Part shown: positions 1 through 64,000 of the stretch, one piece after another
Layout of the letters: every line of letters starts with the position of its first letter
Position numbering within the stretch: the stretch's first letter is position 1
Origin: Marinibacterium anthonyi
GTDB taxonomy: Bacteria > Pseudomonadota > Alphaproteobacteria > Rhodobacterales > Rhodobacteraceae
Direction of reading: 5' to 3'
Assembly (NCBI GenBank): GCA_003217735.2
Contig: CP031585.1
Location: forward strand, 5,349,501 to 5,413,500
Length of the DNA: 64,000 nucleotides
Made by a program: the position numbers and the translations under genes
The notes under the pieces: generated by a model
What the model was told of the DNA's origin: nothing
Database searches by the model: none
Seen by the model: the letters and a program-made list of their open reading frames with translations, nothing else

Positions 1-3000
1 GCCGCCATGATCACCCCTTCGGGCAGGTCCATCAACCGTCCCGACCGGGTCCAAAGCACCGCCGTATCGACCACGCGATCCGGCCATATCGCCCGCAAAA
101 GAACGGCATAGGCCCCCATCTGGCGCAGCAGCCCCTCGGGCACGACCTCGGCTGAGCCAGGCACAACCGCGTTGGTCTTGAAATCGACGGCAAGCACGCG
201 ACTTGGCGTAACGATCAGGCGGTCGATCACCCCGTGCAGCCTTTGGCCGCCGATCACGCCCGTCACCGGCACCTCGGCCAGCGTCCGGGGCGCGAACAGG
301 TCCGCCAGCGCCGGATCGCCCAGAAGCGCCCCCGCCTCACGCGCCAGTTCCCGGATCTCTGCCGGGTCCAGCGCCGGCAACAGCCCCGCCGCCAGTTCGG
401 GCCAGCGGTCTTCGCCCTGCCCCGCGAAATGTTCCAGCAGCAGGTGCACCGCCGTCCCGCGCGCCTTCGCCGCGTCTTCGTCCAGCCCGGCCTCGCCGGG
501 CAGCGCCTTGGCCCCGCCCAGGTCCGACGGGCTGATCGTCGCCGCCCGCTCCGGCGCCGGTGGCGCGGGGACGCGGAAGTGATCCGGCACGACAACCTCG
601 GTCGCCGTCACCGGTCGGGGATGCTCCAGCTCCAGCCCGTCCCAGTTGCCATGCACATGCAAGAGCCCGGTTTCGTCACCCGCTTCATTGTTCATGGGCA
701 GGTCACGCGCCCCGGATCGGCGCAACCCGTCCTCGATCTGTTGATACCAGCTGTCGCCATCCTTGGGCAGATCGCCCGCCGCCGCCACGATCAGCCATTT
801 CTCGGCCCGCGTCAGCGCGACATACAGCAACCGCTGCCGTTCCGCCCTTTGACGATCCTGGAACGCCGCCTTGGCGTCTTCCATGTCGGGCGGCATCCCG
901 TCCGCATTCACCCGCCACACCGGCGCGCCGCCGATCTCCATGATCTCGGGCGCGGTGGGGGCGTTGCGCTTGCCGGTATCGGGCAGGATCACGATCGGCG
1001 ATTCCAGCCCTTTCGATCCATGTACCGTCATCACGCGGATCAGGTCGCCCGCCGACCCCATCTGGCGCTTGATCTCAAGATCGTCGGTTTCCATCCAGCC
1101 CAGGAACCCCGTCAGGCTGGGCACGCCCGTGCGTTCATAGGCCAGCGCCTGCCCCAGAAGCGCGTTGATCCCATCCTCCGCCTCGGCCCCCAGCCGGCCC
1201 AGCAGCAACTGCCGCCCGTCATGGCGCGTCAGGATCCGTTCGATCAGGTCATAGGGCCGCAGGAAATCCGTCTGGCCCATCAGGTCGGCCAGCACGGCCA
1301 GGGTTTCGGGGTATTCCTTGCGGGTCCGCAGAACCTCCCACAGGAAGCCCTTGCGCCCCTGGGCCACCGAAAACAGATCCTGCTCAGACCACCCGAACAG
1401 CGGCGATTTCAGCGCGGTCGCCAATGACAGGTCATCCTCGGGCGTGGACAGGAACGACAACAGCGCCCCCAGGTCCCGCACGGCCAGTTCGGCGCCTACC
1501 TTCAGCCGGTCCGCCCCGGCAATCGGCAACCCGCGCGCCTTGCAGGCCCGGATGATCTCGGCGAACAGCTCGGACCGCCGCTGGACCAGGATCATCACGT
1601 CCCCTGCCCTGACCGGCCGCCGCACCAGCCGCCCGCCAAGTTCATCGGGCAGGGTTTCCACCCCGATCATCGCCTCGATCCGGTCGGCGATCCGTTCCGC
1701 CAGGATCACCGTGTGGTGCCGGCTGCCCTTGCGATCGACGGGTTCATGCCAGTCACGGTCTTCCTCGTCGGCGGCCTTGGGCACCACCGGCCACAGTTCC
1801 ACCCGCCCCGGCAGGTCGGACTTGAACGCCCGGTGCAGGCTGTCGGCGGCAAAGCCCGCCGACTCCTGTCCTTCGAACACCAGGTCCACCAGGCCCAGGA
1901 TCGCGGGCGAGGACCGGAACGAAAATTCCAGCGTCAGCGATTGCAGCCCCTGCCCGACCGGATCCAGACGCCGCCCGAATTCCGCCTGCATCCGGTCGAA
2001 GGCCTGCGGATCGGCGCCCTGGAAGGAATAGATCGACTGTTTCTTGTCACCGACCACAAAGATCGTCCGTTCGACGTCCCGCGCACCCTGCCCTGCGGTG
2101 AATTCCTGCGCCAGCTTCTCGATCACGTCCCATTGCACCGGGCTGGTATCCTGCGCCTCGTCCACCAGGATATGGTCGATCCCGCCGTCCAGCCGGAACA
2201 GCACCCAGGCCGCCACCGACGGATCGTTCAGCAACGCCCGGGCCCGCAGAATCAGGTCGTCGAAATCAAGCCATCCGCGCAACTGTTTCTGCCGCGCATA
2301 TTCCGGCAGGAACTGGGCCGCGAACGCATGCAACGCATGCGCCTTTCGCGCCGCCATCAGGCCCAACCGCAATGGTCGCGCGGCTTCGACCCGGTCCATC
2401 AGGTCATCCAGCGCGGGCAACAACGCGGCAACCGCCCCGTCCTTCTGCGCCGATTTCGTCGGGAATGATCCGATCTTGGCCTTGAACGGCTCCTTCGCGC
2501 TGCCGCCGGTCAACAGGACGCCTTCCAGAACCTCCAATGCGGCCAGATCCTCGGTCTTCAAGGCCGCCAGCTTCTCCGCCGCACGCTGATCCGTCTTCCC
2601 CGATCCGGCCAACGCCCGGGCCAACGCGCCCAGCATCTCAAGGTCGCCCGGCGCGAACGCCTGCCCGATCAGCGTGTCCTCATCCATCCCGCGCGGAAGG
2701 CCGAAGACACCAAAGATCTCCGCCTCGTCCAGCGGGGTCGAAAACGCCTCGCGCTTGCCCGCCAGGGCCGCCGTCAGAGCGTCGAGGCCGTCCGAAAGAT
2801 ACCCCGCAATCGCGTCGATCAGGTGCCCCTGCGGCCCCTCGGCCATTGCCTCGACGATCTCGGCGCGCAGCAATTCGGCCGACCGGTCTTCCATCTCCGA
2901 AAAATTCGGCGTCACCCCGGCTTCCAGAGGGAACCGCCGCAGCAGCGACGAACAGAACGAATGGATCGTCTGGATCTTCAGGCCCCCGGGCGTCTCGATC

Positions 3001-3335
3001 GCGCGGGCAAACAACGTCCTTGCCCGCGAAAGATCCCCGGCCGCGTCGGCGCCCAGCACCGACAGCGCCTTGCGCAGCGGCCCGTCCTCCAGCATCGCCC
3101 ATTCGCCCAGCCGCTTGAACAGCCGGTTCTGCATCTCGGACGCCGCCGCCTTGGTGTAGGTCAGGCACAGGATCTGCTGCGGTTCGACCCCCGACAGCAG
3201 CAGCCGCGCCACCCGGTCGGTCAGCACCCGCGTCTTGCCCGACCCCGCATTCGCCGCCAGCCAGGTCGATGCATCGGGCCGCGCCGCCTGCACCTGCCGT
3301 TCGGTCGCCGCGTCGCGCGCGTTGTCCGTGTTCAT
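1..3335 (-). CDS. addA: Double-strand break repair helicase-nuclease AddA (partial at the left edge)
   Basis: Large subunit of the AddAB helicase-nuclease, which resects double-strand breaks for RecA-dependent recombination in the cytoplasm. The N-terminus carries the UvrD-type Walker A (NAGSGKT, residues 29-35). A DEAQDTSP Walker B motif and a TVHGSKGLE motif follow. Towards the window edge the RecB-like nuclease motif VDFKTN is visible. The 3' end is missing. The ATG at 3333-3335 overlaps the addB stop as ATGA, which implies translational coupling. The reading frame is open over the whole visible 3.3 kb. Confidence 0.95.
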   Translation of the reverse strand, partial: MNTDNARDAATERQVQAARPDASTWLAANAGSGKTRVLTDRVARLLLSGVEPQQILCLTYTKAAASEMQNRLFKRLGEWAMLEDGPLRKALSVLGADAAGDLSRARTLFARAIETPGGLKIQTIHSFCSSLLRRFPLEAGVTPNFSEMEDRSAELLRAEIVEAMAEGPQGHLIDAIAGYLSDGLDALTAALAGKREAFSTPLDEAEIFGVFGLPRGMDEDTLIGQAFAPGDLEMLGALARALAGSGKTDQRAAEKLAALKTEDLAALEVLEGVLLTGGSAKEPFKAKIGSFPTKSAQKDGAVAALLPALDDLMDRVEAARPLRLGLMAARKAHALHAFAAQFLPEYARQKQLRGWLDFDDLILRARALLNDPSVAAWVLFRLDGGIDHILVDEAQDTSPVQWDVIEKLAQEFTAGQGARDVERTIFVVGDKKQSIYSFQGADPQAFDRMQAEFGRRLDPVGQGLQSLTLEFSFRSSPAILGLVDLVFEGQESAGFAADSLHRAFKSDLPGRVELWPVVPKAADEEDRDWHEPVDRKGSRHHTVILAERIADRIEAMIGVETLPDELGGRLVRRPVRAGDVMILVQRRSELFAEIIRACKARGLPIAGADRLKVGAELAVRDLGALLSFLSTPEDDLSLATALKSPLFGWSEQDLFSVAQGRKGFLWEVLRTRKEYPETLAVLADLMGQTDFLRPYDLIERILTRHDGRQLLLGRLGAEAEDGINALLGQALAYERTGVPSLTGFLGWMETDDLEIKRQMGSAGDLIRVMTVHGSKGLESPIVILPDTGKRNAPTAPEIMEIGGAPVWRVNADGMPPDMEDAKAAFQDRQRAERQRLLYVALTRAEKWLIVAAAGDLPKDGDSWYQQIEDGLRRSGARDLPMNNEAGDETGLLHVHGNWDGLELEHPRPVTATEVVVPDHFRVPAPPAPERAATISPSDLGGAKALPGEAGLDEDAAKARGTAVHLLLEHFAGQGEDRWPELAAGLLPALDPAEIRELAREAGALLGDPALADLFAPRTLAEVPVTGVIGGQRLHGVIDRLIVTPSRVLAVDFKTNAVVPGSAEVVPEGLLRQMGAYAVLLRAIWPDRVVDTAVLWTRSGRLMDLPEGVIMA

Positions 3336-6265
3336 GCCAGGTCCTCCGGCGTCGGATCGGTCGCCATGTCCCATTCGCCGTAGCGCGCCAACTGGTCGTA
3401 ATCGCCCGTATCGGTGTCCTTCTGCAGCATCCGGCGCGACGTATAGCCCTGCTCCGGCTCCCGGTAGGCCTGCAACAACGCCTTGAATTCGGCCCAGACC
3501 TGATCCACCGGCGTCTCGTCCAACGGCGCCGGTTCCTCCTTTGCGGCCCCCAGGCCAAGGAAAACCGCCCGCGCCACCGGTCCCGGTTCCAGCCCCTTGA
3601 ACGCCCCTTGCGTGATCATCGCCGCTTCCAGAAGCAGTTGTTTATCAAAGAGTTTCTGTTCCTTCGCGGTCGGCGGTCGCCCGGTCTTGTAATCATAGAT
3701 CACCCAGCGGCCCGAATTGTCCCGGTCGATCCGGTCGGCTTCTCCGGTCAAACGGAACGGCGGATCCTCGATCACCGCTTCGCCCCGGATCTCGAATGCC
3801 TCGGGCTTGCCCATCGACCGCCGCGTGCGTTCGCCATCCACGAACCATCCCGCGACCCGACCCAGCCGCGCCCGCCACAACCGCCGTTCCGCGGCCCAGG
3901 GGACTTCGGCCTCCAGCACCCGGTCGGCGATCTCCATCAGCTTGACGGGCGTGACCTGCGCATCATCCTCCGCCGTTTCGCGGATGAAATCCTCAAGCAC
4001 CTTGTGGATGACGGTGCCGCGCAGCATCGCGTCGGGTTCCGTCATCAACGGATCCAGCGCGCGCAGCCCCAGCACGTTCTGCGCGTAGATGGCGTAAGGA
4101 TCCCGGATCAGCGTCTTGATCCGCGTCACCGACAATTGCGTCGGCCGCGTTTCGACCGGTGGCCTTGGCGACGGCCGGATCGCCGGCGCAATCCGCGCCG
4201 CCTGTTCCAAGGCCACCGCCCGGTCGATCCACAATTGCCCCCGCGCCCGCATCGCGGCCAGGGCCTCCGGCCCCTGTCGCGCGGGCAACCCGCCCAGCAG
4301 GTTCACCATCCGGTTCACCCAGCGCGACGGCACGGTTTCCGCATCCGACGACCGTTTCGCCCGGGTCATCCAGACCTCGGCCGCGCCGGCGGCCTGCTGG
4401 AAATCATGGGCCGCCAGCCCGACCCGCCGTTCGGGCAGCAACAGACCCGCCCGGTGCCGCAACTGCCGGTTCAGCCAGGGATCGGGCCGCGCCGCCTCGG
4501 GCCAGGACCCTTCGTTCAACCCCGCCAGGATCAGCAGATCGGCGCCCTGCACCCGCGCCTCAAGCGTCCCCCAGATCATCACCAGCGGATGCGGCTTGTC
4601 CCGATCGCGCACGGTTTCCCTTTGAAGCAAAGCACTTAGCAGGTCGCCCATGTCGCGCGCCGACATATCGCCGCCCGCATCCGCATGCAACGCCAGCGCG
4701 TCCAGTACCTTGCGCGCCTCCTGCCCGGCATTCTGATCCCACAGCCCACCACTGTCGGACCCGACCGACCCCGCCGCCGCGCGTTCGGCCAGGTCCCGCA
4801 GCGCATCCACCCGCAGGGCCAGCGGCGCCGGGTCCGGATCATGCGCCGTCAGCAGCGTCGCGGCCACCCAGGTCCGCCATTCCTCGGGCGGCGGCGTGCG
4901 TTTGCGATCCGCCATGTCCGATGCGAATTGTGTCAGGGTCGCCGGTTCCGGATGCGGCGGCCCCTTGCGGCGCAGCCACAGTTCAAGGTCGCGGGTGTAG
5001 ATCAGGTGATCCGCCCGCCCCGGCCCGCTGTGGCACAGCGGGTGTTTCAACATCGCCAGCAGGCTTTCGGGCGTCACCGGTTTGGCCACCAGCTCGGCCA
5101 CCTGCCGCAGGAACCGGCCCGGAGGTGCCAGGTGCAGCGGTTGCCCGGCGCTGTCGTCGGCGGTGATGCCCCAGCGGTCCAGCGCTGCTTCGACCTGGCG
5201 GGTCAGCATCCGGTCGGGGGTGATCAGCGCGGCGGGCTGGCCGTCTTCCACCGCCTGGCGCAGGCGCAGCGCGATGGCCAGCGCTTCCTCGCGCGGGTCG
5301 GTCGCCTCGACCAGCGTGACACCCTCCATTGCCGGAACCAGGTCGGGCAGATGGGGCCCTTCGCTGAGCCAGGCATCGGTGACGGGCGCGGGGCGCAGGG
5401 CCAGGGACAGCACCCGGTTCCGGTCCGGCGCGGGCGGCGTGCCGTCGGTCCAGGGCCGGATATCGGACGGGGCCAGGTTCATCCGGTTCATCAGGGCCTT
5501 GTAGCGATATTGCGGGTGATCTTCGGCGCTTAGCGCGTCGTTCATCCCGTCCCAGACGGCGCCGGGCAGATCGGTGTCGTAGCCCGGCAGAACCACGGCG
5601 CCCTGCGGCAACCGCGCCACCGCCTGCATCAGGATCTGCATCATGCCGCGCGACCCGGTCGACCCGGCCAGGATCACCGGCGTCTCGGGCGGGTTGTCGC
5701 CCCATTGCGCGGCCAGCGTTTCCGACACCAACCGTTGGCGCGCCTCGGCCTCGGGCGCATTCGGGTCGGCCAGCACGCCGGCGATCGCGATGAACTGCTG
5801 CGCGCGCGCCCAATGGCCGGATACATCGCTGACGTCCAGATCGGCGATGACGTCAGGCCCGACGCCTTCGCCCTGCATCTCGGCGAACAGATCGGCAAGG
5901 CTGTCGGCCAGGTCGTAAACCGCGGCGCGCGGGGCCAGGTCGGGCTGCGCTTCCACCAGTTTCGCGACCAGTTGCGCCAGTTCCAGACGCCGGCGCAGCG
6001 GCGGGATGGCCGGGGGAATGCCGGTCAGGCCCACGCCCAGGTCGGTCATCAGGCGGATCTGCGGCAGCAGGCGCGGCGGCCCGGCGTCGAACAGGTCGCG
6101 CAAACGGCGGGCCATCCGGCGGGTGTTGACGATCAGCAGGACGCGGGCCCAGGCCTCGGGCGGTTGTCCCTGCATCCGGACCTCAAGTCCCCTGAGCAAT
6201 TCGGCCGGGAAATCCGCGCCGCAGGGCAGGCCGAAGACGCGGGGGGTCGTGGTGGGTTCAAACAT
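3332..6265 (-). CDS. addB: Double-strand break repair protein AddB
   Basis: 977-residue partner of AddA, of the alphaproteobacterial AddB type. A helicase-like fold is followed by a C-terminal PD-(D/E)xK nuclease. The nuclease motif is visible as IYDYKTGR (Asp858, Lys860), with a downstream KQLLLEA segment typical of RecB-family nucleases. It would degrade one strand at a break and contribute to Chi-like recognition. The start at 6265 overlaps the murU stop by 8 bases and the stop overlaps addA by 4, so it lies inside a coupled operon. Confidence 0.94.
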   Translation of the reverse strand: MFEPTTTPRVFGLPCGADFPAELLRGLEVRMQGQPPEAWARVLLIVNTRRMARRLRDLFDAGPPRLLPQIRLMTDLGVGLTGIPPAIPPLRRRLELAQLVAKLVEAQPDLAPRAAVYDLADSLADLFAEMQGEGVGPDVIADLDVSDVSGHWARAQQFIAIAGVLADPNAPEAEARQRLVSETLAAQWGDNPPETPVILAGSTGSRGMMQILMQAVARLPQGAVVLPGYDTDLPGAVWDGMNDALSAEDHPQYRYKALMNRMNLAPSDIRPWTDGTPPAPDRNRVLSLALRPAPVTDAWLSEGPHLPDLVPAMEGVTLVEATDPREEALAIALRLRQAVEDGQPAALITPDRMLTRQVEAALDRWGITADDSAGQPLHLAPPGRFLRQVAELVAKPVTPESLLAMLKHPLCHSGPGRADHLIYTRDLELWLRRKGPPHPEPATLTQFASDMADRKRTPPPEEWRTWVAATLLTAHDPDPAPLALRVDALRDLAERAAAGSVGSDSGGLWDQNAGQEARKVLDALALHADAGGDMSARDMGDLLSALLQRETVRDRDKPHPLVMIWGTLEARVQGADLLILAGLNEGSWPEAARPDPWLNRQLRHRAGLLLPERRVGLAAHDFQQAAGAAEVWMTRAKRSSDAETVPSRWVNRMVNLLGGLPARQGPEALAAMRARGQLWIDRAVALEQAARIAPAIRPSPRPPVETRPTQLSVTRIKTLIRDPYAIYAQNVLGLRALDPLMTEPDAMLRGTVIHKVLEDFIRETAEDDAQVTPVKLMEIADRVLEAEVPWAAERRLWRARLGRVAGWFVDGERTRRSMGKPEAFEIRGEAVIEDPPFRLTGEADRIDRDNSGRWVIYDYKTGRPPTAKEQKLFDKQLLLEAAMITQGAFKGLEPGPVARAVFLGLGAAKEEPAPLDETPVDQVWAEFKALLQAYREPEQGYTSRRMLQKDTDTGDYDQLARYGEWDMATDPTPEDLA

Positions 6266-6938
6266 TGCCGATCAGCGCCTCGGCCAGCGCGATGCCCTCG
6301 GGACGGCCGACATCGCACCAGGTGCCGGGGTAGGTCACGCCGTATAGCCGCCCCGTGGCGATCAGCCGGTCCCAGAGCAGGTTCAGCGAAAACGCGGTGT
6401 CCGGGATTTCGGCCAGCCCGTCGGTCTTCAGCATCTGCGCGCCGCCATAGACAACGGCCGTGCCACGGGTCAGCGCGCCATTGTCATCATGGTCGAAATC
6501 CCCGGCGCCCATGCGCCCGTGGGCGTTTTCGGGGTGCAGACAGACCAGCAGCGCGTCCATCTTGTCGGGATCCCAGGCTTTCAGCAGCAATTCCAACGGG
6601 TTCGGCCCGTTCCAGACCACGTCCGGGTTCAATGTGATCACAGGATCGGCGCCCAGCAGGGGCAGGGCGTTGCGCAACCCGCCGCCGGTTTCCAGGATCT
6701 GCGGCCATTCCAACGTTGTGATCACATTACGCGCGGCCAGGTGATCGGCCAGCTGTTGCGGCCTGTAATGCAGGTTCGCGACGATCCGGGGGGGATCTAT
6801 CGCGCGGGCCAGGTCCAGCGCGTGGTCGATCAGCGGGCGGCCCGAGACTTCGATCAGCGGTTTGGGGCGGTCGGCGGTCAGCGCGCCCATGCGGGTGCCG
6901 AACCCGGCGGCGAACAAAAGGACGGAAGGGGCAGTCAT
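6258..6938 (-). CDS. murU: N-acetylmuramate-1-phosphate uridylyltransferase (MurU type)
   Basis: 226-residue nucleotidyltransferase. The N-terminal signature is LFAAGFGTRM followed by DRPKPLIEV, the NTP-binding loop of sugar-phosphate nucleotidyltransferases. LNPDV supplies the metal-binding Asp. MurU converts MurNAc-1-phosphate to UDP-MurNAc in the peptidoglycan recycling route that bypasses MurA and so the fosfomycin target. The AmgK kinase gene directly upstream (10 bases apart) supports this rather than a generic mannose-1-phosphate guanylyltransferase. A different sugar specificity cannot be excluded from sequence alone. Confidence 0.85.
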   Translation of the reverse strand: MTAPSVLLFAAGFGTRMGALTADRPKPLIEVSGRPLIDHALDLARAIDPPRIVANLHYRPQQLADHLAARNVITTLEWPQILETGGGLRNALPLLGADPVITLNPDVVWNGPNPLELLLKAWDPDKMDALLVCLHPENAHGRMGAGDFDHDDNGALTRGTAVVYGGAQMLKTDGLAEIPDTAFSLNLLWDRLIATGRLYGVTYPGTWCDVGRPEGIALAEALIGNV

Positions 6939-6948
6939 GTGGGGGCAG

Positions 6949-7944
6949 TCATTCTGGCGCTTTCAGCCGGTTCAGGATCTCAGCCGTGGGGCGGGGCAGG
7001 GCATCGGACAGCGGCTGGGCGACGGCGGCCAGCGCGGGATGATCCAGGTTGCGTTCCACGTGGGCAAAGACCCGGGGGATAAGGGTCAGGTAATGCGGCT
7101 TTGCGTGGTCCTGTGCAAGCCGGGCGAAGACGCCAAGAATGCGCAGGTTCCGCTGCAGACCAAGCACGGCGCAGGCGGTGCGCAGGTCATGGTCGGCGAC
7201 GCCCGTCATGTCGCGGAAACGGTCGATCATCGCCAGCTCGACCCCCACCGACACGTCCCGGCGCACATCCTGCAGCAGCGACACCAGATCATAGGCGGCG
7301 GGCCCGGCGACGGCATCCTGGAAATCCAGAAGGCCGACATTGGCCGGTTCGTCGCGGTCAGGCAGCCAGATCAGGTTATCGGCGTGATAATCGCGGTGCA
7401 GCAGGACCATGGGCCCATGCAGCGCGTCGTGAAAGATGTCTGTCAGGCGGGGGATCAGCCTTGGCCCGGAATCGGTGCCGGTGATCGGCTGGGCATAGCG
7501 GGCAAAGGCGACGTCGGTCATCTGCGCCAGTTGCAGCGGATCAAAGGTGATCAGGCCGTCGGGCAGGGGCACCTGTTGCAGCGCGCCCAGCAGGTCGGTC
7601 GCGGCCTCGTACAGCGGGCGTTCCTGGCCCGGATCCCGCGCGATCAGCCGGGTGAAGGTCGCGTCGCCCAGATCTTCCAGCAGCAGCAGGTCGGTGCCGG
7701 CCGACAGGATGCGCGGGGCGGACAGGCCCCCGGCCCGGAGGCAATCGGCGAGCCGTGCAAAGGTCTTGATCCCGGCCGCGTCACCTTCTGGGGCAATCAT
7801 CAGGATGGCGGTTTCACCCGACGCCGGGTGGGTCAGCCTGTCATAGCGCCGGGCCGAGGCATCGCCGGCCAGTGCCGTACGCCAGGCATCGTCCCAGCCG
7901 GCCTTGGCCAGGAAGGTGGCAATTTCCCCGTCGCGGTCGTTCAT
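6949..7944 (-). CDS. amgK: N-acetylmuramate/N-acetylglucosamine kinase (AmgK type)
   Basis: 331-residue aminoglycoside-phosphotransferase-fold kinase. The catalytic loop HRDYHADNLIW and the metal-binding LLDFQDA are visible. AmgK phosphorylates recycled MurNAc at C1, producing the substrate for MurU. The chosen ATG overlaps the tsaE stop (ATGA). The reading frame stays open upstream inside tsaE, but that stretch is a shadow of tsaE. Order tsaE-amgK-murU is the usual arrangement of this recycling pair in alphaproteobacteria. Confidence 0.87.
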   Translation of the reverse strand: MNDRDGEIATFLAKAGWDDAWRTALAGDASARRYDRLTHPASGETAILMIAPEGDAAGIKTFARLADCLRAGGLSAPRILSAGTDLLLLEDLGDATFTRLIARDPGQERPLYEAATDLLGALQQVPLPDGLITFDPLQLAQMTDVAFARYAQPITGTDSGPRLIPRLTDIFHDALHGPMVLLHRDYHADNLIWLPDRDEPANVGLLDFQDAVAGPAAYDLVSLLQDVRRDVSVGVELAMIDRFRDMTGVADHDLRTACAVLGLQRNLRILGVFARLAQDHAKPHYLTLIPRVFAHVERNLDHPALAAVAQPLSDALPRPTAEILNRLKAPE

Positions 7945-8411
7945 GCGGCGATGTCCGCAAGCCGGCCGGCCCATCCGGGCGCAGCCGAGGTGATGGTCAG
8001 CCGGCGCAGGTCCAGGTCGTCGCGATCCGGGGTGAAGGTCAGGCGCAGGGCGGTGTCGGGCGCCAGGTCGCCCAGCCGGTCGGGCCATTCCACCAGGCAG
8101 ATCGCCTCGTCGAAGGCGTCGACAAGGCCCAGGTCCTCGACTTCGTCGGGTCCGGACATGCGGTAGAGGTCGCAATGCCATACGGGTCCGCGCAGGGTGT
8201 CGTAGGTCTGGACCAGGGTGAAGGTCGGGCTGGGCACGTCCTCGGGGATGTCCTGCAGCGACTGGATCAGGCTGCGGGCGAAATGCGATTTGCCGGCGCC
8301 GACGGGACCGTCCAGCAAAAGAACGTCGCCCGCAGACAGGCGGCGGCCCAACTGGGCCGCGAACCGGGCGGTGGCCTCGGGCGAGGGCAGGGTGATTGCA
8401 TAGGGCGACAT
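7941..8411 (-). CDS. tsaE: tRNA threonylcarbamoyladenosine biosynthesis ATPase TsaE
   Basis: 156-residue P-loop protein with Walker A GPVGAGKS (residues 35-42) and the family motifs SPTFTLV and HCDLYRM. TsaE works with TsaB and TsaD to make the t6A modification on tRNAs that read ANN codons. TsaD is encoded in the same window at 22113-23207. The gene lies 42 bases after the PAS gene and overlaps amgK by four bases. Confidence 0.93.
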   Translation of the reverse strand: MSPYAITLPSPEATARFAAQLGRRLSAGDVLLLDGPVGAGKSHFARSLIQSLQDIPEDVPSPTFTLVQTYDTLRGPVWHCDLYRMSGPDEVEDLGLVDAFDEAICLVEWPDRLGDLAPDTALRLTFTPDRDDLDLRRLTITSAAPGWAGRLADIAA

Positions 8412-8453
8412 GGCGCCACAATGCCGCCCGTCACGCGCCCCCGCAAGCGAAGA

Positions 8454-10037
8454 TCAGAAGGCGTCGGCGGCCATGCGGCCCGACACCGCCGGTGCGGCAT
8501 CGGCGAGCGACGAGGCGCGGAAACAGACCAGGGTCGCGCCGTCGTGAATCGGGTGGACGGTGCAGATGACGTCTTCGCCGGTGCCAAGCGTGACATTGGC
8601 CCACCAGGTGGTCCGGTCGGTCGGCGCGGCGACAAAGTCGCGCAGATCGCCCCAGACCGGGGTAGGGGCGGACCGGGCCTGCCAGTCGCGTGTGGCGTCG
8701 AAGATCGTGACCTCGGCAAAGCTGGCGTCGGGATCGACGTTCCACAGCTGCCGGTAGGCCGCGTTCGACAGGGTCAGCACGCCGTTGGCGCCAAAGACCG
8801 CGACCGCGTCGTCGATATGGTCCAGGATCGACTGGCTGGTCTCGATCTCGGAGCGGAAGCGGCGGGTCAGCGTGACCTCGGCGGTGATGTCCTCGAACAG
8901 GAAGGCGACGGCGCCGTCGGGATGGGGCCGGCCGCTGATGCGATAGATCGACCCCGAGGGCAGCGACCAGGTTTCGCGATAGCTGCCATCGGCGGCGGCG
9001 GCGACAAGGTCGGCCATCTGGTCGCGCCAGGTGTGGTAATTCTTGGGTTCGGGCATCATCCGGGCGTCGCGCAGGCGGTCGAAAAAGCTGAGAAGGTTGG
9101 GCCGGGCCGACAGGAAATCCGCCGGCAGCGCGGTCAGGTCGATCAGCGCCGGGTTGAACAGCGCCAGCTGCCGGTTGCGGTCGAAGATGGCCAGCCCGAT
9201 CGACAGTTGCGCAAAGGTCTTGGTCAGGGTCTGGACGAAATTGCGCTGCGCGATCTCGGCATTGACCACGGCGCCGACATCGACGGCATAGAACATCCGA
9301 TAGCCGTCATGCCGCGCGATCCAGACATCGTACCAGAAGAAACTGTCCTGCCCGGGGATCGAGATCGACGCGCGGATCCGGCTGCCGCTGGGCTTGGTGT
9401 CCAGCGCCGACTGGAACAGCCGCTGCCCCGATTGCGGCCGCGTGCCGTGGGTGCGGTGAAACAGATCGGCATAGGCACCGTTGTACCAGCTGACCTCCCC
9501 CCCGTCGTCGACGCGCCAGATCGGGTAGGGCGCCAGGTCCATCGTCGAACGCAGCGTTTCGTATTCGACTTCCAGCGCGTGCAGCGCCGCCGGTGTCCGC
9601 CGGTTGCCCAGGCCCGGCAATTGCATGGGCCGCACTTCCAGCCGCAGGATGCCGTCCAGCCGTTCGGCCAGCAGGTCATAGCCATCCAGCGCATCGCGGG
9701 GGGAAAACACCGCCTCGTCCTCGACCGTGTCCAGATCGTCCAGGCCGGCGAACCGCTTGCCCAGGATCTTGCGGATCAGCGCCAGGTCGGTCAGGTCGAT
9801 GCGCGTGCCGTCCTCGGGGTCGGCATCCATCAGGGCGCGGCCGGCGGGCGAAGTATCGATCAGCGTTTCCTCGTCGAACAGGAACACCGGTTCGCCCTGT
9901 TCGGGCAGGCGCGACACCTGGCGGGTGCGACTGGACGTGCCCCAGCGGCCTGCCTGAAGCCAGATCGTCGCGCCAAGGGCCGCCGCCATGCACAGAAGCG
10001 CAAGCCCCGCCCATTCCAAGATATCAGAAAATGCCAT
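8454..10037 (-). CDS. PAS-domain protein without kinase domain, DivL-like
   Basis: 527 residues. One N-terminal membrane segment (about residues 9-27) is followed by tandem PAS-type regions, for example around MDLAPYPIWRV, IGLAIFDRNRQL and DDAVAVFGANG. No HATPase or dimerisation/phosphoacceptor motif is present. Kinase-less PAS proteins of this layout are known in Rhodobacterales as DivL, which acts on the CckA-ChpT-CtrA relay. A TTAA-N7-TTAA CtrA-type box lies about 50 bases upstream, which fits that assignment. Position next to regB and ahead of tsaE suggests the first gene of the addBA operon. The DivL name is inference from architecture and context. Confidence 0.75.
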   Translation of the reverse strand: MAFSDILEWAGLALLCMAAALGATIWLQAGRWGTSSRTRQVSRLPEQGEPVFLFDEETLIDTSPAGRALMDADPEDGTRIDLTDLALIRKILGKRFAGLDDLDTVEDEAVFSPRDALDGYDLLAERLDGILRLEVRPMQLPGLGNRRTPAALHALEVEYETLRSTMDLAPYPIWRVDDGGEVSWYNGAYADLFHRTHGTRPQSGQRLFQSALDTKPSGSRIRASISIPGQDSFFWYDVWIARHDGYRMFYAVDVGAVVNAEIAQRNFVQTLTKTFAQLSIGLAIFDRNRQLALFNPALIDLTALPADFLSARPNLLSFFDRLRDARMMPEPKNYHTWRDQMADLVAAAADGSYRETWSLPSGSIYRISGRPHPDGAVAFLFEDITAEVTLTRRFRSEIETSQSILDHIDDAVAVFGANGVLTLSNAAYRQLWNVDPDASFAEVTIFDATRDWQARSAPTPVWGDLRDFVAAPTDRTTWWANVTLGTGEDVICTVHPIHDGATLVCFRASSLADAAPAVSGRMAADAF

Positions 10038-10087
10038 GCCCGGAATCCGTCCCGCAATTCATGGGCCCTATCCTGCGCGCAAAGAAG

Positions 10088-10102
10088 TTAACGCTTGCTT
10101 AA
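10088..10102. promoter_or_regulatory. CtrA-type binding box upstream of the DivL-like gene
   Basis: Perfect TTAA-N7-TTAA with spacer CGCTTGC in the 100-base gap between the regB stop and the PAS gene start. The arrangement matches the full CtrA recognition consensus. Its distance to the start codon (about 50 bases) suits overlap with the promoter. Confidence 0.65.
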
Positions 10103-10137
10103 ACCGGAACAGCCTGGAACGACCGGATAATCCGGTC

Positions 10138-11550
10138 TCAGGCCTTGATCGGGCGATTGGCGCCGATGGGCACGGCGTTGTCGCCCAGTTGCGCGTCGAT
10201 CTTGGCGCGCGGCCAGACGACTTCGACGATGGCGCCGCGGCGTTCGGCGATCGACATCTCGGCGCTGTAGGGATCGGTGCCGTTGGCAAAGCTCAGTTCC
10301 GCCCCCGAGCGTTCCAGCAGCGTCTTGGCGATGAACAGCCCCAGCCCCATGCCTTCGTATTCCGGCCGCGTGATCAGTTCCGCATCGGACCGGCGGCGCC
10401 GCACGAAGGGATCGCCGATGCGCCCGATCAGCTGCGGAGGAAAGCCGTTGCCGTCATCCAGGATCCGGACCGAGATCGTGTCGTCGGTCCACATCGATTC
10501 CACCCAGACGTTGGCGCGCGCGAAGTCCACCGCGTTCTGGATCAGGTTGCGCATGCCGTGGATGACCTCGGGCATGCGCAGGATCGACGGTTGCTGCAGG
10601 CTTCCGCCGTCGCCGGGGCCTTCTTCGAAATGGATGAACTTGCCGCGGTGCATGTGCGGTTCGGCCGCCTCTTCCAGAACGGCGGACAGCGGCGCCTGGC
10701 GCAGGTGCAGGTCGTCCTTTCCGGCGCGGCCCATGTCGCGCAGGATATCGCGGCAGCGGTCGGCCTGCTGGCGGATCAGGGCGGCGTCCTCGCGCAAGTC
10801 GGGACGGTCGTCCAGTTCTTCCATCAGCTCGGCCGAGGTCAGCTTGATCGTGGCCAGCGGCGTGCCCAGTTCGTGCGCGGCGGCGGCCACCACGCCGCCC
10901 AGGTCGGTCAGCTTCTGTTCGCGGGCCAGCGCCATCTGGGTCGCGGTCAGCGCGTCGGCCATCGAATTCATCTCGGACGACACGCGGCGCGAATACAGCG
11001 CCATGAAGACCGTGGCGATGATCAGCGACAGCCAGGTGCCAAAGATGAAAAGGTCGGGCATCTTCAGGATGGTGCCATCCTCGGCCCTGAGCGGCAGGTG
11101 GATATCCGCCAGAAGCGTGACGATGACGATGGCGGTGCCGCCGACCAGCGTCGCCGACCGCAGCGACAGCACGTTGGCGGCGATGGTCACCGGCGCCAGG
11201 ATCAGCACCGAAAACGGGTTGTTCAGCCCGCCGGTCAGGAACAGCAGCGCCGACAGCTGCAGCAGATCGAACAGGACCATCAGGAAATTCTCGGCCTCGG
11301 TCAGGCGCTTGTTTTCCGGATAGACGAACATGGCGATCAGGTTGCCGATCACGGCGACGCCCACGGCGACGAAACACAGGCCCACGTCCAGCGACAGGTG
11401 ATAGGTGCGCGCGGTCACCGTGATCGCGGTGACCTGACCCACGATCGCGACCCATCGTAGCAGGATAAGCGTGCGCAGGCGGATCCAGTTGCCGCGCTGC
11501 TGGCCCAGTCTTAAGTTCTGCTCCAATTGCTGCATCGCGTGCCCGATCAC
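10138..11550 (-). CDS. regB: Redox sensor histidine kinase RegB/PrrB
   Basis: 470 residues. Six hydrophobic segments lie in the first 190 residues. The ubiquinone-binding heptapeptide GGLNNPF is near residues 107-113. The H box AAAHELGTPL has His226, and the redox-box cysteine in DRCRDIL is Cys266. These match the known His225/Cys265 of Rhodobacter RegB within one residue. An HATPase domain with N and G boxes ends the protein. It phosphorylates RegA under reducing conditions to control photosynthesis, respiration and carbon or nitrogen fixation genes. The listed start is GTG; an ATG at 11535 is an alternative. Divergent from senC. Confidence 0.94.
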   Translation of the reverse strand: MIGHAMQQLEQNLRLGQQRGNWIRLRTLILLRWVAIVGQVTAITVTARTYHLSLDVGLCFVAVGVAVIGNLIAMFVYPENKRLTEAENFLMVLFDLLQLSALLFLTGGLNNPFSVLILAPVTIAANVLSLRSATLVGGTAIVIVTLLADIHLPLRAEDGTILKMPDLFIFGTWLSLIIATVFMALYSRRVSSEMNSMADALTATQMALAREQKLTDLGGVVAAAAHELGTPLATIKLTSAELMEELDDRPDLREDAALIRQQADRCRDILRDMGRAGKDDLHLRQAPLSAVLEEAAEPHMHRGKFIHFEEGPGDGGSLQQPSILRMPEVIHGMRNLIQNAVDFARANVWVESMWTDDTISVRILDDGNGFPPQLIGRIGDPFVRRRRSDAELITRPEYEGMGLGLFIAKTLLERSGAELSFANGTDPYSAEMSIAERRGAIVEVVWPRAKIDAQLGDNAVPIGANRPIKA

Positions 11551-11633
11551 CGTTCCGGCCCGGTTCCAGCCGGCGTCACGTCTTGATAGGGCTCGCGGCG
11601 CGCAGGTTCAACACCACCAAGGGAGCCCCGTTC
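11551..11633. promoter_or_regulatory. Divergent promoter region regB / senC
   Basis: An 83-base gap separates divergently transcribed regB and senC-regA, so it must hold promoters for both units. A GGGAG ribosome-binding site precedes senC. I see no convincing sigma-70 boxes by eye. Confidence 0.5.
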
Positions 11634-12257
11634 ATGACCCGTTACATCGCCATCGCCGCCGCGGGGCTGGTCGCCGTCGTTCTGGTCGGCACATATGTGA
11701 TCACACTGACCTCCAAGCCCGATGACATCTTCGCCGCCTGCGACGGCGGCGCCGTCGCCGGGGGCGCGATCGGCGGGCCCTTCGAGCTGGTGAACAAGGA
11801 CGGCCAGACCGTCACCGACAAGGATGTGATCACGGAACCGTCGCTGATCTACTTCGGCTACACCTTCTGCCCCGACGTCTGCCCGCTGGACGTGTCGCGC
11901 AACGCCGAAGCCGTGGATGTCCTGGCCGAGCGCGGGCAAAGCGTCACGCCGATCTTCGTCTCGATCGACCCGGAACGCGATACGCCCGAGGTCGTGGGCC
12001 AGTTCGCCGAGGTCATGCATGACAAGATGATCGGCCTGACCGGCAGCCCCGACCAGGTGGCGGCGGCTTCCAAGGCCTACAAGACCTATTACAAGAAGCA
12101 GGACGGCGACGACCCGGACTATTACCTCGTCGACCATTCCACCTTTACCTATCTCACGATGCCCGAACACGGCACCGTGGGCTTTTTCCGGCGCGACATG
12201 TCGGCGGATCAGATGGCCGATGCCGTCGGATGCTTCCTTGACCAAGCCGGCGAATAG
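11634..12257 (+). CDS. senC: SCO1/SenC family copper chaperone
   Basis: 207 residues with an N-terminal signal anchor and a thioredoxin-like fold. The copper ligands are the CPDVC motif (Cys79, Cys83) and a downstream His in VDHSTFTYL. SenC/PrrC delivers copper to cytochrome c oxidase on the periplasmic side and is linked genetically to RegBA signalling. The ATG is preceded by GGGAG. An upstream TTG in the same frame at 11583 would add 17 residues before a normal signal sequence, so it was rejected. Confidence 0.93.
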   Translation: MTRYIAIAAAGLVAVVLVGTYVITLTSKPDDIFAACDGGAVAGGAIGGPFELVNKDGQTVTDKDVITEPSLIYFGYTFCPDVCPLDVSRNAEAVDVLAERGQSVTPIFVSIDPERDTPEVVGQFAEVMHDKMIGLTGSPDQVAAASKAYKTYYKKQDGDDPDYYLVDHSTFTYLTMPEHGTVGFFRRDMSADQMADAVGCFLDQAGE

Positions 12258-12323
12258 CTGGCATTTGACCTTTCATGACAGTCACGTAGTATTCGTGCGC
12301 TGCAAGTAAGGTTGGAGAAGAAC

Positions 12324-12878
12324 ATGGCCGACGGCGCGACCCAGGACATCGGACCGGACAAGACCCTGCTGCTTGTCGACGATGACGAACCCTTCCTGCG
12401 CCGCCTGGCCAAGGCGATGGAAAAGCGTGGTTTCGAGATCGAGACAGCCGGATCCGTCGCCGCGGGACGCGCCATCGCCACCGCCCGGCCGCCGGCCTTC
12501 GCGGTGGTCGATCTGCGGCTTGAAGACGGCAATGGCCTGGACGTGGTCGAAGTGCTGCGTGAAAAGCGGCCCGATTGCCGGGTGGTCGTTCTAACCGGCT
12601 ATGGCGCCATCGCCACCGCCGTGGCCGCCGTGAAGATCGGCGCGACGGATTACCTGTCGAAACCCGCCGACGCCACCGACATCACCAATGCGCTGCTGGC
12701 CAAGGGCGACGAACTGCCGCCGCCGCCGGAAAACCCGATGAGCGCCGATCGCGTGCGCTGGGAACATATCCAGCGGGTCTATGAGCTGTGTGACCGCAAC
12801 GTGTCGGAAACCGCGCGCCGGCTGAACATGCACCGCCGCACGCTGCAGCGGATCCTGGCGAAACGGTCGCCGCGCTAG
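12324..12878 (+). CDS. regA: Redox response regulator RegA/PrrA (ActR)
   Basis: 184 residues, the usual family length. The receiver domain has acidic pocket VDDDE (residues 18-22) and phosphoacceptor Asp63 in VVDLRLEDG. A proline linker (PPPPEN) leads to a Fis-like helix-turn-helix ending in ETARRLNMHRRTLQRIL. Start chosen at the ATG after GGAGAAG, which places the phosphoacceptor exactly at position 63. Partner of RegB. It converges on a LysR gene and no hvrA gene follows. Confidence 0.95.
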   Translation: MADGATQDIGPDKTLLLVDDDEPFLRRLAKAMEKRGFEIETAGSVAAGRAIATARPPAFAVVDLRLEDGNGLDVVEVLREKRPDCRVVVLTGYGAIATAVAAVKIGATDYLSKPADATDITNALLAKGDELPPPPENPMSADRVRWEHIQRVYELCDRNVSETARRLNMHRRTLQRILAKRSPR

Positions 12879-12881
12879 GGC

Positions 12882-13730
12882 TCAGCCGTCCAGGCTCTGC
12901 CTCAGCCATTCGATGAAATCCCGTACGGGTGGGCGCAACGGCCCGCTGGGCGTGATCACCTGATAGACGACCGGATCCGGGTGCCGCAGGTCCAGCCGCA
13001 CAAGCGTCCCCGCTGCCAGGTCCCGGCGCACCACGACCTCGGCCGCCACGATCGCGCCGATGCCCAGTCTGGCAGCCTGCAGTTCCAGCATGGAATCCCC
13101 GATGTCGCGCCAGTCGATGCGGTCGACGTCCAGCCCGGCTTCGCCCATGGTCCGGGAATCGGCGAACTTTGCCCCGCAGTTGATCCAGGCCAGATCCTGT
13201 GGCGCGCGACCCGATGCCACAAGCCCCGGCGCGGCGCAAAAGACCGTTGTGCATTCCAGCAGCGGTTCGCAGCGATAATCGGGCCAGTCGCTGGCCGCGC
13301 CGACGCGGATGCCCAGGTCGAATCCGTTGAAATCCACCGGTTGCGCGCAGGGGCCCGGCACGAATGACACCGGGATGCCGGGGTAGTCGCGCCAGAAGTC
13401 CGGGAGTTTCGGCAGGATGACGGCATCGACGATATTGGCCGTCGTGGTCGCCCGGATGCCGCGGTTCGCCTCGACCTCGCGCAACTGGTTGACGCCCTGG
13501 GCCATCATCGCGAATGCCTCGCGCATCGGGCCCGACAGGCGCAGGCCGGCATCGGTCAGGGCGATGCCGCGGCCTTCGCGCCGGACCAGCCGGGTGCCCA
13601 GTTCGGATTCCAGCCCGCGCACCTGTTGGGCAATGGCGGCATGGGTGACGTTCAGATCCCGCGCCGCGGCGGAAAATGACCCGTGTCGGGCGGCGGCCTC
13701 GAAGGCGCGCAGCGACGACAACGACGGCAT
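12882..13730 (-). CDS. LysR-family transcriptional regulator (possible HvrB counterpart)
   Basis: 282 residues. An N-terminal winged helix-turn-helix (LRAFEAAARHGSFSAAA...) is followed by a GcvA-like effector-binding domain. The ATG at 13730 fits the family N-terminus; an upstream TTG is less likely. In Rhodobacter the LysR activator HvrB lies near regA and controls ahcY. Both genes occur here, with ahcY 2.5 kb away, so an HvrB role is possible but not proven. It ends only 3 bases from the convergent regA. Confidence 0.85.
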   Translation of the reverse strand: MPSLSSLRAFEAAARHGSFSAAARDLNVTHAAIAQQVRGLESELGTRLVRREGRGIALTDAGLRLSGPMREAFAMMAQGVNQLREVEANRGIRATTTANIVDAVILPKLPDFWRDYPGIPVSFVPGPCAQPVDFNGFDLGIRVGAASDWPDYRCEPLLECTTVFCAAPGLVASGRAPQDLAWINCGAKFADSRTMGEAGLDVDRIDWRDIGDSMLELQAARLGIGAIVAAEVVVRRDLAAGTLVRLDLRHPDPVVYQVITPSGPLRPPVRDFIEWLRQSLDG

Positions 13731-13852
13731 CGATTTCCAATCCGGGTCCAACCTGTTAGCCCACCTATCATGTTTCGAAAAATTGCTGACTCGCAGGTTA
13801 GCCTTTTCATGCCTTATTTCAATAGCACCAGCTTCATCGTTTCAGGTGCAAC

Positions 13853-14053
13853 ATGTTACCAAATCCCGATACTTCGATGTTGCGCGCGCTGCGCGCCGAC
13901 CGCCGGTCCGACCGCGATCTTCAGCAGGCTCGCGCACTGGCCGACCTGCAGACCGGGAATCGCCCGATCCGACGTTCCGGCAATGTTCTTGGCCGGGTCA
14001 TGAAAATTTTCCGGACTTCGCGCAGAACGAAGGCATCTTGCATAAGCTCCTGA
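13853..14053 (+). CDS. Hypothetical small basic protein (doubtful)
   Basis: A 66-codon frame beginning at ATG in the otherwise gene-free 500 bases between the LysR gene and the secreted-protein gene. The product is Arg-rich with no recognisable domain or signal peptide and no strong ribosome-binding site. The surrounding sequence (13731-13852 and 14054-14229) holds the AT-richer LysR promoter side and nothing else I can identify. It may be non-coding. Confidence 0.25.
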   Translation: MLPNPDTSMLRALRADRRSDRDLQQARALADLQTGNRPIRRSGNVLGRVMKIFRTSRRTKASCISS

Positions 14054-14229
14054 TGCTGCGTTGCAAAACTGCGTGATTACGCCTTGTCTGCCCGGGCACG
14101 GACCGGGCGGGCGGCGGTTGGCCGGGCCGCTTCACAGCCCATTAAGCCGGTAACCTTCATAGTTGATCCACGACGAACCGGGCGCTGGCCGGAACGGCCC
14201 GCGCACTTTTGGAAAATCTGGAGGTTGCC

Positions 14230-14538
14230 ATGTTCAAAAATACACTCGTCATGGCCGTCGTGTTCGGGGGCGCAGCCCTCGCTCCGCCGGTCCTTGCCCA
14301 AAGCGCGCGTTGTCTGCCGCGCGATCTTCTCGTGCAGACGCTTGAGACCAAGTATTCCGAATCCCTGACCGGGGGCGGCCTGCAAAGCGCCCAGCAACTG
14401 GTCGAGGTCTGGAGTTCCCAGGCGGGAAGCTTCACGGTCTTCGTGACCCGGTCCGACGGTTTCGCCTGCATCGTGGCCACCGGCCAGGCCTGGCAGACGC
14501 AGCCGATCAAGGTGGACGACTCCGGCGTGGCCGGCTGA
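14230..14538 (+). CDS. Small secreted protein, unknown function
   Basis: 102 residues with a clear signal peptide (Lys, hydrophobic core, cleavage after VLAQ). The mature part has two Cys (CLPRD and FACIV) that could form a disulfide, so the product is probably periplasmic. A GGAGG ribosome-binding site lies seven bases before the chosen ATG. An in-frame TTG at 14209 is rejected. The gene is monocistronic and converges on the HD hydrolase gene. No function can be assigned. Confidence 0.75.
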   Translation: MFKNTLVMAVVFGGAALAPPVLAQSARCLPRDLLVQTLETKYSESLTGGGLQSAQQLVEVWSSQAGSFTVFVTRSDGFACIVATGQAWQTQPIKVDDSGVAG

Positions 14539-14548
14539 TTTCCCCGCG

Positions 14549-14570
14549 ACCCGGCCCTGGGGAGGGGCCG
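14549..14570. terminator. GC-rich stem-loop between convergent genes
   Basis: An inverted repeat of CCGGCCC and GGGGCCGG lies between the secreted-protein gene and the HD hydrolase gene. There is no T tract, so it may act as a stability hairpin rather than an intrinsic terminator. Confidence 0.35.
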
Positions 14571-14581
14571 GCGCGGGGGTG

Positions 14582-15181
14582 TCAAAGAAGGGCCATCAGC
14601 TCTGCGTGGCGCGTGGTGAAATCACCCCGGACCGCCACGGGTGGCCGCAATTCGATCTCGAGACCCTCGATCAGCTCGGGGGTGGGGCGACCAAAGAACT
14701 TGGTGGCCTCGGCTTCGGAAAAGCCCGCGATGCGCGTGGCCTCCATCCAGGCCGATACCTTGTCCGCCTTCTTGATCTGCTTCTTCACCTTCACCGGGAT
14801 CTGCGCCGGCAGGCCGAACCGGATGTGGATCGCCGCAGACAACCGGTCATCCAGCGCGCCGTATTCCGGACCGACCGCCGCCTTCACCGGCGATATCATG
14901 TCGCCGATCACGTATTCCGGCGCATCGTGCAGCAGTGCCGCCAGCCGCCAGGTCACCGGCGCATCGGGCAGCATCCGGCCAAAGATCTGTTCGACCAGCA
15001 GGGAATGTTCGGCCACGGAATAGGCAAAGTCACCGGCCGTCTGCCCGTTCCACCGGGCCACGAAGGCCAGGCCATGGGCGATATCCTCGATTTCGATGTC
15101 CACCGGGGTCGGATCCAGCAGGTCGAGCCTTCGACCCGAGAGCATCCTCTGCCAGGCGCGCGGTGTCTTGGGCGGCATCAT
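14582..15181 (-). CDS. HD-domain hydrolase (YfbR-like phosphohydrolase)
   Basis: About 199 residues. The HD signature is seen as AEHSLLVEQI ... LLHDAPEYVIGDM, followed by a conserved KKADK segment, so it is a metal-dependent nucleotidase or phosphohydrolase of the YfbR type. Two adjacent ATGs (15181 and 15178) can start the protein. The second has the better spacing from GGAGG. The leader holds a 12-base tandem repeat, each copy containing GGAGG. The substrate is unknown. Confidence 0.85.
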   Translation of the reverse strand: MMPPKTPRAWQRMLSGRRLDLLDPTPVDIEIEDIAHGLAFVARWNGQTAGDFAYSVAEHSLLVEQIFGRMLPDAPVTWRLAALLHDAPEYVIGDMISPVKAAVGPEYGALDDRLSAAIHIRFGLPAQIPVKVKKQIKKADKVSAWMEATRIAGFSEAEATKFFGRPTPELIEGLEIELRPPVAVRGDFTTRHAELMALL

Positions 15182-15184
15182 GTT

Positions 15185-15220
15185 CCTCCGATCGGGCCTC
15201 CGATCGAACCTCCGATCGGT
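15185..15220 (-). repeat. Three 12-base tandem repeats carrying Shine-Dalgarno cores
   Basis: CCTCCGATCG occurs at 15185, 15197 and 15209 with exact 12-base periodicity. On the transcribed (minus) strand each copy reads CGATCGGAGG, so three GGAGG cores stand one after another before the start codon of the HD hydrolase. A degenerate fourth copy (CAGATCGGG) follows at about 15223. Confidence 0.8.
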
Positions 15221-15291
15221 CATCAGATCGGGACGCGTCCTAGACCGATCCGCTGCAGGCCGCAATCGCCAGCCCGAACCGCGCCGAAGCC

Positions 15292-16038
15292 TCAGGCGGG
15301 ATTGGGCAAGAAGACGACATTGCCTTCGCCTTCGATCACGTCGCTGATGGCATACCCGGCCTCGGGCGCGAGCTGCCCGAGAACGGCCAGGAAGCCGCCG
15401 CTGCGCTTGGGGCCGGCGCATTCCAGCACCACCGCCGGCCGGCATCGTTGCAGGATCCGCGCGGCGCCACGCAGCGCCGGTTCCTCGTGCCCCTCGACAT
15501 CCAGGTGCAGGACGGACACCGCCCGGTCGGTCCCGACCAGGTCATCCAGCGGGACGACGTCGACATTGACGACCTTGTCGTTCGACGGATCCCCGGCCGC
15601 CTGGGCGGCATCCGGCGCCAGCCTGGACGCCGCCGCCATGGGCGTTCCGTCGGGCCGCGACAGGCGCAAGGGCAGGACATCGGCCTTTTCCCCGACGGCG
15701 ACATTGTGCACGGTGACCCGATCCAACCCGTTCAGCCAAAGGGTATGTTGCGCCGCCTTCCACGTCAGCGGGTGCGGTTCGAAGCTGATGATTTGCGCGC
15801 CGGGCGCCAGGCAGCGGCCGAGGAACGGCAGGAAGTCCCCGACAAAGGCGCCCCCGGTCACGATGTCGCCGCCGGAACTCAGCTCGCGCAGCCTTTCAAG
15901 CGTGCGGGGTTCGTAGATTCCGCCGGCGGCCAGCACGCCAGGCACCTCGCGCCCCGCAAAGAGGTCGGGCACACAGTAGCTGCCGTTCGCATTATGGGCG
16001 ATGAAATGCGGAAAATCCGGTCCATCGGTGGGTTTCAT
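15292..16038 (-). CDS. FkbM-family methyltransferase
   Basis: 248 residues. SAM-dependent Rossmann-like methyltransferase of the FkbM type: the GAFVGDFLPF glycine-rich region, ISFEPHPLTWKAAQHTLWLN, and VLHLDVEGHEEPALRGA are hallmark blocks. Such enzymes O-methylate sugars or polyketides, but the acceptor is unknown. Start taken at the ATG behind GGAAAGG; an ATG at 16128 would extend it by 30 residues. Transcribed away from ahcY, which recycles the by-product of all SAM methyl transfers. Confidence 0.85.
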   Translation of the reverse strand: MKPTDGPDFPHFIAHNANGSYCVPDLFAGREVPGVLAAGGIYEPRTLERLRELSSGGDIVTGGAFVGDFLPFLGRCLAPGAQIISFEPHPLTWKAAQHTLWLNGLDRVTVHNVAVGEKADVLPLRLSRPDGTPMAAASRLAPDAAQAAGDPSNDKVVNVDVVPLDDLVGTDRAVSVLHLDVEGHEEPALRGAARILQRCRPAVVLECAGPKRSGGFLAVLGQLAPEAGYAISDVIEGEGNVVFLPNPA

Positions 16039-16187
16039 CTGCTTTTGCCTTTCCGGAACGGCAACTGCGAGTATGAATTGCAGGCACTGATTGTACACCC
16101 CCGCTTTTCGCACAATCTGACTGGTCATGTTGAATTGCGAGAGGCGACCTGTTAGCGACGTTTCGAACCTCCCGGGAGACGAACCGA
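16039..16187. promoter_or_regulatory. Divergent promoter region FkbM gene / ahcY
   Basis: A 149-base gap between divergent genes (60 bases if FkbM starts at 16128). It contains the ahcY ribosome-binding site GGGAG. No SAM- or SAH-riboswitch consensus was recognisable here. Confidence 0.4.
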
Positions 16188-17582
16188 ATGACTACTGATT
16201 ATATCGTCAAGGACATTGCACTGGCCGAGTACGGCCGCAAGGAACTGGATATTGCCGAAACCGAAATGCCGGGGCTGATGGCCCTTCGCGAAGAATTCGG
16301 CGAAGCCCAACCGCTGAAGGGCGCGCGTATCGCGGGCTCGCTGCACATGACGATCCAGACCGGCGTTCTGATCGAGACGCTGGTCGCGCTTGGCGCCGAT
16401 GTCCGCTGGGCGTCGTGCAACATCTTCTCGACCCAGGACCACGCGGCGGCGGCCATCGCCAAGGCCGGCATCCCGGTCTTCGCCATCAAGGGCGAGACGC
16501 TGGAAGAATACTGGGACTATGCCGACAAGATCTTCATGTTCGAAGACGGCGGCTGCAACATGATCCTGGACGACGGCGGCGACGCGACGCTGTACATCCT
16601 GATGGGCGCGCGGGTCGAAGCGGGTGAAACCAACCTGATCGAAACGCCGACCTCGGAAGAGGAAGTCGCGCTGTTCGCGCAGATCCGCAAGCGCATGGCC
16701 GCCAGCCCCGGCTGGTTCACCAAGCAGAAGGCGATGATCAAGGGCGTGTCCGAAGAGACCACGACCGGCGTGCACCGCCTGTACCAGATGGTCGAAGCCG
16801 GCCAGCTGCCCTTCCCGGCGATCAACGTCAACGACAGCGTCACCAAGTCGAAGTTCGACAACAAGTACGGCTGCAAGGAATCGCTGGTCGACGGCATCCG
16901 CCGCGCGACCGACACGATGATGGCCGGCAAGGTCGCCGTGGTCTGTGGCTATGGGGACGTGGGCAAGGGGTCGGCCGCTTCGCTGCGGGGCGCCGGCGCG
17001 CGTGTGATCGTGACGGAAATCGACCCGATCTGCGCGTTGCAGGCGGCGATGGACGGCTTCCAGGTCACGACGCTGGAAGACGTGGTGAAGACGGCGGACA
17101 TCTTCGTCACCACCACCGGCAACAAGGACGTCATCCGCATCGAGCACATGCGCGAGATGAAGGACATGGCGATCGTCGGCAACATCGGCCACTTCGACAA
17201 CGAAATCCAGGTCGCCAACCTGAAGAACCACAAGTGGACCAACATCAAGGACCAGGTCGACATGATCGAGATGCCCTCGGGCAACCGCATCATCCTGCTG
17301 TCCGAAGGCCGTCTGCTGAACCTGGGCAACGCGACCGGCCACCCGTCCTTCGTGATGTCGGCGTCGTTCACCAACCAGACGCTGGCGCAGATCGAACTGT
17401 GGACCAAGGGCGAACAGTACGACAACAAGGTCTATGTCCTGCCCAAGCACCTGGACGAGAAGGTCGCGCGTCTGCACCTGGACAAGATCGGCGTGAAGCT
17501 GTCCTCGCTCAGCTCGGAACAGGCGTCCTATATCGGCGTCACGACCGAGGGCCCGTTCAAGCCCGAACACTACCGCTACTGA
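16188..17582 (+). CDS. ahcY: Adenosylhomocysteinase
   Basis: 464 residues, normal for the long bacterial form. It hydrolyses S-adenosylhomocysteine to adenosine and homocysteine, restoring the activated methyl cycle. Visible blocks are the N-terminal substrate region ([29 protein letters not shown]), the NAD-binding [32 protein letters not shown], and the C-terminal tail KPEHYRY with the conserved Lys and Tyr that reach the neighbouring subunit. A GGGAG precedes the ATG. Followed by a strong terminator. Confidence 0.98.
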
Positions 17583-17629
17583 TTTCTGACGGTTTTCGCG
17601 CCCTGCGCGGGAACCGGCTTTCGAACGCC

Positions 17630-17670
17630 AAACCGCCGGCAAGGTTCCGCCCTGCCGGCGGTTTTTGTTT
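17630..17670 (+). terminator. Rho-independent terminator of ahcY
   Basis: Near-perfect stem AACCGCCGGCAAGG / CCTGCCGGCGGTT with a short loop, followed by a T-rich run (GTTTTTGTTTT). Confidence 0.88.
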
Positions 17671-17750
17671 TCGCGATCTTTCGGAACGACTGCAGGGGGA
17701 TGCGCATTGTCTGGGCACAAGTGAGTGAAAAGTAAACGGAGGATAGATCC

Positions 17751-18299
17751 ATGAAACTCAAGCACATGACCCTTGGTGCCGCTGCAATCGCCCTGATGGC
17801 TGGTGGCGCATTCGCCCAGGAAACCACTGCTCCGGCTGCCGACCCGGCTGTCCCGAACGCAGAGATGCCCGCCGACTCGGCCACCGACATGTCCAGCGAC
17901 ACCATGGTCGCTCCCGAGTTCGCCAGCATCGACGAGATGACCGTCGGTGACGTCGTGGGCACCGTGGTTTACGGCCCCGAAGGCGACCGTATCGGTGAAA
18001 TCGACTATGTGGTTGCGCAGCCCGAAGGCCCGGCCGGCGTGATCGGCATTGGCGGCTTCCTGGGCCTTGGTGAATACACCGTCGCCATCGGCCTGGATGA
18101 ATTCGACATGGCCGATGACGGGTCCTTCACCCTTGCCATGGACAAGGAAACCCTGAAATCCATGCCGGAATTCGATGAATCCGGTGTCGAGGGCCTGCCG
18201 GACGACATGGCCATCGCCGACCTGATGGACAACCCGGGTACGGTTCCGGCCCCGGCGGATTCGATGGAAGAAGACGCGGCTCCGACCGTGACCAACTGA
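17751..18299 (+). CDS. Secreted PRC-barrel domain protein
   Basis: 182 residues. The signal peptide is MKLKHMTLGAAAIALMAGG ending AFAQ. An acidic Ala/Pro-rich linker follows, then a PRC-barrel domain (VGDVVGTVVYGPEGDRIGEIDYVV, then a glycine-rich GIGGFLGLGEYTVAI). PRC-barrel proteins of this type are periplasmic or envelope-associated in alphaproteobacteria, with poorly known roles in stress or the photosynthetic apparatus. A GGAGG ribosome-binding site lies nine bases ahead of the ATG. It has its own terminator and so is a single-gene unit. Confidence 0.88.
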   Translation: MKLKHMTLGAAAIALMAGGAFAQETTAPAADPAVPNAEMPADSATDMSSDTMVAPEFASIDEMTVGDVVGTVVYGPEGDRIGEIDYVVAQPEGPAGVIGIGGFLGLGEYTVAIGLDEFDMADDGSFTLAMDKETLKSMPEFDESGVEGLPDDMAIADLMDNPGTVPAPADSMEEDAAPTVTN

Positions 18300-18336
18300 T
18301 CTGACGGATCTCACGTCTGACACTGTGACAGGGTTC

Positions 18337-18368
18337 GGGCCTTCCTTCGGGAAGGCCCTTTCCTTTGC
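18337..18368 (+). terminator. Rho-independent terminator after the PRC-barrel gene
   Basis: Perfect stem GGGCCTTCC / GGAAGGCCC closed by a TTCG tetraloop and followed by TTTCCTTT. Confidence 0.88.
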
Positions 18369-18442
18369 CGGCAGCAAAGCGGCGGCCTTTTCCCGATTTC
18401 GTGTTATGGTCGGCGCACGGGTTTGTTGTTCTGGAGTCGGTA

Positions 18443-19252
18443 ATGATCAAGCTGTTTTGCCCGCTCACGACGGTTGTGGTCGTCAGTTCGTCCATCCTGC
18501 TGGCGGCGTCGGTGCGGGCGCAATCGACTGACAGCGACCTTGCGAAGAAATTGTCGAACCCGGTCGCGTCGTTGATCAGCGTGCCGTTCCAGTTCAACTG
18601 GGACGACGGTATCGGGCCCGACGGGAACGGGTCGCGCACCACGACCAATATCCAGCCGGTCATTCCCATCAGCCTAAATGCGAGGTGGAACCTGATCAGC
18701 CGGACCATCGTACCGCTGACCTACCAGGACGACGTCATTCCCGGCTCGTCGCAATCCGGGCTGGGCGATATCCTGCAAAGCTTTTTCCTGTCCCCCGCCG
18801 ATCCCGGTCCGGGCGGCCTGATCTGGGGGGTCGGCCCGGTGTTCCTGTTGCCGACAGGCAAAGACGGGCTGACCGCCGACCAGTTTGCCGCCGGCATCAC
18901 CGGCGTCGCGCTGAAGCAGGGCGGGCCCTGGACCTTCGGTGTGCTGGCCAATCACCTGTGGGACGTGGACGGTGGATCGGGCGGCACCGATATCTCAAGC
19001 AGTTACGTGCAGCCCTTCGTCAGCTATACCACGCCCACCGCCTGGACCTTCACCGTCAACAGCGAAACCACCTATGACTGGGTGACCGACGAGGCCTCGG
19101 TTCCCGTGAATGCGGTGGTGACGAAATTGACCCAGATCGGAAATCAGCCAATCAGCGTCGGCGGCGGTTTCAGGTATTGGGTGGATAATCCGAAAAATGG
19201 ACCGGAAGGATTGGGAATTCGCCTTATCGTTACCTTCCTTTATCCAAAGTAA
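18443..19252 (+). CDS. Outer-membrane-type beta-barrel protein, hypothetical transporter
   Basis: 269 residues with a signal peptide ending near VRAQ. The mature part is rich in alternating aromatic/hydrophobic strands (WNLISRTIVPLTYQDD, GLIWGVGPVFLLPTG, WTFGVLANHLWDV) and ends with a strand terminating in FLYPK. Related roseobacter proteins are annotated as hypothetical or MetA-like (phenol-degradation) porins. The ATG follows GGAG; an upstream in-frame TTG is rejected because the signal sequence begins here. Cargo unknown. Confidence 0.75.
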   Translation: MIKLFCPLTTVVVVSSSILLAASVRAQSTDSDLAKKLSNPVASLISVPFQFNWDDGIGPDGNGSRTTTNIQPVIPISLNARWNLISRTIVPLTYQDDVIPGSSQSGLGDILQSFFLSPADPGPGGLIWGVGPVFLLPTGKDGLTADQFAAGITGVALKQGGPWTFGVLANHLWDVDGGSGGTDISSSYVQPFVSYTTPTAWTFTVNSETTYDWVTDEASVPVNAVVTKLTQIGNQPISVGGGFRYWVDNPKNGPEGLGIRLIVTFLYPK

Positions 19253-19338
19253 ATGGCGCTGATGGGCGGGTATCTTTTCCGAAATCCGAATTCGGTCTAT
19301 TGTTCCATTCTGAAATCGACCAAGGGGAGGAGAGTGCC

Positions 19339-19680
19339 GTGGGAAAACGCGACGAACTTATCGAAAAATATGCAAAAGATCTGAAGACCAAATGTGGTGT
19401 CGACCCGGACATGGATCTTTTGACAAAGGTGACGATCGGGTGCGGCCCGTCGATCTACAACGACGATTCCAGCACCGTCGCGGCGACGCAACCGGCCGAG
19501 CTTGAGACGGTAAAGACCAACTTTCTTGTTAAAAAACTGGGGCTTGCGGATAGCCCGGCATTGATGGACGGCATCGATGCGGTGATCGAGACCTATGGCC
19601 GGTCCGAACGCAACAAGTACCGGCCGGTGATCTACTATCTGCTGACGAAGCACTTTGGACGGGAATCGGTCTATTCCTGA
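19339..19680 (+). CDS. DUF2853 family protein
   Basis: 113 residues. The family block GKRDELIEKYAKDLKTKCGV at the N-terminus and the C-terminal KYRPVIYYLLTKHFG are recognisable. This is a small cytoplasmic alpha-helical protein of unknown function. GTG is preferred as start because it follows GGAGG at good spacing and begins exactly at the conserved N-terminus. A TTG at 19300 would add 13 unrelated residues. Confidence 0.82.
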   Translation: MGKRDELIEKYAKDLKTKCGVDPDMDLLTKVTIGCGPSIYNDDSSTVAATQPAELETVKTNFLVKKLGLADSPALMDGIDAVIETYGRSERNKYRPVIYYLLTKHFGRESVYS

Positions 19681-19831
19681 TCCGGCCGCAGGGCGAAACG
19701 GATCCGCCGGATTTTAGCCAGTTGCCATTTGTGGATAAGCCGCGACTGCGGTATCACATAAGGGTCAGGTCAGGACGACCAGGCCCTAACAGATCAAACG
19801 CGTGTGGTGGATTGGGAGCACGCGGGGGAGC

Positions 19832-19870
19832 GGAGGGTTCTGGTTCACCGGAACCCTCCGTTTCGGTTTT
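19832..19870 (+). terminator. Rho-independent terminator, possible end of a small RNA
   Basis: Stem GGAGGGTTC / GAACCCTCC with a 10-base loop, followed by GTTTCGGTTTT. It lies 150 bases beyond the DUF2853 stop. It therefore ends either that transcript or a separate small RNA in 19681-19870, a stretch with no coding signal. Confidence 0.72.
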
Positions 19871-19956
19871 GCATGCGCAGCATGTCGTGACATGTTGCAG
19901 TCCATCGCCAGACCATGTGACCACCGTCGGACAATCAGAGCATCGTCAGACCACCA

Positions 19957-20355
19957 TCAGACCATCGCAAGGACCAGTCCCATCAACCCGCAGCCGATCG
20001 TGGCATAGCCACCGTCGATCAGCGTCAGCGCGCGGGGCCGGTTCGAAAATCCGTAGAATGTCGCGATCCAGGGCGTCACGACGAACAGCCCGATGCAGAC
20101 CCCGGCAAGCAGGCCCTCGTCCATGTTGTCGATCCCGAAGCTGTCGAAGGCGTATCGCATGACGCTGGCCACCAGCAAAGCGGCGATCATCGCGGTGATA
20201 TAGGGCACCGGGTCCGACGCATTCGCGGCACGTCCGGTCACCGGGTCGACCCGGACACCCGATGCCATGATCCAGCGCTTGCCCAGAATCCGGTACCACA
20301 AGGCTCCGAAGGCGCAGCTTGCAAGCGCGGCGGCGACGACTCTGAAAAGATCCAT
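19957..20355 (-). CDS. DUF1761 family membrane protein
   Basis: 132 residues with four predicted membrane helices: an N-terminal AAALASCAFGALWY, then ITAMIAALLVASVM, LLAGVCIGLFVVTP and a C-terminal glycine-rich one. The N-terminal GALWYRILGKRW block is typical of DUF1761. Inner membrane, function unknown. It stands alone, ending opposite the terminator at 19832-19870. Confidence 0.82.
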   Translation of the reverse strand: MDLFRVVAAALASCAFGALWYRILGKRWIMASGVRVDPVTGRAANASDPVPYITAMIAALLVASVMRYAFDSFGIDNMDEGLLAGVCIGLFVVTPWIATFYGFSNRPRALTLIDGGYATIGCGLMGLVLAMV

Positions 20356-20470
20356 GCACCTACTCCAACCAGACCCGTAGTACTTGGATCCTTGAAGTGT
20401 GCCTCAACGCTGCGCTGCAAAACAAGTCTTCGCTGCACGGCAGAAGGGAAGAACCTGCAATTGGCGGTTG

Positions 20471-20889
<419 letters not shown>

Positions 20890-20890
<1 letters not shown>

Positions 20891-21162
20891 CAGCCGATGA
20901 CCTTTTTCCAGGCCGTCAGTTCGACCGACGAAAACAGCGCCGCCTTGGCATAGGGATCGCCTGCGGCCCAGGCTTCGGCGGCAGCCATGTCGGCCACGTC
21001 CAGCACCACCAGCGACCCGGCCATCTCGCCCGCGTCGTTCAGCAGGGGGCCGGCCATCGCGACGACGCCGGTGCTGTCGATATAGGCCAGGTGGGCGTCG
21101 CGGTTGTCCTTGCGGACCTGCAGGGCGCCGGGCTTGTCCTTGGCGTAAAGGGCTACGAGCAT
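20890..21162 (-). CDS. YciI family protein
   Basis: 90 residues covering one YciI/dimeric alpha-beta barrel domain. The family pattern RDAHLAYI (with its His) and an AGPLL block are seen, then the C-terminal DPYAKAALF. Function unknown; related to muconolactone isomerase-fold proteins. Three bases downstream of gpsA and overlapping the EVE gene, so co-transcribed. Confidence 0.9.
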
Positions 21163-21165
21163 GTG

Positions 21166-22116
21166 CTATTCCTCTTTCAACGGCCGGGCCAGGAGCATGT
21201 CCATCACCTCGGCCAGCGTCTTGGTTCCGTCCAGAAGCGCGACCACCCCGTCGGTGATCGGCATGTCTATTCCGCGCGTCCGGGCGACCTTGGCCACTGC
21301 GCGCGCGGTGGCCGCGCCCTCTACGGTCTGGGCCGGATCAAAGCCGGTGTCCGCACCGATGGCAAGGCCCAGCCGATAGTTGCGCGACCCATCCGACATG
21401 CAGGTCAGGGCCAGGTCGCCCAGGCCCGACAGCCCCGACAGAGTTTCGGGCCGGGCGCCATGGGCGGCGGCATAACGCACCATCTCGGCATAGCCGCGCG
21501 TCATCAGCGCGGCGCGCGCGCTGTCGCCCAGGCCCGCACCAATGGCACCACCACAGGCGATCGCCATGACGTTCTTCAGTGCGCCCCCCATCGCGGCGCC
21601 GATCAGGTCGTCGGTGCGGTAAAGGCGCAGCACGGGGGTCGACAGCAGGCTTTGCAGGTCTTCCGCGTCCCGCGAGGCCAGCGTCAGCGCCGTGGGTTTG
21701 CCGCGCGCGATATCGGCGGCAAAGCTGGGCCCGGTCAGAAGGGCAGGGCGGCAGTGCGGCAGAAGCTCTGTGATCACATCGTGGGGGCCAAGGCCGGTCT
21801 CCAGCTCGATCCCCTTGCAGCAGGCCACGGCGACGGCAGTGCCGATCCTGTCGCTGTATTTTGTGATCACACCGCGCAATTGCTGCATCGGAACCGCCAG
21901 CAACACCGCCTCGCTTCCGGCCAGCGCTGCGGCATCGGCTGTCACGTTCAGCCGGTCGGGCAGGGTAACCCCCTGCAGATACGCGGAATTCTCGCGGTCG
22001 GCCTGCATCCGCGCGGCACTGTCACGCGATCGGGTCCAAAGCGTCACCGGCCCGTTCCCGGCCAGGGCCACGGCCAGCGCCGTCCCGAAGGCGCCCCCGC
22101 CCATGACGCCGATCAC
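21166..22116 (-). CDS. gpsA: Glycerol-3-phosphate dehydrogenase [NAD(P)+]
   Basis: 316 residues. The N-terminal dinucleotide-binding [13 protein letters not shown] is followed by conserved [11 protein letters not shown] and CCKGIE. The C-terminal half has [10 protein letters not shown] and the GVEGAATA-like EGAATARAV. It makes sn-glycerol-3-phosphate for phospholipid synthesis from dihydroxyacetone phosphate. The start is GTG overlapping the tsaD stop (GTGA). Starting at the internal ATG would break the glycine motif, and the open frame further upstream is inside tsaD. Confidence 0.95.
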
Positions 22117-23207
22117 GCCTTGGCCCCCTTCTTGCCGCCGCCGACAAGGCCAGGACGCGAGCTGTCCAGCGGCCAGCGCGGGCGGGCCGACAGATCCATC
22201 CCGTCGCGCAGACCCAGGCGGAACCGTTCGATCCCGGCATAGGCGATCATCGCCGCGTTGTCGGTGCACAGCCGCAGGGGCGGCGCGGTGAACCGCGCGC
22301 CGGCCTGCGCCGCGACCTGTTCCAGCGCCGCGCGGATCGTCCTGTTCGCGGCAACCCCGCCGGCGACGGCCAAGGCCGGGTCGGAGGGCGCCCGTTCAAG
22401 GTACAAACCCAACGCCCGCCTGGTCTTTTTCGCCATCACGTCGGCCACTGCCGCCTGGAACCCGGCACACAGATCGGCGCGGTCGGCACGGGTCAACCCG
22501 CCCTTTTCCTCGACGATCCCGTCGCGGGCGCGCAGCAGCGCGGTCTTCAGGCCCGAGAAGGAAAAGTTGCAATCGGGCCGGTCCAGCAGCGGGCGCGGGA
22601 ACGCGAACCGTGTCGGATCGCCGGCCATCGCCTCGGATTCGACCGAAGGACCGCCGGGCTGGGGCAGGCCCAGCAGCCGCGCCGCCTTGTCGAATGCCTC
22701 GCCCGGGGCGTCGTCGATCGTGCCACCCAGGCGAGAGAAGTCTTCGGGCCCGTCGACCACCAGGAACTGGCAATGCCCGCCCGACACCAGCAGCATCAGG
22801 TAGGGAAAGACCAGACCATCGGTCAGCCGCGGCGTCAGCGCATGGCCGGCCAGGTGGTTCACCCCGACCAGCGGCAGCCCGGCGCCAAGCGCGATGCCCT
22901 TGGCCATCATCACCCCGGTCATGACCCCGCCGATCAGACCCGGCCCGGCGGTCACCGCCACGGCATCCATGTCGCGCAGCCCCAGCCCGGCCTGTTCCAG
23001 CGCCTCGATCACGCACAGGTCCAGCTTTTCGGCATGCGCGCGCGCTGCGATCTCTGGCACGACACCGCCGAAATCGGCGTGAATCTCGGCCTGGCCATAT
23101 ACGACCGACGACAGGATCCGCGTCCCGTCGCCGCCATGGCGCACCACGGCCGCCGCGGTATCGTCGCAGCTGCTTTCCAGGCCCAGAACTGTAAGCTGAT
23201 CGGTCAT
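22113..23207 (-). CDS. tsaD: tRNA N6-adenosine threonylcarbamoyltransferase TsaD
   Basis: 364 residues. ASKHA-fold enzyme with N-terminal [12 protein letters not shown], metal-binding NHLAGHA, SGGHCQF and [10 protein letters not shown]. With TsaE (7941-8411) and TsaB it transfers threonylcarbamoyl to A37 of tRNAs. Start chosen at MTDQL: the family N-terminus begins here and only 39 bases separate it from divergent hemD. The open frame continues upstream antisense to hemD but is not genic. Confidence 0.97.
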
Positions 23208-23246
23208 CGGATCCGTTGCATCGTGAACAGACGGCAGGTAACACTC

Positions 23247-23990
23247 GTGGCCGTGCCAAACAATCCCGAGCCACCTCAACCCGTGCTGCTCCTGACCCGC
23301 CCAAAGGCGGCGTCCGAGGACATGGTCCGGCGGCTGGACCTGCCGGTGCGCACCATCATCTCGCCCATTCTGGAGATCACCGGCCGCCCGTTGCACGCCG
23401 CGCCGCAGGCGAAGGCGCTGATTTTCACGTCCGCGCACGGGGTTGCCGAAGCTGCGCGCCAGGGGATCGACCGCAGCCTGCCGGTCTTTACCGTGGGCGA
23501 CGCCACCGCCGCCGCCGCGCGGGCCGCGGGTTGGCGGGCGGAAAGCGCCGGACAGACCGCGGACGAACTGGTGGACAGGTTGACGCGCGATCCGCCGCCG
23601 ATCCCGCTGGCGCATCTGCACGGCGCCCATACCCGGGGCGACATCGCCCGGCGGCTGTCCGAAAATGGCCTGCGGACCGAAGCGCATGTGATCTACGATC
23701 AGACGCCCCGGCCGCTCAACTTCGAGGCGATTGAGGCGCTGAATGCTGCGCAGCCGGTCATTCTGCCTGTTTTTTCGCCGAGAAGTGCCGTACTGCTGGC
23801 CGAGGCGGGCAAACCGCTTGCACCGCTGCACGTCATCGCACTCAGTTCAGCCGTTGCGGAGGAGTTTCACGTGTCCGACATCAGCGCCCTGCATGTTTGC
23901 GCGGCGCCCACCCGCGCGGCGATGGATGCGGCATTAAAGGTCGTGGTGCGGGGCCTTTGTCGGGTTGAGAGGCCCAAGGGCGAGCACTAA
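23247..23990 (+). CDS. hemD: Uroporphyrinogen-III synthase
   Basis: 247 residues if it starts at GTG 23247 (GTG 23253 is an alternative). It cyclises hydroxymethylbilane to uroporphyrinogen III in heme and bacteriochlorophyll synthesis. Family blocks are [12 protein letters not shown] at the N-terminus, [30 protein letters not shown] and [15 protein letters not shown]. HemD proteins are poorly conserved, so these blocks plus the mic60-hemY context carry the call. No hemC adjoins it. Confidence 0.86.
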
Positions 23991-24042
23991 TATTCTTTAA
24001 CGCAGGATACTGCGGCATTTCAGAATCGACGGGGAAGCAGCA

Positions 24043-25704
24043 TTGGCCAAGAAAAAAGACGACACCCAGGGCTCTGAGATCCCCGAGGACAAGACCAGTG
24101 AAGGCCTGCCCGAAGAGGGCAAGTCGCCCGAGACAACGCCTGACATCGTCGACGCGGAATACGAACCGATTGCGGGCGCAAGCCCCGAGGCGGGCAGGAC
24201 CGACGAGCAAGAGCCCGCCGAAACCGTCGATGTGGAAACGGTCGATGCCGAGCCTGTCGCCGACGAAAGCGTGCTGCCCGAGGAAGACGTCGGGGAAAAA
24301 ACCGGCGAAGAGGTCACGGGCGAGGCGCCGGTAACCGACGACGTGATCATCGAAGATCCGCTGACCGGCGAAGAGCCGCTGATCGTGGACGCGGTGGATC
24401 CCGAAGCGGACACCACGCTGGATCCCGAGCCCGAGGTTGAGACCGACGCCGAACCGGATCCCGCACCGCCGGTCCCGACCGAAACGGTGATCGAAAAAAC
24501 CGTGGTGCAAAAGCGCGGTTTCTGGCCGGTGTTCATCGGGGGCGTGATTGCCGCCGGCGCCGGTTTCGTCGCCGCCCGCGCGGATCTGCCGCCCAATGTC
24601 GAAGCCAGCCTTCCCGCCTTCCTGCGCGGCACCGACTACACCACGCCGATCGCCGCGCTTGAGCAAAGCAGTTCGACGCAGGCCACCCAGCTGTCGGAAA
24701 CCGGTGAACAGGTCGGCACGCTCAGCGGTTCGCTGGACACGCTGTCGGGCCAGGTATCGGACATCGACAGCCGCCTGGGCGCGCTGCAGATCCCCGATAT
24801 CGCCCCGCTTGAACAGGGCATTTCCGAGCTGAAGGATGAATTGGCCACCGTGAAGGCCGGCGTGGCCGATGCCACCAGCGGGGTCGAAGGCCTGACGCTG
24901 CGGCTGGACGCGCTGGACGTGCGCCTTTCAACTTTGGAAAAGCGTCCCATTGCTGAAAACCTCTCGGACGAGGCGATCGCCGCCTATGAACGGGAACTGG
25001 ACGGGGTCCGCCGGGCGCTGTCCGACGAACGGGACACGATCCGCCAGGAATTCGATGCGCTGGTTGCCGAACAGGGCGACCGGATGAGCGGTATCGTCGA
25101 CGACGAGAAGGCGCGCATCGACGGGATGCTGGCGGATGCGCAGGCCATGGTCGACGATGCCAAGACCATATCGGACAAGACCGCCAAGCTGCAGGAAGAA
25201 GCCGCGCAGGCCCAGAAGGTCGCCGCCGCCCAATCCGCCGTGGCGATCGTGCGCGGCGCGCTTGGCGAAGGCGATCCCTATGCCGACAAGCTGGCGCCGA
25301 TCACCGAGGCGGGCGTCGACATCCCCGCCGCGCTGTCGGGTCCCGCCGAGGATGGCGTGCCGACCCAGGGCCTCCTGCTGGAAGACTTCCCGCCGGCTGC
25401 CCGCGACGCGCTGGATGCCGCGCGGCTGGACGACCCGAACTCGACCAAGGGGATCGGTGCGTTCCTGAAACGCCAGCTGGGCGCGCGGTCGACCACGCCG
25501 CAGGACGGCGACGACACCGATGCCATCCTCAGCCGGGCCGAGGCGGCGCTGAAGGCGTCGGACCTGGATACCGCTTTGAATGAACTTCAGGCGCTGCCGG
25601 ACGTTGCAGCCGAGAAGATGGCCGATTGGGTCGCCAAGGCCACCCAGCGTCGCGATGCGCTGGCGGCTCTCGACACCGTCGCCGCAGACCTGAACACGAA
25701 CTGA
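24043..25704 (+). CDS. Mitofilin-family protein (bacterial Mic60)
   Basis: 553 residues. A long acidic, Pro-rich cytoplasmic N-terminus is followed by one membrane helix (about 159-178, FWPVFIGGVIAAGAGFVAA). A long coiled-coil region (about 215-400, EQVGTLSGSLDTLSGQVSDI onward) leads to a C-terminal mitofilin-like domain. Alphaproteobacterial Mic60 shapes intracytoplasmic membranes and typically sits between hemD and hemY, as here. The start is TTG behind GGGGAAG. Confidence 0.88.
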   Translation: MAKKKDDTQGSEIPEDKTSEGLPEEGKSPETTPDIVDAEYEPIAGASPEAGRTDEQEPAETVDVETVDAEPVADESVLPEEDVGEKTGEEVTGEAPVTDDVIIEDPLTGEEPLIVDAVDPEADTTLDPEPEVETDAEPDPAPPVPTETVIEKTVVQKRGFWPVFIGGVIAAGAGFVAARADLPPNVEASLPAFLRGTDYTTPIAALEQSSSTQATQLSETGEQVGTLSGSLDTLSGQVSDIDSRLGALQIPDIAPLEQGISELKDELATVKAGVADATSGVEGLTLRLDALDVRLSTLEKRPIAENLSDEAIAAYERELDGVRRALSDERDTIRQEFDALVAEQGDRMSGIVDDEKARIDGMLADAQAMVDDAKTISDKTAKLQEEAAQAQKVAAAQSAVAIVRGALGEGDPYADKLAPITEAGVDIPAALSGPAEDGVPTQGLLLEDFPPAARDALDAARLDDPNSTKGIGAFLKRQLGARSTTPQDGDDTDAILSRAEAALKASDLDTALNELQALPDVAAEKMADWVAKATQRRDALAALDTVAADLNTN

Positions 25705-25714
25705 AGGATCCCCC

Positions 25715-27250
25715 ATGCTCTGGTCACTCATCAAGGTCCTGGTCTTCGTCGCCATCGTCGCGGCACTGGCGCTCGGGGCGTCCTACCTGATCGAAACCGA
25801 AGGCGGCGTGCAGGTCACGGTCGCCGGGATCGAATACACGTTCGGCCCGCTGGAATCGGTTCTGGCATTGATCCTGCTGCTGGTCGGCCTGTGGATCGTG
25901 CTGAAGGTCGCGTCCTTCCTGGTCGCGTTGTTGAAGTTCCTGGCCGGGGATGAAACCGCGCTGTCGCGCTACTTTGACCGGTCGCGGGAACGGCGCGGCT
26001 ATCGCGCCCTGTCGGAAAGCCTGATGGCGCTGGCCTCGGGCGAAGGCAAGGTGGCGATGAGCCAGGCCCAGAAAGCCGAAAAGCTGCTGGGCAAGCCCGA
26101 GATCACCAACATCATCACCGCCCAGGCGGCCGAGATGGCGGGCGACACGAAACTGGCGGCCGAGGCCTACAAGAAGCTGCTGACCGACAAGACGACGCGG
26201 TTCGTCGGCGTGCGCGGGATCCTGAAACAGAAGCTGGCCGAGGGCGACAAGGACACCGCCAAGAAGCTGGCCGAAAAGGCGTTCGAGCTGAAGCCGCGCC
26301 ACGAGGAGGTGCAGGACATCCTGCTGCGCCTGCAGGCCGACACCCACGACTGGAAAGGCGCCCGCAACACGCTGAACGCCAAGCTGAAATCGGGTTCGCT
26401 GCCGCGTGATGTCTATACACGGCGCGAGGCGGTGCTGGCGCTGTCCGAAGCACAGGACATCATCGACGCCGATGCGTCGATCGAGGCACGCGAGACGGCG
26501 ATCGCGGCGAACAAGAAGTCGCCCGACCTGATCCCGGCGTCCGTCATGGCGGCGCGGGCCTATATCAAGGGCGGCAACCCGAAATACGCCACCCGGATCC
26601 TGAAAAAGACCTGGTCGGTGATGCCGCATCCCGACCTTGCCGCCGCCTTCGCCGAAATCGCGCCGGAGGAAACCGCCGCCCAGCGGGTCGACCGGTTCAA
26701 GGTGCTGACGGACCTGAACGTGGATCACCCGGAAACCAGGATGCTCAAGGCCGAGCTGCTGATCGCGGCCGAGGATTTCCCGGCGGCGCGCCGCGCCCTT
26801 GGCGACCTGGTGGAGACCAAGCCGAACGTGCGCGTGCTGACCATGATGGCGGCGATCGAACGGGGCGAAGGCGCGCCCGAGGCCGTGGTGCGCGGCTGGC
26901 TTGGCAAGGCGGTCACGGCACCGCGCGGCATGCGCTGGGTCTGCGACAATTGTTCCCAGGTGCACAAGGACTGGATGCCGGTCTGTTCGAATTGCGGCGG
27001 CTTCGACACGCTCAGCTGGCGCGAGGCGCCCGATGACGCGGTCGGCGGCGCCCAGGGCGAACACATGATCCCGCTGATCGTCGGTGACGACCCGGCCGAG
27101 CCGGTTCCCGCCCCGGTGATGGAGCCCGAGGATGTCACGCCCCCCGTTCAGCCCAGGTCCGAGCCGGAGATCGTCGAAGACGTCCCGCCGCGTCCGGATG
27201 TCGAGCCGATCAACGGTGACACGATGGATGGGGAAGGGTTCCGAAAATAA
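25715..27250 (+). CDS. HemY-type tetratricopeptide membrane protein with zinc ribbon
   Basis: 511 residues. Two N-terminal membrane helices (about 5-23 and 48-75, ESVLALILLLVGLWIVLKVA) precede a HemY_N domain and TPR-like helical repeats. Near residues 408-432 a rubredoxin/LapB-like zinc ribbon appears (WVCDNC ... PVCSNCGGFDTLSW), followed by an acidic Pro-rich tail. HemY proteins are linked to heme synthesis by operon position; the biochemical role is unclear. It starts ten bases after the mic60 stop. Confidence 0.87.
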   Translation: MLWSLIKVLVFVAIVAALALGASYLIETEGGVQVTVAGIEYTFGPLESVLALILLLVGLWIVLKVASFLVALLKFLAGDETALSRYFDRSRERRGYRALSESLMALASGEGKVAMSQAQKAEKLLGKPEITNIITAQAAEMAGDTKLAAEAYKKLLTDKTTRFVGVRGILKQKLAEGDKDTAKKLAEKAFELKPRHEEVQDILLRLQADTHDWKGARNTLNAKLKSGSLPRDVYTRREAVLALSEAQDIIDADASIEARETAIAANKKSPDLIPASVMAARAYIKGGNPKYATRILKKTWSVMPHPDLAAAFAEIAPEETAAQRVDRFKVLTDLNVDHPETRMLKAELLIAAEDFPAARRALGDLVETKPNVRVLTMMAAIERGEGAPEAVVRGWLGKAVTAPRGMRWVCDNCSQVHKDWMPVCSNCGGFDTLSWREAPDDAVGGAQGEHMIPLIVGDDPAEPVPAPVMEPEDVTPPVQPRSEPEIVEDVPPRPDVEPINGDTMDGEGFRK

Positions 27251-27262
27251 CTCTTTCCCCCG

Positions 27263-27312
27263 CACCTTCGAGGTGCTAATTCGCGCCCCACGACGGCTTT
27301 CGGGCCGTCGTG
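27263..27312 (+). terminator. Two successive stem-loops after hemY
   Basis: GCACC-ttcga-GGTGC is followed by CACGACGGC / GCCGTCGTG (27289-27297 and 27304-27312). Neither has a T tract. They may end or protect the hem operon transcript ahead of the tRNA gene. Confidence 0.4.
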
Positions 27313-27346
27313 ACGGTCATGGGGCCCTTGGCGGCCCCGGTCCGGC

Positions 27347-27422
27347 GCCGCTGTAGCTCAGCTGGTAGAGCACGTCATTCGTAATGATGGGGTCGGGGGT
27401 TCGAGTCCCTTCAGCGGCACCA
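27347..27422 (+). tRNA. tRNA-Thr (anticodon CGT)
   Basis: A 76-base cloverleaf with acceptor stem GCCGCTG / CAGCGGC and encoded CCA. D arm GCTCAGCTGGTAGAGC is present. The anticodon stem-loop CGTCA-TTCGTAA-TGATG presents CGT. The T arm is GGGGGTTCGAGTCCC. It reads ACG threonine codons. Confidence 0.96.
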
Positions 27423-27530
27423 CTTCCTTCCAGAAAAAGCACTGTGCAGGTCCGCCTGGTTTCCGGGCCGATCCCTTGGCTTCCGGAACCTTGACGGCCC
27501 CCCGGACATCCGCCCGGGAGGCCGATCCGA

Positions 27531-28979
27531 TCAGATCGGGTAATGCAAATCCCCGTCCTGCAGGGTGATCCAGCGCAGTTCGGTGAATTCGTTGACCCCC
27601 CAGGTGCCACCGAACCGTCCATAGCCCGAAGCCTTCACGCCGCCGAAGGGCATCTGCGCCTCGTCGTGCACGGTGGGGCCGTTGACGTGGCAGATGCCGC
27701 TTTCGATCCGTTTCGCCACGGCCAGCGCCGCCATCGTGTCGCGCCCGAAGACCGCCGCGGACAGGCCAAAGTCGCTTTCGTTGGCGATGCGCACCGCCTC
27801 GTCCACGGATCCCGCACGGATGATCGCGACCACCGGGCCAAAGCTTTCCTCGGAATAGATCCGCATGTCCGGCGTCACGTGATCCAGCGCCGCCGCGTTC
27901 AGGATCGTGCCTTCGCCTCCGCCCGCGATCAGTGTTGCGCCCTTTTCCAGCGCGTCGTTCGTCAGCATGCTGATGCGGTCCGCCGCCGCCGCGTTGACCA
28001 GCGATCCCAATGGCGCGTTGCCCTCGCGCGGGTCGCCCGCCGTCAGGCTTTCGACCTTCCTGGCGAAGGCCTCGACAAAGCGATCGCCGGCGTCGCCGAC
28101 GGTGATGATCCGTTCGGTCGACATGCAGATCTGGCCCTGGTTCATGTAGGCTCCGAACCCGGCCGCCGCGACCGCCGCGTCGATGTCGGCATCCTCCAGC
28201 ACGATCATCGGGGCCTTGCCGCCCAGCTCCAGCAGCGCGGGCTTCAGGTTGCGGCCCGCCAGCTCGCTGATCACCCGGCCGACCCGGGTCGATCCGGTGA
28301 AATTCACCCGCCGGATCGCGGGATGTTCGATCAGCGCCGCGACGATGTCCGGCGCTTCCTCGGGGTCGTTGGACACCGCGTTCAGCACCCCGTCGGGCAG
28401 GCCCGCCTCGGCCACCGCCTCGATGATCAGGGCGTGGACCCGGGGGCACAGTTCCGACGTCTTCATCACCACCGTGTTGCCACAGGCAAGCGGCGTCGCG
28501 ATGGCGCGTACGCCCAGGATCACCGGTGCGTTCCAGGGCGCCATGGCCAGCACCACGCCTGCCGGCTGGCGGATCGCCATCGCCGTCGATCCGGGTCGGT
28601 TCGAGGGGATGATCTCGCCCTTGATCTGGGTGGTCAGCGAGGCCGCTTCGACCAGCATGTCGGAGGCCAGCATGACGTTGAACCGCGCCCAGGCCTCGGT
28701 CGCGCCGATTTCTTCCTTCATCGCCGCAACGATGTCGTTACCGCGTTTGGCGAGGTTTTCGGCGGCGGCCAGCAGCCTGCGGCGGCGTTCGCCCGGCGTG
28801 GTCACGGACCAGGTGGCAAAGGCGCCGGCCGCCGCATCGACGGCCCTGGCCACATCCGCCAGCGAGGCGGCGGCGGCTTCGGTCACCACGTCACCGGTCA
28901 CCGGATTGGCCCGGGTAAAGCTGCGCCCGCCCTCGGCAGGGACATAGGCACCGTTGATATAAAGGTCGAGTTTGTGCAT
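27531..28979 (-). CDS. Aldehyde dehydrogenase (salicylaldehyde/vanillin dehydrogenase-like)
   Basis: 482-residue NAD(P)-dependent aldehyde dehydrogenase. The active-site set is complete: Asn150 in MAPWNAP, Glu251 in LELGGKAP and nucleophile Cys285 in NQGQICMSTER. The overall pattern resembles aromatic aldehyde dehydrogenases. It follows livF by 13 bases, so it is the distal gene of the liv transporter operon. That context suggests the imported compound yields an aldehyde. The exact substrate is unknown. Confidence 0.9.
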   Translation of the reverse strand: MHKLDLYINGAYVPAEGGRSFTRANPVTGDVVTEAAAASLADVARAVDAAAGAFATWSVTTPGERRRRLLAAAENLAKRGNDIVAAMKEEIGATEAWARFNVMLASDMLVEAASLTTQIKGEIIPSNRPGSTAMAIRQPAGVVLAMAPWNAPVILGVRAIATPLACGNTVVMKTSELCPRVHALIIEAVAEAGLPDGVLNAVSNDPEEAPDIVAALIEHPAIRRVNFTGSTRVGRVISELAGRNLKPALLELGGKAPMIVLEDADIDAAVAAAGFGAYMNQGQICMSTERIITVGDAGDRFVEAFARKVESLTAGDPREGNAPLGSLVNAAAADRISMLTNDALEKGATLIAGGGEGTILNAAALDHVTPDMRIYSEESFGPVVAIIRAGSVDEAVRIANESDFGLSAAVFGRDTMAALAVAKRIESGICHVNGPTVHDEAQMPFGGVKASGYGRFGGTWGVNEFTELRWITLQDGDLHYPI

Positions 28980-28992
28980 CCGGGGCTCCTGT

Positions 28993-29715
28993 TTACCTTG
29001 TCTCCGCGAGCGATCCGCCCAGGAAGGCGCGGATCACGGCAGGATCGGATCTGATCTGGTCGGCCGGCCCGGATCCCGAGATCCGGCCGACTTCCACGAG
29101 GTAGGCATAATCGGCGAGGTCGAGGGTCGCACGCGCGTTCTGCTCAACCATGAGGATGGTCAGCCCGGTGGCGCGGATGCCCGACAGCGCGGCAAAGACT
29201 TCCTTTACCACGATGGGCGCCAGGCCCAGCGAAGGTTCGTCCAGCAGCAGCAGATCCGGGTTCGACATCAGCGCGCGGCCGATGGCCACCATCTGCTGTT
29301 CACCCCCCGACATGGTGCCGGCGATCTGGCCGCGCCGTTGGGCCAGCTTTGGGAACAGGGCAAAGATTTCCCACAGGCGCGTTTCCTCGGTGTCGCGCGC
29401 GCGGGCGGGGATGGCGCCCAGGCGCAGGTTTTCCTCGACCGTGAAGCCGGGAAAGATGCCGCGGCCTTCGGGCACAAGGGCGATGCCTTCCTCGACCAGC
29501 TGATGCGGCGGCAGGGTCAGAAGCGACCGGCCGCGATAGCGGATGTCGCCGGACGCCGGTTTCACCCGGCCCCCGATGGCGCCCAGAAGCGAGGATTTGC
29601 CCGCCCCGTTGGCGCCCAGGATGGCGACCATCCGGCCCTTTTCGACGGTCAGCGACGCGCGGTCGAGCGCAACGTGTTTGCCGTAGGTGACGGTCAGGTC
29701 GCGAACCTCAAGCAT
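28993..29715 (-). CDS. livF: Branched-chain-type ABC transporter ATP-binding protein (LivF-like)
   Basis: 240 residues. Walker A GANGAGKSS, signature MSGGEQQMVAIGRAL, Walker B LLLLDEPSLGLAP and the H-loop region MVEQNA are present. One of the two ATPases of a HAAT-family importer. The true ATG overlaps the end of livG by 8 bases; the longer open frame upstream runs inside livG and is not used. The substrate may be an aromatic acid or amide rather than leucine, judged from the ALDH partner. Confidence 0.93.
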   Translation of the reverse strand: MLEVRDLTVTYGKHVALDRASLTVEKGRMVAILGANGAGKSSLLGAIGGRVKPASGDIRYRGRSLLTLPPHQLVEEGIALVPEGRGIFPGFTVEENLRLGAIPARARDTEETRLWEIFALFPKLAQRRGQIAGTMSGGEQQMVAIGRALMSNPDLLLLDEPSLGLAPIVVKEVFAALSGIRATGLTILMVEQNARATLDLADYAYLVEVGRISGSGPADQIRSDPAVIRAFLGGSLAETR

Positions 29716-30436
29716 CGGCTTCCTCCCCCAGGTAGGCGGCGATGACCCTGGGATCCGACAGCGCCGCATCGGTCGCCTCGTCGGCGATAAGCTTGCCCGA
29801 ATTCATGACGACAACCCGGGGACACAGGGCGCGGACGGCGTCGATGATATGTTCCACCATCAGGATGGTCAGGCCGCTGTCGTGCAGCTTTTGGATCAGC
29901 GCGACACCTTCGGCCAGCTCGGTCGGGTTGAGCCCCGCAAGCCATTCGTCCAGCAACAGAACCTGTGGTTCGGCCGCCAAGGCGCGGGCCAGTTCCAGGC
30001 GTTTCTGGTCGATATAGGTGAGGTCCCCGGCATTGGCGCTGGCCCGGTGCGACAGGCCGACCATTTCCAGCGCCTCGCCCGCGACCTTGTCGGCGGCGTC
30101 CCCCCAATGGACATGGCGGCCGAAGACGGCTGTGATCATCACGTTCTCGGTCAGGCTCAGCGACGGCAGGATGCGCACCAGCTGGAAGGTCCGCGCGACA
30201 CCGGCGCGGGCAATGCGGTCGGCGCGCAGGCCGGTCAGGGTCTGCCCGTCCAGCCGGATCGCGCCCGAGGTCGCGGGCAGGGCGCCCGAAACCAGGTTGA
30301 TCAGCGTCGTCTTGCCCGACCCGTTCGGCCCCAGAAGGCCCACGATTTCGCCACGGTTCAGAGCAAACGACACGTCGTCCACCGCGCGCAGGCCGCCGAA
30401 TTGCTTCACGGCATGGTCGATCTGAAGGAAGCTCAT
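29708..30436 (-). CDS. livG: Branched-chain-type ABC transporter ATP-binding protein (LivG-like)
   Basis: 242 residues. Walker A GPNGSGKTTL and Walker B VLLLDEWLAGLNPTE are intact, with the H-loop MVEHI. The usual LSGGQ signature is not obvious: the segment before Walker B reads AGDLTYIDQKRLELARAL, a common LivG variation. The ATG overlaps the livM stop (ATGA). Second ATPase of the importer. Confidence 0.92.
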   Translation of the reverse strand: MSFLQIDHAVKQFGGLRAVDDVSFALNRGEIVGLLGPNGSGKTTLINLVSGALPATSGAIRLDGQTLTGLRADRIARAGVARTFQLVRILPSLSLTENVMITAVFGRHVHWGDAADKVAGEALEMVGLSHRASANAGDLTYIDQKRLELARALAAEPQVLLLDEWLAGLNPTELAEGVALIQKLHDSGLTILMVEHIIDAVRALCPRVVVMNSGKLIADEATDAALSDPRVIAAYLGEEADA

Positions 30437-31347
30437 GCGCGGGCCTCCCTGCGGCGGGTGAACAGCCGTTCGCCTTCGGCCAGCAATCCGTTCGGCACCA
30501 GGAAGACGACGCCGATGAACAGAAGCCCCATGAAGATCGGGTAGGTGTCGGGGAAATGCGACGACAGCCATTCGAAGATCAGGAACAGCGGCACCGCGCC
30601 CAGGGCCGGCCCCCAAAGCCGGTTCGCCCCGCCCAGAAGCGCCATGATCACCGTCAGGAAGCTGACCGTCGGGTTGAAGACGATCGACGGTTCCACATAG
30701 ACGTACCGCGGCGAGGTGATCGCCCCGGCCAGCGTCAGGATGACCGAGGACAGGACAAAGGCCACCAGCTTGACCCGGGCCAGGTTGATGCCGGAATGGG
30801 CGGCGACGGTTTCGTCATCGCCGATCACGCGCAGGGCCATGCCCAGGCGCGACCGGTGGATCCACGCGGTCAGCGCGATGGTCACCGCGCCCAACGCCAG
30901 CATCTGCCAGTAGATCTGTGCCGTGGTGACATCAAGGAAGATGTAGCGGCCCAGCGTGCCGGTGACGTTGACCTCGTACCAGGTGATCAGCTGGCGGACC
31001 AGTTCGGCCAGGCCGAAGCTGAAGATCACGAAATAGACGCCGCGCAGCCGCAGGGTCGACAGGCCCACGACCAGCGCCATCGCCGCGCCGATCAGGGCGG
31101 CGGTTGCCAGGACCAGCGGATAGGGCAGCACCTCGTTCAGGACGGCGACGGTATATGCGCCGGTGCCGTAAAAGGCGACGGTGGCCAGCGAAATGTACCG
31201 CGTCTGGCCGGAAAACAGCGCCCAGGCCGAGGCGAGCGTGACATAGGTGACGACGCCGATCAGCAGGCCAAGGCCGTAATCCGAGGTCATCATCGGCAGG
31301 ACGGCCAGCAGCAGGAGGCCGATCAGGGGAAGGGCAACACGGATCAT
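30433..31347 (-). CDS. livM: Branched-chain-type ABC transporter permease (LivM-like)
   Basis: 304-residue integral membrane protein with 8-10 hydrophobic helices and the family segment VYFVIFSFGLAELVR, plus the cytoplasmic-loop motif MALRVIGDDETVAAHSGI. The start ATG overlaps the livH stop (ATGA). Partner of LivH in the transmembrane channel. Confidence 0.93.
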   Translation of the reverse strand: MIRVALPLIGLLLLAVLPMMTSDYGLGLLIGVVTYVTLASAWALFSGQTRYISLATVAFYGTGAYTVAVLNEVLPYPLVLATAALIGAAMALVVGLSTLRLRGVYFVIFSFGLAELVRQLITWYEVNVTGTLGRYIFLDVTTAQIYWQMLALGAVTIALTAWIHRSRLGMALRVIGDDETVAAHSGINLARVKLVAFVLSSVILTLAGAITSPRYVYVEPSIVFNPTVSFLTVIMALLGGANRLWGPALGAVPLFLIFEWLSSHFPDTYPIFMGLLFIGVVFLVPNGLLAEGERLFTRRREARA

Positions 31348-32213
31348 GAACGCGCTCCGAACAGGCCCTGGGGACGCCACAGAAGCACCAGAAGGAAGAT
31401 GGCGAAGGTGGCGGCAAGTGTCAGGCCCGGGTCGATGGCGGTGGCCACGAAGGTTTCGATCAGGCCCAGGGCGAACCCGGCGGCCAAGGCGCCGGGCACG
31501 TTGCCGACGCCACCCATGATGACGATGACCAGCGCCTTCATGGTAAAGACGACACCGCCGGTGGCGGAAAACGTCTGGTACATGGAGATCGACGCGCCCG
31601 CGACAGCGGCCAGCGCGGTGCCCAGGGCAAAGCCCTGCCGGGCGACCCGGTTGGTATCGATCCCGACCAGCGGCGCCGATCCGGGGGTCAAGGCGACGGC
31701 GCGCATGATCAGGCCCCAGCGGGTCTTTTTCAGCGCGACGACCAATGCGCCGCCCACGACGACACAGATGCCGAAGGCGATCAGCCGGTTCAGCGCGACC
31801 GACACGCCAAACACGTTCACCCCCCGGTCGAGGTAGGAGATCGAGGTGAAGTTCGCTCCGAACAGCAGAAGCAGCACGCCCTGGATCAGGAACAGCAGCC
31901 CGAAAGTGGCGAGGATGCTGTCGATCTCCAGCCGCCCCGACGCGCCCGATCGGGCCACCAGCGGGCGCATCATCACCTGGTACAGAACCCAGCCCAGCCC
32001 GTATCCGGCCACCGCGATGGCGGGCAGGGACAGCAGCGGGGACAGGCCAACCCCCTGGAATAACGCGACAACCAGGAAGGCGGCCAGCAGGGTCAATTCT
32101 CCGTACGCCAGGTTCATGATCCGGGCGATGCCGTATTGCAGCGTCAGCCCCAGCGCCAGCAGCGCATAGGTACCGCCCAGCACGAGGCCAAGGATGAGCG
32201 TCGTCGTCAGCAT
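31344..32213 (-). CDS. livH: Branched-chain-type ABC transporter permease (LivH-like)
   Basis: 289-residue multispanning permease. The N-terminal LGGTYALLALGLTLQYGIARI and MNLAYGEL blocks are classic LivH, and the cytoplasmic-loop segment MRAVALTPGSAPLVGIDTNR is present. It lies about 50 bases after the binding-protein gene and overlaps livM. Confidence 0.93.
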   Translation of the reverse strand: MLTTTLILGLVLGGTYALLALGLTLQYGIARIMNLAYGELTLLAAFLVVALFQGVGLSPLLSLPAIAVAGYGLGWVLYQVMMRPLVARSGASGRLEIDSILATFGLLFLIQGVLLLLFGANFTSISYLDRGVNVFGVSVALNRLIAFGICVVVGGALVVALKKTRWGLIMRAVALTPGSAPLVGIDTNRVARQGFALGTALAAVAGASISMYQTFSATGGVVFTMKALVIVIMGGVGNVPGALAAGFALGLIETFVATAIDPGLTLAATFAIFLLVLLWRPQGLFGARS

Positions 32214-32263
32214 GTCGAAACCTTGTCAGGGGCAGCCCGCGCCGTGGGGCGCGGGCCGACAGA

Positions 32264-33478
32264 TTACCATTCGGGCTTGGGGATGACGGGGGCCGACGCG
32301 CCCGCCTTGTCCGACGGATTCACCGCGCGGAAGGAACCGCCCTGCCATTGCCCGACCCACCACAGGTCGCGCAGCTGGTTGTCCTCCAGCGTCACGTCGC
32401 CGACGACGGTCTGGAAGGTGCCCGTGGACAGCGCGTTGGCCAGTGCTTCGTGGTTCAGGCCGGCCCGTTCCACCGCCTGCGCCAGCATTTCCAGCGAGGC
32501 ATAGGTGATGGCCGAGGCCCAGCTGTCCGGCGGGGTGCCGACGAATTCCGTGTGGCGGGCGAAATAGTCCTGGATCGCGGGGCTGTCGGCATCGACGCCG
32601 CCGATGGCCATGACGCCTTCGGCCTTGCCGTCGGCCACGCCCGGATAGATCGGGAAGGCGCCCCCGACCGAGATGTAGAAGACCTTGGGGTTGTAGTTCA
32701 TCGACTGCGCCGTCTTGGTCATCCCGAAGGATCCCGGCGGGTAGGAAAACGCCACGAAACTGTCGGCGCCCGATCCCTGCGCCTCGCTCATGATCGCGGC
32801 GAAATCCGACGTGCCAAGGGGGTATGTCTTGTCATAGACCAGCTCGAAGCCCGCGTCTTCGAAGGCGGGTCGCGCGCTCTTGATCAGGTCGATGCCGAAG
32901 CCGTCGGCGACCGAAACGACCGCGACCTTGTCGTTGATCGTGCCGGCGTCGCGGGCCTTGGCCAGCACTTCCACCAGCCCGTTCGCGTAATCATGCCCGC
33001 CGCCCAGCAACCAGAAGCTGCGGTCCCAGCGCTTGGCGAATTCAGGCGCCTTGTCGGTCACCGCCGTGACGGCCAGCTGCGGATAACCGAATTTCGCCAT
33101 CAGCGGCGCGATGGCCAGGTTCGAACCGGTCCCCCAGGGCGGCAGGATCAGGTCGACCTTGTCCTGCGACGCCAGCCGTTCGATCGACCGCACCAGGTCC
33201 TCGTTCGAGGACCGGTTGTCGTATTCCACGACCTCGATCATCTTCTGCGATCCGTCCGGCATCTTCAGCCCGCCGGCCTTGTTCACCGTGTCGACCCACA
33301 ATTCGTAATTCGGGATCGTCGTGATCCCCGCGCCGGTCGCGTTCGGGCCGGTCCGCGCGACGGCATAGCCGATCGTCACCTTGTCCTGGGCGGCGGCCGC
33401 CCCGGCCTGAAGCCCCAGCACCATGGCGGCACCAGCCGAGAAAGCGCGCAAGGCTGCGCGCCGCGAAAATCCTGACAT
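32264..33478 (-). CDS. ABC transporter substrate-binding protein (LivK/amide-binding type)
   Basis: 404 residues. The N-terminus MSGFSRRAALRAF with a hydrophobic stretch ending AAAAQ resembles a Tat signal (SRRxxL). The mature part begins VTIGYAVARTGPNATGAG, typical of family 6 periplasmic binding proteins for branched-chain amino acids, amides or aromatics. First gene of the liv-ALDH operon, divergent from an AraC-type regulator. Ligand unknown. Confidence 0.92.
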   Translation of the reverse strand: MSGFSRRAALRAFSAGAAMVLGLQAGAAAAQDKVTIGYAVARTGPNATGAGITTIPNYELWVDTVNKAGGLKMPDGSQKMIEVVEYDNRSSNEDLVRSIERLASQDKVDLILPPWGTGSNLAIAPLMAKFGYPQLAVTAVTDKAPEFAKRWDRSFWLLGGGHDYANGLVEVLAKARDAGTINDKVAVVSVADGFGIDLIKSARPAFEDAGFELVYDKTYPLGTSDFAAIMSEAQGSGADSFVAFSYPPGSFGMTKTAQSMNYNPKVFYISVGGAFPIYPGVADGKAEGVMAIGGVDADSPAIQDYFARHTEFVGTPPDSWASAITYASLEMLAQAVERAGLNHEALANALSTGTFQTVVGDVTLEDNQLRDLWWVGQWQGGSFRAVNPSDKAGASAPVIPKPEW

Positions 33479-33673
33479 GTCGTCCTCCCTTGCGGCCCTC
33501 CTCTGGCCGCGTGTTGTCGCCCCGATGGCCGGTCGTGCGCCGGTCGCCGAAGCTGTGGGCCAAGGTAAACGCGGTTGCGCGGGGTTATAAATGCACTCAC
33601 GGGGCGAATTCTTGTACGCGCGCTTGAGTTTCCCGTGGTTGCGCGCGGTCTGCCCGTGTAGTCTGCCCGTGTC
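33479..33673. promoter_or_regulatory. Divergent promoter region of the liv operon and the AraC regulator
   Basis: A 195-base gap between divergent genes. A purine-rich AGGGAGGACGAC (minus strand) serves as ribosome-binding site for the binding protein. I see no clear operator repeat. Confidence 0.45.
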
Positions 33674-34543
33674 ATGCCGATCACCTACCGCAGCGCCCGC
33701 ATCCGCCGTCCGACGCCCGGGCTGCACCGTATCCGCAGCCCGCTGTCGCGGATCGCCTATCAACTGCCGACGGGCGCGGCGCAGCTTCTGTGGCTGGAAT
33801 ACGGGACGGTGCGGCTGCGGTCCGGGACCGATCCAGGGGGTGAAGGGAACGGGCCGCGCCTGTTCTGGTGGGCGGATGGAGCCGGGCGCGAGATGGTGGC
33901 CGAGGCGGGCGCGCGGGGCACCTTGCTGTCGATCCCCGAGGTCGCGCTGACGCAGGCCTTGCCGACCTCGCCGATCAGCGACCAGATGCAGCGCACCTTG
34001 TCGCAGGACCTGGACCTGGCGGCGGACTCCGCGGGCCCGGTGGCGCGGCTGCTTGAGGCTTTCGCGCGGGAACGCCAAAGCGACGAACCGGGCGCGGATA
34101 TCGCCACGTCGCACTACCTGACGCTGTTGCTGCTGCAGCTTTGGCGGCTGGCGCGCAAGGACCTGGTGAACCTGGGCGGCGCGCCGCAGGGGCTGTCGGA
34201 ACGGTTCATCCTGCTGGCGGCCCAGCATGCCCGCGATCACCGGCCGGTGGAACGCTATGCCGCCGATCTGAAGGTCAGCCGCGATCGGCTTGGGTCGGCC
34301 GTGAAGCGCGCCACGGGGCTGTCACCGCGCGATTACCTGCACCGGCTGCTGCTGCGCGACGCGATGGAATTGCTGGCCGACACCGGCATGCCGGTGTCGC
34401 AGATCGCCTTTCGGCTGGGCTTTGTCGATCCGGCCTATTTCACCCGGTTCTTCAAGCGCGGCACCGGCCAGAACCCCGGCGCATTCCGCAATTCCGCCCG
34501 CCGCAAGGACCAGTCGCCGCAATCCTTCGCGGCCTGGCCCTAA
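33674..34543 (+). CDS. AraC-family transcriptional regulator
   Basis: 289 residues. The C-terminal AraC/XylS double helix-turn-helix is clear: VERYAADLKVSRDRLGSAVK and PVSQIAFRLGFVDPAYFTRF, then FKRGTGQNPGAFR. The N-terminal half is a probable cupin-like ligand-sensing domain. Its location divergent from the liv-ALDH operon makes it the likely activator of that operon. It converges on the nitrilase gene. Confidence 0.92.
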   Translation: MPITYRSARIRRPTPGLHRIRSPLSRIAYQLPTGAAQLLWLEYGTVRLRSGTDPGGEGNGPRLFWWADGAGREMVAEAGARGTLLSIPEVALTQALPTSPISDQMQRTLSQDLDLAADSAGPVARLLEAFARERQSDEPGADIATSHYLTLLLLQLWRLARKDLVNLGGAPQGLSERFILLAAQHARDHRPVERYAADLKVSRDRLGSAVKRATGLSPRDYLHRLLLRDAMELLADTGMPVSQIAFRLGFVDPAYFTRFFKRGTGQNPGAFRNSARRKDQSPQSFAAWP

Positions 34544-35307
34544 ATATCGCGCCGGTCCCGCGCCTGGGTGCTGAGAAACGCGGGATCCAGCATGTCGAGC
34601 GGCGCCAGATCGGCCACCAGCAGCGTTTCGCCGGTGCCCGCGCGGGCGATGGGCTTGCCGTCCGGGCCGGCGATGATGGAACAGCCGCCAAAGACCAGCC
34701 CGGCTTCGGCCCCCTGGAAATTGGCATAGACCACGGTGATCGCGTTTTCATAGGCGCGGGCGGGGACCAGCGTGTGGTTCACCACGTCGAACCCGGCGGG
34801 ATTGGCGGTGGGGACCAGCAACAGCTTGACGCCCTGCGCCGCCAGGGCGCTGACATGATGGGCGAATTCCACGTCGTAGCAGATCAGCAGGGCGGCCTTG
34901 ATCCCATCGTAGTCAAAGACCGCATAGGCATTGCCCGGCTGAAAGACGCGGTTTTCCATCGGTCCGAACAGCTGGATCTTGCGGTAATGGGCAACCTTCC
35001 GCCCCGTCGCGTCGAAGCAACTGGCGGAATTGTAGATGGCATCGCCATCCCGTTCCGCCCAGCCGATGGCCAGACCACAGCCCGCGTCCCGGCAAAGCCC
35101 GGCCAGACGTTTTTCCCATGCCCCGCCCTGTTCCTGCGCCAGACCGGCATGCAGATCGGGGCGGTTGTAACCGGGCAGGTACAGCTCCGGCAGAACGGCC
35201 AGGTTTGCGCCCGCTTGCGCCGCCGCAGCCAGGGCGCGTTCGATGCGGGCAAAGGCGCGCTCGATATCCCCGTCGGTGGTGGGGCTTTGGTAAAGGGCGA
35301 TCTTCAT
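34540..35307 (-). CDS. Carbon-nitrogen hydrolase (nitrilase superfamily)
   Basis: 255 residues with the full catalytic triad: Glu41 in LPELYLPG, Lys110 in YRKIQLFG and Cys143 in LICYDVEF. It hydrolyses a C-N bond in an amide, carbamoyl compound or nitrile. It starts nine bases after the FMO gene and so is its operon partner; the oxidase may supply or prepare the substrate. The final codons overlap the AraC gene end. Confidence 0.92.
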   Translation of the reverse strand: MKIALYQSPTTDGDIERAFARIERALAAAAQAGANLAVLPELYLPGYNRPDLHAGLAQEQGGAWEKRLAGLCRDAGCGLAIGWAERDGDAIYNSASCFDATGRKVAHYRKIQLFGPMENRVFQPGNAYAVFDYDGIKAALLICYDVEFAHHVSALAAQGVKLLLVPTANPAGFDVVNHTLVPARAYENAITVVYANFQGAEAGLVFGGCSIIAGPDGKPIARAGTGETLLVADLAPLDMLDPAFLSTQARDRRDI

Positions 35308-35316
35308 GGGCGGGTC

Positions 35317-36582
35317 TCAGGCTGTTTCGGTGACGGGCAGGGCCTGCCCGTGATAGTCCATGTAAGCGCGTTGGATGGCAATCTGGTCGGCGATGAACCT
35401 GGCGTCGTGCCACGCCCCCCAGATGAAGGCCGATCCCCGCCGGGTCTGCCACGGCAGGCCCAGGAAATAGACCCCCGGTTCGCGAGACACGCCGCGCGCG
35501 TGCAGCGGGCGGCCCTTGTCGTCGAACGTGTCGACCTGAAGCCAGCTGTAATCGACCCCATAGCCTGTCGCCCACAGGATCGTGGTCACCCCGGCCTTGG
35601 CCAGGTCCAGATCCAGCAGCGGCGCGGTCACGCAATCGGGGTCCTTGGGCAATTGGCGGGCGGTCGGTTCCTCGGGCAGGTCGATGCCGTTTCGGGCGAC
35701 ATAGGCGTCGGCCTCGTCCATCAGGGAAAAGCAGTTGGCGTCACCGGCCAGCAGGTTGTCGGCCAGGTCGGGCGCGAACCGGATCCTGCCGTTTTCATAG
35801 CCCGCCGTCATCCCGACCAGGGTCATCCCCTGATGCGCAAGTGACCGGAATTCAACGGTTTTCCCGCCTCCCGCGCCGCTGACGGCGATGGTGACATGTT
35901 CGGTGCCCAGCCCCGGCGTATCGGCGTTCCACTTGCCCAGGACCCCCAGCCACCAGACGAAATCGCGGCCGCGATAGCTGCGCGGCGGGCGGTGATGCGG
36001 ACCCACCGACAGGTAGACCTTGCGGCCCGCCTTCATCAGTTCCTCGGCGATCTGCACGCCGGACGACCCGGCACCCACCACCAGAACCGCGCCTTCGGGC
36101 AACTGGCCGGGGTTGCGATAGCTGTTGGAATGCATCTGCATCACCGGCGCCGTATCGGGCACCATCGGCGGGATGATCGGGCGCTGGAACGGGCCGGTCG
36201 CGGCGACGACGTTCTGCGACTCGATCACGCCGTCGGATGTTTCCACGCGAAAGCCCTGCTGCCCGCCCAGCTTGGTGACCCGCGTCACCTCGACCCCGGT
36301 GCGGACCGGCGCGCCGATCTTTTCGGCATAGGCGACGAAGTAGTCGGCCACGCTTTCCTTGTCGGGAAAGGCATCGGGGCCGCAGGGAAATTCCATCCCC
36401 GGGAAACGGTCGTGCCAGGCCGGGCCGTTGGCGACCAGGGAATCCCACCGTTCCGACCGCCAGCGTTCGGCGATCCGGTGACGCTCCAGCACGATATGGG
36501 GGATGCCTTGCCTGGTCAGGTGCTCGCTCATGGCGATACCGGCCTGCCCGCCGCCGACGACTACCGTATCTGTCCGATCCAT
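35317..36582 (-). CDS. Flavin-dependent monooxygenase (FMO/CzcO-like)
   Basis: 421 residues with two Rossmann motifs: FAD site VVGGGQAGIAMS (residues about 8-19) and NADPH site VLVVGAGSSGVQIAEEL (about 170-186), plus C-terminal WATGYG. It resembles N- or S-oxygenating flavin monooxygenases. The start is the ATG just before VVVGGGQ. The promoter region is shared divergently with ridA and holds a LysR-type box. Co-transcribed with the nitrilase gene. Confidence 0.9.
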   Translation of the reverse strand: MDRTDTVVVGGGQAGIAMSEHLTRQGIPHIVLERHRIAERWRSERWDSLVANGPAWHDRFPGMEFPCGPDAFPDKESVADYFVAYAEKIGAPVRTGVEVTRVTKLGGQQGFRVETSDGVIESQNVVAATGPFQRPIIPPMVPDTAPVMQMHSNSYRNPGQLPEGAVLVVGAGSSGVQIAEELMKAGRKVYLSVGPHHRPPRSYRGRDFVWWLGVLGKWNADTPGLGTEHVTIAVSGAGGGKTVEFRSLAHQGMTLVGMTAGYENGRIRFAPDLADNLLAGDANCFSLMDEADAYVARNGIDLPEEPTARQLPKDPDCVTAPLLDLDLAKAGVTTILWATGYGVDYSWLQVDTFDDKGRPLHARGVSREPGVYFLGLPWQTRRGSAFIWGAWHDARFIADQIAIQRAYMDYHGQALPVTETA

Positions 36583-36673
36583 ACTGGGTTCCTCTGAAAC
36601 TCTTCGCCACACGGTAGTTTACGGGACCGCTTCGCCGAAACATGGAATAGGTGAAGCTTTGCTTGGGATCAGG

Positions 36674-36698
36674 CTAAGATGCCTTAGTGCCTGCCTAA
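36674..36698. promoter_or_regulatory. LysR-type operator upstream of ridA (and divergent FMO gene)
   Basis: TTAG-N7-CTAA with spacer TGCCTGC at 36684-36698, containing a T-N11-A core. A second inverted pair, CTAAG-N4-CTTAG (36674-36687), overlaps it. The same core recurs at 38882-38896. Confidence 0.6.
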
Positions 36699-36782
36699 TC
36701 CGTGGTGAGGCACTGCTTTCTTCCGCTGCGGCCCGCGACAGGCGATGCTGCCGGCGGCCCCGTCCGACTTCAGGAGACAAAC

Positions 36783-37199
36783 ATGGCGCACGAGCGCATC
36801 CGCACGTTCAACACGCGCGACACCTACCCGGAACAGAACCTTGACAACGACCTGGCGCAGGCCGTCGTCACACGCGGCGGCCGCACCGTCTGGCTGCGCG
36901 GCCAGTGCCCGCAGAACCTGGACGACGCCAGGAACATCGAAAGCCATGATCCGGTCGAACAGACCCACAAGGTCATGCAGAACATCAAACAGCTGATCGA
37001 GGAAGCCGGCGGATCGATGGAGCACCTGGTCAAGGTTGTCGTCTACATCACCGACGTGCGCCACCGCGAGGCGGTCTATCGGACCATGGGCGAATACATC
37101 AAGGGCGTGCACCCGGTGTCGACCGGCCTGGTGGTCAGCGCGCTGGCCCGGCCCGACTGGCTGGTGGAAATCGACGGCACCGCCGTCATTCCCGACTGA
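36783..37199 (+). CDS. RidA family protein
   Basis: 138 residues, one YjgF/RidA domain (RIRTFNTRDTYPEQNLDNDL...; SMEHLVKVVVYITDVRHREAV; ARPDWLVEIDGTAV). RidA proteins hydrolyse reactive enamine/imine intermediates, so an upstream imine-forming step (for example flavoenzyme oxidation) fits. AGGAGA precedes the ATG at 36783. Its stop overlaps the DUF1028 start (TGATG). Confidence 0.92.
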   Translation: MAHERIRTFNTRDTYPEQNLDNDLAQAVVTRGGRTVWLRGQCPQNLDDARNIESHDPVEQTHKVMQNIKQLIEEAGGSMEHLVKVVVYITDVRHREAVYRTMGEYIKGVHPVSTGLVVSALARPDWLVEIDGTAVIPD

Positions 37200-37873
37200 T
37201 GACCTTTTCGCTGGTTGCCCGCTGCGCCGAGACGGGGATGTTCGGCATCGCCATCTCGTCCTCGTCGCCCGCCGTTGCCGCCCGCTGCGCCTATGCGCGG
37301 GCGGGCGTCGGCGCCGTGTCGTCCCAGAACGTGACCGATCCGACGCTTGGTCCCCTGACATTGAACCTGATGGAACGTGGCATGTCCGCGCCCGAGGCCA
37401 TCGCCGAGGTTCAGAAACGCGGCAAGTTCATCGAGTATCGTCAGGTGCTTGCCGTCGATGTCGCGGGGCGGACGGCGATCCATTCGGGGCCCAATTCCCT
37501 GGGCATCTGGACGCAGGCGCAGGCGGAAAACGTCGCCTCGGGCGGTAACATGCTGGCCAATGACGGGGTGCCGCAGGCCATCGTCGACGGGTTCCTTGGC
37601 ACCAACGGCCATATCGGCGACCGGCTGATCGCCGCAATGCGCGCGGGGCTCGCCCAGGGCGGCGAGGCCGGGCCGGTGCATTCGGCGGGCATGATGCTGG
37701 TCGACAAGGTGTCCTGGCCCGTGGCCGACCTGCGCTGCGACTGGACCGAGGATTGCCCGATCGAGGCCATCGCCACCGCCTGGGACGTCTACAAGCCCCA
37801 GCTTGACGCCTATATCCAGCGCGCGATCGACCCGCGCGAGGCGCCGTCCTACGGCGTGCCGGGCGACGAATAA
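37199..37873 (+). CDS. DUF1028 family protein (Ntn-hydrolase-like)
   Basis: 224 residues matching DUF1028 over its full length: N-terminal TFSLVARCAETGMFGIAISS, then SQNVTDPTLGPL and DDGVPQAIVDGFL-like ANDGVPQAIVDGFL. The family has an Ntn-hydrolase-like fold but no settled activity, and often accompanies RidA genes. Translationally coupled to ridA. Confidence 0.9.
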   Translation: MTFSLVARCAETGMFGIAISSSSPAVAARCAYARAGVGAVSSQNVTDPTLGPLTLNLMERGMSAPEAIAEVQKRGKFIEYRQVLAVDVAGRTAIHSGPNSLGIWTQAQAENVASGGNMLANDGVPQAIVDGFLGTNGHIGDRLIAAMRAGLAQGGEAGPVHSAGMMLVDKVSWPVADLRCDWTEDCPIEAIATAWDVYKPQLDAYIQRAIDPREAPSYGVPGDE

Positions 37874-37939
37874 CCGATGCTTGAAAACCCCCGGGATCGC
37901 GGCCAAAGCTTGGACGGTTCAATTTCCCGGGGGTATCGG

Positions 37940-38875
37940 ATGCTGAGGTACACCCTCAGGCAGCTGGAATATTTCGTCGCCGTGGGCGAGGCGGGCAGCA
38001 TCGCGCGCGCGTCCGAACGGATCAACGTGTCCTCGCCGTCGATTTCCGCCGCGATCACCCAGTTGGAGGCCGAATTCGGCCTGCCCCTGTTCGTGCGCCA
38101 GCACGCGCAGGGCCTGTCGCTGACCCAAGGCGGGCGGCAGATGCTGGAACAGGCGCGGATTGTCCTGCGCGAGGCCGGCGCGCTGATGGATATCGCCGGC
38201 GATATCTCGGGTTCGGTCCGGGGGCCGTTGACGGTGGGGTGCCTGCTGACATTCGCGCAGCTGGTGGTGCCCGCCTTCCGGCGCGGGTTCGAAGACATCC
38301 ATCCCGACGTCCGCATGCGCCAGCACGAGATGAACCAGGTGGAATTGTTCAGCGCGCTCAGGCGGTCCGAGATCGACGTGGCGATCACCTATGATCTGGA
38401 CCTGCCGGCGGATCTGCAGTTCACCGGTCTGATGCGCCTGCCGCCGATCGCGGTTATGGCGGCCGATCACCCGCTGGCGGATCGCGAGAGTGTGGAGATC
38501 GACGCGCTGAAGGATCACCCGATGGTGCTGCTGGATCTGCCGCTGAGTTCCGATTATTTCCTGTCGCTGTTCGATCATACGGGGATGAAGCCGGTGATCA
38601 CCGAACGCACCCGCGACATGGCGGTGATGCGGTCGATGGTGGGCAACGGGTTCGGCTATTCCATCGCCAATGTCCGGTCGCTGGAAGACATGTCGCCCGA
38701 CGGCAAGCCCCTGAAGATCGTGCCGATTTCCGGGCCGGTCCGGGCGCTGCGCATGGGGTTCCTGACGGCGCAGGACGCCGACCGGTCGAACGCCGTGCGG
38801 GCGTTCATCGAATTCGGGATCGAGATGGTGCGCAGCGGCGGGCTGCAGCGGATCGGTGGCGCGCCGCTGGTCTGA
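37940..38875 (+). CDS. LysR-family transcriptional regulator
   Basis: 311 residues. The N-terminal helix-turn-helix is MLRYTLRQLEYFVAVGEAGSIARASERINVSS, followed by a CynR/CbbR-like effector domain. The ATG at 37940 follows a GGGGG stretch and matches the family N-terminus; an ATG at 37877 would add 21 residues. Located between the ridA-DUF1028 pair and the flavoenzyme operon, with near-identical boxes in front of both, so it is the likely regulator of the pathway. Confidence 0.93.
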   Translation: MLRYTLRQLEYFVAVGEAGSIARASERINVSSPSISAAITQLEAEFGLPLFVRQHAQGLSLTQGGRQMLEQARIVLREAGALMDIAGDISGSVRGPLTVGCLLTFAQLVVPAFRRGFEDIHPDVRMRQHEMNQVELFSALRRSEIDVAITYDLDLPADLQFTGLMRLPPIAVMAADHPLADRESVEIDALKDHPMVLLDLPLSSDYFLSLFDHTGMKPVITERTRDMAVMRSMVGNGFGYSIANVRSLEDMSPDGKPLKIVPISGPVRALRMGFLTAQDADRSNAVRAFIEFGIEMVRSGGLQRIGGAPLV

Positions 38876-38881
38876 CAGGGC

Positions 38882-38896
38882 TTAGCCCCTGCCTAA
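38882..38896. promoter_or_regulatory. LysR-type operator upstream of the flavoenzyme operon
   Basis: TTAG-N7-CTAA with spacer CCCCTGC, extended to a GCTTAG / CTAAGC palindrome. The core CCTGCCTAA equals the box at 36684-36698. It lies immediately after the lysR stop and 80 bases before the next gene. Confidence 0.6.
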
Positions 38897-38974
38897 GCAA
38901 CGCTTTCGCAGCCCGGACTTTCCGGGCCGCACCGGCCGGGTCATGACGGGCCGGATCAAACCCAGGAGACAGAA

Positions 38975-41044
38975 TTGCGCGACCCCCGCTACGACATCCT
39001 TTTCGAGCCGCTGCAGATCGGCCCTGTCACCGCCAAGAACCGCTTTTACCAGGTGCCCCATTGCAACGGCGGCGGCTATCGCGATCCGTCCGCGGCGGCG
39101 GCCATGCGGGGGATCAAGTCGCAGGGCGGCTGGGGTGTGGTGTTCACCGAGCAATGCGAGATGCACCACACGTCCGAGATCACGCCGTATATCGAACTGC
39201 GCCTGTGGGACGACCGTGACATCCCGGCAATCGCCAAGATGGCGGGCAAGATGAAGGAACACGGGGCGCTGGCGGGGCTGCAGCTGGCCTATTCCGGGAT
39301 TAACGGGCCGAACCTGTACACCAAGGAGGTGCCGCGCGCGGTGTCTCCCGGGCCGATCCGGACCTTCACCAACGATCCGGTGCAGGCACGCGCCCTGTCG
39401 AAGGACGAGATCCGCGATCTGCGCCGCTGGTTCGTGACCGCCGCGAAGCGGGCGCAGATGGCGGGGTTCGACCTGATCTGCCTGTATGGCGCGCACGGGT
39501 TCGGCATCTTTCAGCACTTCCTGTCCCGCGCCACCAACATGCGCACCGACGAATACGGCGGGTCGCTGGAAAACCGGTCGCGCTTTGCCCGCGAAGTGGT
39601 GGCCGATATCCGTGATGCGGTGGGCGACACGATGGGCATCACCATGCGCGTGTCGCTGGACGAAACCATCGGCGACCTGGGCTTTTCCAACGCCGAAGTG
39701 CGCGAGTTCGTCGAGATGAACCGCGACCTGCCCGATCTTTGGGATCTGGCGCATGGCACGTGGGAAGATTGCTCCGGCCCGTCGCGCTTCAAGGAGGAAG
39801 CGGCGCAGGAAGCCTTGGTGCGCGGCATCCGCGAATTGTCGTCGAAGCCGGTCGTGGGCGTGGGGCGGTTCACCTCGCCCGATGTGATGGCGCGGATGAT
39901 CCGGCAGGGGGTTCTGGACGCCATCGGCTGCGCCCGGCCGTCGATTGCCGATCCGTTCCTTCCGAAGAAGGTCGAAGAAGGCCGGATCGAAGATATCCGC
40001 GAATGTATCGGCTGCAACATCTGCATCACCGGCGACATGACCATGTCGATCAGCCGCTGCACCCAGAACCCGACCTTCATGGAGGAATGGCGCAAGGGCT
40101 GGCACCCCGAACGGATGAACGCGCGCGGCGACAGTTCGAATGTTCTGGTCGTCGGCGCCGGCCCTGCCGGGTTGGAGGCGACGCGGGCACTGGCCGAACG
40201 TGGATATGATGTGGCCATGGCCGAGGCTGGCACAACACTTGGGGGGCGCGTGGCGCGTGAACGGTTGTTGCCGGGGCTTTCGGCCTGGGGGCGGGTGGCC
40301 GATTACCGGGTCTACCAGATCGGCCAGAAGCCCAATGTCGAAACCTATTTCGACAGCGAACTGGACGCCGACAGCATCCTGGACTTCGGGTTCCAGCACG
40401 TCTGCATCGCCACCGGCGCGAAATGGCGCCGCGACGGTGTCGGCCGCCAGCACGTGGTCGCGATGCCCATGGATGCCGCGATGCCGGTGCTGACGCCCGA
40501 CGACATCATGGATGGCCAGCGCCCGTCGGGCCACGTGGTGATCTATGACGACGATCACTATTACATGGGCGGTGTCCTGGCCGAACTGCTGCGCAACGAA
40601 GGCTGCGCCGTCACCATCGTCACGCCATCCGCCTACCTGTCGGACTGGACCGTCAACACCCTGGAACAACACACGATTCACCGCCGGCTTGCCGAAATGG
40701 GCGTGGATATCGTGTTGAACCGGGGGATGATTTCCATCGCCGCCGACCATGTGATCACAAATTGCACGTACACCGACCGGGCGATGCCGATTGCCTGCGA
40801 TGGCGTGATCATGGTCGCTTCGAAACTGGAAAACAACGGGCTTTACCGGGCGCTGAAGGCGCGCGAAGACGATTGGGCGGATGCCGGGATCAGGTCGGTG
40901 AAGATCATCGGCGATGCCGAGGCGCCCGGGCCGATCGCCTGGGCCACCTATGCCGGTCACCGCTATGCCCGCGAACTGGACACGCCGGATATCGGCGACG
41001 CCCTTCCGTTCCGCCGTGAAATCGCCGAGCTTGCGGCGGACTGA
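38975..41044 (+). CDS. FMN/4Fe-4S oxidoreductase of the trimethylamine dehydrogenase family
   Basis: 689 residues. An Old-Yellow-Enzyme-type FMN barrel (about 1-335) is followed by a 4Fe-4S motif CIGCNIC plus a fourth Cys (344, 347, 350, 362), close to the cysteines of trimethylamine dehydrogenase. A FAD/ADP-binding domain (VLVVGAGPAGLEATRALAERG) comes next. The family demethylates or dehydrogenates amines (TMA, dimethylamine, dimethylglycine, stachydrine) or reduces enoates. Amine demethylation fits the RidA, deacylase and ureohydrolase neighbours. The start is TTG behind AGGAGA. Substrate unknown. Confidence 0.9.
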   Translation: MRDPRYDILFEPLQIGPVTAKNRFYQVPHCNGGGYRDPSAAAAMRGIKSQGGWGVVFTEQCEMHHTSEITPYIELRLWDDRDIPAIAKMAGKMKEHGALAGLQLAYSGINGPNLYTKEVPRAVSPGPIRTFTNDPVQARALSKDEIRDLRRWFVTAAKRAQMAGFDLICLYGAHGFGIFQHFLSRATNMRTDEYGGSLENRSRFAREVVADIRDAVGDTMGITMRVSLDETIGDLGFSNAEVREFVEMNRDLPDLWDLAHGTWEDCSGPSRFKEEAAQEALVRGIRELSSKPVVGVGRFTSPDVMARMIRQGVLDAIGCARPSIADPFLPKKVEEGRIEDIRECIGCNICITGDMTMSISRCTQNPTFMEEWRKGWHPERMNARGDSSNVLVVGAGPAGLEATRALAERGYDVAMAEAGTTLGGRVARERLLPGLSAWGRVADYRVYQIGQKPNVETYFDSELDADSILDFGFQHVCIATGAKWRRDGVGRQHVVAMPMDAAMPVLTPDDIMDGQRPSGHVVIYDDDHYYMGGVLAELLRNEGCAVTIVTPSAYLSDWTVNTLEQHTIHRRLAEMGVDIVLNRGMISIAADHVITNCTYTDRAMPIACDGVIMVASKLENNGLYRALKAREDDWADAGIRSVKIIGDAEAPGPIAWATYAGHRYARELDTPDIGDALPFRREIAELAAD

Positions 41045-41107
41045 CCGGAGCGTCAAAGACAATCACGAACGGCCTTTCGGGGCCGCCATACCGAAGGACC
41101 TTGCCGC

Positions 41108-42241
41108 ATGACCCAGACCCTGGACATCCTTGACCGGCTCATCGCCTTCGACACGGTCAGCGCCAAGTCGAACCTGGCGCTGATCGCCTATGTCGAAGAC
41201 TTCCTGAAGACCCGGGGCTTTGCCGTCACCCATATCGCCGATCCAAAGGCGGAAAAGGCCGGTTTGTATGCGAAAATCGGGCCCGAGGGCGCAGGCGTGA
41301 TGCTGTCGGCCCACACCGATGTCGTCCCCGTCGAAGGCCAGGTCTGGACCCGCGATCCCTTCCGCCTGACGACCGAAGGCGACCGGTTGTACGGACGCGG
41401 CACCACCGACATGAAGGGCTTTCTGGCCTCGATGCTGGCCGCCGCCGACCGCGCCACGACCCGCGAGCTGAAGGAGCCGCTGAAGCTGGCGATCTCTTAC
41501 GATGAAGAAATCGGCTGCCTGGGGATCGCCAACATGATCGACGCGCTGGAACCCGCGCTGGGGGCGCCACGCGCCTGTATCGTGGGCGAACCGACCGAGA
41601 TGGAGGTGGCCATCGGGCACAAGGGCAAGCAGGCGCTGAAGGCGATCTGCCACGGCACCGCCGGCCATTCCGCGCTGGCGCCGCGCTTTGCCAACGCGCT
41701 TTACGTGGCCGCCGACCTGATCCAGGGCTTGCGCGCGCTGCAGGACGACCTGGCCGAAAACGGTGCGCAGGACGATGCCTATGCGGTGCCCTACACCACC
41801 GTGCACGCCGGGCGGTTGAACGGGGGGATGGCGCTGAATATCGTGCCGGACAGGGCGGAATTGCTGTTCGAATTCAGGCACCTGGCGGCCGACAGCCCCG
41901 ATATGCTGATGGCGCGGATCACGGCGCTGGCAGCCAAGGTATCGGCCCATTACGACGCCGATCCGATCGAGATCGAAAGCTTTTTCGCCTATCCGGGCCT
42001 TGCCACCGAACCCGATGCCGAGGTCACGCGCCTGGTTCAGCGGCTGGCCCGCACACAGACCCTGACCAAGGTCACCTACGGGACCGAGGCCGGGTTCTTC
42101 GACGGGCGCGGCGTTCCGACCGTGGTCTGCGGGCCCGGATCCATGGAAGGGCAGGGGCACAAGCCGGACGAATACATCGACCGCGCCCAGCTTGAGGCCT
42201 GCGATCAGATGATGGATGCGGTTCTGGACGACCTGGCCTGA
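41108..42241 (+). CDS. argE: M20-family deacylase (acetylornithine deacetylase ArgE-like)
   Basis: 377 residues. Zinc ligands are visible in LSAHTDVVP, GRGTTDMKG and the YDEEIGC region with the catalytic Glu, plus VGEPTEME and the dimerisation block GTAGHSALAP. The family removes N-acyl groups from amino acids. In this cluster the true substrate may not be N-acetylornithine, since no arginine biosynthesis genes adjoin. 64 bases after the flavoenzyme gene, same operon. Confidence 0.88.
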   Translation: MTQTLDILDRLIAFDTVSAKSNLALIAYVEDFLKTRGFAVTHIADPKAEKAGLYAKIGPEGAGVMLSAHTDVVPVEGQVWTRDPFRLTTEGDRLYGRGTTDMKGFLASMLAAADRATTRELKEPLKLAISYDEEIGCLGIANMIDALEPALGAPRACIVGEPTEMEVAIGHKGKQALKAICHGTAGHSALAPRFANALYVAADLIQGLRALQDDLAENGAQDDAYAVPYTTVHAGRLNGGMALNIVPDRAELLFEFRHLAADSPDMLMARITALAAKVSAHYDADPIEIESFFAYPGLATEPDAEVTRLVQRLARTQTLTKVTYGTEAGFFDGRGVPTVVCGPGSMEGQGHKPDEYIDRAQLEACDQMMDAVLDDLA

Positions 42242-42357
42242 CGGGTCGTCCTGTTCCGCGTCAGATCGCCCTGTCACCGGAACCGGACGTCGCCGGGCAA
42301 GTCATCCAATCCTGTTCCCGCCGGTCCACCCGGCACCGACTGACCCGGAGACATGCC

Positions 42358-43305
42358 TTGGACTACGACCCGCCCGCCACGCCAGACCGTTTCGCCCCCC
42401 GTTTCGCCGAAGTCGCGACCTTCATGCGCGCGCCGCTGGCGGCCTCGCTTGAAGACGCCGATATCGGCATCTTCGGCATTCCCTATGACGGCGCCCTGAC
42501 CAACCGCGCCGGTGCGCGCCACGGGCCCCGCGAAGTGCGCAACCAGTCGTCGCTGATGCGCGCGGTCAACCATGCGACGCGGGTGGCGCCGTTCGATCTG
42601 GCGCGGATCCGGGACATGGGCGACGTGCCGCTGACCGCGCTTTTCGACATCGAAAGGACCCATGACCAGATTGCGGCCTTCGCCCTGGACCTTGTCGGTG
42701 CGGGCATCACGCCGCTGGCCATTGGCGGCGATCATTCCGTCAGCCTGCCGCTGCTGCGCGCCGTGGCCAAGGACGGGCCGGTGGCGATGATCCACGTGGA
42801 TGCGCATACCGATACGCTGGACGATTTCTTCGGGTCAAAATTCAACCACGGATCGCCCTTCCGGCGCGCGCATGAAGAAGGTCTGATCGACCCCAGGGCC
42901 ACGATCCAGATCGGCATCCGGGGCACGCAGAATTCGTCCGAAGGTTGGGATTATTCCGAAGCCGCCGGCATGCGCGTGGTCTTTTGCGAGGAATTTCACG
43001 CCAAAGGCCCCGAGGCCATCGCCGAGGAAGCGCGCAAGCTGGTGGGCGGCAGGCCGGTCTACCTGACCTACGACATCGACAGCCTGGATCCGGTCTATGC
43101 CCCCGGCACCGGCACGCCCGAGATCGGCGGCATGACGACCCACCAGGCGCAGGTTCTGTTGCGGGGGCTGCGCGGGTTGAACTACGTGGGCGCCGACCTG
43201 GTCGAGGTCTCTCCGCCCTTCGACAACGGCTATGTCACCTCGCTGGCCGGGGCGGCGCTGGCCTATGAAATCCTGTGCCTTCTGGCGGAAAGCCGGGCGG
43301 GGTGA
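42358..43305 (+). CDS. speB: Ureohydrolase, agmatinase family
   Basis: 315 residues. All manganese-binding motifs are present: GGDHS (His126), DAHTD (Asp148, His150, Asp152) and YDIDSLDP (Asp239, Asp241). It removes urea from a guanidino compound (agmatine, guanidinobutyrate, guanidine or similar). The start is TTG behind GGAGA; an overlapping ATG is in another frame. Last gene of the flavoenzyme-M20-ureohydrolase unit. Agmatine specificity is uncertain. Confidence 0.9.
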   Translation: MDYDPPATPDRFAPRFAEVATFMRAPLAASLEDADIGIFGIPYDGALTNRAGARHGPREVRNQSSLMRAVNHATRVAPFDLARIRDMGDVPLTALFDIERTHDQIAAFALDLVGAGITPLAIGGDHSVSLPLLRAVAKDGPVAMIHVDAHTDTLDDFFGSKFNHGSPFRRAHEEGLIDPRATIQIGIRGTQNSSEGWDYSEAAGMRVVFCEEFHAKGPEAIAEEARKLVGGRPVYLTYDIDSLDPVYAPGTGTPEIGGMTTHQAQVLLRGLRGLNYVGADLVEVSPPFDNGYVTSLAGAALAYEILCLLAESRAG

Positions 43306-43314
43306 CCCCCGCCC
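43295..43314. terminator. Palindrome between convergent genes
   Basis: GGGCGGGG / CCCCGCCC spans the ureohydrolase stop and faces the convergent L,D-transpeptidase stop. It could serve both directions, but it lacks a T tract. Confidence 0.35.
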
Positions 43315-43321
43315 GCAAGGG

Positions 43322-44020
43322 TCAGTAGACCGACGCCAGCCCTTCGGGTTTCAGCGATTTGCGCACGATGACGGTGGCGCCATGGACCGCGCGGGAATGC
43401 AGGTCGATGACGTCCTGGTTCAGCATGCGGATACAGCCCGATGACACCGCCTTGCCCAGGTATTCCGGCTCGCACCCGCCGTGGATCCGGTACAGCGTGT
43501 CCTTGCCGTTCTGGAACAGGTACAGCGCGCGCGCCCCCATCGGGTTGTCGGGGCCCGGATCCATGCCGCCGTTGGCGACGGAATAGGGGGCCAGGTTCGG
43601 GTGCCGTTCGATCATCGTGTCGGGCACGTTCCAGCGCGGCCATTTCCGGCAGAACTGAAGCCGCGCGACCCCGTCCCATCCGAACCCCGCCGCGCCGACA
43701 GACACGCCGTAGCGGATCGCTCTGTCGGGGGTTTGGATGAAATGCAGGATGCCGGCGTCGGGATCGACGATGATCGTGCCGGTGGTCTTTTCGGGCGTCT
43801 TGTCGGGCCAGGGATTGGCGATTTCGGTCCGCCACAGGCGGGGCGGCACGACGCCTTCGGGGATGGCCGGGACGGGGTAGGGTTCGTCGGTTATGGGCCC
43901 GTAGAAGGCGGGAAGCGGCGGATTGACGGGGATGTCGGCGGCACGTGTGACGGTGTCCTGTGCGCAGGCGCCAAGGGTCGTCGCCGCACCAAGGGCGACG
44001 AAGCTGCGTCGGGTAAGCAT
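43322..44020 (-). CDS. L,D-transpeptidase (YkuD domain)
   Basis: 232 residues. N-terminus MLTRRSFVALGAATTLGAC combines a twin-arginine pattern with a lipobox (Cys19), so the product is exported and perhaps lipid-anchored. The YkuD catalytic motif H-G-(x)-SSGCIRM is complete (His180, Cys196). It would form 3-3 crosslinks in peptidoglycan or attach proteins to it. Monocistronic or with the downstream unit; convergent with the ureohydrolase gene. Confidence 0.92.
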   Translation of the reverse strand: MLTRRSFVALGAATTLGACAQDTVTRAADIPVNPPLPAFYGPITDEPYPVPAIPEGVVPPRLWRTEIANPWPDKTPEKTTGTIIVDPDAGILHFIQTPDRAIRYGVSVGAAGFGWDGVARLQFCRKWPRWNVPDTMIERHPNLAPYSVANGGMDPGPDNPMGARALYLFQNGKDTLYRIHGGCEPEYLGKAVSSGCIRMLNQDVIDLHSRAVHGATVIVRKSLKPEGLASVY

Positions 44021-44072
44021 GTGAATTCCTCATATGACTGAACGGGTTGGCGCGACATGCGCCGGGCTCCGG

Positions 44073-44396
44073 TCAGCTGGAACGAGGAGGGCTGCGCGGG
44101 ACGGCGGGCAGATGGCCGCTGGCGGTCAGCGCCGCTTCGGGACGCGGGCGGTCCTCGTCGGGGCGGTGGGACAGGGTCAGGTCATCGGGCAACAAGGCTG
44201 CGGGGCCGCAGGGCGATCCGGGCAGGGTCGCCGTGCGGCAGCGCTTGTGCTGGGGGATCTTGGTGACGGTCGGCAGGTCCTGCTGGGCCTGGACCGCGAC
44301 GACGGCAGCCTGCGCCGGGGGGGCCGCCATGTAGGCGCCCCAGGGGAACATCATGACCATCACAAGCAGGGTCAGGGAGTGGCGCAGGAACCGCAT
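44073..44396 (-). CDS. Hypothetical small exported protein
   Basis: 107 residues. A signal peptide (MRFLRHSLTLLVMVMMF... ending PAQA) is followed by a short Pro-rich, low-complexity region with two Cys in CRTATLPGSPCG. No known domain. The length and signal make it a plausible gene, but the Pro/Arg-rich C-terminus is typical of high-GC chance frames, so the end is doubtful. Confidence 0.5.
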   Translation of the reverse strand: MRFLRHSLTLLVMVMMFPWGAYMAAPPAQAAVVAVQAQQDLPTVTKIPQHKRCRTATLPGSPCGPAALLPDDLTLSHRPDEDRPRPEAALTASGHLPAVPRSPPRSS

Positions 44397-44435
44397 GGCG
44401 TCAGGGTCGCCCGGATCGGGGCAAATGTCGATGGG

Positions 44436-45164
44436 TCAGAGCACGCGCGCCAGGAAACTTCGCGTGCGTTCGTGGGCGGGCGCGGTGAAGATCTGCTCCG
44501 GTGTCCCACTTTCGAGAATTTGTCCTTCATTCAGGAAGCACACCTTGTCGGCGACCTCGCGCGCAAAGCTCATCTCGTGCGTGGCCAGGATCATCGTCAT
44601 CCCGTCGGCGCGCAGCTGGCGCAGCACGTCCAGCACTTCGCCCACCAGCTCGGGGTCCAGCGCGGACGTGATTTCGTCCAGCAGCAGGATGTCCGGTTCC
44701 ATCGCCAGCGCCCGGATGATCGCGACGCGCTGCTGCTGTCCGCCGGACAGCGCATCGGGATATTTCTCCATATGGCTTTCCAGCCCGAAGCGGCGGAACA
44801 GCGCGCGAACCGGGCCTTCCAGCTGCGCGGGCGTCAGGGCTTTCACCCGGCGCGGCGCCAGCATGACGTTCTGCACCGCCGTCATGTGCGGGAAAAGGTT
44901 GTAGGACTGGAACACCATCCCGACCCGTTGCCGAATGGGCCGGGGATCCAGCCCCGGTTCGGCGATGTCCACGCCGTCCAGGAAGATCTCGCCGTCATCC
45001 AGCGGTTCCAGCAGGTTGATGCAGCGCAGAAGGGTCGATTTGCCCGAGCCGGAGGCGCCGATCAGGCAGACCAGTTCGCCCTTGCCGACATCCAGGTCCA
45101 TGCCCCGGATGACGTCATTGTCGCCAAAGCTTTTGCGCACGCCGCGGATCGAAAGAAAGCTCAT
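44436..45164 (-). CDS. Polar amino acid ABC transporter ATP-binding protein
   Basis: 242 residues. Walker A GASGSGKST, signature LSGGQQQRVAI, Walker B ILLLDEITSALDPE and H-loop THEM are complete. GlnQ/HisP type (PAAT family). The ATG overlaps the permease stop (ATGA). The long open frame upstream is inside the permease gene. Confidence 0.95.
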   Translation of the reverse strand: MSFLSIRGVRKSFGDNDVIRGMDLDVGKGELVCLIGASGSGKSTLLRCINLLEPLDDGEIFLDGVDIAEPGLDPRPIRQRVGMVFQSYNLFPHMTAVQNVMLAPRRVKALTPAQLEGPVRALFRRFGLESHMEKYPDALSGGQQQRVAIIRALAMEPDILLLDEITSALDPELVGEVLDVLRQLRADGMTMILATHEMSFAREVADKVCFLNEGQILESGTPEQIFTAPAHERTRSFLARVL

Positions 45165-45994
45165 CGCCGGGCCCTTTGCCGGTTCATCAGGTAATCGGCA
45201 TAGCGGGTGGCGGGGATGGTGACGGCCAGGAAGATCAGCGCGGCGCCGACATAGGGCGTGAAATTGGCCATCAGGGACTTGTAGACGCCGGCCTGGCGAA
45301 AGATCTCCACGGGTCCGATGAAGGACAGCAGCGCCACGTCCTTTTGCAGGGCGATGAACAGGTTCATGTTCGCCGGCACCACGTTGCGCAAAGCCTGTGG
45401 CAGGATCACGTAGCGCATCGTGTCGGTGTCCGACAGGCCAAGGGATTGCGCGGCGGCGCGCTGGCTTTGGTGGATGGAATCGATGCCCGACCGGATGACC
45501 TCGGCCACGTAGGCGGCATAGGTCAGGATCAGCGCCAGCGACCCCCAGATGTAAGGCGAATTCCACGGGCGCGGCAGGCCAAGGCCCGGGATGCCGAAGC
45601 CGATCAGGTAGATCACCAGGATCACCGGCAACCCCCGGAAGATGTCCGTATACAATGCCCCGAAGGCGCGCAGCGGGAACAGCACCGGATTGCGCACGTC
45701 GCGGCACAGCGCGATGGCCAGCCCCGAGATGGCGATCAGCGGCGCGCACCAGGCGAAGATGGCGATGTCCATCAGGAAGGCGTCGAGCAGCCCGGGGAAG
45801 GTTTTCGCGAAGACCGGGCCGTTGAAGAAGCTTTTCTTCACGGCCGCCCAGCCCGGCGCCAGCGGCACCAGGATCACGATGGCCAGCACGATGGCGGTGG
45901 TCGATCCGGCGGCGATCAGGGTCGCCCGGCGGCGCAGGCGGGATTCATACAGGGCGCGGCGGGTGGGCGCCGCGCCTTTGGGGGACAGGGTCAT
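45161..45994 (-). CDS. Polar amino acid ABC transporter permease
   Basis: 277 residues with about five membrane helices and the EAA loop (YVAEVIRSGIDSIHQSQRAAAQSLGLS) of PAAT permeases. Only one permease gene is present, so it may form a homodimer. A positively charged N-terminus precedes the first helix. Ten bases after the binding-protein gene. Confidence 0.94.
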   Translation of the reverse strand: MTLSPKGAAPTRRALYESRLRRRATLIAAGSTTAIVLAIVILVPLAPGWAAVKKSFFNGPVFAKTFPGLLDAFLMDIAIFAWCAPLIAISGLAIALCRDVRNPVLFPLRAFGALYTDIFRGLPVILVIYLIGFGIPGLGLPRPWNSPYIWGSLALILTYAAYVAEVIRSGIDSIHQSQRAAAQSLGLSDTDTMRYVILPQALRNVVPANMNLFIALQKDVALLSFIGPVEIFRQAGVYKSLMANFTPYVGAALIFLAVTIPATRYADYLMNRQRARR

Positions 45995-46003
45995 CGGGAC
46001 ATG

Positions 46004-46840
46004 TTACTGGATGACGGGAACGCCTGTGGCCTCCTGCAGCCACCGCGCCTCGATCTTGGCGATCTCACCGCTTTCGGTCAGGGCGGTGATCGCGTCGTCC
46101 ACGCATTCCTTCAGCGGATTGCCCTTTTCCATCAGCAGGCCGAACTGGTCGGGGTTCTCGGCCCGGTCGGCGGGGAACTGGCCCAGCACGACGCCGCCGT
46201 CCAGCACCACGGCCGCCAGGTACAGCGCGGTCGGCAGATCGAACAGCGCGGCGTCGATCTGGCCGGCCTGCATGGCCGCGGTCACGTCGGTGTTGTCGCT
46301 GTACAGCATCGGATCCTTGGTGGGCCCGACGATCTGCATCAGCATCGGAACGGCGGTGGTATTGGCATCCGCGCCCCAGATCAGGCCCTTGATCGAGTCC
46401 ATCGTCGGTTCGACACCGTTGTCCACCACCGATTGCGTGGTCAGCACCGCCATGGCCGAGGTGTAATAGGGCAGCGAGAAATCGACCATCTCCTGCCGTT
46501 CCGGCGTGATGGAAAACTGCTGCATGTTGAAGTCGAAGTTCTTCGCCCCGGGCTGAATCGCCTCGTCGAACGACGTGCGGACCCATTTCACCTTGTCCTT
46601 GTCGAACCCCATTTCCTGCGCGACGGCATAGGCGATCGCGGCCTCGTAGCCCTTGCCGCTTTCCGGCTTGTTGTCGGCGACCCAGGGGTAATAGGCCGGG
46701 TTGCCGGTGGCGATGATCAGCACGCCGTCGGTCCGCGTCTTGCCGGAGGCGCAGCTTTCATGCCCGGCGGCAAGCGCCAGTCCGGGGGCGGTTCCGACCG
46801 AGACGGTGATGGCGCAAAGGGCAAGGGTGAGCGATTTCAT
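46004..46840 (-). CDS. Polar amino acid ABC transporter substrate-binding protein
   Basis: 278 residues with a signal peptide ending LALAAG. Family 3 periplasmic solute-binding pattern: GYEAAIAYAVAQEMGFDKDKVKWV, FDFNMQQFSITPERQEMVDFS and DQFGLLMEKGNPL. Ligand unknown; polar amino acids or opine-like compounds are possible. First gene of the transporter operon. Confidence 0.93.
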   Translation of the reverse strand: MKSLTLALCAITVSVGTAPGLALAAGHESCASGKTRTDGVLIIATGNPAYYPWVADNKPESGKGYEAAIAYAVAQEMGFDKDKVKWVRTSFDEAIQPGAKNFDFNMQQFSITPERQEMVDFSLPYYTSAMAVLTTQSVVDNGVEPTMDSIKGLIWGADANTTAVPMLMQIVGPTKDPMLYSDNTDVTAAMQAGQIDAALFDLPTALYLAAVVLDGGVVLGQFPADRAENPDQFGLLMEKGNPLKECVDDAITALTESGEIAKIEARWLQEATGVPVIQ

Positions 46841-46943
46841 CGGCTGTGGTCCTCGTGACTGTCCCGAAAAGGTTGCGGGCAGGTTCCGTGGCGCGGGGCT
46901 GTTTGTCCAGCCCCAACGCTTGGGTAACGGTGGGGGGCGGGCC

Positions 46944-47321
46944 CTATTTGACCTGCGCCTGAGCGACGTCGATGCGGTTGCCGTCGGGGTCGGCAAAGAC
47001 GAAGGCGCGCAGGCCATACTCCTTGTCCTGAATCCGCTTGATGATGCGCAGCCCGTGCTGCTGGCACAGGCGATAGGCCAGGTCGGCATCCGACACCATC
47101 AGGTGCGCGACGTTGACCGGCGCGCCCTTGTGGTCGGGCTTGAGGATCAGGTGCAGTTCGGCGGCGTCCCTTTTGAGGATGACAAAGCCCACCGGGTCGC
47201 CGTTCTGAAAGACCGTCTCGAAGCCGAAGACAGCGGCATAGAGCGTGCATGCGGCAGGGATATCGCGGACGGGCAGGGTGGGGGCCATGCGGCCAAGGTG
47301 CAGGGTGTCGGGGGAAGTCAT
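46944..47321 (-). CDS. VOC family protein (glyoxalase/bleomycin resistance fold)
   Basis: 125 residues, one vicinal-oxygen-chelate domain: TLPVRDIPAACTLYAAVFGFE at the N-terminus and FADPDGNRIDVAQ at the end. It ends with the conserved DPDGN motif seen in glyoxalase-like proteins. No specific reaction can be named. 103 bases upstream of the amino acid transporter operon, same strand. Confidence 0.9.
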   Translation of the reverse strand: MTSPDTLHLGRMAPTLPVRDIPAACTLYAAVFGFETVFQNGDPVGFVILKRDAAELHLILKPDHKGAPVNVAHLMVSDADLAYRLCQQHGLRIIKRIQDKEYGLRAFVFADPDGNRIDVAQAQVK

Positions 47322-47460
47322 GGCAAAGCCTCGTGGATGATGTGCGGCCTGTCCGGGCCGGTCGGTGCCGGTGGCTTCGGATCAGGGGGCGCGAAACAGG
47401 GCGGTGCCTGGGGCAAGGTTACGCCGGATGCGCCTTGCAAATCAACGGGCTGGCGTGGGG

Positions 47461-48126
47461 TCAGACCGAAAAAGCCAGCACCTGGCTGATCTGGGTCAGC
47501 CCGCGCCCGGATTGCGCCATCCAGGTGTTGAACGCCGTCTGCACGGCGGCCATGTCGCGTTTCGACGTGGGCGGCTTGGTCACCACCCCTTCGGCGATCA
47601 GCCGCGCGGTGACGTCCTGCGACAACACGAAGGCATCGCGCCCCATGAAGCGCAGCATCCGCTGCCCGGATCCGCCACCCAGCCGGCTGCCCCGTTTGAC
47701 CAGCACGTCCAGCAGGCCCACCTGGTCCTTTGCCGGCCAGGCGGCGACAAAGGCGCCCATTCCGCCGTGGTCCTGCGCGATGTCCAGCACAAAGCGCGCG
47801 TTGTCGATGACCGATGCGATCTTGGCCCCGTTGCGCACGATGCCCTTGTCGGCCAGCAACCGGTCCATGTCCTCGTCCCGGTAAAAGGCGACGCGGGCCG
47901 GGTCGAACCCGTCGAAGGCGGCTTCGAATCCGGGCCACTTGGTGTCGATCACCGTCCAGCTGAAGCCGGCCTGGAACACGCACCTGGCCATCATCGACAG
48001 CCACCTGTCATCGGGGATCGCCGCCAGCTCCTGCGGGGATTTCGGAACCGACAGCATCGCTTCAAGCGCCTCTGCCCCGCCCTTTCGGTCCGCGGCAATG
48101 TCATGGATCTGCTGGAAATCGCGCAT
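47461..48126 (-). CDS. DNA-3-methyladenine glycosylase I-like protein (Tag family)
   Basis: 221 residues resembling the Tag/adenine glycosylase family: MMARCVFQAGFSWTVIDTKWPGFEAAFDGFDP and ASVIDNARFVLDI. The family excises 3-methyladenine from DNA in base excision repair. This is the shorter roseobacter variant and the zinc-binding ends of E. coli Tag are not obvious, so activity is inferred from the core only. Confidence 0.82.
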   Translation of the reverse strand: MRDFQQIHDIAADRKGGAEALEAMLSVPKSPQELAAIPDDRWLSMMARCVFQAGFSWTVIDTKWPGFEAAFDGFDPARVAFYRDEDMDRLLADKGIVRNGAKIASVIDNARFVLDIAQDHGGMGAFVAAWPAKDQVGLLDVLVKRGSRLGGGSGQRMLRFMGRDAFVLSQDVTARLIAEGVVTKPPTSKRDMAAVQTAFNTWMAQSGRGLTQISQVLAFSV

Positions 48127-48308
48127 GTCAGGCCCCCCGATGCATCAAGTTGCACCGGGTTGCAGCAGGCCCGAGGGCCGCGGCGAAATCAAGGGACAGC
48201 TGTGCGGGTTGTTGCCCGACGGCCCGGATTTGATCACCTCTTCGCCACTTCCCGTGCGCGCCCGCCTGCACGATTGACGCAAGGCATCATCCTGTGCCCA
48301 CTGCTGCC

Positions 48309-49475
48309 ATGACGACAAACCCCGACCCTGCCCGTGGTTTCCCCGAAGACGAATTCCGAACCCGCACGGCACGTATCCGCGCGGGACTGGCCGATGCCGG
48401 CCTGGACGCCCTGCTGCTGACGACAGAGCCCGAGATCCGTTATGTCACCGGCTTTCTGACGCGATTCTGGGAAAGCCCGACGCGGCCCTGGTTCGTGATC
48501 GTGCCGCTTGGCGGGGATCCGGTGGCGGTCATCCCGTCCATCGGGGCGGATCTGATGGGGCAGAGCTGGGTGAAGGACATCCGCACCTGGATTTCGCCCG
48601 ATTACGAGGATGACGGCGTTGGCCTGCTGGCGCGGACCCTGCGCGAACTGGTGGGCGGGACCGGCACCATCGGCGTGCCCTCCGGGCCCGAGACGCATCT
48701 GCGCCTGCCGCTGGACAGCTGGGCGGCGCTGCACAAGCGGATCGGCGATCGCCGTATCCGCGGTGACAACGGGCTGATGCGGCGTCTGCGCATGGTCAAG
48801 TCGGCGGCCGAGATCGCCAAGATCGAAACCGCCTGCGCCATTGCCGGGCGCGCCTTTGCCCGCGTGCCGGAAATCGCCCGGCCCGGCGTGCCCCTGGACG
48901 AGGTCTTTCGCCGGTTCCAGATCCTGTGCCTTGAGGAAGGCGCCGACTGGGTGTCCTACCTGGCCGGGGGCGCCGCGCCGGGGGGCTATCGTGACGTGAT
49001 CTCTCCGGCCGATGCGCGGCCGCTGGCGGTGGGGGACGTTCTGATGCTGGACACCGGGTTGGTGCACGACGGGTATTTCTGCGATTTCGACCGGAACTTT
49101 GCGATCGGACCTGCGGATGGCGCGGTGAAGGACGCCCATGCCCGGCTGATCGCAGCGACCGAAGCCGCATTTGCCCGCGCCCGCCCGGGTCGCCGGGCCA
49201 GCGACCTGTTCCACGCGATGGATGCAATTCTTGAGGTCGGGCCAGAAGCCGGGCGGCTGGGTCACGGGGTGGGCATGCAACTGACCGAACCGCCGTCGCT
49301 GATCCCGGCCGATGAAACGCTGTTGCAGCCGGGCATGGTGCTGACGCTGGAACCGGGGCTGGACCTGGGCGGCGGCCGGATCCTGGTGCACGAGGAAAAC
49401 ATCGTCATCGAAGACGGCGGCGCCCGCTGGCTGACCACGCCGTCGGCCCCCGCGATCACCGAGATCCCCGCATGA
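48309..49475 (+). CDS. M24-family hydrolase (Xaa-Pro dipeptidase/ectoine hydrolase type)
   Basis: 388 residues with a creatinase-like N-terminal domain and a pita-bread C-terminal domain. The five metal ligands are visible: Asp248 and Asp259 (LDTGLVHDGYFCDFDR), His319 (GHGVGMQLTEPP), Glu348 (TLEPG) and a C-terminal Glu (HEENI). Family members are Xaa-Pro dipeptidases or ectoine hydrolase (DoeA). The following EutA-like gene, overlapping by ATGA, mirrors ectoine clusters, but no other ectoine gene is present. GTG 48294 is an alternative start. Confidence 0.9.
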   Translation: MTTNPDPARGFPEDEFRTRTARIRAGLADAGLDALLLTTEPEIRYVTGFLTRFWESPTRPWFVIVPLGGDPVAVIPSIGADLMGQSWVKDIRTWISPDYEDDGVGLLARTLRELVGGTGTIGVPSGPETHLRLPLDSWAALHKRIGDRRIRGDNGLMRRLRMVKSAAEIAKIETACAIAGRAFARVPEIARPGVPLDEVFRRFQILCLEEGADWVSYLAGGAAPGGYRDVISPADARPLAVGDVLMLDTGLVHDGYFCDFDRNFAIGPADGAVKDAHARLIAATEAAFARARPGRRASDLFHAMDAILEVGPEAGRLGHGVGMQLTEPPSLIPADETLLQPGMVLTLEPGLDLGGGRILVHEENIVIEDGGARWLTTPSAPAITEIPA

Positions 49476-50248
49476 GCCTGCCCTATCGGCTGGACCCGGG
49501 GCGCCCCGTCCAGATCGGGCTGATCGTCCTGCAGGAAGACGAGACCATCGAGGATGATTTTCGCCGGCTGATGCCATCGGACGTGACGCTGATGGTGTCG
49601 CGGGTGCCGTCCGGCCGCGATGTCACGCCCGACAGCCTGCAGGAGATGGAGGCGCATCTGTCTGTCTCGGCCTCGCTGTTCCCGCGAGGATCCGCCCTGA
49701 AGGCGATGGGTTACGGCTGCACTTCGGGCACGGCGCAGATCGGCCCGGCGCGCATCGCGGCGAGGGTGGCCGAGGGCGGACCGACCTGCCCGGTGACCGA
49801 ACCGGTCACGGCGCTGATCGCCGCCTGCCGGGCGCTTGGCCTGCGCCGGCTGGCGCTGTTGTCGCCCTATGTCGCGCCGGTTTCGGAACGGTTGCGGCAG
49901 GTGCTGGGGGCCCAGGGGCTGGACACCCCGGCCTTTGGCAGCTTTGGTGTGTCGCAAGAAGCGATGGTGGCGCGCATCGACGCGCCGTCGCTGATCGACG
50001 CGGCCTGCGCGGTGGCGCAGGGGGAACAGGTGGACGGGCTTTTCATGTCCTGCACAAACCTGCGCACGCTGGGGGCAATTCCGGTTCTGGAACAACGGCT
50101 TGGCCTGCCGGTCCTGTCATCGAACCTGGTGCTGGCCTGGCATCTTCTGACGCTCGCGGGGCTGGCGATGCCCGCTGATCGGCCCGGCCGGCTGTTCGCG
50201 CAGGACATGGGCAAATCCCGAAAATTGGACCCGTTAAGCGGCCCTTAA
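49472..50248 (+). CDS. Asp/Glu racemase-superfamily protein (EutA/maleate isomerase-like)
   Basis: 258 residues. The paired catalytic cysteines of the superfamily are seen as Cys83 (GYGCTSGTAQIG) and Cys194 (MSCTNLRT). The closest named relatives are maleate cis-trans isomerase, arylmalonate decarboxylase and the ectoine-utilisation protein EutA. It overlaps the M24 gene and would act on the product of that hydrolase. The stop codon forms part of a CtrA-type box for motB. Confidence 0.85.
   Translation: MSLPYRLDPGRPVQIGLIVLQEDETIEDDFRRLMPSDVTLMVSRVPSGRDVTPDSLQEMEAHLSVSASLFPRGSALKAMGYGCTSGTAQIGPARIAARVAEGGPTCPVTEPVTALIAACRALGLRRLALLSPYVAPVSERLRQVLGAQGLDTPAFGSFGVSQEAMVARIDAPSLIDAACAVAQGEQVDGLFMSCTNLRTLGAIPVLEQRLGLPVLSSNLVLAWHLLTLAGLAMPADRPGRLFAQDMGKSRKLDPLSGP
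50234..50248. promoter_or_regulatory. CtrA-type binding box upstream of motB
   Basis: Perfect TTAA-N7-TTAA (spacer GCGGCCC), 45 bases ahead of the motB ATG and overlapping the last codons of the EutA-like gene. Confidence 0.7.
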
Positions 50249-50292
50249 TGCCTCACCTGCTAGACCCGACGTGGGTGAGAAAAGGTGGTGAG

Positions 50293-51132
50293 ATGGCTGC
50301 GCAAGGCAACGAAGCGCCGGTCATTATCAAGAGGAAGAAGGTTGTTGGCGGCGGTGGGCACCATGGTGGGGCCTGGAAAGTCGCCTACGCGGACTTTGTG
50401 ACCGCGATGATGGCCTTCTTCATGTTGATGTGGCTGTTGAACGCAACGACGGAAAAGCAACGCAAGGGTCTGGCGGATTACTTTTCGCCATCCGTTCCGA
50501 TCAGCCGGGTGACCGGCGGCGGCGACGGCATGTTCGGCGGCCAAAGCGTGTTTTCCCAGGATTCCTTTCTTGAGATGGGGACCGGCGCGGCGTCGGTCCA
50601 TCCGACGGAATCGGACAAGTCCCGCGGGGAAAGCGGCCTGCTGCAGGACGGCGACGAAGCCGCCGAGACCGAGCAGACCCTGAAGGAGACCGCGGACAAG
50701 CTGATGGGGCGTGGTGGCGAAAGCATGGTCACCAACGAGATGCTGAAGCATGTGGTCACCCGGGTGACCGACGAAGGCCTGATCATCGAGATCCACGAAA
50801 CCGACGACGCCCCCCTGTTCGAAGGCGACACCGATCGCCCGACAGCGCTGTTGCGCGACATCGTCCGCATGATCACGCGCGTCATCGCACCGGTAAAGAA
50901 CGACCTGGCCATCGATGGGCATCTGCGGGCGCATCCGGTGGTTCTGGCCAATGATCCGGCCTGGGACCAGTCGACAAGCCGGGCGCACAGGGCGCGCGAG
51001 TTGTTCGAATTCGCCGGGGTCGAGCCCAAGCGCATCCGGCGGGTGACCGGCAATGCCGACCGCGAACTGGTGGCCAAGGACCCGATGTCGGTGCGCAACA
51101 ACCGGATCGAAGTGATCCTGCTGAGAAAATGA
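50293..51132 (+). CDS. motB: Flagellar stator protein MotB
   Basis: 279 residues. The N-terminal helix carries the proton-channel Asp34 in YADFVTAMMAFFMLMWLLNATTE. A long linker leads to an OmpA-like peptidoglycan-binding domain ending in MSVRNNRIEVILLRK. MotB anchors the stator and conducts protons with MotA. No motA gene adjoins here. The ATG at 50293 follows AAGGTGG; an ATG at 50248 would add 15 residues overlapping the CtrA box. Confidence 0.94.
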   Translation: MAAQGNEAPVIIKRKKVVGGGGHHGGAWKVAYADFVTAMMAFFMLMWLLNATTEKQRKGLADYFSPSVPISRVTGGGDGMFGGQSVFSQDSFLEMGTGAASVHPTESDKSRGESGLLQDGDEAAETEQTLKETADKLMGRGGESMVTNEMLKHVVTRVTDEGLIIEIHETDDAPLFEGDTDRPTALLRDIVRMITRVIAPVKNDLAIDGHLRAHPVVLANDPAWDQSTSRAHRARELFEFAGVEPKRIRRVTGNADRELVAKDPMSVRNNRIEVILLRK

Positions 51133-51156
51133 CGAGAATAGGTGGGATTTGATTTG

Positions 51157-51171
51157 TTAGCCCGGCCTTAA
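51157..51171. promoter_or_regulatory. CtrA-like box upstream of flgE (one mismatch)
   Basis: TTAG-N7-TTAA with spacer CCCGGCC, 59 bases before the flgE ATG. Differs from the consensus at one position of the first half-site. Confidence 0.5.
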
Positions 51172-51186
51172 TCCGAAGCACGCTAG

Positions 51187-51217
51187 CTGTTGCTGCAACA
51201 CGCGCTTGTAGCAACAG
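51187..51217 (+). promoter_or_regulatory. Inverted repeat in the flgE leader
   Basis: CTGTTGCT / AGCAACAG (8-base arms, 15-base loop) lies right before the AAAGGTG ribosome-binding site. The sub-palindrome TGTTGCTGCAACA is contained in it. It could be an operator or a mRNA hairpin near the RBS. Confidence 0.5.
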
Positions 51218-51229
51218 AAAGGTGCATTC

Positions 51230-52519
51230 ATGTCCATGTCGTCCTCCCTCAACGCCGGTGTCTCCGGCTTGCAGGCCAATTCGACAAAGCTGTCCACGAT
51301 CTCGGAAAACATCGCCAACGCGTCGACCTACGGGTTCAAGCGGGTCGAAAGCAGTTTCGACGCCATGGTTATGGGTTCGGGGTATTCCTATACGGCCGGC
51401 GGCGTCTCGGCCTCGACCATTCGCCTGATCGACGAGGCCGGCTCGCTGGTGACAACCAACAACGCCACCGACATCGCCATTCGGGGACGCGGATTCGTTC
51501 CCGTCACCTGGGAACCCGACTTTGCCGCCGGCGGGTCGGAAATGCTGCTAAGCCGTGGCGGCAGCTTCCGCATCAACGAAGACGGGTATCTGGCCACGGA
51601 AACCGGCCTGCTGCTCATGGGGTGGCCCGCGGCCGAAGACGGATCGATCCCCAATTTTCCGCGCGACACGTCGGACGGGCTTGAGCCGATCCAGTTCAGC
51701 CTCAACCTGACGGGCGATCCGACGACCTCCGTCTCGATGAGCCTGAACCTGCCGGCCGTCGATACCGAGGCCGGAACAACCGGCGAATCCTACGAGCTGA
51801 CGGTCGAATATTTCGACAACCTTGGCCGGTCGCAAAGCATCACGCTGGAATTCACGCCGACGGTTCCGGCCACCGGCACGTCCAACGAATGGACCGTGGT
51901 GATGACCGACAGCGCCCAGGACGACGCGGTGATCGGCGAATACGTGATGACCTTCGAAGACAGCCGGACCGCCGGCGGCACCATCCAGTCGGTGGCGACG
52001 GTAACCGGTGGGACCTATGATCCCGTCGAAGGCACGATGATCGTCAACGCAGCCAGCGGACCGATCGAATTCGACATCGGCGCGATCAACGACGCCTACG
52101 GCCTCACCCAGCTGTCGGACAGCTTTGCGCCCATTTCGATCAGCAAGGACGGATCGCCGGTCGGCAACATGGTCTCGGTCGAAATCGACGAGAACGGGTA
52201 TGTCAACGTTCTGTATGACACCGGCGTGACCGAAACGCTGTTCCAGGTCCCGATGATCAACGTCGCCAACCCCAATGGCCTGGCCCCGCTCAGCCAGCAG
52301 ACATACCGCGCCAACAACGCCAGCGGCACCTTCTTCCTGTGGGACGCAGGCGACGGGCCGACGGGGACGATCGCGTCCTATGCGCGCGAGGAATCCAATG
52401 TCGACATCGCGTCCGAGCTGACGGACATGATCCAGACGCAGCGGGCGTATTCCTCGAACGCGAAGGTCATCCAGACCGTCGACGAAATGCTGCAGGAAAC
52501 CACCAACATCAAGCGCTGA
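51230..52519 (+). CDS. flgE: Flagellar hook protein FlgE
   Basis: 429 residues. The N-terminal rod/hook signature SSLNAGVSGLQANSTKLSTISENIANASTYGFKR and the C-terminal NVDIASELTDMIQTQRAYSSNAKVIQTVDEMLQ are unmistakable for hook-type proteins, with a D1/D2 central region (SQSITLEFTPT...). It polymerises into the hook after export by the flagellar type III system. Preceded by a CtrA-like box; starts the flgEKLI run. Confidence 0.95.
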   Translation: MSMSSSLNAGVSGLQANSTKLSTISENIANASTYGFKRVESSFDAMVMGSGYSYTAGGVSASTIRLIDEAGSLVTTNNATDIAIRGRGFVPVTWEPDFAAGGSEMLLSRGGSFRINEDGYLATETGLLLMGWPAAEDGSIPNFPRDTSDGLEPIQFSLNLTGDPTTSVSMSLNLPAVDTEAGTTGESYELTVEYFDNLGRSQSITLEFTPTVPATGTSNEWTVVMTDSAQDDAVIGEYVMTFEDSRTAGGTIQSVATVTGGTYDPVEGTMIVNAASGPIEFDIGAINDAYGLTQLSDSFAPISISKDGSPVGNMVSVEIDENGYVNVLYDTGVTETLFQVPMINVANPNGLAPLSQQTYRANNASGTFFLWDAGDGPTGTIASYAREESNVDIASELTDMIQTQRAYSSNAKVIQTVDEMLQETTNIKR

Positions 52520-52540
52520 GCGCTTTAGGAGGACCGGAGT

Positions 52541-53986
52541 ATGTCTCTTTCCGCCGCATCCAGGAATGCGATCAGCGGCCTGACGATGGCATCGCTGACC
52601 ACGCGCCTGATTTCGGACAATATCGCCAATGCACTGACCCCGGGATACGGGGTGCGGACGCTTGGGTTGACGTCCGACCACGACGGCAACGGTGTGCGCG
52701 TCCTGGGGATCACTCGGTTCACCGACCCGGTCCTCCTTGCGAACCGCCGCGAGGCCGACGCGGCCTACGGCAAGAATTCCATAGCGGCGACCTTCCTGTC
52801 GCGGGTCGAGGGTATCGTCGGCCTGCCCGACGATGCCTTCTCGCTTTCGGCGCGGGTCACCCAGTTCCAGACCGAATTGCTGGAAGCGACCAGCCGTCCG
52901 GATTCGGGCATCCGGCTGGACCAGGCGGTCCAGTCGGCTGCGGACCTGGCGACGGCCATCAACAAGGCGGCCCGCGACGTGCAGACCCTGCGCAACGAGG
53001 CCGAGATCGACATCACCCAGCAGGTCGACCGCCTGAACGAACTGCTGGTGCAGGTCGATGAGCTGAACGTCCAGATCTCGAAGACCGCGATTGCCGGAAA
53101 ATCGACGGCGCCGCTGGTCGATCGACGCCAGGTATTGATCGACGAATTGTCCGCGATCGTGCCAGTCCGCGAGGTGCGGCGCGACGATGGGCAGGTGTCG
53201 CTTTATTCCACCGGCGGCGCGATCCTGCTTGACACACAGCCGGCCGAAATCGGGTTCACCCGGGTCAATCTGGTCAGTGAATTCAGCTCCATCGACACGG
53301 GCACGCTGTACGGGCTGACATTCAACGGCCGCGACATCGCGACCGACCCCGACAGCAGCAACCTGCGCGGTGGCACGCTGATCGCCGCCTTCGAAGTGCG
53401 CGACGTCACTGCCGTCGAAATGCAGAACCGGCTGGATGGCATGGCGCGTGACCTGGTCGAACGGTTCGAGGATGCTTCCGTCGACGCGACCCGCGGCGCA
53501 GGCGATCCGGGACTTTTTACCGACAATGGCAATGCTCTGGATCCGCTGGACGTTCTGGGCCTGGCCCAGCGGCTCGAACTCAACGCCGCCATCGATCCCG
53601 ACCAGGGCGGCGAAACCTGGCGCCTGCGCGACGGGTTGGGCGCCGCCACCCAGGGAAGTGTGGGCGACGCCAGCCTGATCATCGACCTCATGGACGCGAT
53701 GGAAAGCTACCGGACCGCGCCCACTGCCATCGGCACGGGGAGTTACAGCGCCACGGGCCTGGCCGATTACATCAGCTCGCTTGTCAGCACCGAGGCGACC
53801 AGTGCCGAGGCGGACCAGAGCTATGCCGCGATCCAGCAAAGCGAGATGATCTCGCTTGAAGATGCCGACGGGGTCGACAGCGACGCCGAACTGCAATCCC
53901 TGATGATCATCGAACAGCTTTATGCCGCCAACGCCCAGGTGCTGCAAACGATCGACCTCATGATGCAAACCCTGCTGGAGATCTGA
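52541..53986 (+). CDS. flgK: Flagellar hook-associated protein FlgK
   Basis: 481 residues. The N-terminal heptad region ASRNAISGLTMASLTTRLISDNIANALTPGY and a C-terminal SLMIIEQLYAANAQVLQTIDLMMQTLLEI define FlgK (HAP1), which joins hook to filament. AGGAGG precedes the ATG at good spacing. Located between flgE and flgL as in other alphaproteobacterial flagellar clusters. Confidence 0.94.
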   Translation: MSLSAASRNAISGLTMASLTTRLISDNIANALTPGYGVRTLGLTSDHDGNGVRVLGITRFTDPVLLANRREADAAYGKNSIAATFLSRVEGIVGLPDDAFSLSARVTQFQTELLEATSRPDSGIRLDQAVQSAADLATAINKAARDVQTLRNEAEIDITQQVDRLNELLVQVDELNVQISKTAIAGKSTAPLVDRRQVLIDELSAIVPVREVRRDDGQVSLYSTGGAILLDTQPAEIGFTRVNLVSEFSSIDTGTLYGLTFNGRDIATDPDSSNLRGGTLIAAFEVRDVTAVEMQNRLDGMARDLVERFEDASVDATRGAGDPGLFTDNGNALDPLDVLGLAQRLELNAAIDPDQGGETWRLRDGLGAATQGSVGDASLIIDLMDAMESYRTAPTAIGTGSYSATGLADYISSLVSTEATSAEADQSYAAIQQSEMISLEDADGVDSDAELQSLMIIEQLYAANAQVLQTIDLMMQTLLEI

Positions 53987-53989
53987 TAA

Positions 53990-54994
53990 ATGGGCCAGTT
54001 CACGATCGGGGACTTGTCCCAATCCACCCTCATGCGCCTGCAAAGCACGCGCATGAAGACGGAACTTCTGCAATTGACGCAAGAGCTTGCCACAGGCGTC
54101 GTGACCGATGTCGGCGCACATCTCAGCGGCGACATCGGCTATTACGCGGACGTGGAAAAGAACCTGCGCCTGCTGGACGGGTACGACCTGGCCGCGAACG
54201 AGGCCAACCAGTTCGCCGATGCCACGCAGGCGGTGCTGGGGCGGATCGGCGATCTGCTGGGCTCGTCCATCGAAAGCGCCCTGCCGGCGACGGCGTCCTC
54301 GTTCCAGGACGTCCGGCAACATGCGTCTTCGGACGCGCGCAACGACCTTGAGACGGTGATCGACGCGCTGAATTCCACCTCTGTCGGGCGCAGCCTGTTT
54401 GCAGGCGTGGACACGAACGGCAACGCGATGATTTCGGGCGATACCTTTCTTGCCACGGTGAAGGCAGCGTTGCCGGCGATTACCGATCCGGCCAGCCTTG
54501 CTACGGCGGTGTCGGACTGGTTTTCGGATCCCGCGGGGTTCGATGCGATGGCCTACGCCGGATCGACCACGGATCTTGCGCCCGTGGTGATCGGCGAGGA
54601 CGTGACCGTGCAGATGGCGGTGCGGGCTGACGACGACCGGCTCAAGGTGGTGATGGAGGGGCTTGTCCTGTCGGTCCTGGCCACGGATTCGGATTATGGA
54701 TTCGACGAGCTCGAGCAGAGCGCGGCCTTTGACAATGCGCTGACCCGGATGTTTTCGGGCCAGGCGATGCTGACCGCGATGCAGGCCGACATCGGCGCCG
54801 CGCAGGAACGCATCGAAACGACGAGAACGCGAAACGCGGCTTCGCGGATCTCGCTGGAACAGGCCCGGGTCTTGCTGGTGGGCGCTGACGCCTTTGAAAC
54901 CGCGACCCGGCTGGACGATGTCCAGGTTCGGCTTGAAAGCCTTTACGCCGTCACCGCGCGCATGTCGCGCCTATCATTGGTGAATTACATCTGA
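53990..54994 (+). CDS. flgL: Flagellar hook-associated protein FlgL
   Basis: 334 residues. Flagellin-like N-terminus (FTIGDLSQSTLMRLQSTRMKTELLQLTQELATG) and a C-terminal helical region (QERIETTRTRNAASRISLEQARVLLVGADAFETA). It is the second junction protein (HAP3). It starts three bases after the flgK stop and overlaps flgI by one base (TGATG). Confidence 0.92.
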   Translation: MGQFTIGDLSQSTLMRLQSTRMKTELLQLTQELATGVVTDVGAHLSGDIGYYADVEKNLRLLDGYDLAANEANQFADATQAVLGRIGDLLGSSIESALPATASSFQDVRQHASSDARNDLETVIDALNSTSVGRSLFAGVDTNGNAMISGDTFLATVKAALPAITDPASLATAVSDWFSDPAGFDAMAYAGSTTDLAPVVIGEDVTVQMAVRADDDRLKVVMEGLVLSVLATDSDYGFDELEQSAAFDNALTRMFSGQAMLTAMQADIGAAQERIETTRTRNAASRISLEQARVLLVGADAFETATRLDDVQVRLESLYAVTARMSRLSLVNYI

Positions 54995-56091
54995 TGCGTC
55001 TTTTCCTGACCCTTCTGCTGATCTTCCTCCCCGCAATGCTTCCGGCCTCTCCGGTCCGCCTCAAGGACCTGGTGGAATTCGACGGCGTCCGAGGCAACGA
55101 CCTGGTGGGATACGGGCTGGTGGTCGGGTTGAACGGCACGGGCGACGGGTTGCGGAACGCGCCCTTTACCGAAGACATCATGTCGACCATCCTCGAACGG
55201 CTCGGCGTGAACGTCACCGGAGAGCAGTTTCGCCCAAAGAACGTGGCCGCCGTGCTGGTCACCGCCAGCCTGCCGCCGTTTTCGCGGGCCGGATCGCAGA
55301 TCGACGTGACCGTGTCGGCGATTGGCGATGCCAAAAGCCTGCTGGGTGGAACGCTGGTGATGACGCCGCTGAACGCGGCGGACGGGCAGATCTATGCGGT
55401 GGCACAGGGCACCGTGCTGGCGGGCGGCGTCGTGGCGGAGGGCGCCGCGGCCTCGGTTACGACAGGTGTACCGACGGCCGGTCTGATCCCTTCGGGCGCG
55501 CGGGTCGAGCGCGAAATCGACTTTCAGCTGTCGTCGCTGAGCACGGTCCGCCTGGCCCTGCGCGAACCGGATTTCACCACAGCCGGTCGGATCGAGGATG
55601 TCATTAACCGCGAATTCCGGCGTGACGTTGCGATCATGCGGGATTCCGGCACGGTCGAGCTGGACATTGGCGCGACACGAACCGAATCCACGGCGCGCGC
55701 CCTGCAACGGGTTGAAAACCTGCTGGTGGAACCGCAGCTGAAGGCGCGTGTGGTTGTCGATCAGCGGTCCGGCACGATTGTGATGGGCGCTGATGTCCGG
55801 ATCTCACGCGTGGCGGTTTCCCAGGGCAACCTGACCCTGCGGGTCGAAGAAGCGCCGATCGCTGTACAGCCGAACCCCTTTTCGGAAGGGCAGACCGTCA
55901 TCGTTCAACGAACCGGGGCAGATATCCAGCAGGAGCCGGGGATAAGCCTGGCGGAGGTTCCCGAGGGGACGTCGTTGTCCCAGGTGATCGGCGGGCTGAA
56001 TGCGCTGGGCGTGTCGCCGCGCGACATGATCGATATCCTGCAGGCGATCAAGGCGGCAGGTGCATTGCATGCGGAATTCGTGGTGCGATAG
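54994..56091 (+). CDS. flgI: Flagellar P-ring protein FlgI
   Basis: 365 residues with a signal peptide ending LPAS. Classic FlgI blocks are VRLKDLVEFDGVRGNDLVGYGLVVGLNGTGD, LGVNV and SLSQVIGGLNALGVSPRDMIDILQAIKAAGALHAEFVVR. It forms the periplasmic P ring around the rod. Last gene of the flagellar run; a 170-base gap without coding signal separates it from convergent peptidase C26. Confidence 0.96.
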   Translation: MRLFLTLLLIFLPAMLPASPVRLKDLVEFDGVRGNDLVGYGLVVGLNGTGDGLRNAPFTEDIMSTILERLGVNVTGEQFRPKNVAAVLVTASLPPFSRAGSQIDVTVSAIGDAKSLLGGTLVMTPLNAADGQIYAVAQGTVLAGGVVAEGAAASVTTGVPTAGLIPSGARVEREIDFQLSSLSTVRLALREPDFTTAGRIEDVINREFRRDVAIMRDSGTVELDIGATRTESTARALQRVENLLVEPQLKARVVVDQRSGTIVMGADVRISRVAVSQGNLTLRVEEAPIAVQPNPFSEGQTVIVQRTGADIQQEPGISLAEVPEGTSLSQVIGGLNALGVSPRDMIDILQAIKAAGALHAEFVVR

Positions 56092-56262
56092 CTGCGCGAT
56101 CCAAGAGCCCGACCCCGGGAAAATGCCCATAATCGCATTGGGTTGGTGTGTTCGACGACAGTTCGGGCATCTGCCCTGAGGTGTATCGTCAAAACCGTGG
56201 AACAGGTGCTCAAGGATGTGCGGTTGGACAGGGCGTCCGCCACGGTTCCGCGGTGCGACCGG

Positions 56263-56991
56263 TCAGGCCCGCCCGCAGGCATCGTCGTGCACGGCGGTGG
56301 CCTGGTTGCGGGCCTGCGCGCGGGCGCGGGCCGCGACGACCAGCGCGCGGAAGACGGCGCGCTGACGGCGGGCGTAGAACAGGTGTTCGGGGTGCCATTG
56401 GACCCCCAGGGCAAAGGGATCGCGCACCCGTTCCACCGCCTGGATCATCCCGCTTTCGTCGCGCGCCGACACCCGCATGCCGTCGCCCAGCCGACAGACC
56501 GCCTGGCTGTGCAGGGCATTGACGCTCATGTCCTGCTGCCCGGCGATGCGGGCCAGGTGGGTGTCGTCAAGCACGTCGATGCGGCGTCGGGGCAGGATTG
56601 TCCGGATCTTGCGGTCGGCCCCGTAGGTGGTCCAGGCATCCTGATCCAGATCGCCGCCAAAGGCGACGTTCAGCATCTGGGCGCCACGGCAGATTCCAAG
56701 GATGGGGATGTTGCGCGCGATCGCCTGTTCGGCCAGGCTCCGCTCCAGGTCGTCCCGCGCCGGATCCAGACGCACGCCAACCCCGATCACGCTGTCGCCA
56801 CCGTAAAGTTCGGGCGAGATATCGTCGCCGCCCCCAATGATGATGCCATCGACCTTGTCCAGGTCCGCCGGACGCGACACGCCCCACCGAAGGCCGCGAC
56901 CTCCGGTGAGCCAGAGATTGAGGTTGACCAGCGGGAAGATCCGCCAGCCCGATCTTTGCGAGGTGGTGACCCCGATCGTCGGTCGGATCAT
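56263..56991 (-). CDS. Gamma-glutamyl-gamma-aminobutyrate hydrolase family protein (peptidase C26)
   Basis: 242 residues, class I glutamine-amidotransferase fold. The nucleophile elbow GICRGAQMLNVAFGG carries the catalytic Cys; the His and Glu follow in GVQWHPEHLF. The family cleaves gamma-glutamyl linkages (for example PuuD). The ATG overlaps the amidoligase stop (ATGA), so it would process or trim the product of that ligase. Substrate unknown. Confidence 0.9.
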   Translation of the reverse strand: MIRPTIGVTTSQRSGWRIFPLVNLNLWLTGGRGLRWGVSRPADLDKVDGIIIGGGDDISPELYGGDSVIGVGVRLDPARDDLERSLAEQAIARNIPILGICRGAQMLNVAFGGDLDQDAWTTYGADRKIRTILPRRRIDVLDDTHLARIAGQQDMSVNALHSQAVCRLGDGMRVSARDESGMIQAVERVRDPFALGVQWHPEHLFYARRQRAVFRALVVAARARAQARNQATAVHDDACGRA

Positions 56992-57962
56992 GCGGCCGTC
57001 TTCTGACCTTCGTCGCCCAGACGAAGCGCCACCTGCGCCGCCCATTCGTTGCGCGGTTCGCCCCAGAGGATTCCGGTCGTGTAGCGGAAGGCCTGCCAGT
57101 CGTCGCACAGCGCCCCGAGCAAATCGGGCGTGTCGGCCAGATGTTCGATGTGCATCCAACCTTCCCACGGGACGGCCAGTGACCAGTCGGCTTCGTCGAT
57201 GCGGCAATCCGGCAGGCGGTAGTGAAAGGCCGGGCGGGCCGACACGGCGGTCGCATTGGGTACGACCACGTCGAACCGGTCGGGATGCAGGTGCTTGAAC
57301 ACCGGCATCAGGTCCAGCCCGTGGTTCCGGGTCTGCGTATGATCGGCGTAGATCGAAAACAGGTCCAGAAGCGAGGCATCGGGTTCGTTGACCAGCGCAT
57401 CCACCAGGCTGTGCGGCCAGGGCGAGACAAAGGGCAGCACGCGCCGGGTGGTATCGACCGGATGCGCATGGTGCAGCCAGTCTTCGAGCAGCGCGTAGGC
57501 CAGAACGATGCGCGCCGTGCGCACCGGATCCTGGGGCATCTCGGGGTTCAGATGGACGCCGAAGCCAAAGAACAGCCCGTCACGCGAACCCTGCGCGCCG
57601 GCCGCGCGGTAGGCACGGCGCAGGCGGTCCAGCTGGGGCATCTGTTCGGGCGTCAGCGGCGGGGTAATGACCTCGACGGGAATGACACGACGCGCCAGGT
57701 CCAGGCCCATTTCGATCAGCGGGCGGGCCTTGGCCTTGCGCAATGCGGTGTCAAGTTCGACCCTCAGCGTTCCGATCGACGTATCCCGCACCTCGTAGGT
57801 GCGGTGGCCGATTTCCACGACTTTGCCGCCCAGGGTCCTGGCGGCCAGCTCTGCGGCGTCATCCTCGATCAGGCCCGAGAATTCGATTTCGACGCCGCAA
57901 CGCCGCTCGGACCCGGCAGGATCCGGGAAGGTCGGATAAGGGATGGCTGGCTGATGTTTCAT
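56988..57962 (-). CDS. Putative amidoligase enzyme (COOH-NH2 ligase)
   Basis: 324 residues. The N-terminal strand CGVEIEFSGL with acidic metal ligands, the central TLRVELD and FFGFGVHLNPEM match the amidoligase_2 family, distant relatives of glutamine synthetase and ATP-grasp ligases. It should form an amide or peptide bond by carboxylate activation. Coupled to a gamma-glutamyl hydrolase gene. Product unknown; a peptide tag or gamma-glutamyl metabolite is likely. The ATG at 57962 is preferred over upstream starts. Confidence 0.85.
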   Translation of the reverse strand: MKHQPAIPYPTFPDPAGSERRCGVEIEFSGLIEDDAAELAARTLGGKVVEIGHRTYEVRDTSIGTLRVELDTALRKAKARPLIEMGLDLARRVIPVEVITPPLTPEQMPQLDRLRRAYRAAGAQGSRDGLFFGFGVHLNPEMPQDPVRTARIVLAYALLEDWLHHAHPVDTTRRVLPFVSPWPHSLVDALVNEPDASLLDLFSIYADHTQTRNHGLDLMPVFKHLHPDRFDVVVPNATAVSARPAFHYRLPDCRIDEADWSLAVPWEGWMHIEHLADTPDLLGALCDDWQAFRYTTGILWGEPRNEWAAQVALRLGDEGQKTAA

Positions 57963-58142
57963 AGTCGTCGAACGCCGCTTGGCTGATTCGGGTTCCACTC
58001 TGCCGGCCGAAATGTAGGGACCCCGATGCCGCTGTGGCAACGGAAGCCCAGTGGTCCAACCGTGTTTTCGGGATCCGTTTCGGCCCGGGATGCCGGGTTC
58101 GGATCGCCTGATCGGACGGCGTGAAAGCCCGTTCAGCCGCCG

Positions 58143-60734
58143 TCAGCCTGCCTTGAATCCGGGCTCGCCCAGGATCGCGCGGATGTGGTCTACGTCGTAG
58201 GGCTTGCGCAGGACCGGCGCCGGAGGATAGGCGGCCAGCACGTCTTCGTTTTCGCCGTAACCCGTTGCCATGACGAAAGGAATTCCGCGTTCGGCACAGG
58301 CTTCGGCCACCGGCAGAGAGCTTTCGGTGCCGAGGTTCACGTCGATCAGGGCAAAGCGCACCGGGTGCCGGTCGAGCACGGCAAGCGCCTGTGCCACCGA
58401 AGGCGCGGTGTGAACCGTGGTGGCGCCCAGGTCGCTTAGCCCGTCGGAGGCATCGAGCGCGATGATCATGTTGTCCTCGACCACCAGGGCGTGACCATTG
58501 AGCGCAACAGGCGGTGCCACGGGCGCAGGCGTCGTGCGGTCGGCGACGGGGTCGGCCAATTCCTCGGCCGTCTGGACCATGGATTGCGGCAGGCGGAACC
58601 GGGCGCGCAGGCCGGTGACGCGGAAATCGACCTCGGCCTCGCCCTTCAGCTCGAACGGAACCGACCGTTCGATGATCGTCGTCCCGAAGCCACGCCGTTT
58701 CGGCGCCTGCACAGGCGGGCCGCCGCGTTCCTCCCAGGTGATTTCCGCCGCGCCGTCGGGATCCAGGCGGACCGACACCGCGACCGTGCCGGAACTGTCG
58801 CTGAGCGCGCCGTACTTCGCGGAATTGGTGACCAGTTCGTGGATGACCAGGGCCATCGTGGTGAAGGCGGCGGGCGACAGGTCGATCGCGTCGCCGGTCA
58901 GGCGGATGCGGTCGGCCTGGTCCGAGAAATAGGCGCGGGTTTCGGTTTCGACCAGGTGGCCCAGCGGCACCCAGGTCCAGGACTTGCGCGTCAGCTGGTC
59001 ATGCGCGCGCGCCAGCGAATGGATCCGGGCGTTCAGCACATCGGCATAGGCCTCGACCGTGTTGGCATCGCCCCGGCCCTGGCTGACCAGCCCCTGGATC
59101 AGGTTCAGGATGTTGCGCACCCTGTGGTTCAGCTCGGCGATCAGCAGTTCCTGCTGTTCCTGCGCACGCTTGCGGGCCTGGTTGGCCTCGTCCGACAGTT
59201 TCAGCACGATTTCCAGCAAGGTCACGCGCAGGGCATTGGCGGCCCGCACCTCGTTCGCGCGCCACGGGGCGGAGGTGCCGCGCACGACCTCCTGCCAGGT
59301 CTCGAAGCTTTTGCGGGGGGTCAGGCGGGCGCCGTTGGGGCCCAGTTCGGCGGGCTTGGTCGGATCCCCGGCCCAGGACACCGATCGCGCGATCTCGCGC
59401 CGGAACAGCACGATGTAATCCCGCGGTTGGCGCGAGATCGGCAGCGCCAGCAGGCCGGCGGCGCGGTGAACGAAATCCTCGCCCGGCGGATAGTGGCGCG
59501 AGATGCAGTCGGTGGAATGGATCGTGCTGGCCTGGGCGGTATTGAGGAACCGCACAAGACCCAGGAATTCCTCTTCCGAGGGGGTGGCGCCGATGGCGCG
59601 GAACTGCCCTTCGGCATAGGCGACGATCCCGTCGAATTCGACGACTTCCTCGATCGCGTGGGCGATGGTTTCAAGGCTGTCCAGCACGTCGGGTTCGCTG
59701 GTCATCTGGGCCAGCAGCCGGTCGTGCATGTCGCGGGCCTGGTCCATCTCGGTCAGCTCGGTTCCCATTTCCAGCTGGGTCAGTTCGTAACTGAAAAGCT
59801 GGCCGAACAGTTCGGCGGCGCTGCGCGTTTCGTAATCGACGTAATGGGGGGCGTTGTGGTGGCAGGCGAACAGGCCCCACAGCTTGCCCTTGCTGATGAT
59901 CGACACGGACATCGACGCCGCGACGCCCATGTTGCGCAGGTATTCCAGGTGGATGGGCGACACCGCGCGGGTGGCCGACAGCGACAGGTCCAGCGGCTGG
60001 CCCGAGGGGCCGTGCGCCGGCAGGATCGGGACGGTTTCGGCATCGACGTCGGCGATGATCCGCAGCAGGTTGCGGGTGTAAAGCGTGCGCGCCTGGCGGG
60101 GGATGTCGCTGGCCGGAAAGCGCAGGCCCAGGAACGGGGTCTGACCGGGGTCCATCGCCTCGGCCAGGACGGTGCCGGACTCGTCTTCGTTGAAGCGGTA
60201 GACCATGACGCGGTGAAAGCCGGTCAGCGCCTTGAGCCCGCGCGCGGCCTCGCGCGCCATGCGTTCGACGGTGGTCTGGCGCTGGATCCGGCTGATCAGG
60301 GCGCGCACCAGTTCGCTGTCCTCGACCCGGTCGCTGCGGTCGTCAACGCTGGCCTCGAATTCGAAGACGAAGAACCGGCCCGACCGGTGGATCGAGATGT
60401 CATAAAGCCGCCCGTCGCCCAACACGTCAAAGCCGAACAGCCGCGCGACCGCGTCGTCATGGGTCAGGATCTGCAGCCGGGTGCGCAGGTCGTGCACCGT
60501 GCTGGCCGGCAGGATGCCGGACAGCGGCTGACCCACCAGCGCGTCGATCTCCTTGTGGACCAGGCCTTCGATGTTGGCCGAGGCATGGGCGACGATCCAG
60601 TCGGGCGACACGGCCATAAGCATGCCGAAGGGCTGGACATGGCCGATGATGTGGATGGGTTCGCGATCGCAGTTGGTCAGGTCGATCGTTTGCGCGGAAC
60701 TGGGGCTTCCAGCTGCGGGATTACTGGCGCTCAT
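58143..60734 (-). CDS. Bacteriophytochrome HWE-type sensor kinase with receiver domain
   Basis: 863 residues. PAS domain with chromophore Cys22 (NCDREPIHIIGHVQPFG), GAF with the PASDIP motif, PHY tongue with PRKSF (near residue 475), HWE-type kinase (ELNHRVRNILNLIQ with the phosphoacceptor His near 538, HELVTNSAKYGAL), and a C-terminal receiver (VVEDN, LIDVN with its Asp near 796). It senses red/far-red light through biliverdin. Heme oxygenase, which makes that chromophore, is encoded just upstream with a 14-base overlap. Confidence 0.95.
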   Translation of the reverse strand: MSASNPAAGSPSSAQTIDLTNCDREPIHIIGHVQPFGMLMAVSPDWIVAHASANIEGLVHKEIDALVGQPLSGILPASTVHDLRTRLQILTHDDAVARLFGFDVLGDGRLYDISIHRSGRFFVFEFEASVDDRSDRVEDSELVRALISRIQRQTTVERMAREAARGLKALTGFHRVMVYRFNEDESGTVLAEAMDPGQTPFLGLRFPASDIPRQARTLYTRNLLRIIADVDAETVPILPAHGPSGQPLDLSLSATRAVSPIHLEYLRNMGVAASMSVSIISKGKLWGLFACHHNAPHYVDYETRSAAELFGQLFSYELTQLEMGTELTEMDQARDMHDRLLAQMTSEPDVLDSLETIAHAIEEVVEFDGIVAYAEGQFRAIGATPSEEEFLGLVRFLNTAQASTIHSTDCISRHYPPGEDFVHRAAGLLALPISRQPRDYIVLFRREIARSVSWAGDPTKPAELGPNGARLTPRKSFETWQEVVRGTSAPWRANEVRAANALRVTLLEIVLKLSDEANQARKRAQEQQELLIAELNHRVRNILNLIQGLVSQGRGDANTVEAYADVLNARIHSLARAHDQLTRKSWTWVPLGHLVETETRAYFSDQADRIRLTGDAIDLSPAAFTTMALVIHELVTNSAKYGALSDSSGTVAVSVRLDPDGAAEITWEERGGPPVQAPKRRGFGTTIIERSVPFELKGEAEVDFRVTGLRARFRLPQSMVQTAEELADPVADRTTPAPVAPPVALNGHALVVEDNMIIALDASDGLSDLGATTVHTAPSVAQALAVLDRHPVRFALIDVNLGTESSLPVAEACAERGIPFVMATGYGENEDVLAAYPPAPVLRKPYDVDHIRAILGEPGFKAG

Positions 60735-61314
60735 CTGTGTCTTTCAGGCAATGCGTCGTACGGAGGGGCAACATATCGGCACTGGCGCAAAATAACCGGA
60801 AGATTCGAATAATGTCATCCACAACACAATCTGCCGTGTCACCCTGGGGCGGCATGTTGCAGGTTTGCTTACAGAAATCCCGCCAGGCATCGGCCTGTGC
60901 GGGGGCTTCGAAGTAGTTGTTGGCCCGCCGCACAAGCGGGTCGGCGGCCCCGGCCCAGATACGCTTCAGGAACGACGTTCCAAGCCGCGATCCAAGCACG
61001 ACGTAATCGACGGCGAGCGCCGAGATTTCGCCCGGAAAGGCGGGCGCCGGGGGAAGCGGTGTGGCGTTCAGGATCGCCAGGTCGCGCCGCAGGCGCTCGG
61101 CGAGGTCGGCGGCGATATCGGCCCCTTGGCCGGTGCATGCGGCCAGGGCCGAAAAGCCGCGTTCGTTGATGCGCAGGAAATCGGTCAGGCCATCGGCATG
61201 GCACAGCGACAGTCCGCCCAGCCGGTCGTCAAGCGCGTGGTGCAGGCCGGCACTGTCGCGCCGCATGCGGTCGCGCAGCGAATCCGAAGCTGTCGGCGTG
61301 TCGTCCAGTGTCAA
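60721..61314 (-). CDS. Biliverdin-producing heme oxygenase (BphO type)
   Basis: About 197 residues from a TTG start, the usual length. Heme oxygenase core with a probable proximal His near 25 (SAGLHHALDDRL) and downstream VVLGSRLGTSFLKRIW. It opens heme to biliverdin, the chromophore of the adjacent bacteriophytochrome; the two genes overlap. The open frame continues upstream to 61500 but without homology-like signal. The start is uncertain. Confidence 0.87.
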   Translation of the reverse strand: MTLDDTPTASDSLRDRMRRDSAGLHHALDDRLGGLSLCHADGLTDFLRINERGFSALAACTGQGADIAADLAERLRRDLAILNATPLPPAPAFPGEISALAVDYVVLGSRLGTSFLKRIWAGAADPLVRRANNYFEAPAQADAWRDFCKQTCNMPPQGDTADCVVDDIIRIFRLFCASADMLPLRTTHCLKDTDERQ

Positions 61315-61508
61315 CTCGGAGCCCCCCGATGGTCGTGGCGGCTGCGGATACCCATCCGCGAACGGTCTGTCGACGGGGGATGCGCAAAAAGTGTGGTCAC
61401 GGTTAATGCCGCCGCGGTCCGCAAGGCGTCGGGCCTTGGGCACTGGGGAAGTCTGTGGTCGACGTCGAAGAGCAATTTCGTAGCATTCAGCCTGGATCAC
61501 ACCGATGC

Positions 61509-61522
61509 TTAACCATGTTTAA
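61509..61522. promoter_or_regulatory. TTAACCAT element with second TTAA, CtrA-like half sites
   Basis: TTAACCATG then TTTAAC gives TTAA-N6-TTAA, one base short of the full CtrA spacing; TTAACCAT by itself is a known CtrA half-site form. It lies about 195 bases upstream of the heme oxygenase start. Confidence 0.3.
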
Positions 61523-61805
61523 CCCCCCTTTGTTCCCATCGTTTTGAAATAGTTTTCGCGTGACGGCCCGGCGCCGGGCGGGGCGCGCCGGCGCCGGGTT
61601 CCAGTTCGTCGAAATTGGCGTAGCCGGTCATGACGTTGAACATCGAGCCTGAACAAGTGATGTCGCCCGGCAGGTTGTCGATGCCGGGGTCGTCCAGGGG
61701 CGTCAGGTCGACATTGACGACGCGGTGACCCTGATCGCGCAGGTAGCGGCAGACGTGGCGCCCGGCCTTGCCCGAACTTCCGCTGAACAGGTTGCGTATG
61801 GTGGT
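61509..61805 (-). pseudogene. Truncated NAD(P)-dependent epimerase/dehydratase
   Basis: A reading frame resembling only the N-terminal third of an extended short-chain dehydrogenase: glycine motif GSSGKAGRHV, then RYLRDQGHRVVNVDLTPL. It then runs LEPGAGAP into unrelated sequence and a stop. The position where the native start would lie is ATA (ACC ATA CGC) and no SD is present. The remaining two-thirds, including the YxxxK motif, is missing. I judge it a decayed remnant. The flanks (61315-61508 and 61806-62005) hold no gene I can recognise. Confidence 0.75.
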
Positions 61806-62005
61806 CCTCCCTTGCCCCCATCGGGGCCGTTTGGGGTAACAGACTGCCGGGAGGACGGGCCGGGGACAAGGGGTGGCGGTGTCGATGCCAAGGGGGCGCC
61901 GCGACCCATGTCCGCCGATCGGGGCAGGCATGATCGCCCGCGCCCTTCCATTCCCCGCGTTTCGGAATACAACGGTATACAGAAACTGACGTGACTCGCC
62001 CCTGA

Positions 62006-63049
62006 ATGTCCTCCCTGTCTTCGACCCTTCGTCGTCTGCTGACCGTCGCGCTGGCCGCGGTGGGGGTGGTCGTGTTCAAGCTGGCGGACCTGCCGCTGCC
62101 CTTTCTGTTCGGGCCGATGTGCGGCTGCCTTCTGGCCGCGCTGGCCGGCGCGCCGCTGAAGGGGCTGGGCGAGGTTTCGACGGCGTTCAGGACCATCCTT
62201 GGCGTGGCGATCGGCGCGTCGATCACGCCCGAGGTGGTGGGGCGGCTGCCGCAGATGGCGCTGTCGGTGGCGCTGATCCCCATCTACATCGCGGTGATCG
62301 GCTGTGTCGGCGTGCCGTTCTTCCGCAAGGTCTTCGGGTTCGACTGGGCGACGTCATGGTACGCGGCGATGCCGGGCGGGCTGCAGGACATGGTGATCTT
62401 CGGCACCGAAGCCGGGGGCGACATGCGGGCGCTGTCGCTGATCCATGCGACGCGGGTGCTGATCATCGTGTCGCTCGCGCCGCTGATCATGACTCACGGC
62501 TTCGGCGTGTCCCTGTCCAACCCGATCGGCGCGCCGGCGTCGGATATTCCGCTGAAGGAACTGGGGCTGATGGCGCTGGCGGCCATCGTCGGCTGGAAGG
62601 GCGGCGAACGGATCGGTCTGTTCGGCGCGTCGATCCTGGGGCCGATGATCGTGACGGCGGTGCTGTCGCTGTCCGGGCTGATCCATTCGCGGCCACCGGC
62701 GGAATCCATCGTGGCGGCGCAGTTCTTCATCGGGATGAGCATCGGCGTGGGCTATGTCGGCGTCACCCTGCAGGAATTGCGGCGGGTGGTCAGCGCCGGA
62801 GTGCTGTTCGTGGTGCTGCTGGCGGCGCTGGCGGCGGTCTTTACCGAACTGGTCGTGCACCTGGAACTGGCGCATCCGGTCGAAGGGTTTCTGGCCTTCG
62901 CGCCGGGCGGGCAGGCCGAAATGACGGTGCTGTCGATCATCGCGGGCGCGGACCTGGGGTTTGTCATCGTGCACCATCTGACGCGGGTGCTGATCGTGAT
63001 CACGGGCGCGCCCATCGCCGCGCGCTTGATGCGGCGGGACGGCGAATAG
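62006..63049 (+). CDS. AbrB family membrane protein (ammonia monooxygenase-like)
   Basis: 347 residues with about 9-10 membrane helices arranged as two similar halves: PFLFGPMCGCLLAALAGAPLKGLG and AMPGGLQDMVIFGTEAGGDMRALSLIHATRV in the first, GILP-like GASILGPMIVTAVLSLSGLI and APGGQAEMTVLSIIAGADLGFVIVHHLTRV in the second. This repeated PGG...M...HxxR pattern marks the AbrB membrane family (TIGR03082). Transport substrate unknown. Stands alone. Confidence 0.9.
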   Translation: MSSLSSTLRRLLTVALAAVGVVVFKLADLPLPFLFGPMCGCLLAALAGAPLKGLGEVSTAFRTILGVAIGASITPEVVGRLPQMALSVALIPIYIAVIGCVGVPFFRKVFGFDWATSWYAAMPGGLQDMVIFGTEAGGDMRALSLIHATRVLIIVSLAPLIMTHGFGVSLSNPIGAPASDIPLKELGLMALAAIVGWKGGERIGLFGASILGPMIVTAVLSLSGLIHSRPPAESIVAAQFFIGMSIGVGYVGVTLQELRRVVSAGVLFVVLLAALAAVFTELVVHLELAHPVEGFLAFAPGGQAEMTVLSIIAGADLGFVIVHHLTRVLIVITGAPIAARLMRRDGE

Positions 63050-63321
63050 CGGCGGGGCCGGGCAGCCCCCGAACGCTCCCGCCCGCCCACCCCGCGTCCG
63101 GGGGCTGCCCTGTGCGCGGACCCCGGACGCGGCAAGGCTGTCCCCGATCCGCGGCGCGCCGTTCCCGATAATGGAGCCATGCCGCGCTGCAGAACGCGCC
63201 GACGCCGGTGACGGCCTGCGACAGGTCGCAAGCGAAATTGACAGGGTTTGCCGCAGAATAGAGGACTTGGCCGGATCGCGTGCCTGACCGGCCGCCACCA
63301 GACATGTTCAGGGAACCCCAA

Positions 63322-64000
63322 ATGACGACTTTCGTCCTCACCGTCCAATGCCCGTCCAAGCGCGGGATCGTTGCCGCGATCTCGGGCTACCTGGCCGATG
63401 CCGGGTGCAACATCACCGATGCCTCGCAGTTCGATGACACGGAAACCGGCCGTTTCTTCACCCGGATCACCTGCATCCCCGAAACCGGCGCCACGCTGGA
63501 CAGCCTGCGCGCGGGCTTTGCGCCCATCGCCGAAGTCTTCGACATGCAATGGGGCATCCACGACGCCGCCGAACGGATGAAGGTCATCCTGATGGTGTCG
63601 AACTTTGGCCATTGCCTGAACGACCTGCTGTATCGCTGGCGCATCGGCGCCCTGCCGGTGGATATCGTCGGCGTGGTGTCGAACCACCTGACCTACCAGA
63701 AGCTGGTGGTGAACCACGACATCCCCTTCCACCAGGTGCGGGTCACCAAGGAAAACAAGCCCGAGGCCGAGGCCCGTCTGCTGTCCATCGTCGAGGATTC
63801 CGGCGCCGAACTGGTTGTGCTGGCGCGCTACATGCAGATCCTCAGCGACAGCCTGTGCCAGAAGATGTCGGGGCGGATCATCAACATCCACCATTCCTTC
63901 CTGCCGTCCTTCAAGGGCGCGAACCCCTACAAGCAGGCCTATGAACGCGGCGTGAAGCTGATCGGGGCGACGGCGCATTACGTGACCGCCGACCTGGACG
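63322..64000 (+). CDS. purU: Formyltetrahydrofolate deformylase (partial at the right edge)
   Basis: At least 226 residues, 3' end beyond the window. An N-terminal ACT domain (MTTFVLTVQCPSKRGIVAAISGYLADAGCNITDA) is followed by a formyl-transferase fold (MVSNFGHCLNDLLYRWRIGALPVDIVGVVSNH) with the catalytic NIHHSFLPSF block. It releases formate from 10-formyl-THF. The ATG at 63322 follows GGGA; an in-frame ATG at 63304 would add six residues. The 63050-63321 gap shows no coding signal. Confidence 0.95.
   Translation, partial: MTTFVLTVQCPSKRGIVAAISGYLADAGCNITDASQFDDTETGRFFTRITCIPETGATLDSLRAGFAPIAEVFDMQWGIHDAAERMKVILMVSNFGHCLNDLLYRWRIGALPVDIVGVVSNHLTYQKLVVNHDIPFHQVRVTKENKPEAEARLLSIVEDSGAELVVLARYMQILSDSLCQKMSGRIINIHHSFLPSFKGANPYKQAYERGVKLIGATAHYVTADLD

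Follow-up and report, generated by a model that had tools for sequence, protein, structure and literature searches.

A conserved CtrA box in front of the kinase-less divL gene of Marinibacterium anthonyi and other Rhodobacterales

The divL locus and its CtrA box

The window analysed here, a 64,000-nt stretch of the Marinibacterium anthonyi genome, carries at its low end a run of minus-strand genes that leads from a RegB-like sensor kinase through a DivL-like PAS protein to tsaE, amgK-, murU-, addB- and addA-like genes (Table 1). Pfam scanning of the PAS protein detected PAS domains and neither HisKA nor HATPase, which is the architecture of the short DivL of Rhodobacterales, described as an order-wide trait (PMC9430884). 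The presence of the CckA-ChpT-CtrA relay in this genome was judged on matches to two of its members, CtrA (79% identical to the Caulobacter CtrA query) and ChpT.

Table 1. Features of the divL locus, in coordinates of the window
Feature	Position	Strand	Remarks
Divergent SenC (PF02630) and response regulator	11634-12878		beyond the RegB-like gene
RegB-like sensor kinase, upstream neighbour	10138..11550	-	HisKA and HATPase_c
CtrA box	10088..10102	-	exact match; kept in 79/80 and 106/119 orthologue loci (overlapping sets)
Predicted -10 element CAGGAT (A at -11, T at -7)	10070..10075	-	conserved A-N3-T spacing
Predicted divL transcription start region	10061..10065	-	deduced from the -10 element
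Kinase-less DivL-like PAS protein, 527 aa	8454..10037	-	PAS_7, PAS_8, PAS_4, PAS; no HisKA/HATPase (Pfam)
tsaE	7941..8411	-	PF02367, E 1.6e-35
amgK-like kinase	6949..7944	-	APH PF01636
murU-like nucleotidyltransferase	6258..6938	-	NTP_transf_3
addB-like nuclease	3332..6265	-	PDDEXK_1 PF12705
addA-like frame	3..3335	-	start at 3335, reaches the low window edge; named by position and by the sequence-only reading

The box lies inside the 100-bp gap between the HisKA/HATPase gene and the PAS-only gene, 50 bp from the divL ATG. Its plus-strand letters, TTAACGCTTGCTTAA, are an exact TTAA-N7-TTAA. On the divL strand it reads TTAAGCAAGCGTTAA and is followed by C, so that the asymmetric form TTAA-N7-TTAAC, which is the CtrA consensus given in the literature (PMC4046655), is directed towards the PAS gene. 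The motif that we looked for in a CtrA-activated promoter, TTAA-N7-TTAA(C), is thus present in exact form with its trailing C. A previous sequence-only reading had taken these letters for the CtrA palindrome and had placed them before a kinase-less DivL-like PAS gene; both statements were borne out, the first by the exact match to the consensus and the second by the domain scan.

The window contains two exact TTAA-N7-TTAA sites (the other at 50234-50248), against a mean of 0.01 in dinucleotide-shuffled sequence. The 6.81-Mb genome as a whole has 26 exact sites and 29 sites of the reversed control pattern; therefore, the exact motif alone is weak evidence of function. The second site of the window is located where an arylmalonate-decarboxylase-like gene ends, about 45 bp ahead of motB (50293), which is followed by a flgE-like gene, and this position fits a flagellar CtrA target. 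Fourteen frames beside 12 of 15 loci (of the 26 sites) were scanned with Pfam and gave a mixed picture, including a LuxR-type regulator and RodZ; 2 of these 14 frames had no Pfam match. An exact box at 1501-1515 of locus L083 (C1:1045354 of the same genome) stands ahead of a LuxR-type autoinducer-binding regulator, and resembles the CtrA sites reported at quorum-sensing genes of some roseobacters (PMC4046655).

Conservation of the box and anatomy of the promoter

One scan yielded 195 loci, and among the best 80 of these the exact box was found between regB and divL in 79, the lone exception being Thalassovita taeanensis (L029). A DivL match was obtained in 289 of the 292 genomes drawn from Rhodobacterales, from which a second set of 119 loci was picked by hand, with about one locus per genus and some divergent extras; 106 of the 119 carry the exact box, and as the two sets share some genomes their counts are not to be summed. 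The remaining 1,505,151 bp of the same 119 loci contain no exact box. Of the 13 loci lacking it, a site with one mismatch lies near the expected place in eight (L119, L122, L127, L138, L158, L179, L203 and L214), and five (L155, L190, L199, L200 and L213) have no site even at one mismatch. Three of the 13 are kinase-bearing DivLs; among the ten others, L155 and L190 are boxless at one mismatch or fewer, yet their genomes have CtrA. Conservation upstream of orthologues, by which the sequence-only reading had proposed to check the box, is therefore seen in both sets. A chance AT-rich match within a GC-rich intergenic gap, the explanation that the genome-wide counts of site and control pattern would allow, has practically no probability left and was rejected because the box stands at the same place before orthologues in both sets and is absent from the 1.5 Mb of flanks.

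Two variants of the locus were observed. Ahead of divL in L149 (3002-3027), L175 (2924-2949) and L132 (2872-2897, all in oriented coordinates), two overlapping exact boxes have one TTAA half-site in common, giving three TTAA at 11-bp steps. In L196, L197 and L198, all of genus g9, DivL is shortened to about 390-420 aa and lacks its N-terminal part, and the box is still present.

To describe the promoter, 107 sequences (the 106 of the 119-locus set and that of the window) were aligned on the box. After the half-sites come C (0.86), a second C (0.71) and an A/T-rich tail; the spacer is weakly conserved. One further clear block appeared in the alignment: counted from the box start, an A stands at +27/+28 and a T at +31/+32. 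With either register (27 or 28 bp) allowed, the share of promoters with this A-N3-T is 91% in the set of 79 and 80% in the set of 106; at other offsets its median is 8%. In the window the spacing falls on CAGGAT at 10075-10070, a predicted -10 element; the transcription start is therefore expected near 10063. The box would then lie over the -35 region with the predicted -10 at a fixed distance, as was sought for a CtrA-activated promoter, and this arrangement fits the pattern of activation. A promoter scan of 6200-10200 returned no promoters, and the same scan gave three terminator-like sites, about the number expected from shuffled sequence.

The gene served by the box and the loss of the DivL kinase

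The genes from divL to addA run at most 42 nt apart, the divL-tsaE gap itself being 42 nt in the window, and no terminator-like site was found in that gap. Owing to these small gaps and the lack of such a site between divL and tsaE, CtrA-dependent read-through into tsaE-addA is possible. Across loci the distance from divL to the tsaE match has a median of 69 nt and is 200 nt or less in 106 of 114, and the gene order is retained in most of the 119 loci. These near or overlapping genes in a lasting order, together with the finding of one study (PMC9765227) that codon usage of addAB follows a trend like that of gene transfer agent genes, are what could be expected if the box drove the whole divL-tsaE-amgK-murU-addB-addA transcript and if CtrA control of wall-recycling and recombination genes were what selection retains.

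Genomes in which the two genes have parted speak against this. In five genomes (G211, G087, G048, G098 and G057) tsaE has moved away from divL; the exact box stands ahead of divL in all five, whereas the 1.5 kb ahead of the separated tsaE contains neither an exact nor a one-mismatch box in any of them. Locus L126 also lacks a tsaE match, and was left out of the five separations, as amgK directly follows divL there. Three of the 292 genomes (G251, G138 and G232) have no divL. None of the three has a box before tsaE, although G251 has an intact-looking CtrA; in two of them tsaE directly follows regB, and the sole one-mismatch site among the divL-less loci (in L239) is within amgK. Counting both kinds of case, a box before tsaE with divL absent or distant was kept in none of eight genomes, and we conclude from the five separations and three losses that the box belongs to divL. 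In addition, a literature search for CtrA with addAB or tsaE gave, among the matches listed, no paper that places these genes under CtrA. Operon-wide control as the selected role of the box was accordingly rejected on the separation and loss cases, and we regard it as unlikely. The suggestion that tsaE, amgK, murU and addBA could come under cell-cycle control thus found no support, and selection on read-through is without support in these sequences.

Two of the divL-less genomes differ in their relay genes. In G138 (L239 and L236) the ctrA frame has an internal TAA stop, possibly reflecting decay of the CtrA relay. The 2.6-Mb genome G232 (L240) gave no CtrA, ChpT or DivL match in these searches and has no regB-like gene within 1.5 kb before tsaE, so the whole relay may have been lost.

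HisKA was detected by Pfam in the DivL of eight genomes within the order (L199, L200, L213, L242, L243, L249, L264 and L267), none of which has the exact box at divL, L243 having a one-mismatch site. As outgroup we used 34 DivLs of the same class but of other families, obtained from 34 of 60 genomes that had a match. All 34 carry HisKA and HATPase; the exact box is upstream in 1 of 33 (L250), L273 being not judgeable, and L244 has a one-mismatch site. In the consensus of the 34 proteins the HisKA motif carries a Tyr, which we take to be a mark of DivL. Three DivLs within the order (L212, L258 and L265; 661-749 aa) have no HisKA match and already have the box. The rest of the 119 were classed as kinase-less because of their length (at most 615 aa), L190, L209 and L210 among them being also scanned with Pfam.

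The short DivLs were found by homology to the kinase-bearing DivL of other orders and were joined with 14 outgroup DivLs on one quick tree of 56 DivLs, which has several long branches and from which mostly empty kinase columns were dropped (70% fill filter). This tree shows one change of kinase state and six of box state. Its kinase-less rows group together (support 94), L258 branching off first and L212 and L265 next; this placement puts the gain of the box and the loss of the kinase on the same branch. As the kinase was lost in a single event, the association is not a repeated test, and a Fisher test for association between kinase and box was set aside. The sequences are suggestive of a link between kinase loss and box gain.

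Probable feedback on the CtrA relay

Taken together, we consider it very probable that divL has a promoter of its own in which the box serves as a CtrA site across the -35 region, and that phosphorylated CtrA activates divL. CtrA~P would bind both half-sites, which lie one turn of the helix from each other, and would recruit RNA polymerase to the predicted -10 at 10070-10075, thereby activating divL; DivL would stimulate CckA, and CckA via ChpT would phosphorylate CtrA, closing a positive loop. CtrA-activated positive feedback via divL is the most likely reading, in which direct CtrA binding, the point where transcription starts and the positive sign of the loop are inferred for this genome. 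The site, its conservation, the -10 spacing, the box travelling with divL and its appearance on the kinase-loss branch were computed here. For the fall of the divL transcript without CtrA and the promotion of CtrA phosphorylation by DivL we rely on papers on relatives.

According to these papers, divL expression is lowered in D. shibae, where a promoter site was also predicted, by mutation of ctrA, cckA or chpT (Wang et al. 2014, PMC4046655), in R. capsulatus by ctrA knockout (Fogg 2019, PMC6363796) and, as divL1, in P. inhibens by mutation of ctrA or cckA (a 2025 paper, PMC12363192). Expression was measured there, whereas here the control is predicted from sequence. DivL is stated to promote CtrA phosphorylation, and its stimulation of CckA is reported for R. 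capsulatus (PMC9143464, citing Westbye 2018). Against a simple transfer of these results, D. shibae has two divL candidates, and the published R. capsulatus primers (rcc00042) gave no match against 291 loci; the published divL loci of the three species are likely the regB-tsaE locus. The feedback foreseen by the sequence-only reading is thus supported for divL, on the motif, its conservation and the CtrA-dependence of divL in relatives; control of the downstream genes is not supported, there being no box before tsaE in the genomes where divL is distant or lost.

A protein bound over the predicted -35 can also block polymerase, and the sign of regulation is unreadable from sequence; CtrA could accordingly repress divL and form a negative loop. 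The divL transcript falls and does not rise in the reported ctrA mutants of three relatives, which makes this very unlikely. We give an equally low probability to the idea that the TTAA half-sites are read by, or common to, another regulator such as a Crp/Fnr protein. A Dnr/Fnr site in D. shibae and CtrA have a TTAAC half-site in common, and the same paper (PMC7232146) reports FnrL sites beside R. capsulatus divL; however, the 4+7+4 spacing and trailing C are those of the published CtrA consensus TTAA-N7-TTAAC, and the sole genome without CtrA and ChpT, G232, is also without divL and the box.

The preferred reading, activation of divL by CtrA, has close precedents. Brilli 2010 (PMC2877005) described a Rhodobacterales "cluster B" without DivJ, PleC and DivK, predicted CtrA control of cckA and of a kinase-less divL, and named the feedback. 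The regulator, the kinase-less DivL, the predicted feedback and the link to the absence of DivK, DivJ and PleC are the same; the present analysis differs in its far wider sampling, in tying the box to divL and not to the downstream genes, in the fixed -10 and in the kinase-loss branch. Osp of R. sphaeroides (PMC9430884) is likewise the product of a CtrA-controlled gene and feeds back on CckA; a CtrA-like site lies 54 bp ahead of its start codon. Osp inhibits CckA in a negative feedback, whereas DivL is reported to stimulate it. The observation is confirmed and the loop mostly already described: the feedback idea has been known since 2010, and the order-wide conservation, the assignment of the target and the evolutionary timing are the additions made here.

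These results turn a prediction made genome by genome into an order-wide rule, by which nearly all kinase-less DivLs have a CtrA promoter and kinase-bearing ones almost never do. They also warn against placing tsaE-amgK-murU-addBA in the CtrA regulon by position alone. They point to one rewiring step in the evolution of the CtrA relay, and the positive loop that they suggest can be tested. We tentatively suggest, as a scenario with rather less than an even chance, that, when DivK and the pseudokinase portion of DivL were lost in the order, the CtrA site gained on the same branch replaced phospho-signalling by a transcriptional input, making the relay self-reinforcing. If true, such a loop could supply all-or-none CtrA-dependent traits, for example the release of gene transfer agents by few cells.

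Follow-up and report, generated by a model that had tools for sequence, protein, structure and literature searches.

In the PuuA/PuuD putrescine pathway, a gamma-glutamylated intermediate is handled by a GS-fold ligase (gamma-glutamylputrescine synthetase, PuuA) at one end and by a PF07722 hydrolase (gamma-glutamyl-GABA hydrolase, PuuD) at the other. Another association, of a proteobacterial amidoligase with a glutamine-amidotransferase-like thiol peptidase, was described by Iyer, Burroughs and Aravind (2008; PMC2588565). Their CJD_1902-like family (Pfam Amidoligase_2) shares the ligase family, the type of partner, and the conserved neighborhood with the gene pair analyzed here, whereas EcfG control, stress-related neighbors, and a fixed 8-nt spacing do not figure in the sections of that article on which we draw. 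Adjacent genes for a ligase and a class-I GATase-fold protein also encode the peptidoglycan amidation complex MurT-GatD, according to the part of its description used here (PMC3267633). However, MurT is a relative of the Mur ligases and not of GS/GCL fold. With the EcfG-controlled general stress response (GSR) genes of Alphaproteobacteria the pair has in common a promoter that fits the consensus (PMC12148442) and neighboring genes for EcfG, PhyR, and HisKA_2 kinases. Its ATG is fixed at 8 nt from the site, unlike that of most other EcfG-like sites in the same loci, and in the genome of Marinibacterium anthonyi the PhyR and EcfG genes lie 163 kb from the pair. In summary, the pair has been known since 2008 but is uncharacterized, and what is added here is its link to the stress response, which is conserved across much of the Rhodobacteraceae. 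The literature searched yielded neither a product of the pair (the articles covered did not include a follow-up, Mol Biosyst 2009, 5:1636) nor a connection of the pair to GSR.

The window is a stretch of 64,000 nt of M. anthonyi DNA, in which the two genes occupy precisely the span 56263-57962 given in the initial annotation, both on the minus strand. The upstream gene (56988..57962; ATG at 57962, stop at 56988) encodes a 324-aa amidoligase, which matches PF12224 with residues 19-270 (E 6.2e-48, 164 bits against a cut-off of 22, profile positions 2-244 of 245). The downstream gene (56263..56991; ATG at 56991, stop at 56263) encodes a 242-aa peptidase C26, a PuuD-like hydrolase of class-I GATase fold, which matches PF07722 (E 3.1e-45, 155 bits, cut-off 20.5) and also the GATase profile PF00117. 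These matches bear out the earlier family calls, amidoligase_2 and peptidase C26, and the four-base overlap reported with them is found as the sequence ATGA at 56988..56991 (minus strand), a stop/start common to both genes that predicts translational coupling. Predicted catalytic residues are kept in both proteins. According to a profile search, the amidoligase of the pair is the single PF12224 gene in the 6.8-Mb genome, whereas a second strong match to the C26 family is encoded at another place in it. We give an even chance to the reading that the two genes encode a GSR-induced gamma-glutamyl-type amide ligase and a gamma-glutamyl hydrolase, which together would form and break down a small metabolite of the stress response in a make-and-unmake cycle.

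PF12224 was matched by all 16 diverse relatives of the amidoligase. Across 69 ligases, the residues G23, E25, E27, D71, E97, N139, R212, D217, R243, H247, R249, W269, and E273 are invariant, and the position of H137 is occupied by His in 58 and by Gln in 11. Of the invariant residues, E25, E27, D71, E97, and N139 are candidates for the acidic ATP/Mg site of a GS/GCL fold. An AlphaFold model built from five sequences (pLDDT 68, pTM 0.73) had its best full-length structural match in plant glutamate-cysteine ligase (2gwc; Z 7.7, 225 residues, rmsd 5.7), and nearly all other long structural alignments were to YbdK, glutamine synthetases, GMAS, and Dop. With Z below 8, these alignments are suggestive of a GS/GCL-type fold and not proof of it. 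A Foldseek search of the model against the PDB returned nothing at E ≤ 0.001, and the only sequence relative in the PDB was a weak match to a designed protein. In profile comparisons the ligase did not match GshA and matched YbdK weakly, with a weak alignment of the G-x-E-x-E and H-x-N motifs. Although a plant GCL is the best structural match, the ligase differs from the glutamate-cysteine ligase/YbdK family in that the GCS2 profile, PF04107, does not match it; PF12224 alone does. Since two further genes of the GCS2 type exist elsewhere in the genome, glutathione synthesis is unlikely to be the task of the PF12224 ligase. The protein is probably an ATP-dependent carboxylate-amine ligase of the glutamine synthetase/gamma-glutamylcysteine synthetase (GS/GCL) type, predicted to build an amide, most likely on glutamate. 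A published test of ATP-dependent ligation was not found.

The predicted catalytic triad of the C26 protein, C101-H200-E202, is invariant in 63 C26 sequences. The solved structures most closely related to the protein are those of Lin1909, a probable glutamine amidotransferase, and PuuD. Its score against the PuuD equivalog model NF008471 is 85.7 bits and does not reach the cut-off of 266. Judged by its sequence, the protein is thus a distant relative of PuuD and not PuuD itself, and it would probably cut amides such as the ligase builds. Its structure model was poor (pLDDT 55) and was not used in the conclusions. The initial annotation had suggested that one enzyme of the pair makes a product and the other trims it. 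This division of labor fits the sequence evidence and also the prediction contained in the cited sections of the 2008 article (PMC2588565), and the two enzymes may act on a common product. The main rival explanation, which we regard as unlikely, is a two-subunit glutamine-dependent amidotransferase, in which the C26 protein would serve as glutaminase and feed ammonia to the ligase, which would turn a carboxylate into a carboxamide as in GatD/MurT or other class-I GATase complexes. The complete Cys-His-Glu triad and the PF00117 match are features of known GATase subunits and fit this explanation. However, the solved relatives and the NCBIfam match place the C26 protein on the side of PuuD and not among the GMP-synthase-like GATases, and it has a C-R-G-x-Q elbow as in Lin1909.

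The organization of the genes in other genomes bears on the same question. Among genomes drawn evenly from the class, the family, and the phylum, the ligase is patchy, occurring in 26 of 386, 23 of 149 (protein query), and 26 of 397, respectively. Of 69 amidoligase loci, which represent many families of Alpha- and other Proteobacteria, 63 (45/49 in a first set, 18/20 in a second) have a C26 gene as the next gene downstream in the same orientation, an arrangement so frequent that it is far beyond chance. Thus, the pair is not private to its own genome, which the initial annotation had named as grounds for refutation. The exact 4-nt overlap occurs in 31 and an overlap of any length in 57 of the 63 pairs, with start codons chosen automatically. 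The trees of the ligase and the C26 protein are correlated (r 0.74 overall; 0.41 within the Rhodobacteraceae, where the best shuffle gave 0.28). Such a near-constant, overlapping 1:1 gene order and correlated trees would also suit the subunits of an amidotransferase, but six ligases do without the partner, and no ligase-C26 fusion was seen. The absence of a C26 neighbor at these six loci speaks against the make-and-unmake reading as well. The six amidoligases without a C26 neighbor (loci L076, L103, L104, L107, L149, and L150), which may show whether the ligase works alone, have unrelated genes as neighbors. At L103, a candidate PuuB-like oxidase beside the orphan ligase was rejected, because its profile matches are those of an FAD oxidoreductase of generic type, with L-pipecolate oxidase as the nearest family and a score below the cut-off. 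The pairs differ from the PuuA system not only in the family of the ligase, PF12224, but also in having no conserved oxidase or dehydrogenase beside them. Plasmids carry the pair in Dinoroseobacter, Qingshengfaniella, and strain SC52, and the distant plasmid-borne amidoligases of Azospirillum, Microvirga, and Rhodovastum have no adjoining C26 gene in the listed annotation. Phage homologs amounted to one distant match.

The most informative feature of the locus, a GSR promoter together with its neighborhood, is absent from the initial annotation. Upstream of the amidoligase, the minus strand contains GGAAC-N17-CGTT (57996..57971), a perfect fit to the EcfG consensus GGAAC-N16-17-C/GGTT (PMC12148442; similar in PMC6599016) that is conserved in relatives. 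The predicted -35 box is GGAAC (57992..57996, minus strand), and the predicted -10 box, CGTT (57971..57974, minus strand), follows it after 17 nt and ends 8 nt before the ATG of the amidoligase. The site was first spotted by eye, after which the 100 nt preceding the ligase gene were checked in other loci. Strict sites occur in 12 of the 27 Rhodobacteraceae loci, whereas the expectation derived from these loci is 0.2, and 16 loci have a looser site. In 12 of these 16 site-bearing loci, and hence in 12 of all 27, the ATG lies exactly 8 nt past the site. Among the remaining ATGs of these loci, 3 of 11,901 have this spacing, and among 56 other EcfG-like sites with a nearby ORF, one does; a distance of about 20-70 nt to the following ATG is the rule for these other sites. 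In other Alphaproteobacteria the strict site was found upstream of the ligase in none of 22 loci, so that the EcfG link is confined to the Rhodobacteraceae. Counts of the EcfG pattern over the whole M. anthonyi genome showed no excess over a reversed control pattern. Transcription by ECF sigma factors usually begins a few bases past the -10 box and, given the spacing of 8 nt, the mRNA of the pair should be leaderless if, as we infer, transcription starts there. Judging from promoter sites and neighbors, the pair appears to be switched on by GSR here and in many relatives, and the fixed spacing offers a conserved test case for the leaderless translation of a stress operon.

Genes for the regulators themselves are frequent near the pair. 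In 13 of the 27 Rhodobacteraceae loci, the gene for an EcfG-like sigma factor is no more than about 6 kb away, and PhyR is nearby in nine, usually with a HisKA_2 kinase and in several orders and orientations; either a promoter site or a regulator neighbor connects about 20 of the 27 loci with GSR. In the M. anthonyi genome, two EcfG-type sites are situated about 4 kb from PhyR, and in the window a phytochrome-HWE kinase gene adjoins the pair. Kinases of the HWE class are frequent signal donors of PhyR (PMC12148442). In Dinoroseobacter shibae the pair (DSHI_RS19780/19775) resides on the 153-kb chromid pDSHI02 (NC_009956), which also bears the whole PhyR-NepR-EcfG-kinase set (DSHI_RS19360-19345). 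The chromid contains an island dense in EcfG-type sites, with such sites near genes for Dps, a Do protease, Pmp3, and PRC-barrel proteins. Starvation under light/dark conditions raises the expression of chromid genes for a kinase and a sigma factor, Dshi_3834 and Dshi_3835, and of the neighboring Dshi_3836 (PMC4373377), and the plasmid-borne Dps Dshi_3912 accumulates in oxidative stress (PMC8007024); by our own reading of the gene order, these Dshi_ tags correspond to DSHI_RS genes of the chromid. The article texts covered gave no expression data for the D. shibae pair itself. Genes on pDSHI02 (loci L165, L167, L168, and L169) code for a glucosylglycerol-phosphate synthase, KatG, an Mrp-type antiporter, and two Dps proteins, and the chromid is possibly a dedicated stress replicon. 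As a marine model with the pair and its regulators on one chromid, D. shibae makes the question testable by genetics and metabolomics.

In the mechanism that we favor, EcfG, the sigma factor of GSR in Alphaproteobacteria, would transcribe the two-gene operon under stress from the ATG-proximal promoter, whose site and spacing are seen in the sequence. The ligase, with its conserved residues and tentatively assigned fold, would then most likely activate the gamma-carboxyl group of glutamate or a glutamyl compound and join it to an amine at the expense of ATP. The translationally coupled C26 protein, to judge from its family and triad, would cleave gamma-glutamyl amides as a PuuD-like cysteine hydrolase. 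In this way the level of a small gamma-glutamyl-type metabolite would be raised by one enzyme and lowered by the other during stress, and proteins would not be tagged. Such a cycle would be useful if the product is needed in stress alone and cleared on recovery. However, with both enzymes made from one mRNA it could be futile unless the hydrolase is controlled. The link to a stress sigma factor tells when and in which strain to seek the product. It is conceivable, though somewhat less than evenly probable in our estimate, that the pair constitutes an unrecognized branch of GSR, namely a leaderless EcfG-driven operon whose dedicated ligase and hydrolase make and remove a stress metabolite of gamma-glutamyl type that is new.

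Alternatively, stress might do no more than induce both enzymes together, each with a substrate of its own; the ligase could, for instance, make one gamma-glutamyl compound and the hydrolase scavenge many others. The breadth of the C26 family would accommodate this, but adjacency across distant families and the overlap of the genes suggest a shared task, and we consider mere co-expression improbable. Protein tagging, in which the ligase would attach a peptide or amino acid and the hydrolase remove it like PafA and Dop in pupylation, is very improbable: PafA does belong to the GS-fold ligases and the structural matches include the depupylase Dop, but clustering of ORFs of at least 80 aa around 49 and 42 loci revealed no further gene that regularly accompanies the two, and the 2008 authors, in the sections cited, sought a Pup-like gene, found none, and favored a metabolite over the protein modification that the initial annotation had offered as one option (PMC2588565).

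Some further observations concern the surroundings of the pair. In five genomes, all from one non-alphaproteobacterial family, a divergent gene for an MscS-type mechanosensitive channel lies about 1.8 kb from the pair (7585-10014 in locus L139, with relatives in L136, L137, L138, and L146), and a thiol peroxidase is close by in several of these loci. These neighbors may again point to a stress setting, but possibly reflect shared synteny alone. In the window, a flagellar link through the adjoining flgI was set aside, as flgI is on the opposite strand and no flagellar gene is among the conserved neighbors. Two long open frames, of 924 aa (51548-54322, minus strand) and 773 aa (58491-60812, plus strand), are antisense to flagellar genes and the phytochrome gene, respectively, and are probably a by-product of high G+C rather than genes. 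The phytochrome gene itself (58143-60734, minus strand) encodes a protein in which a phytochrome is joined to an HWE histidine kinase and, at the C terminus, to a receiver domain. The start of the gene is overlapped by an ORF of 259 aa (60721-61500, minus strand) with no family match, which from its position and look may, at a guess, code for a heme oxygenase that makes the phytochrome pigment.
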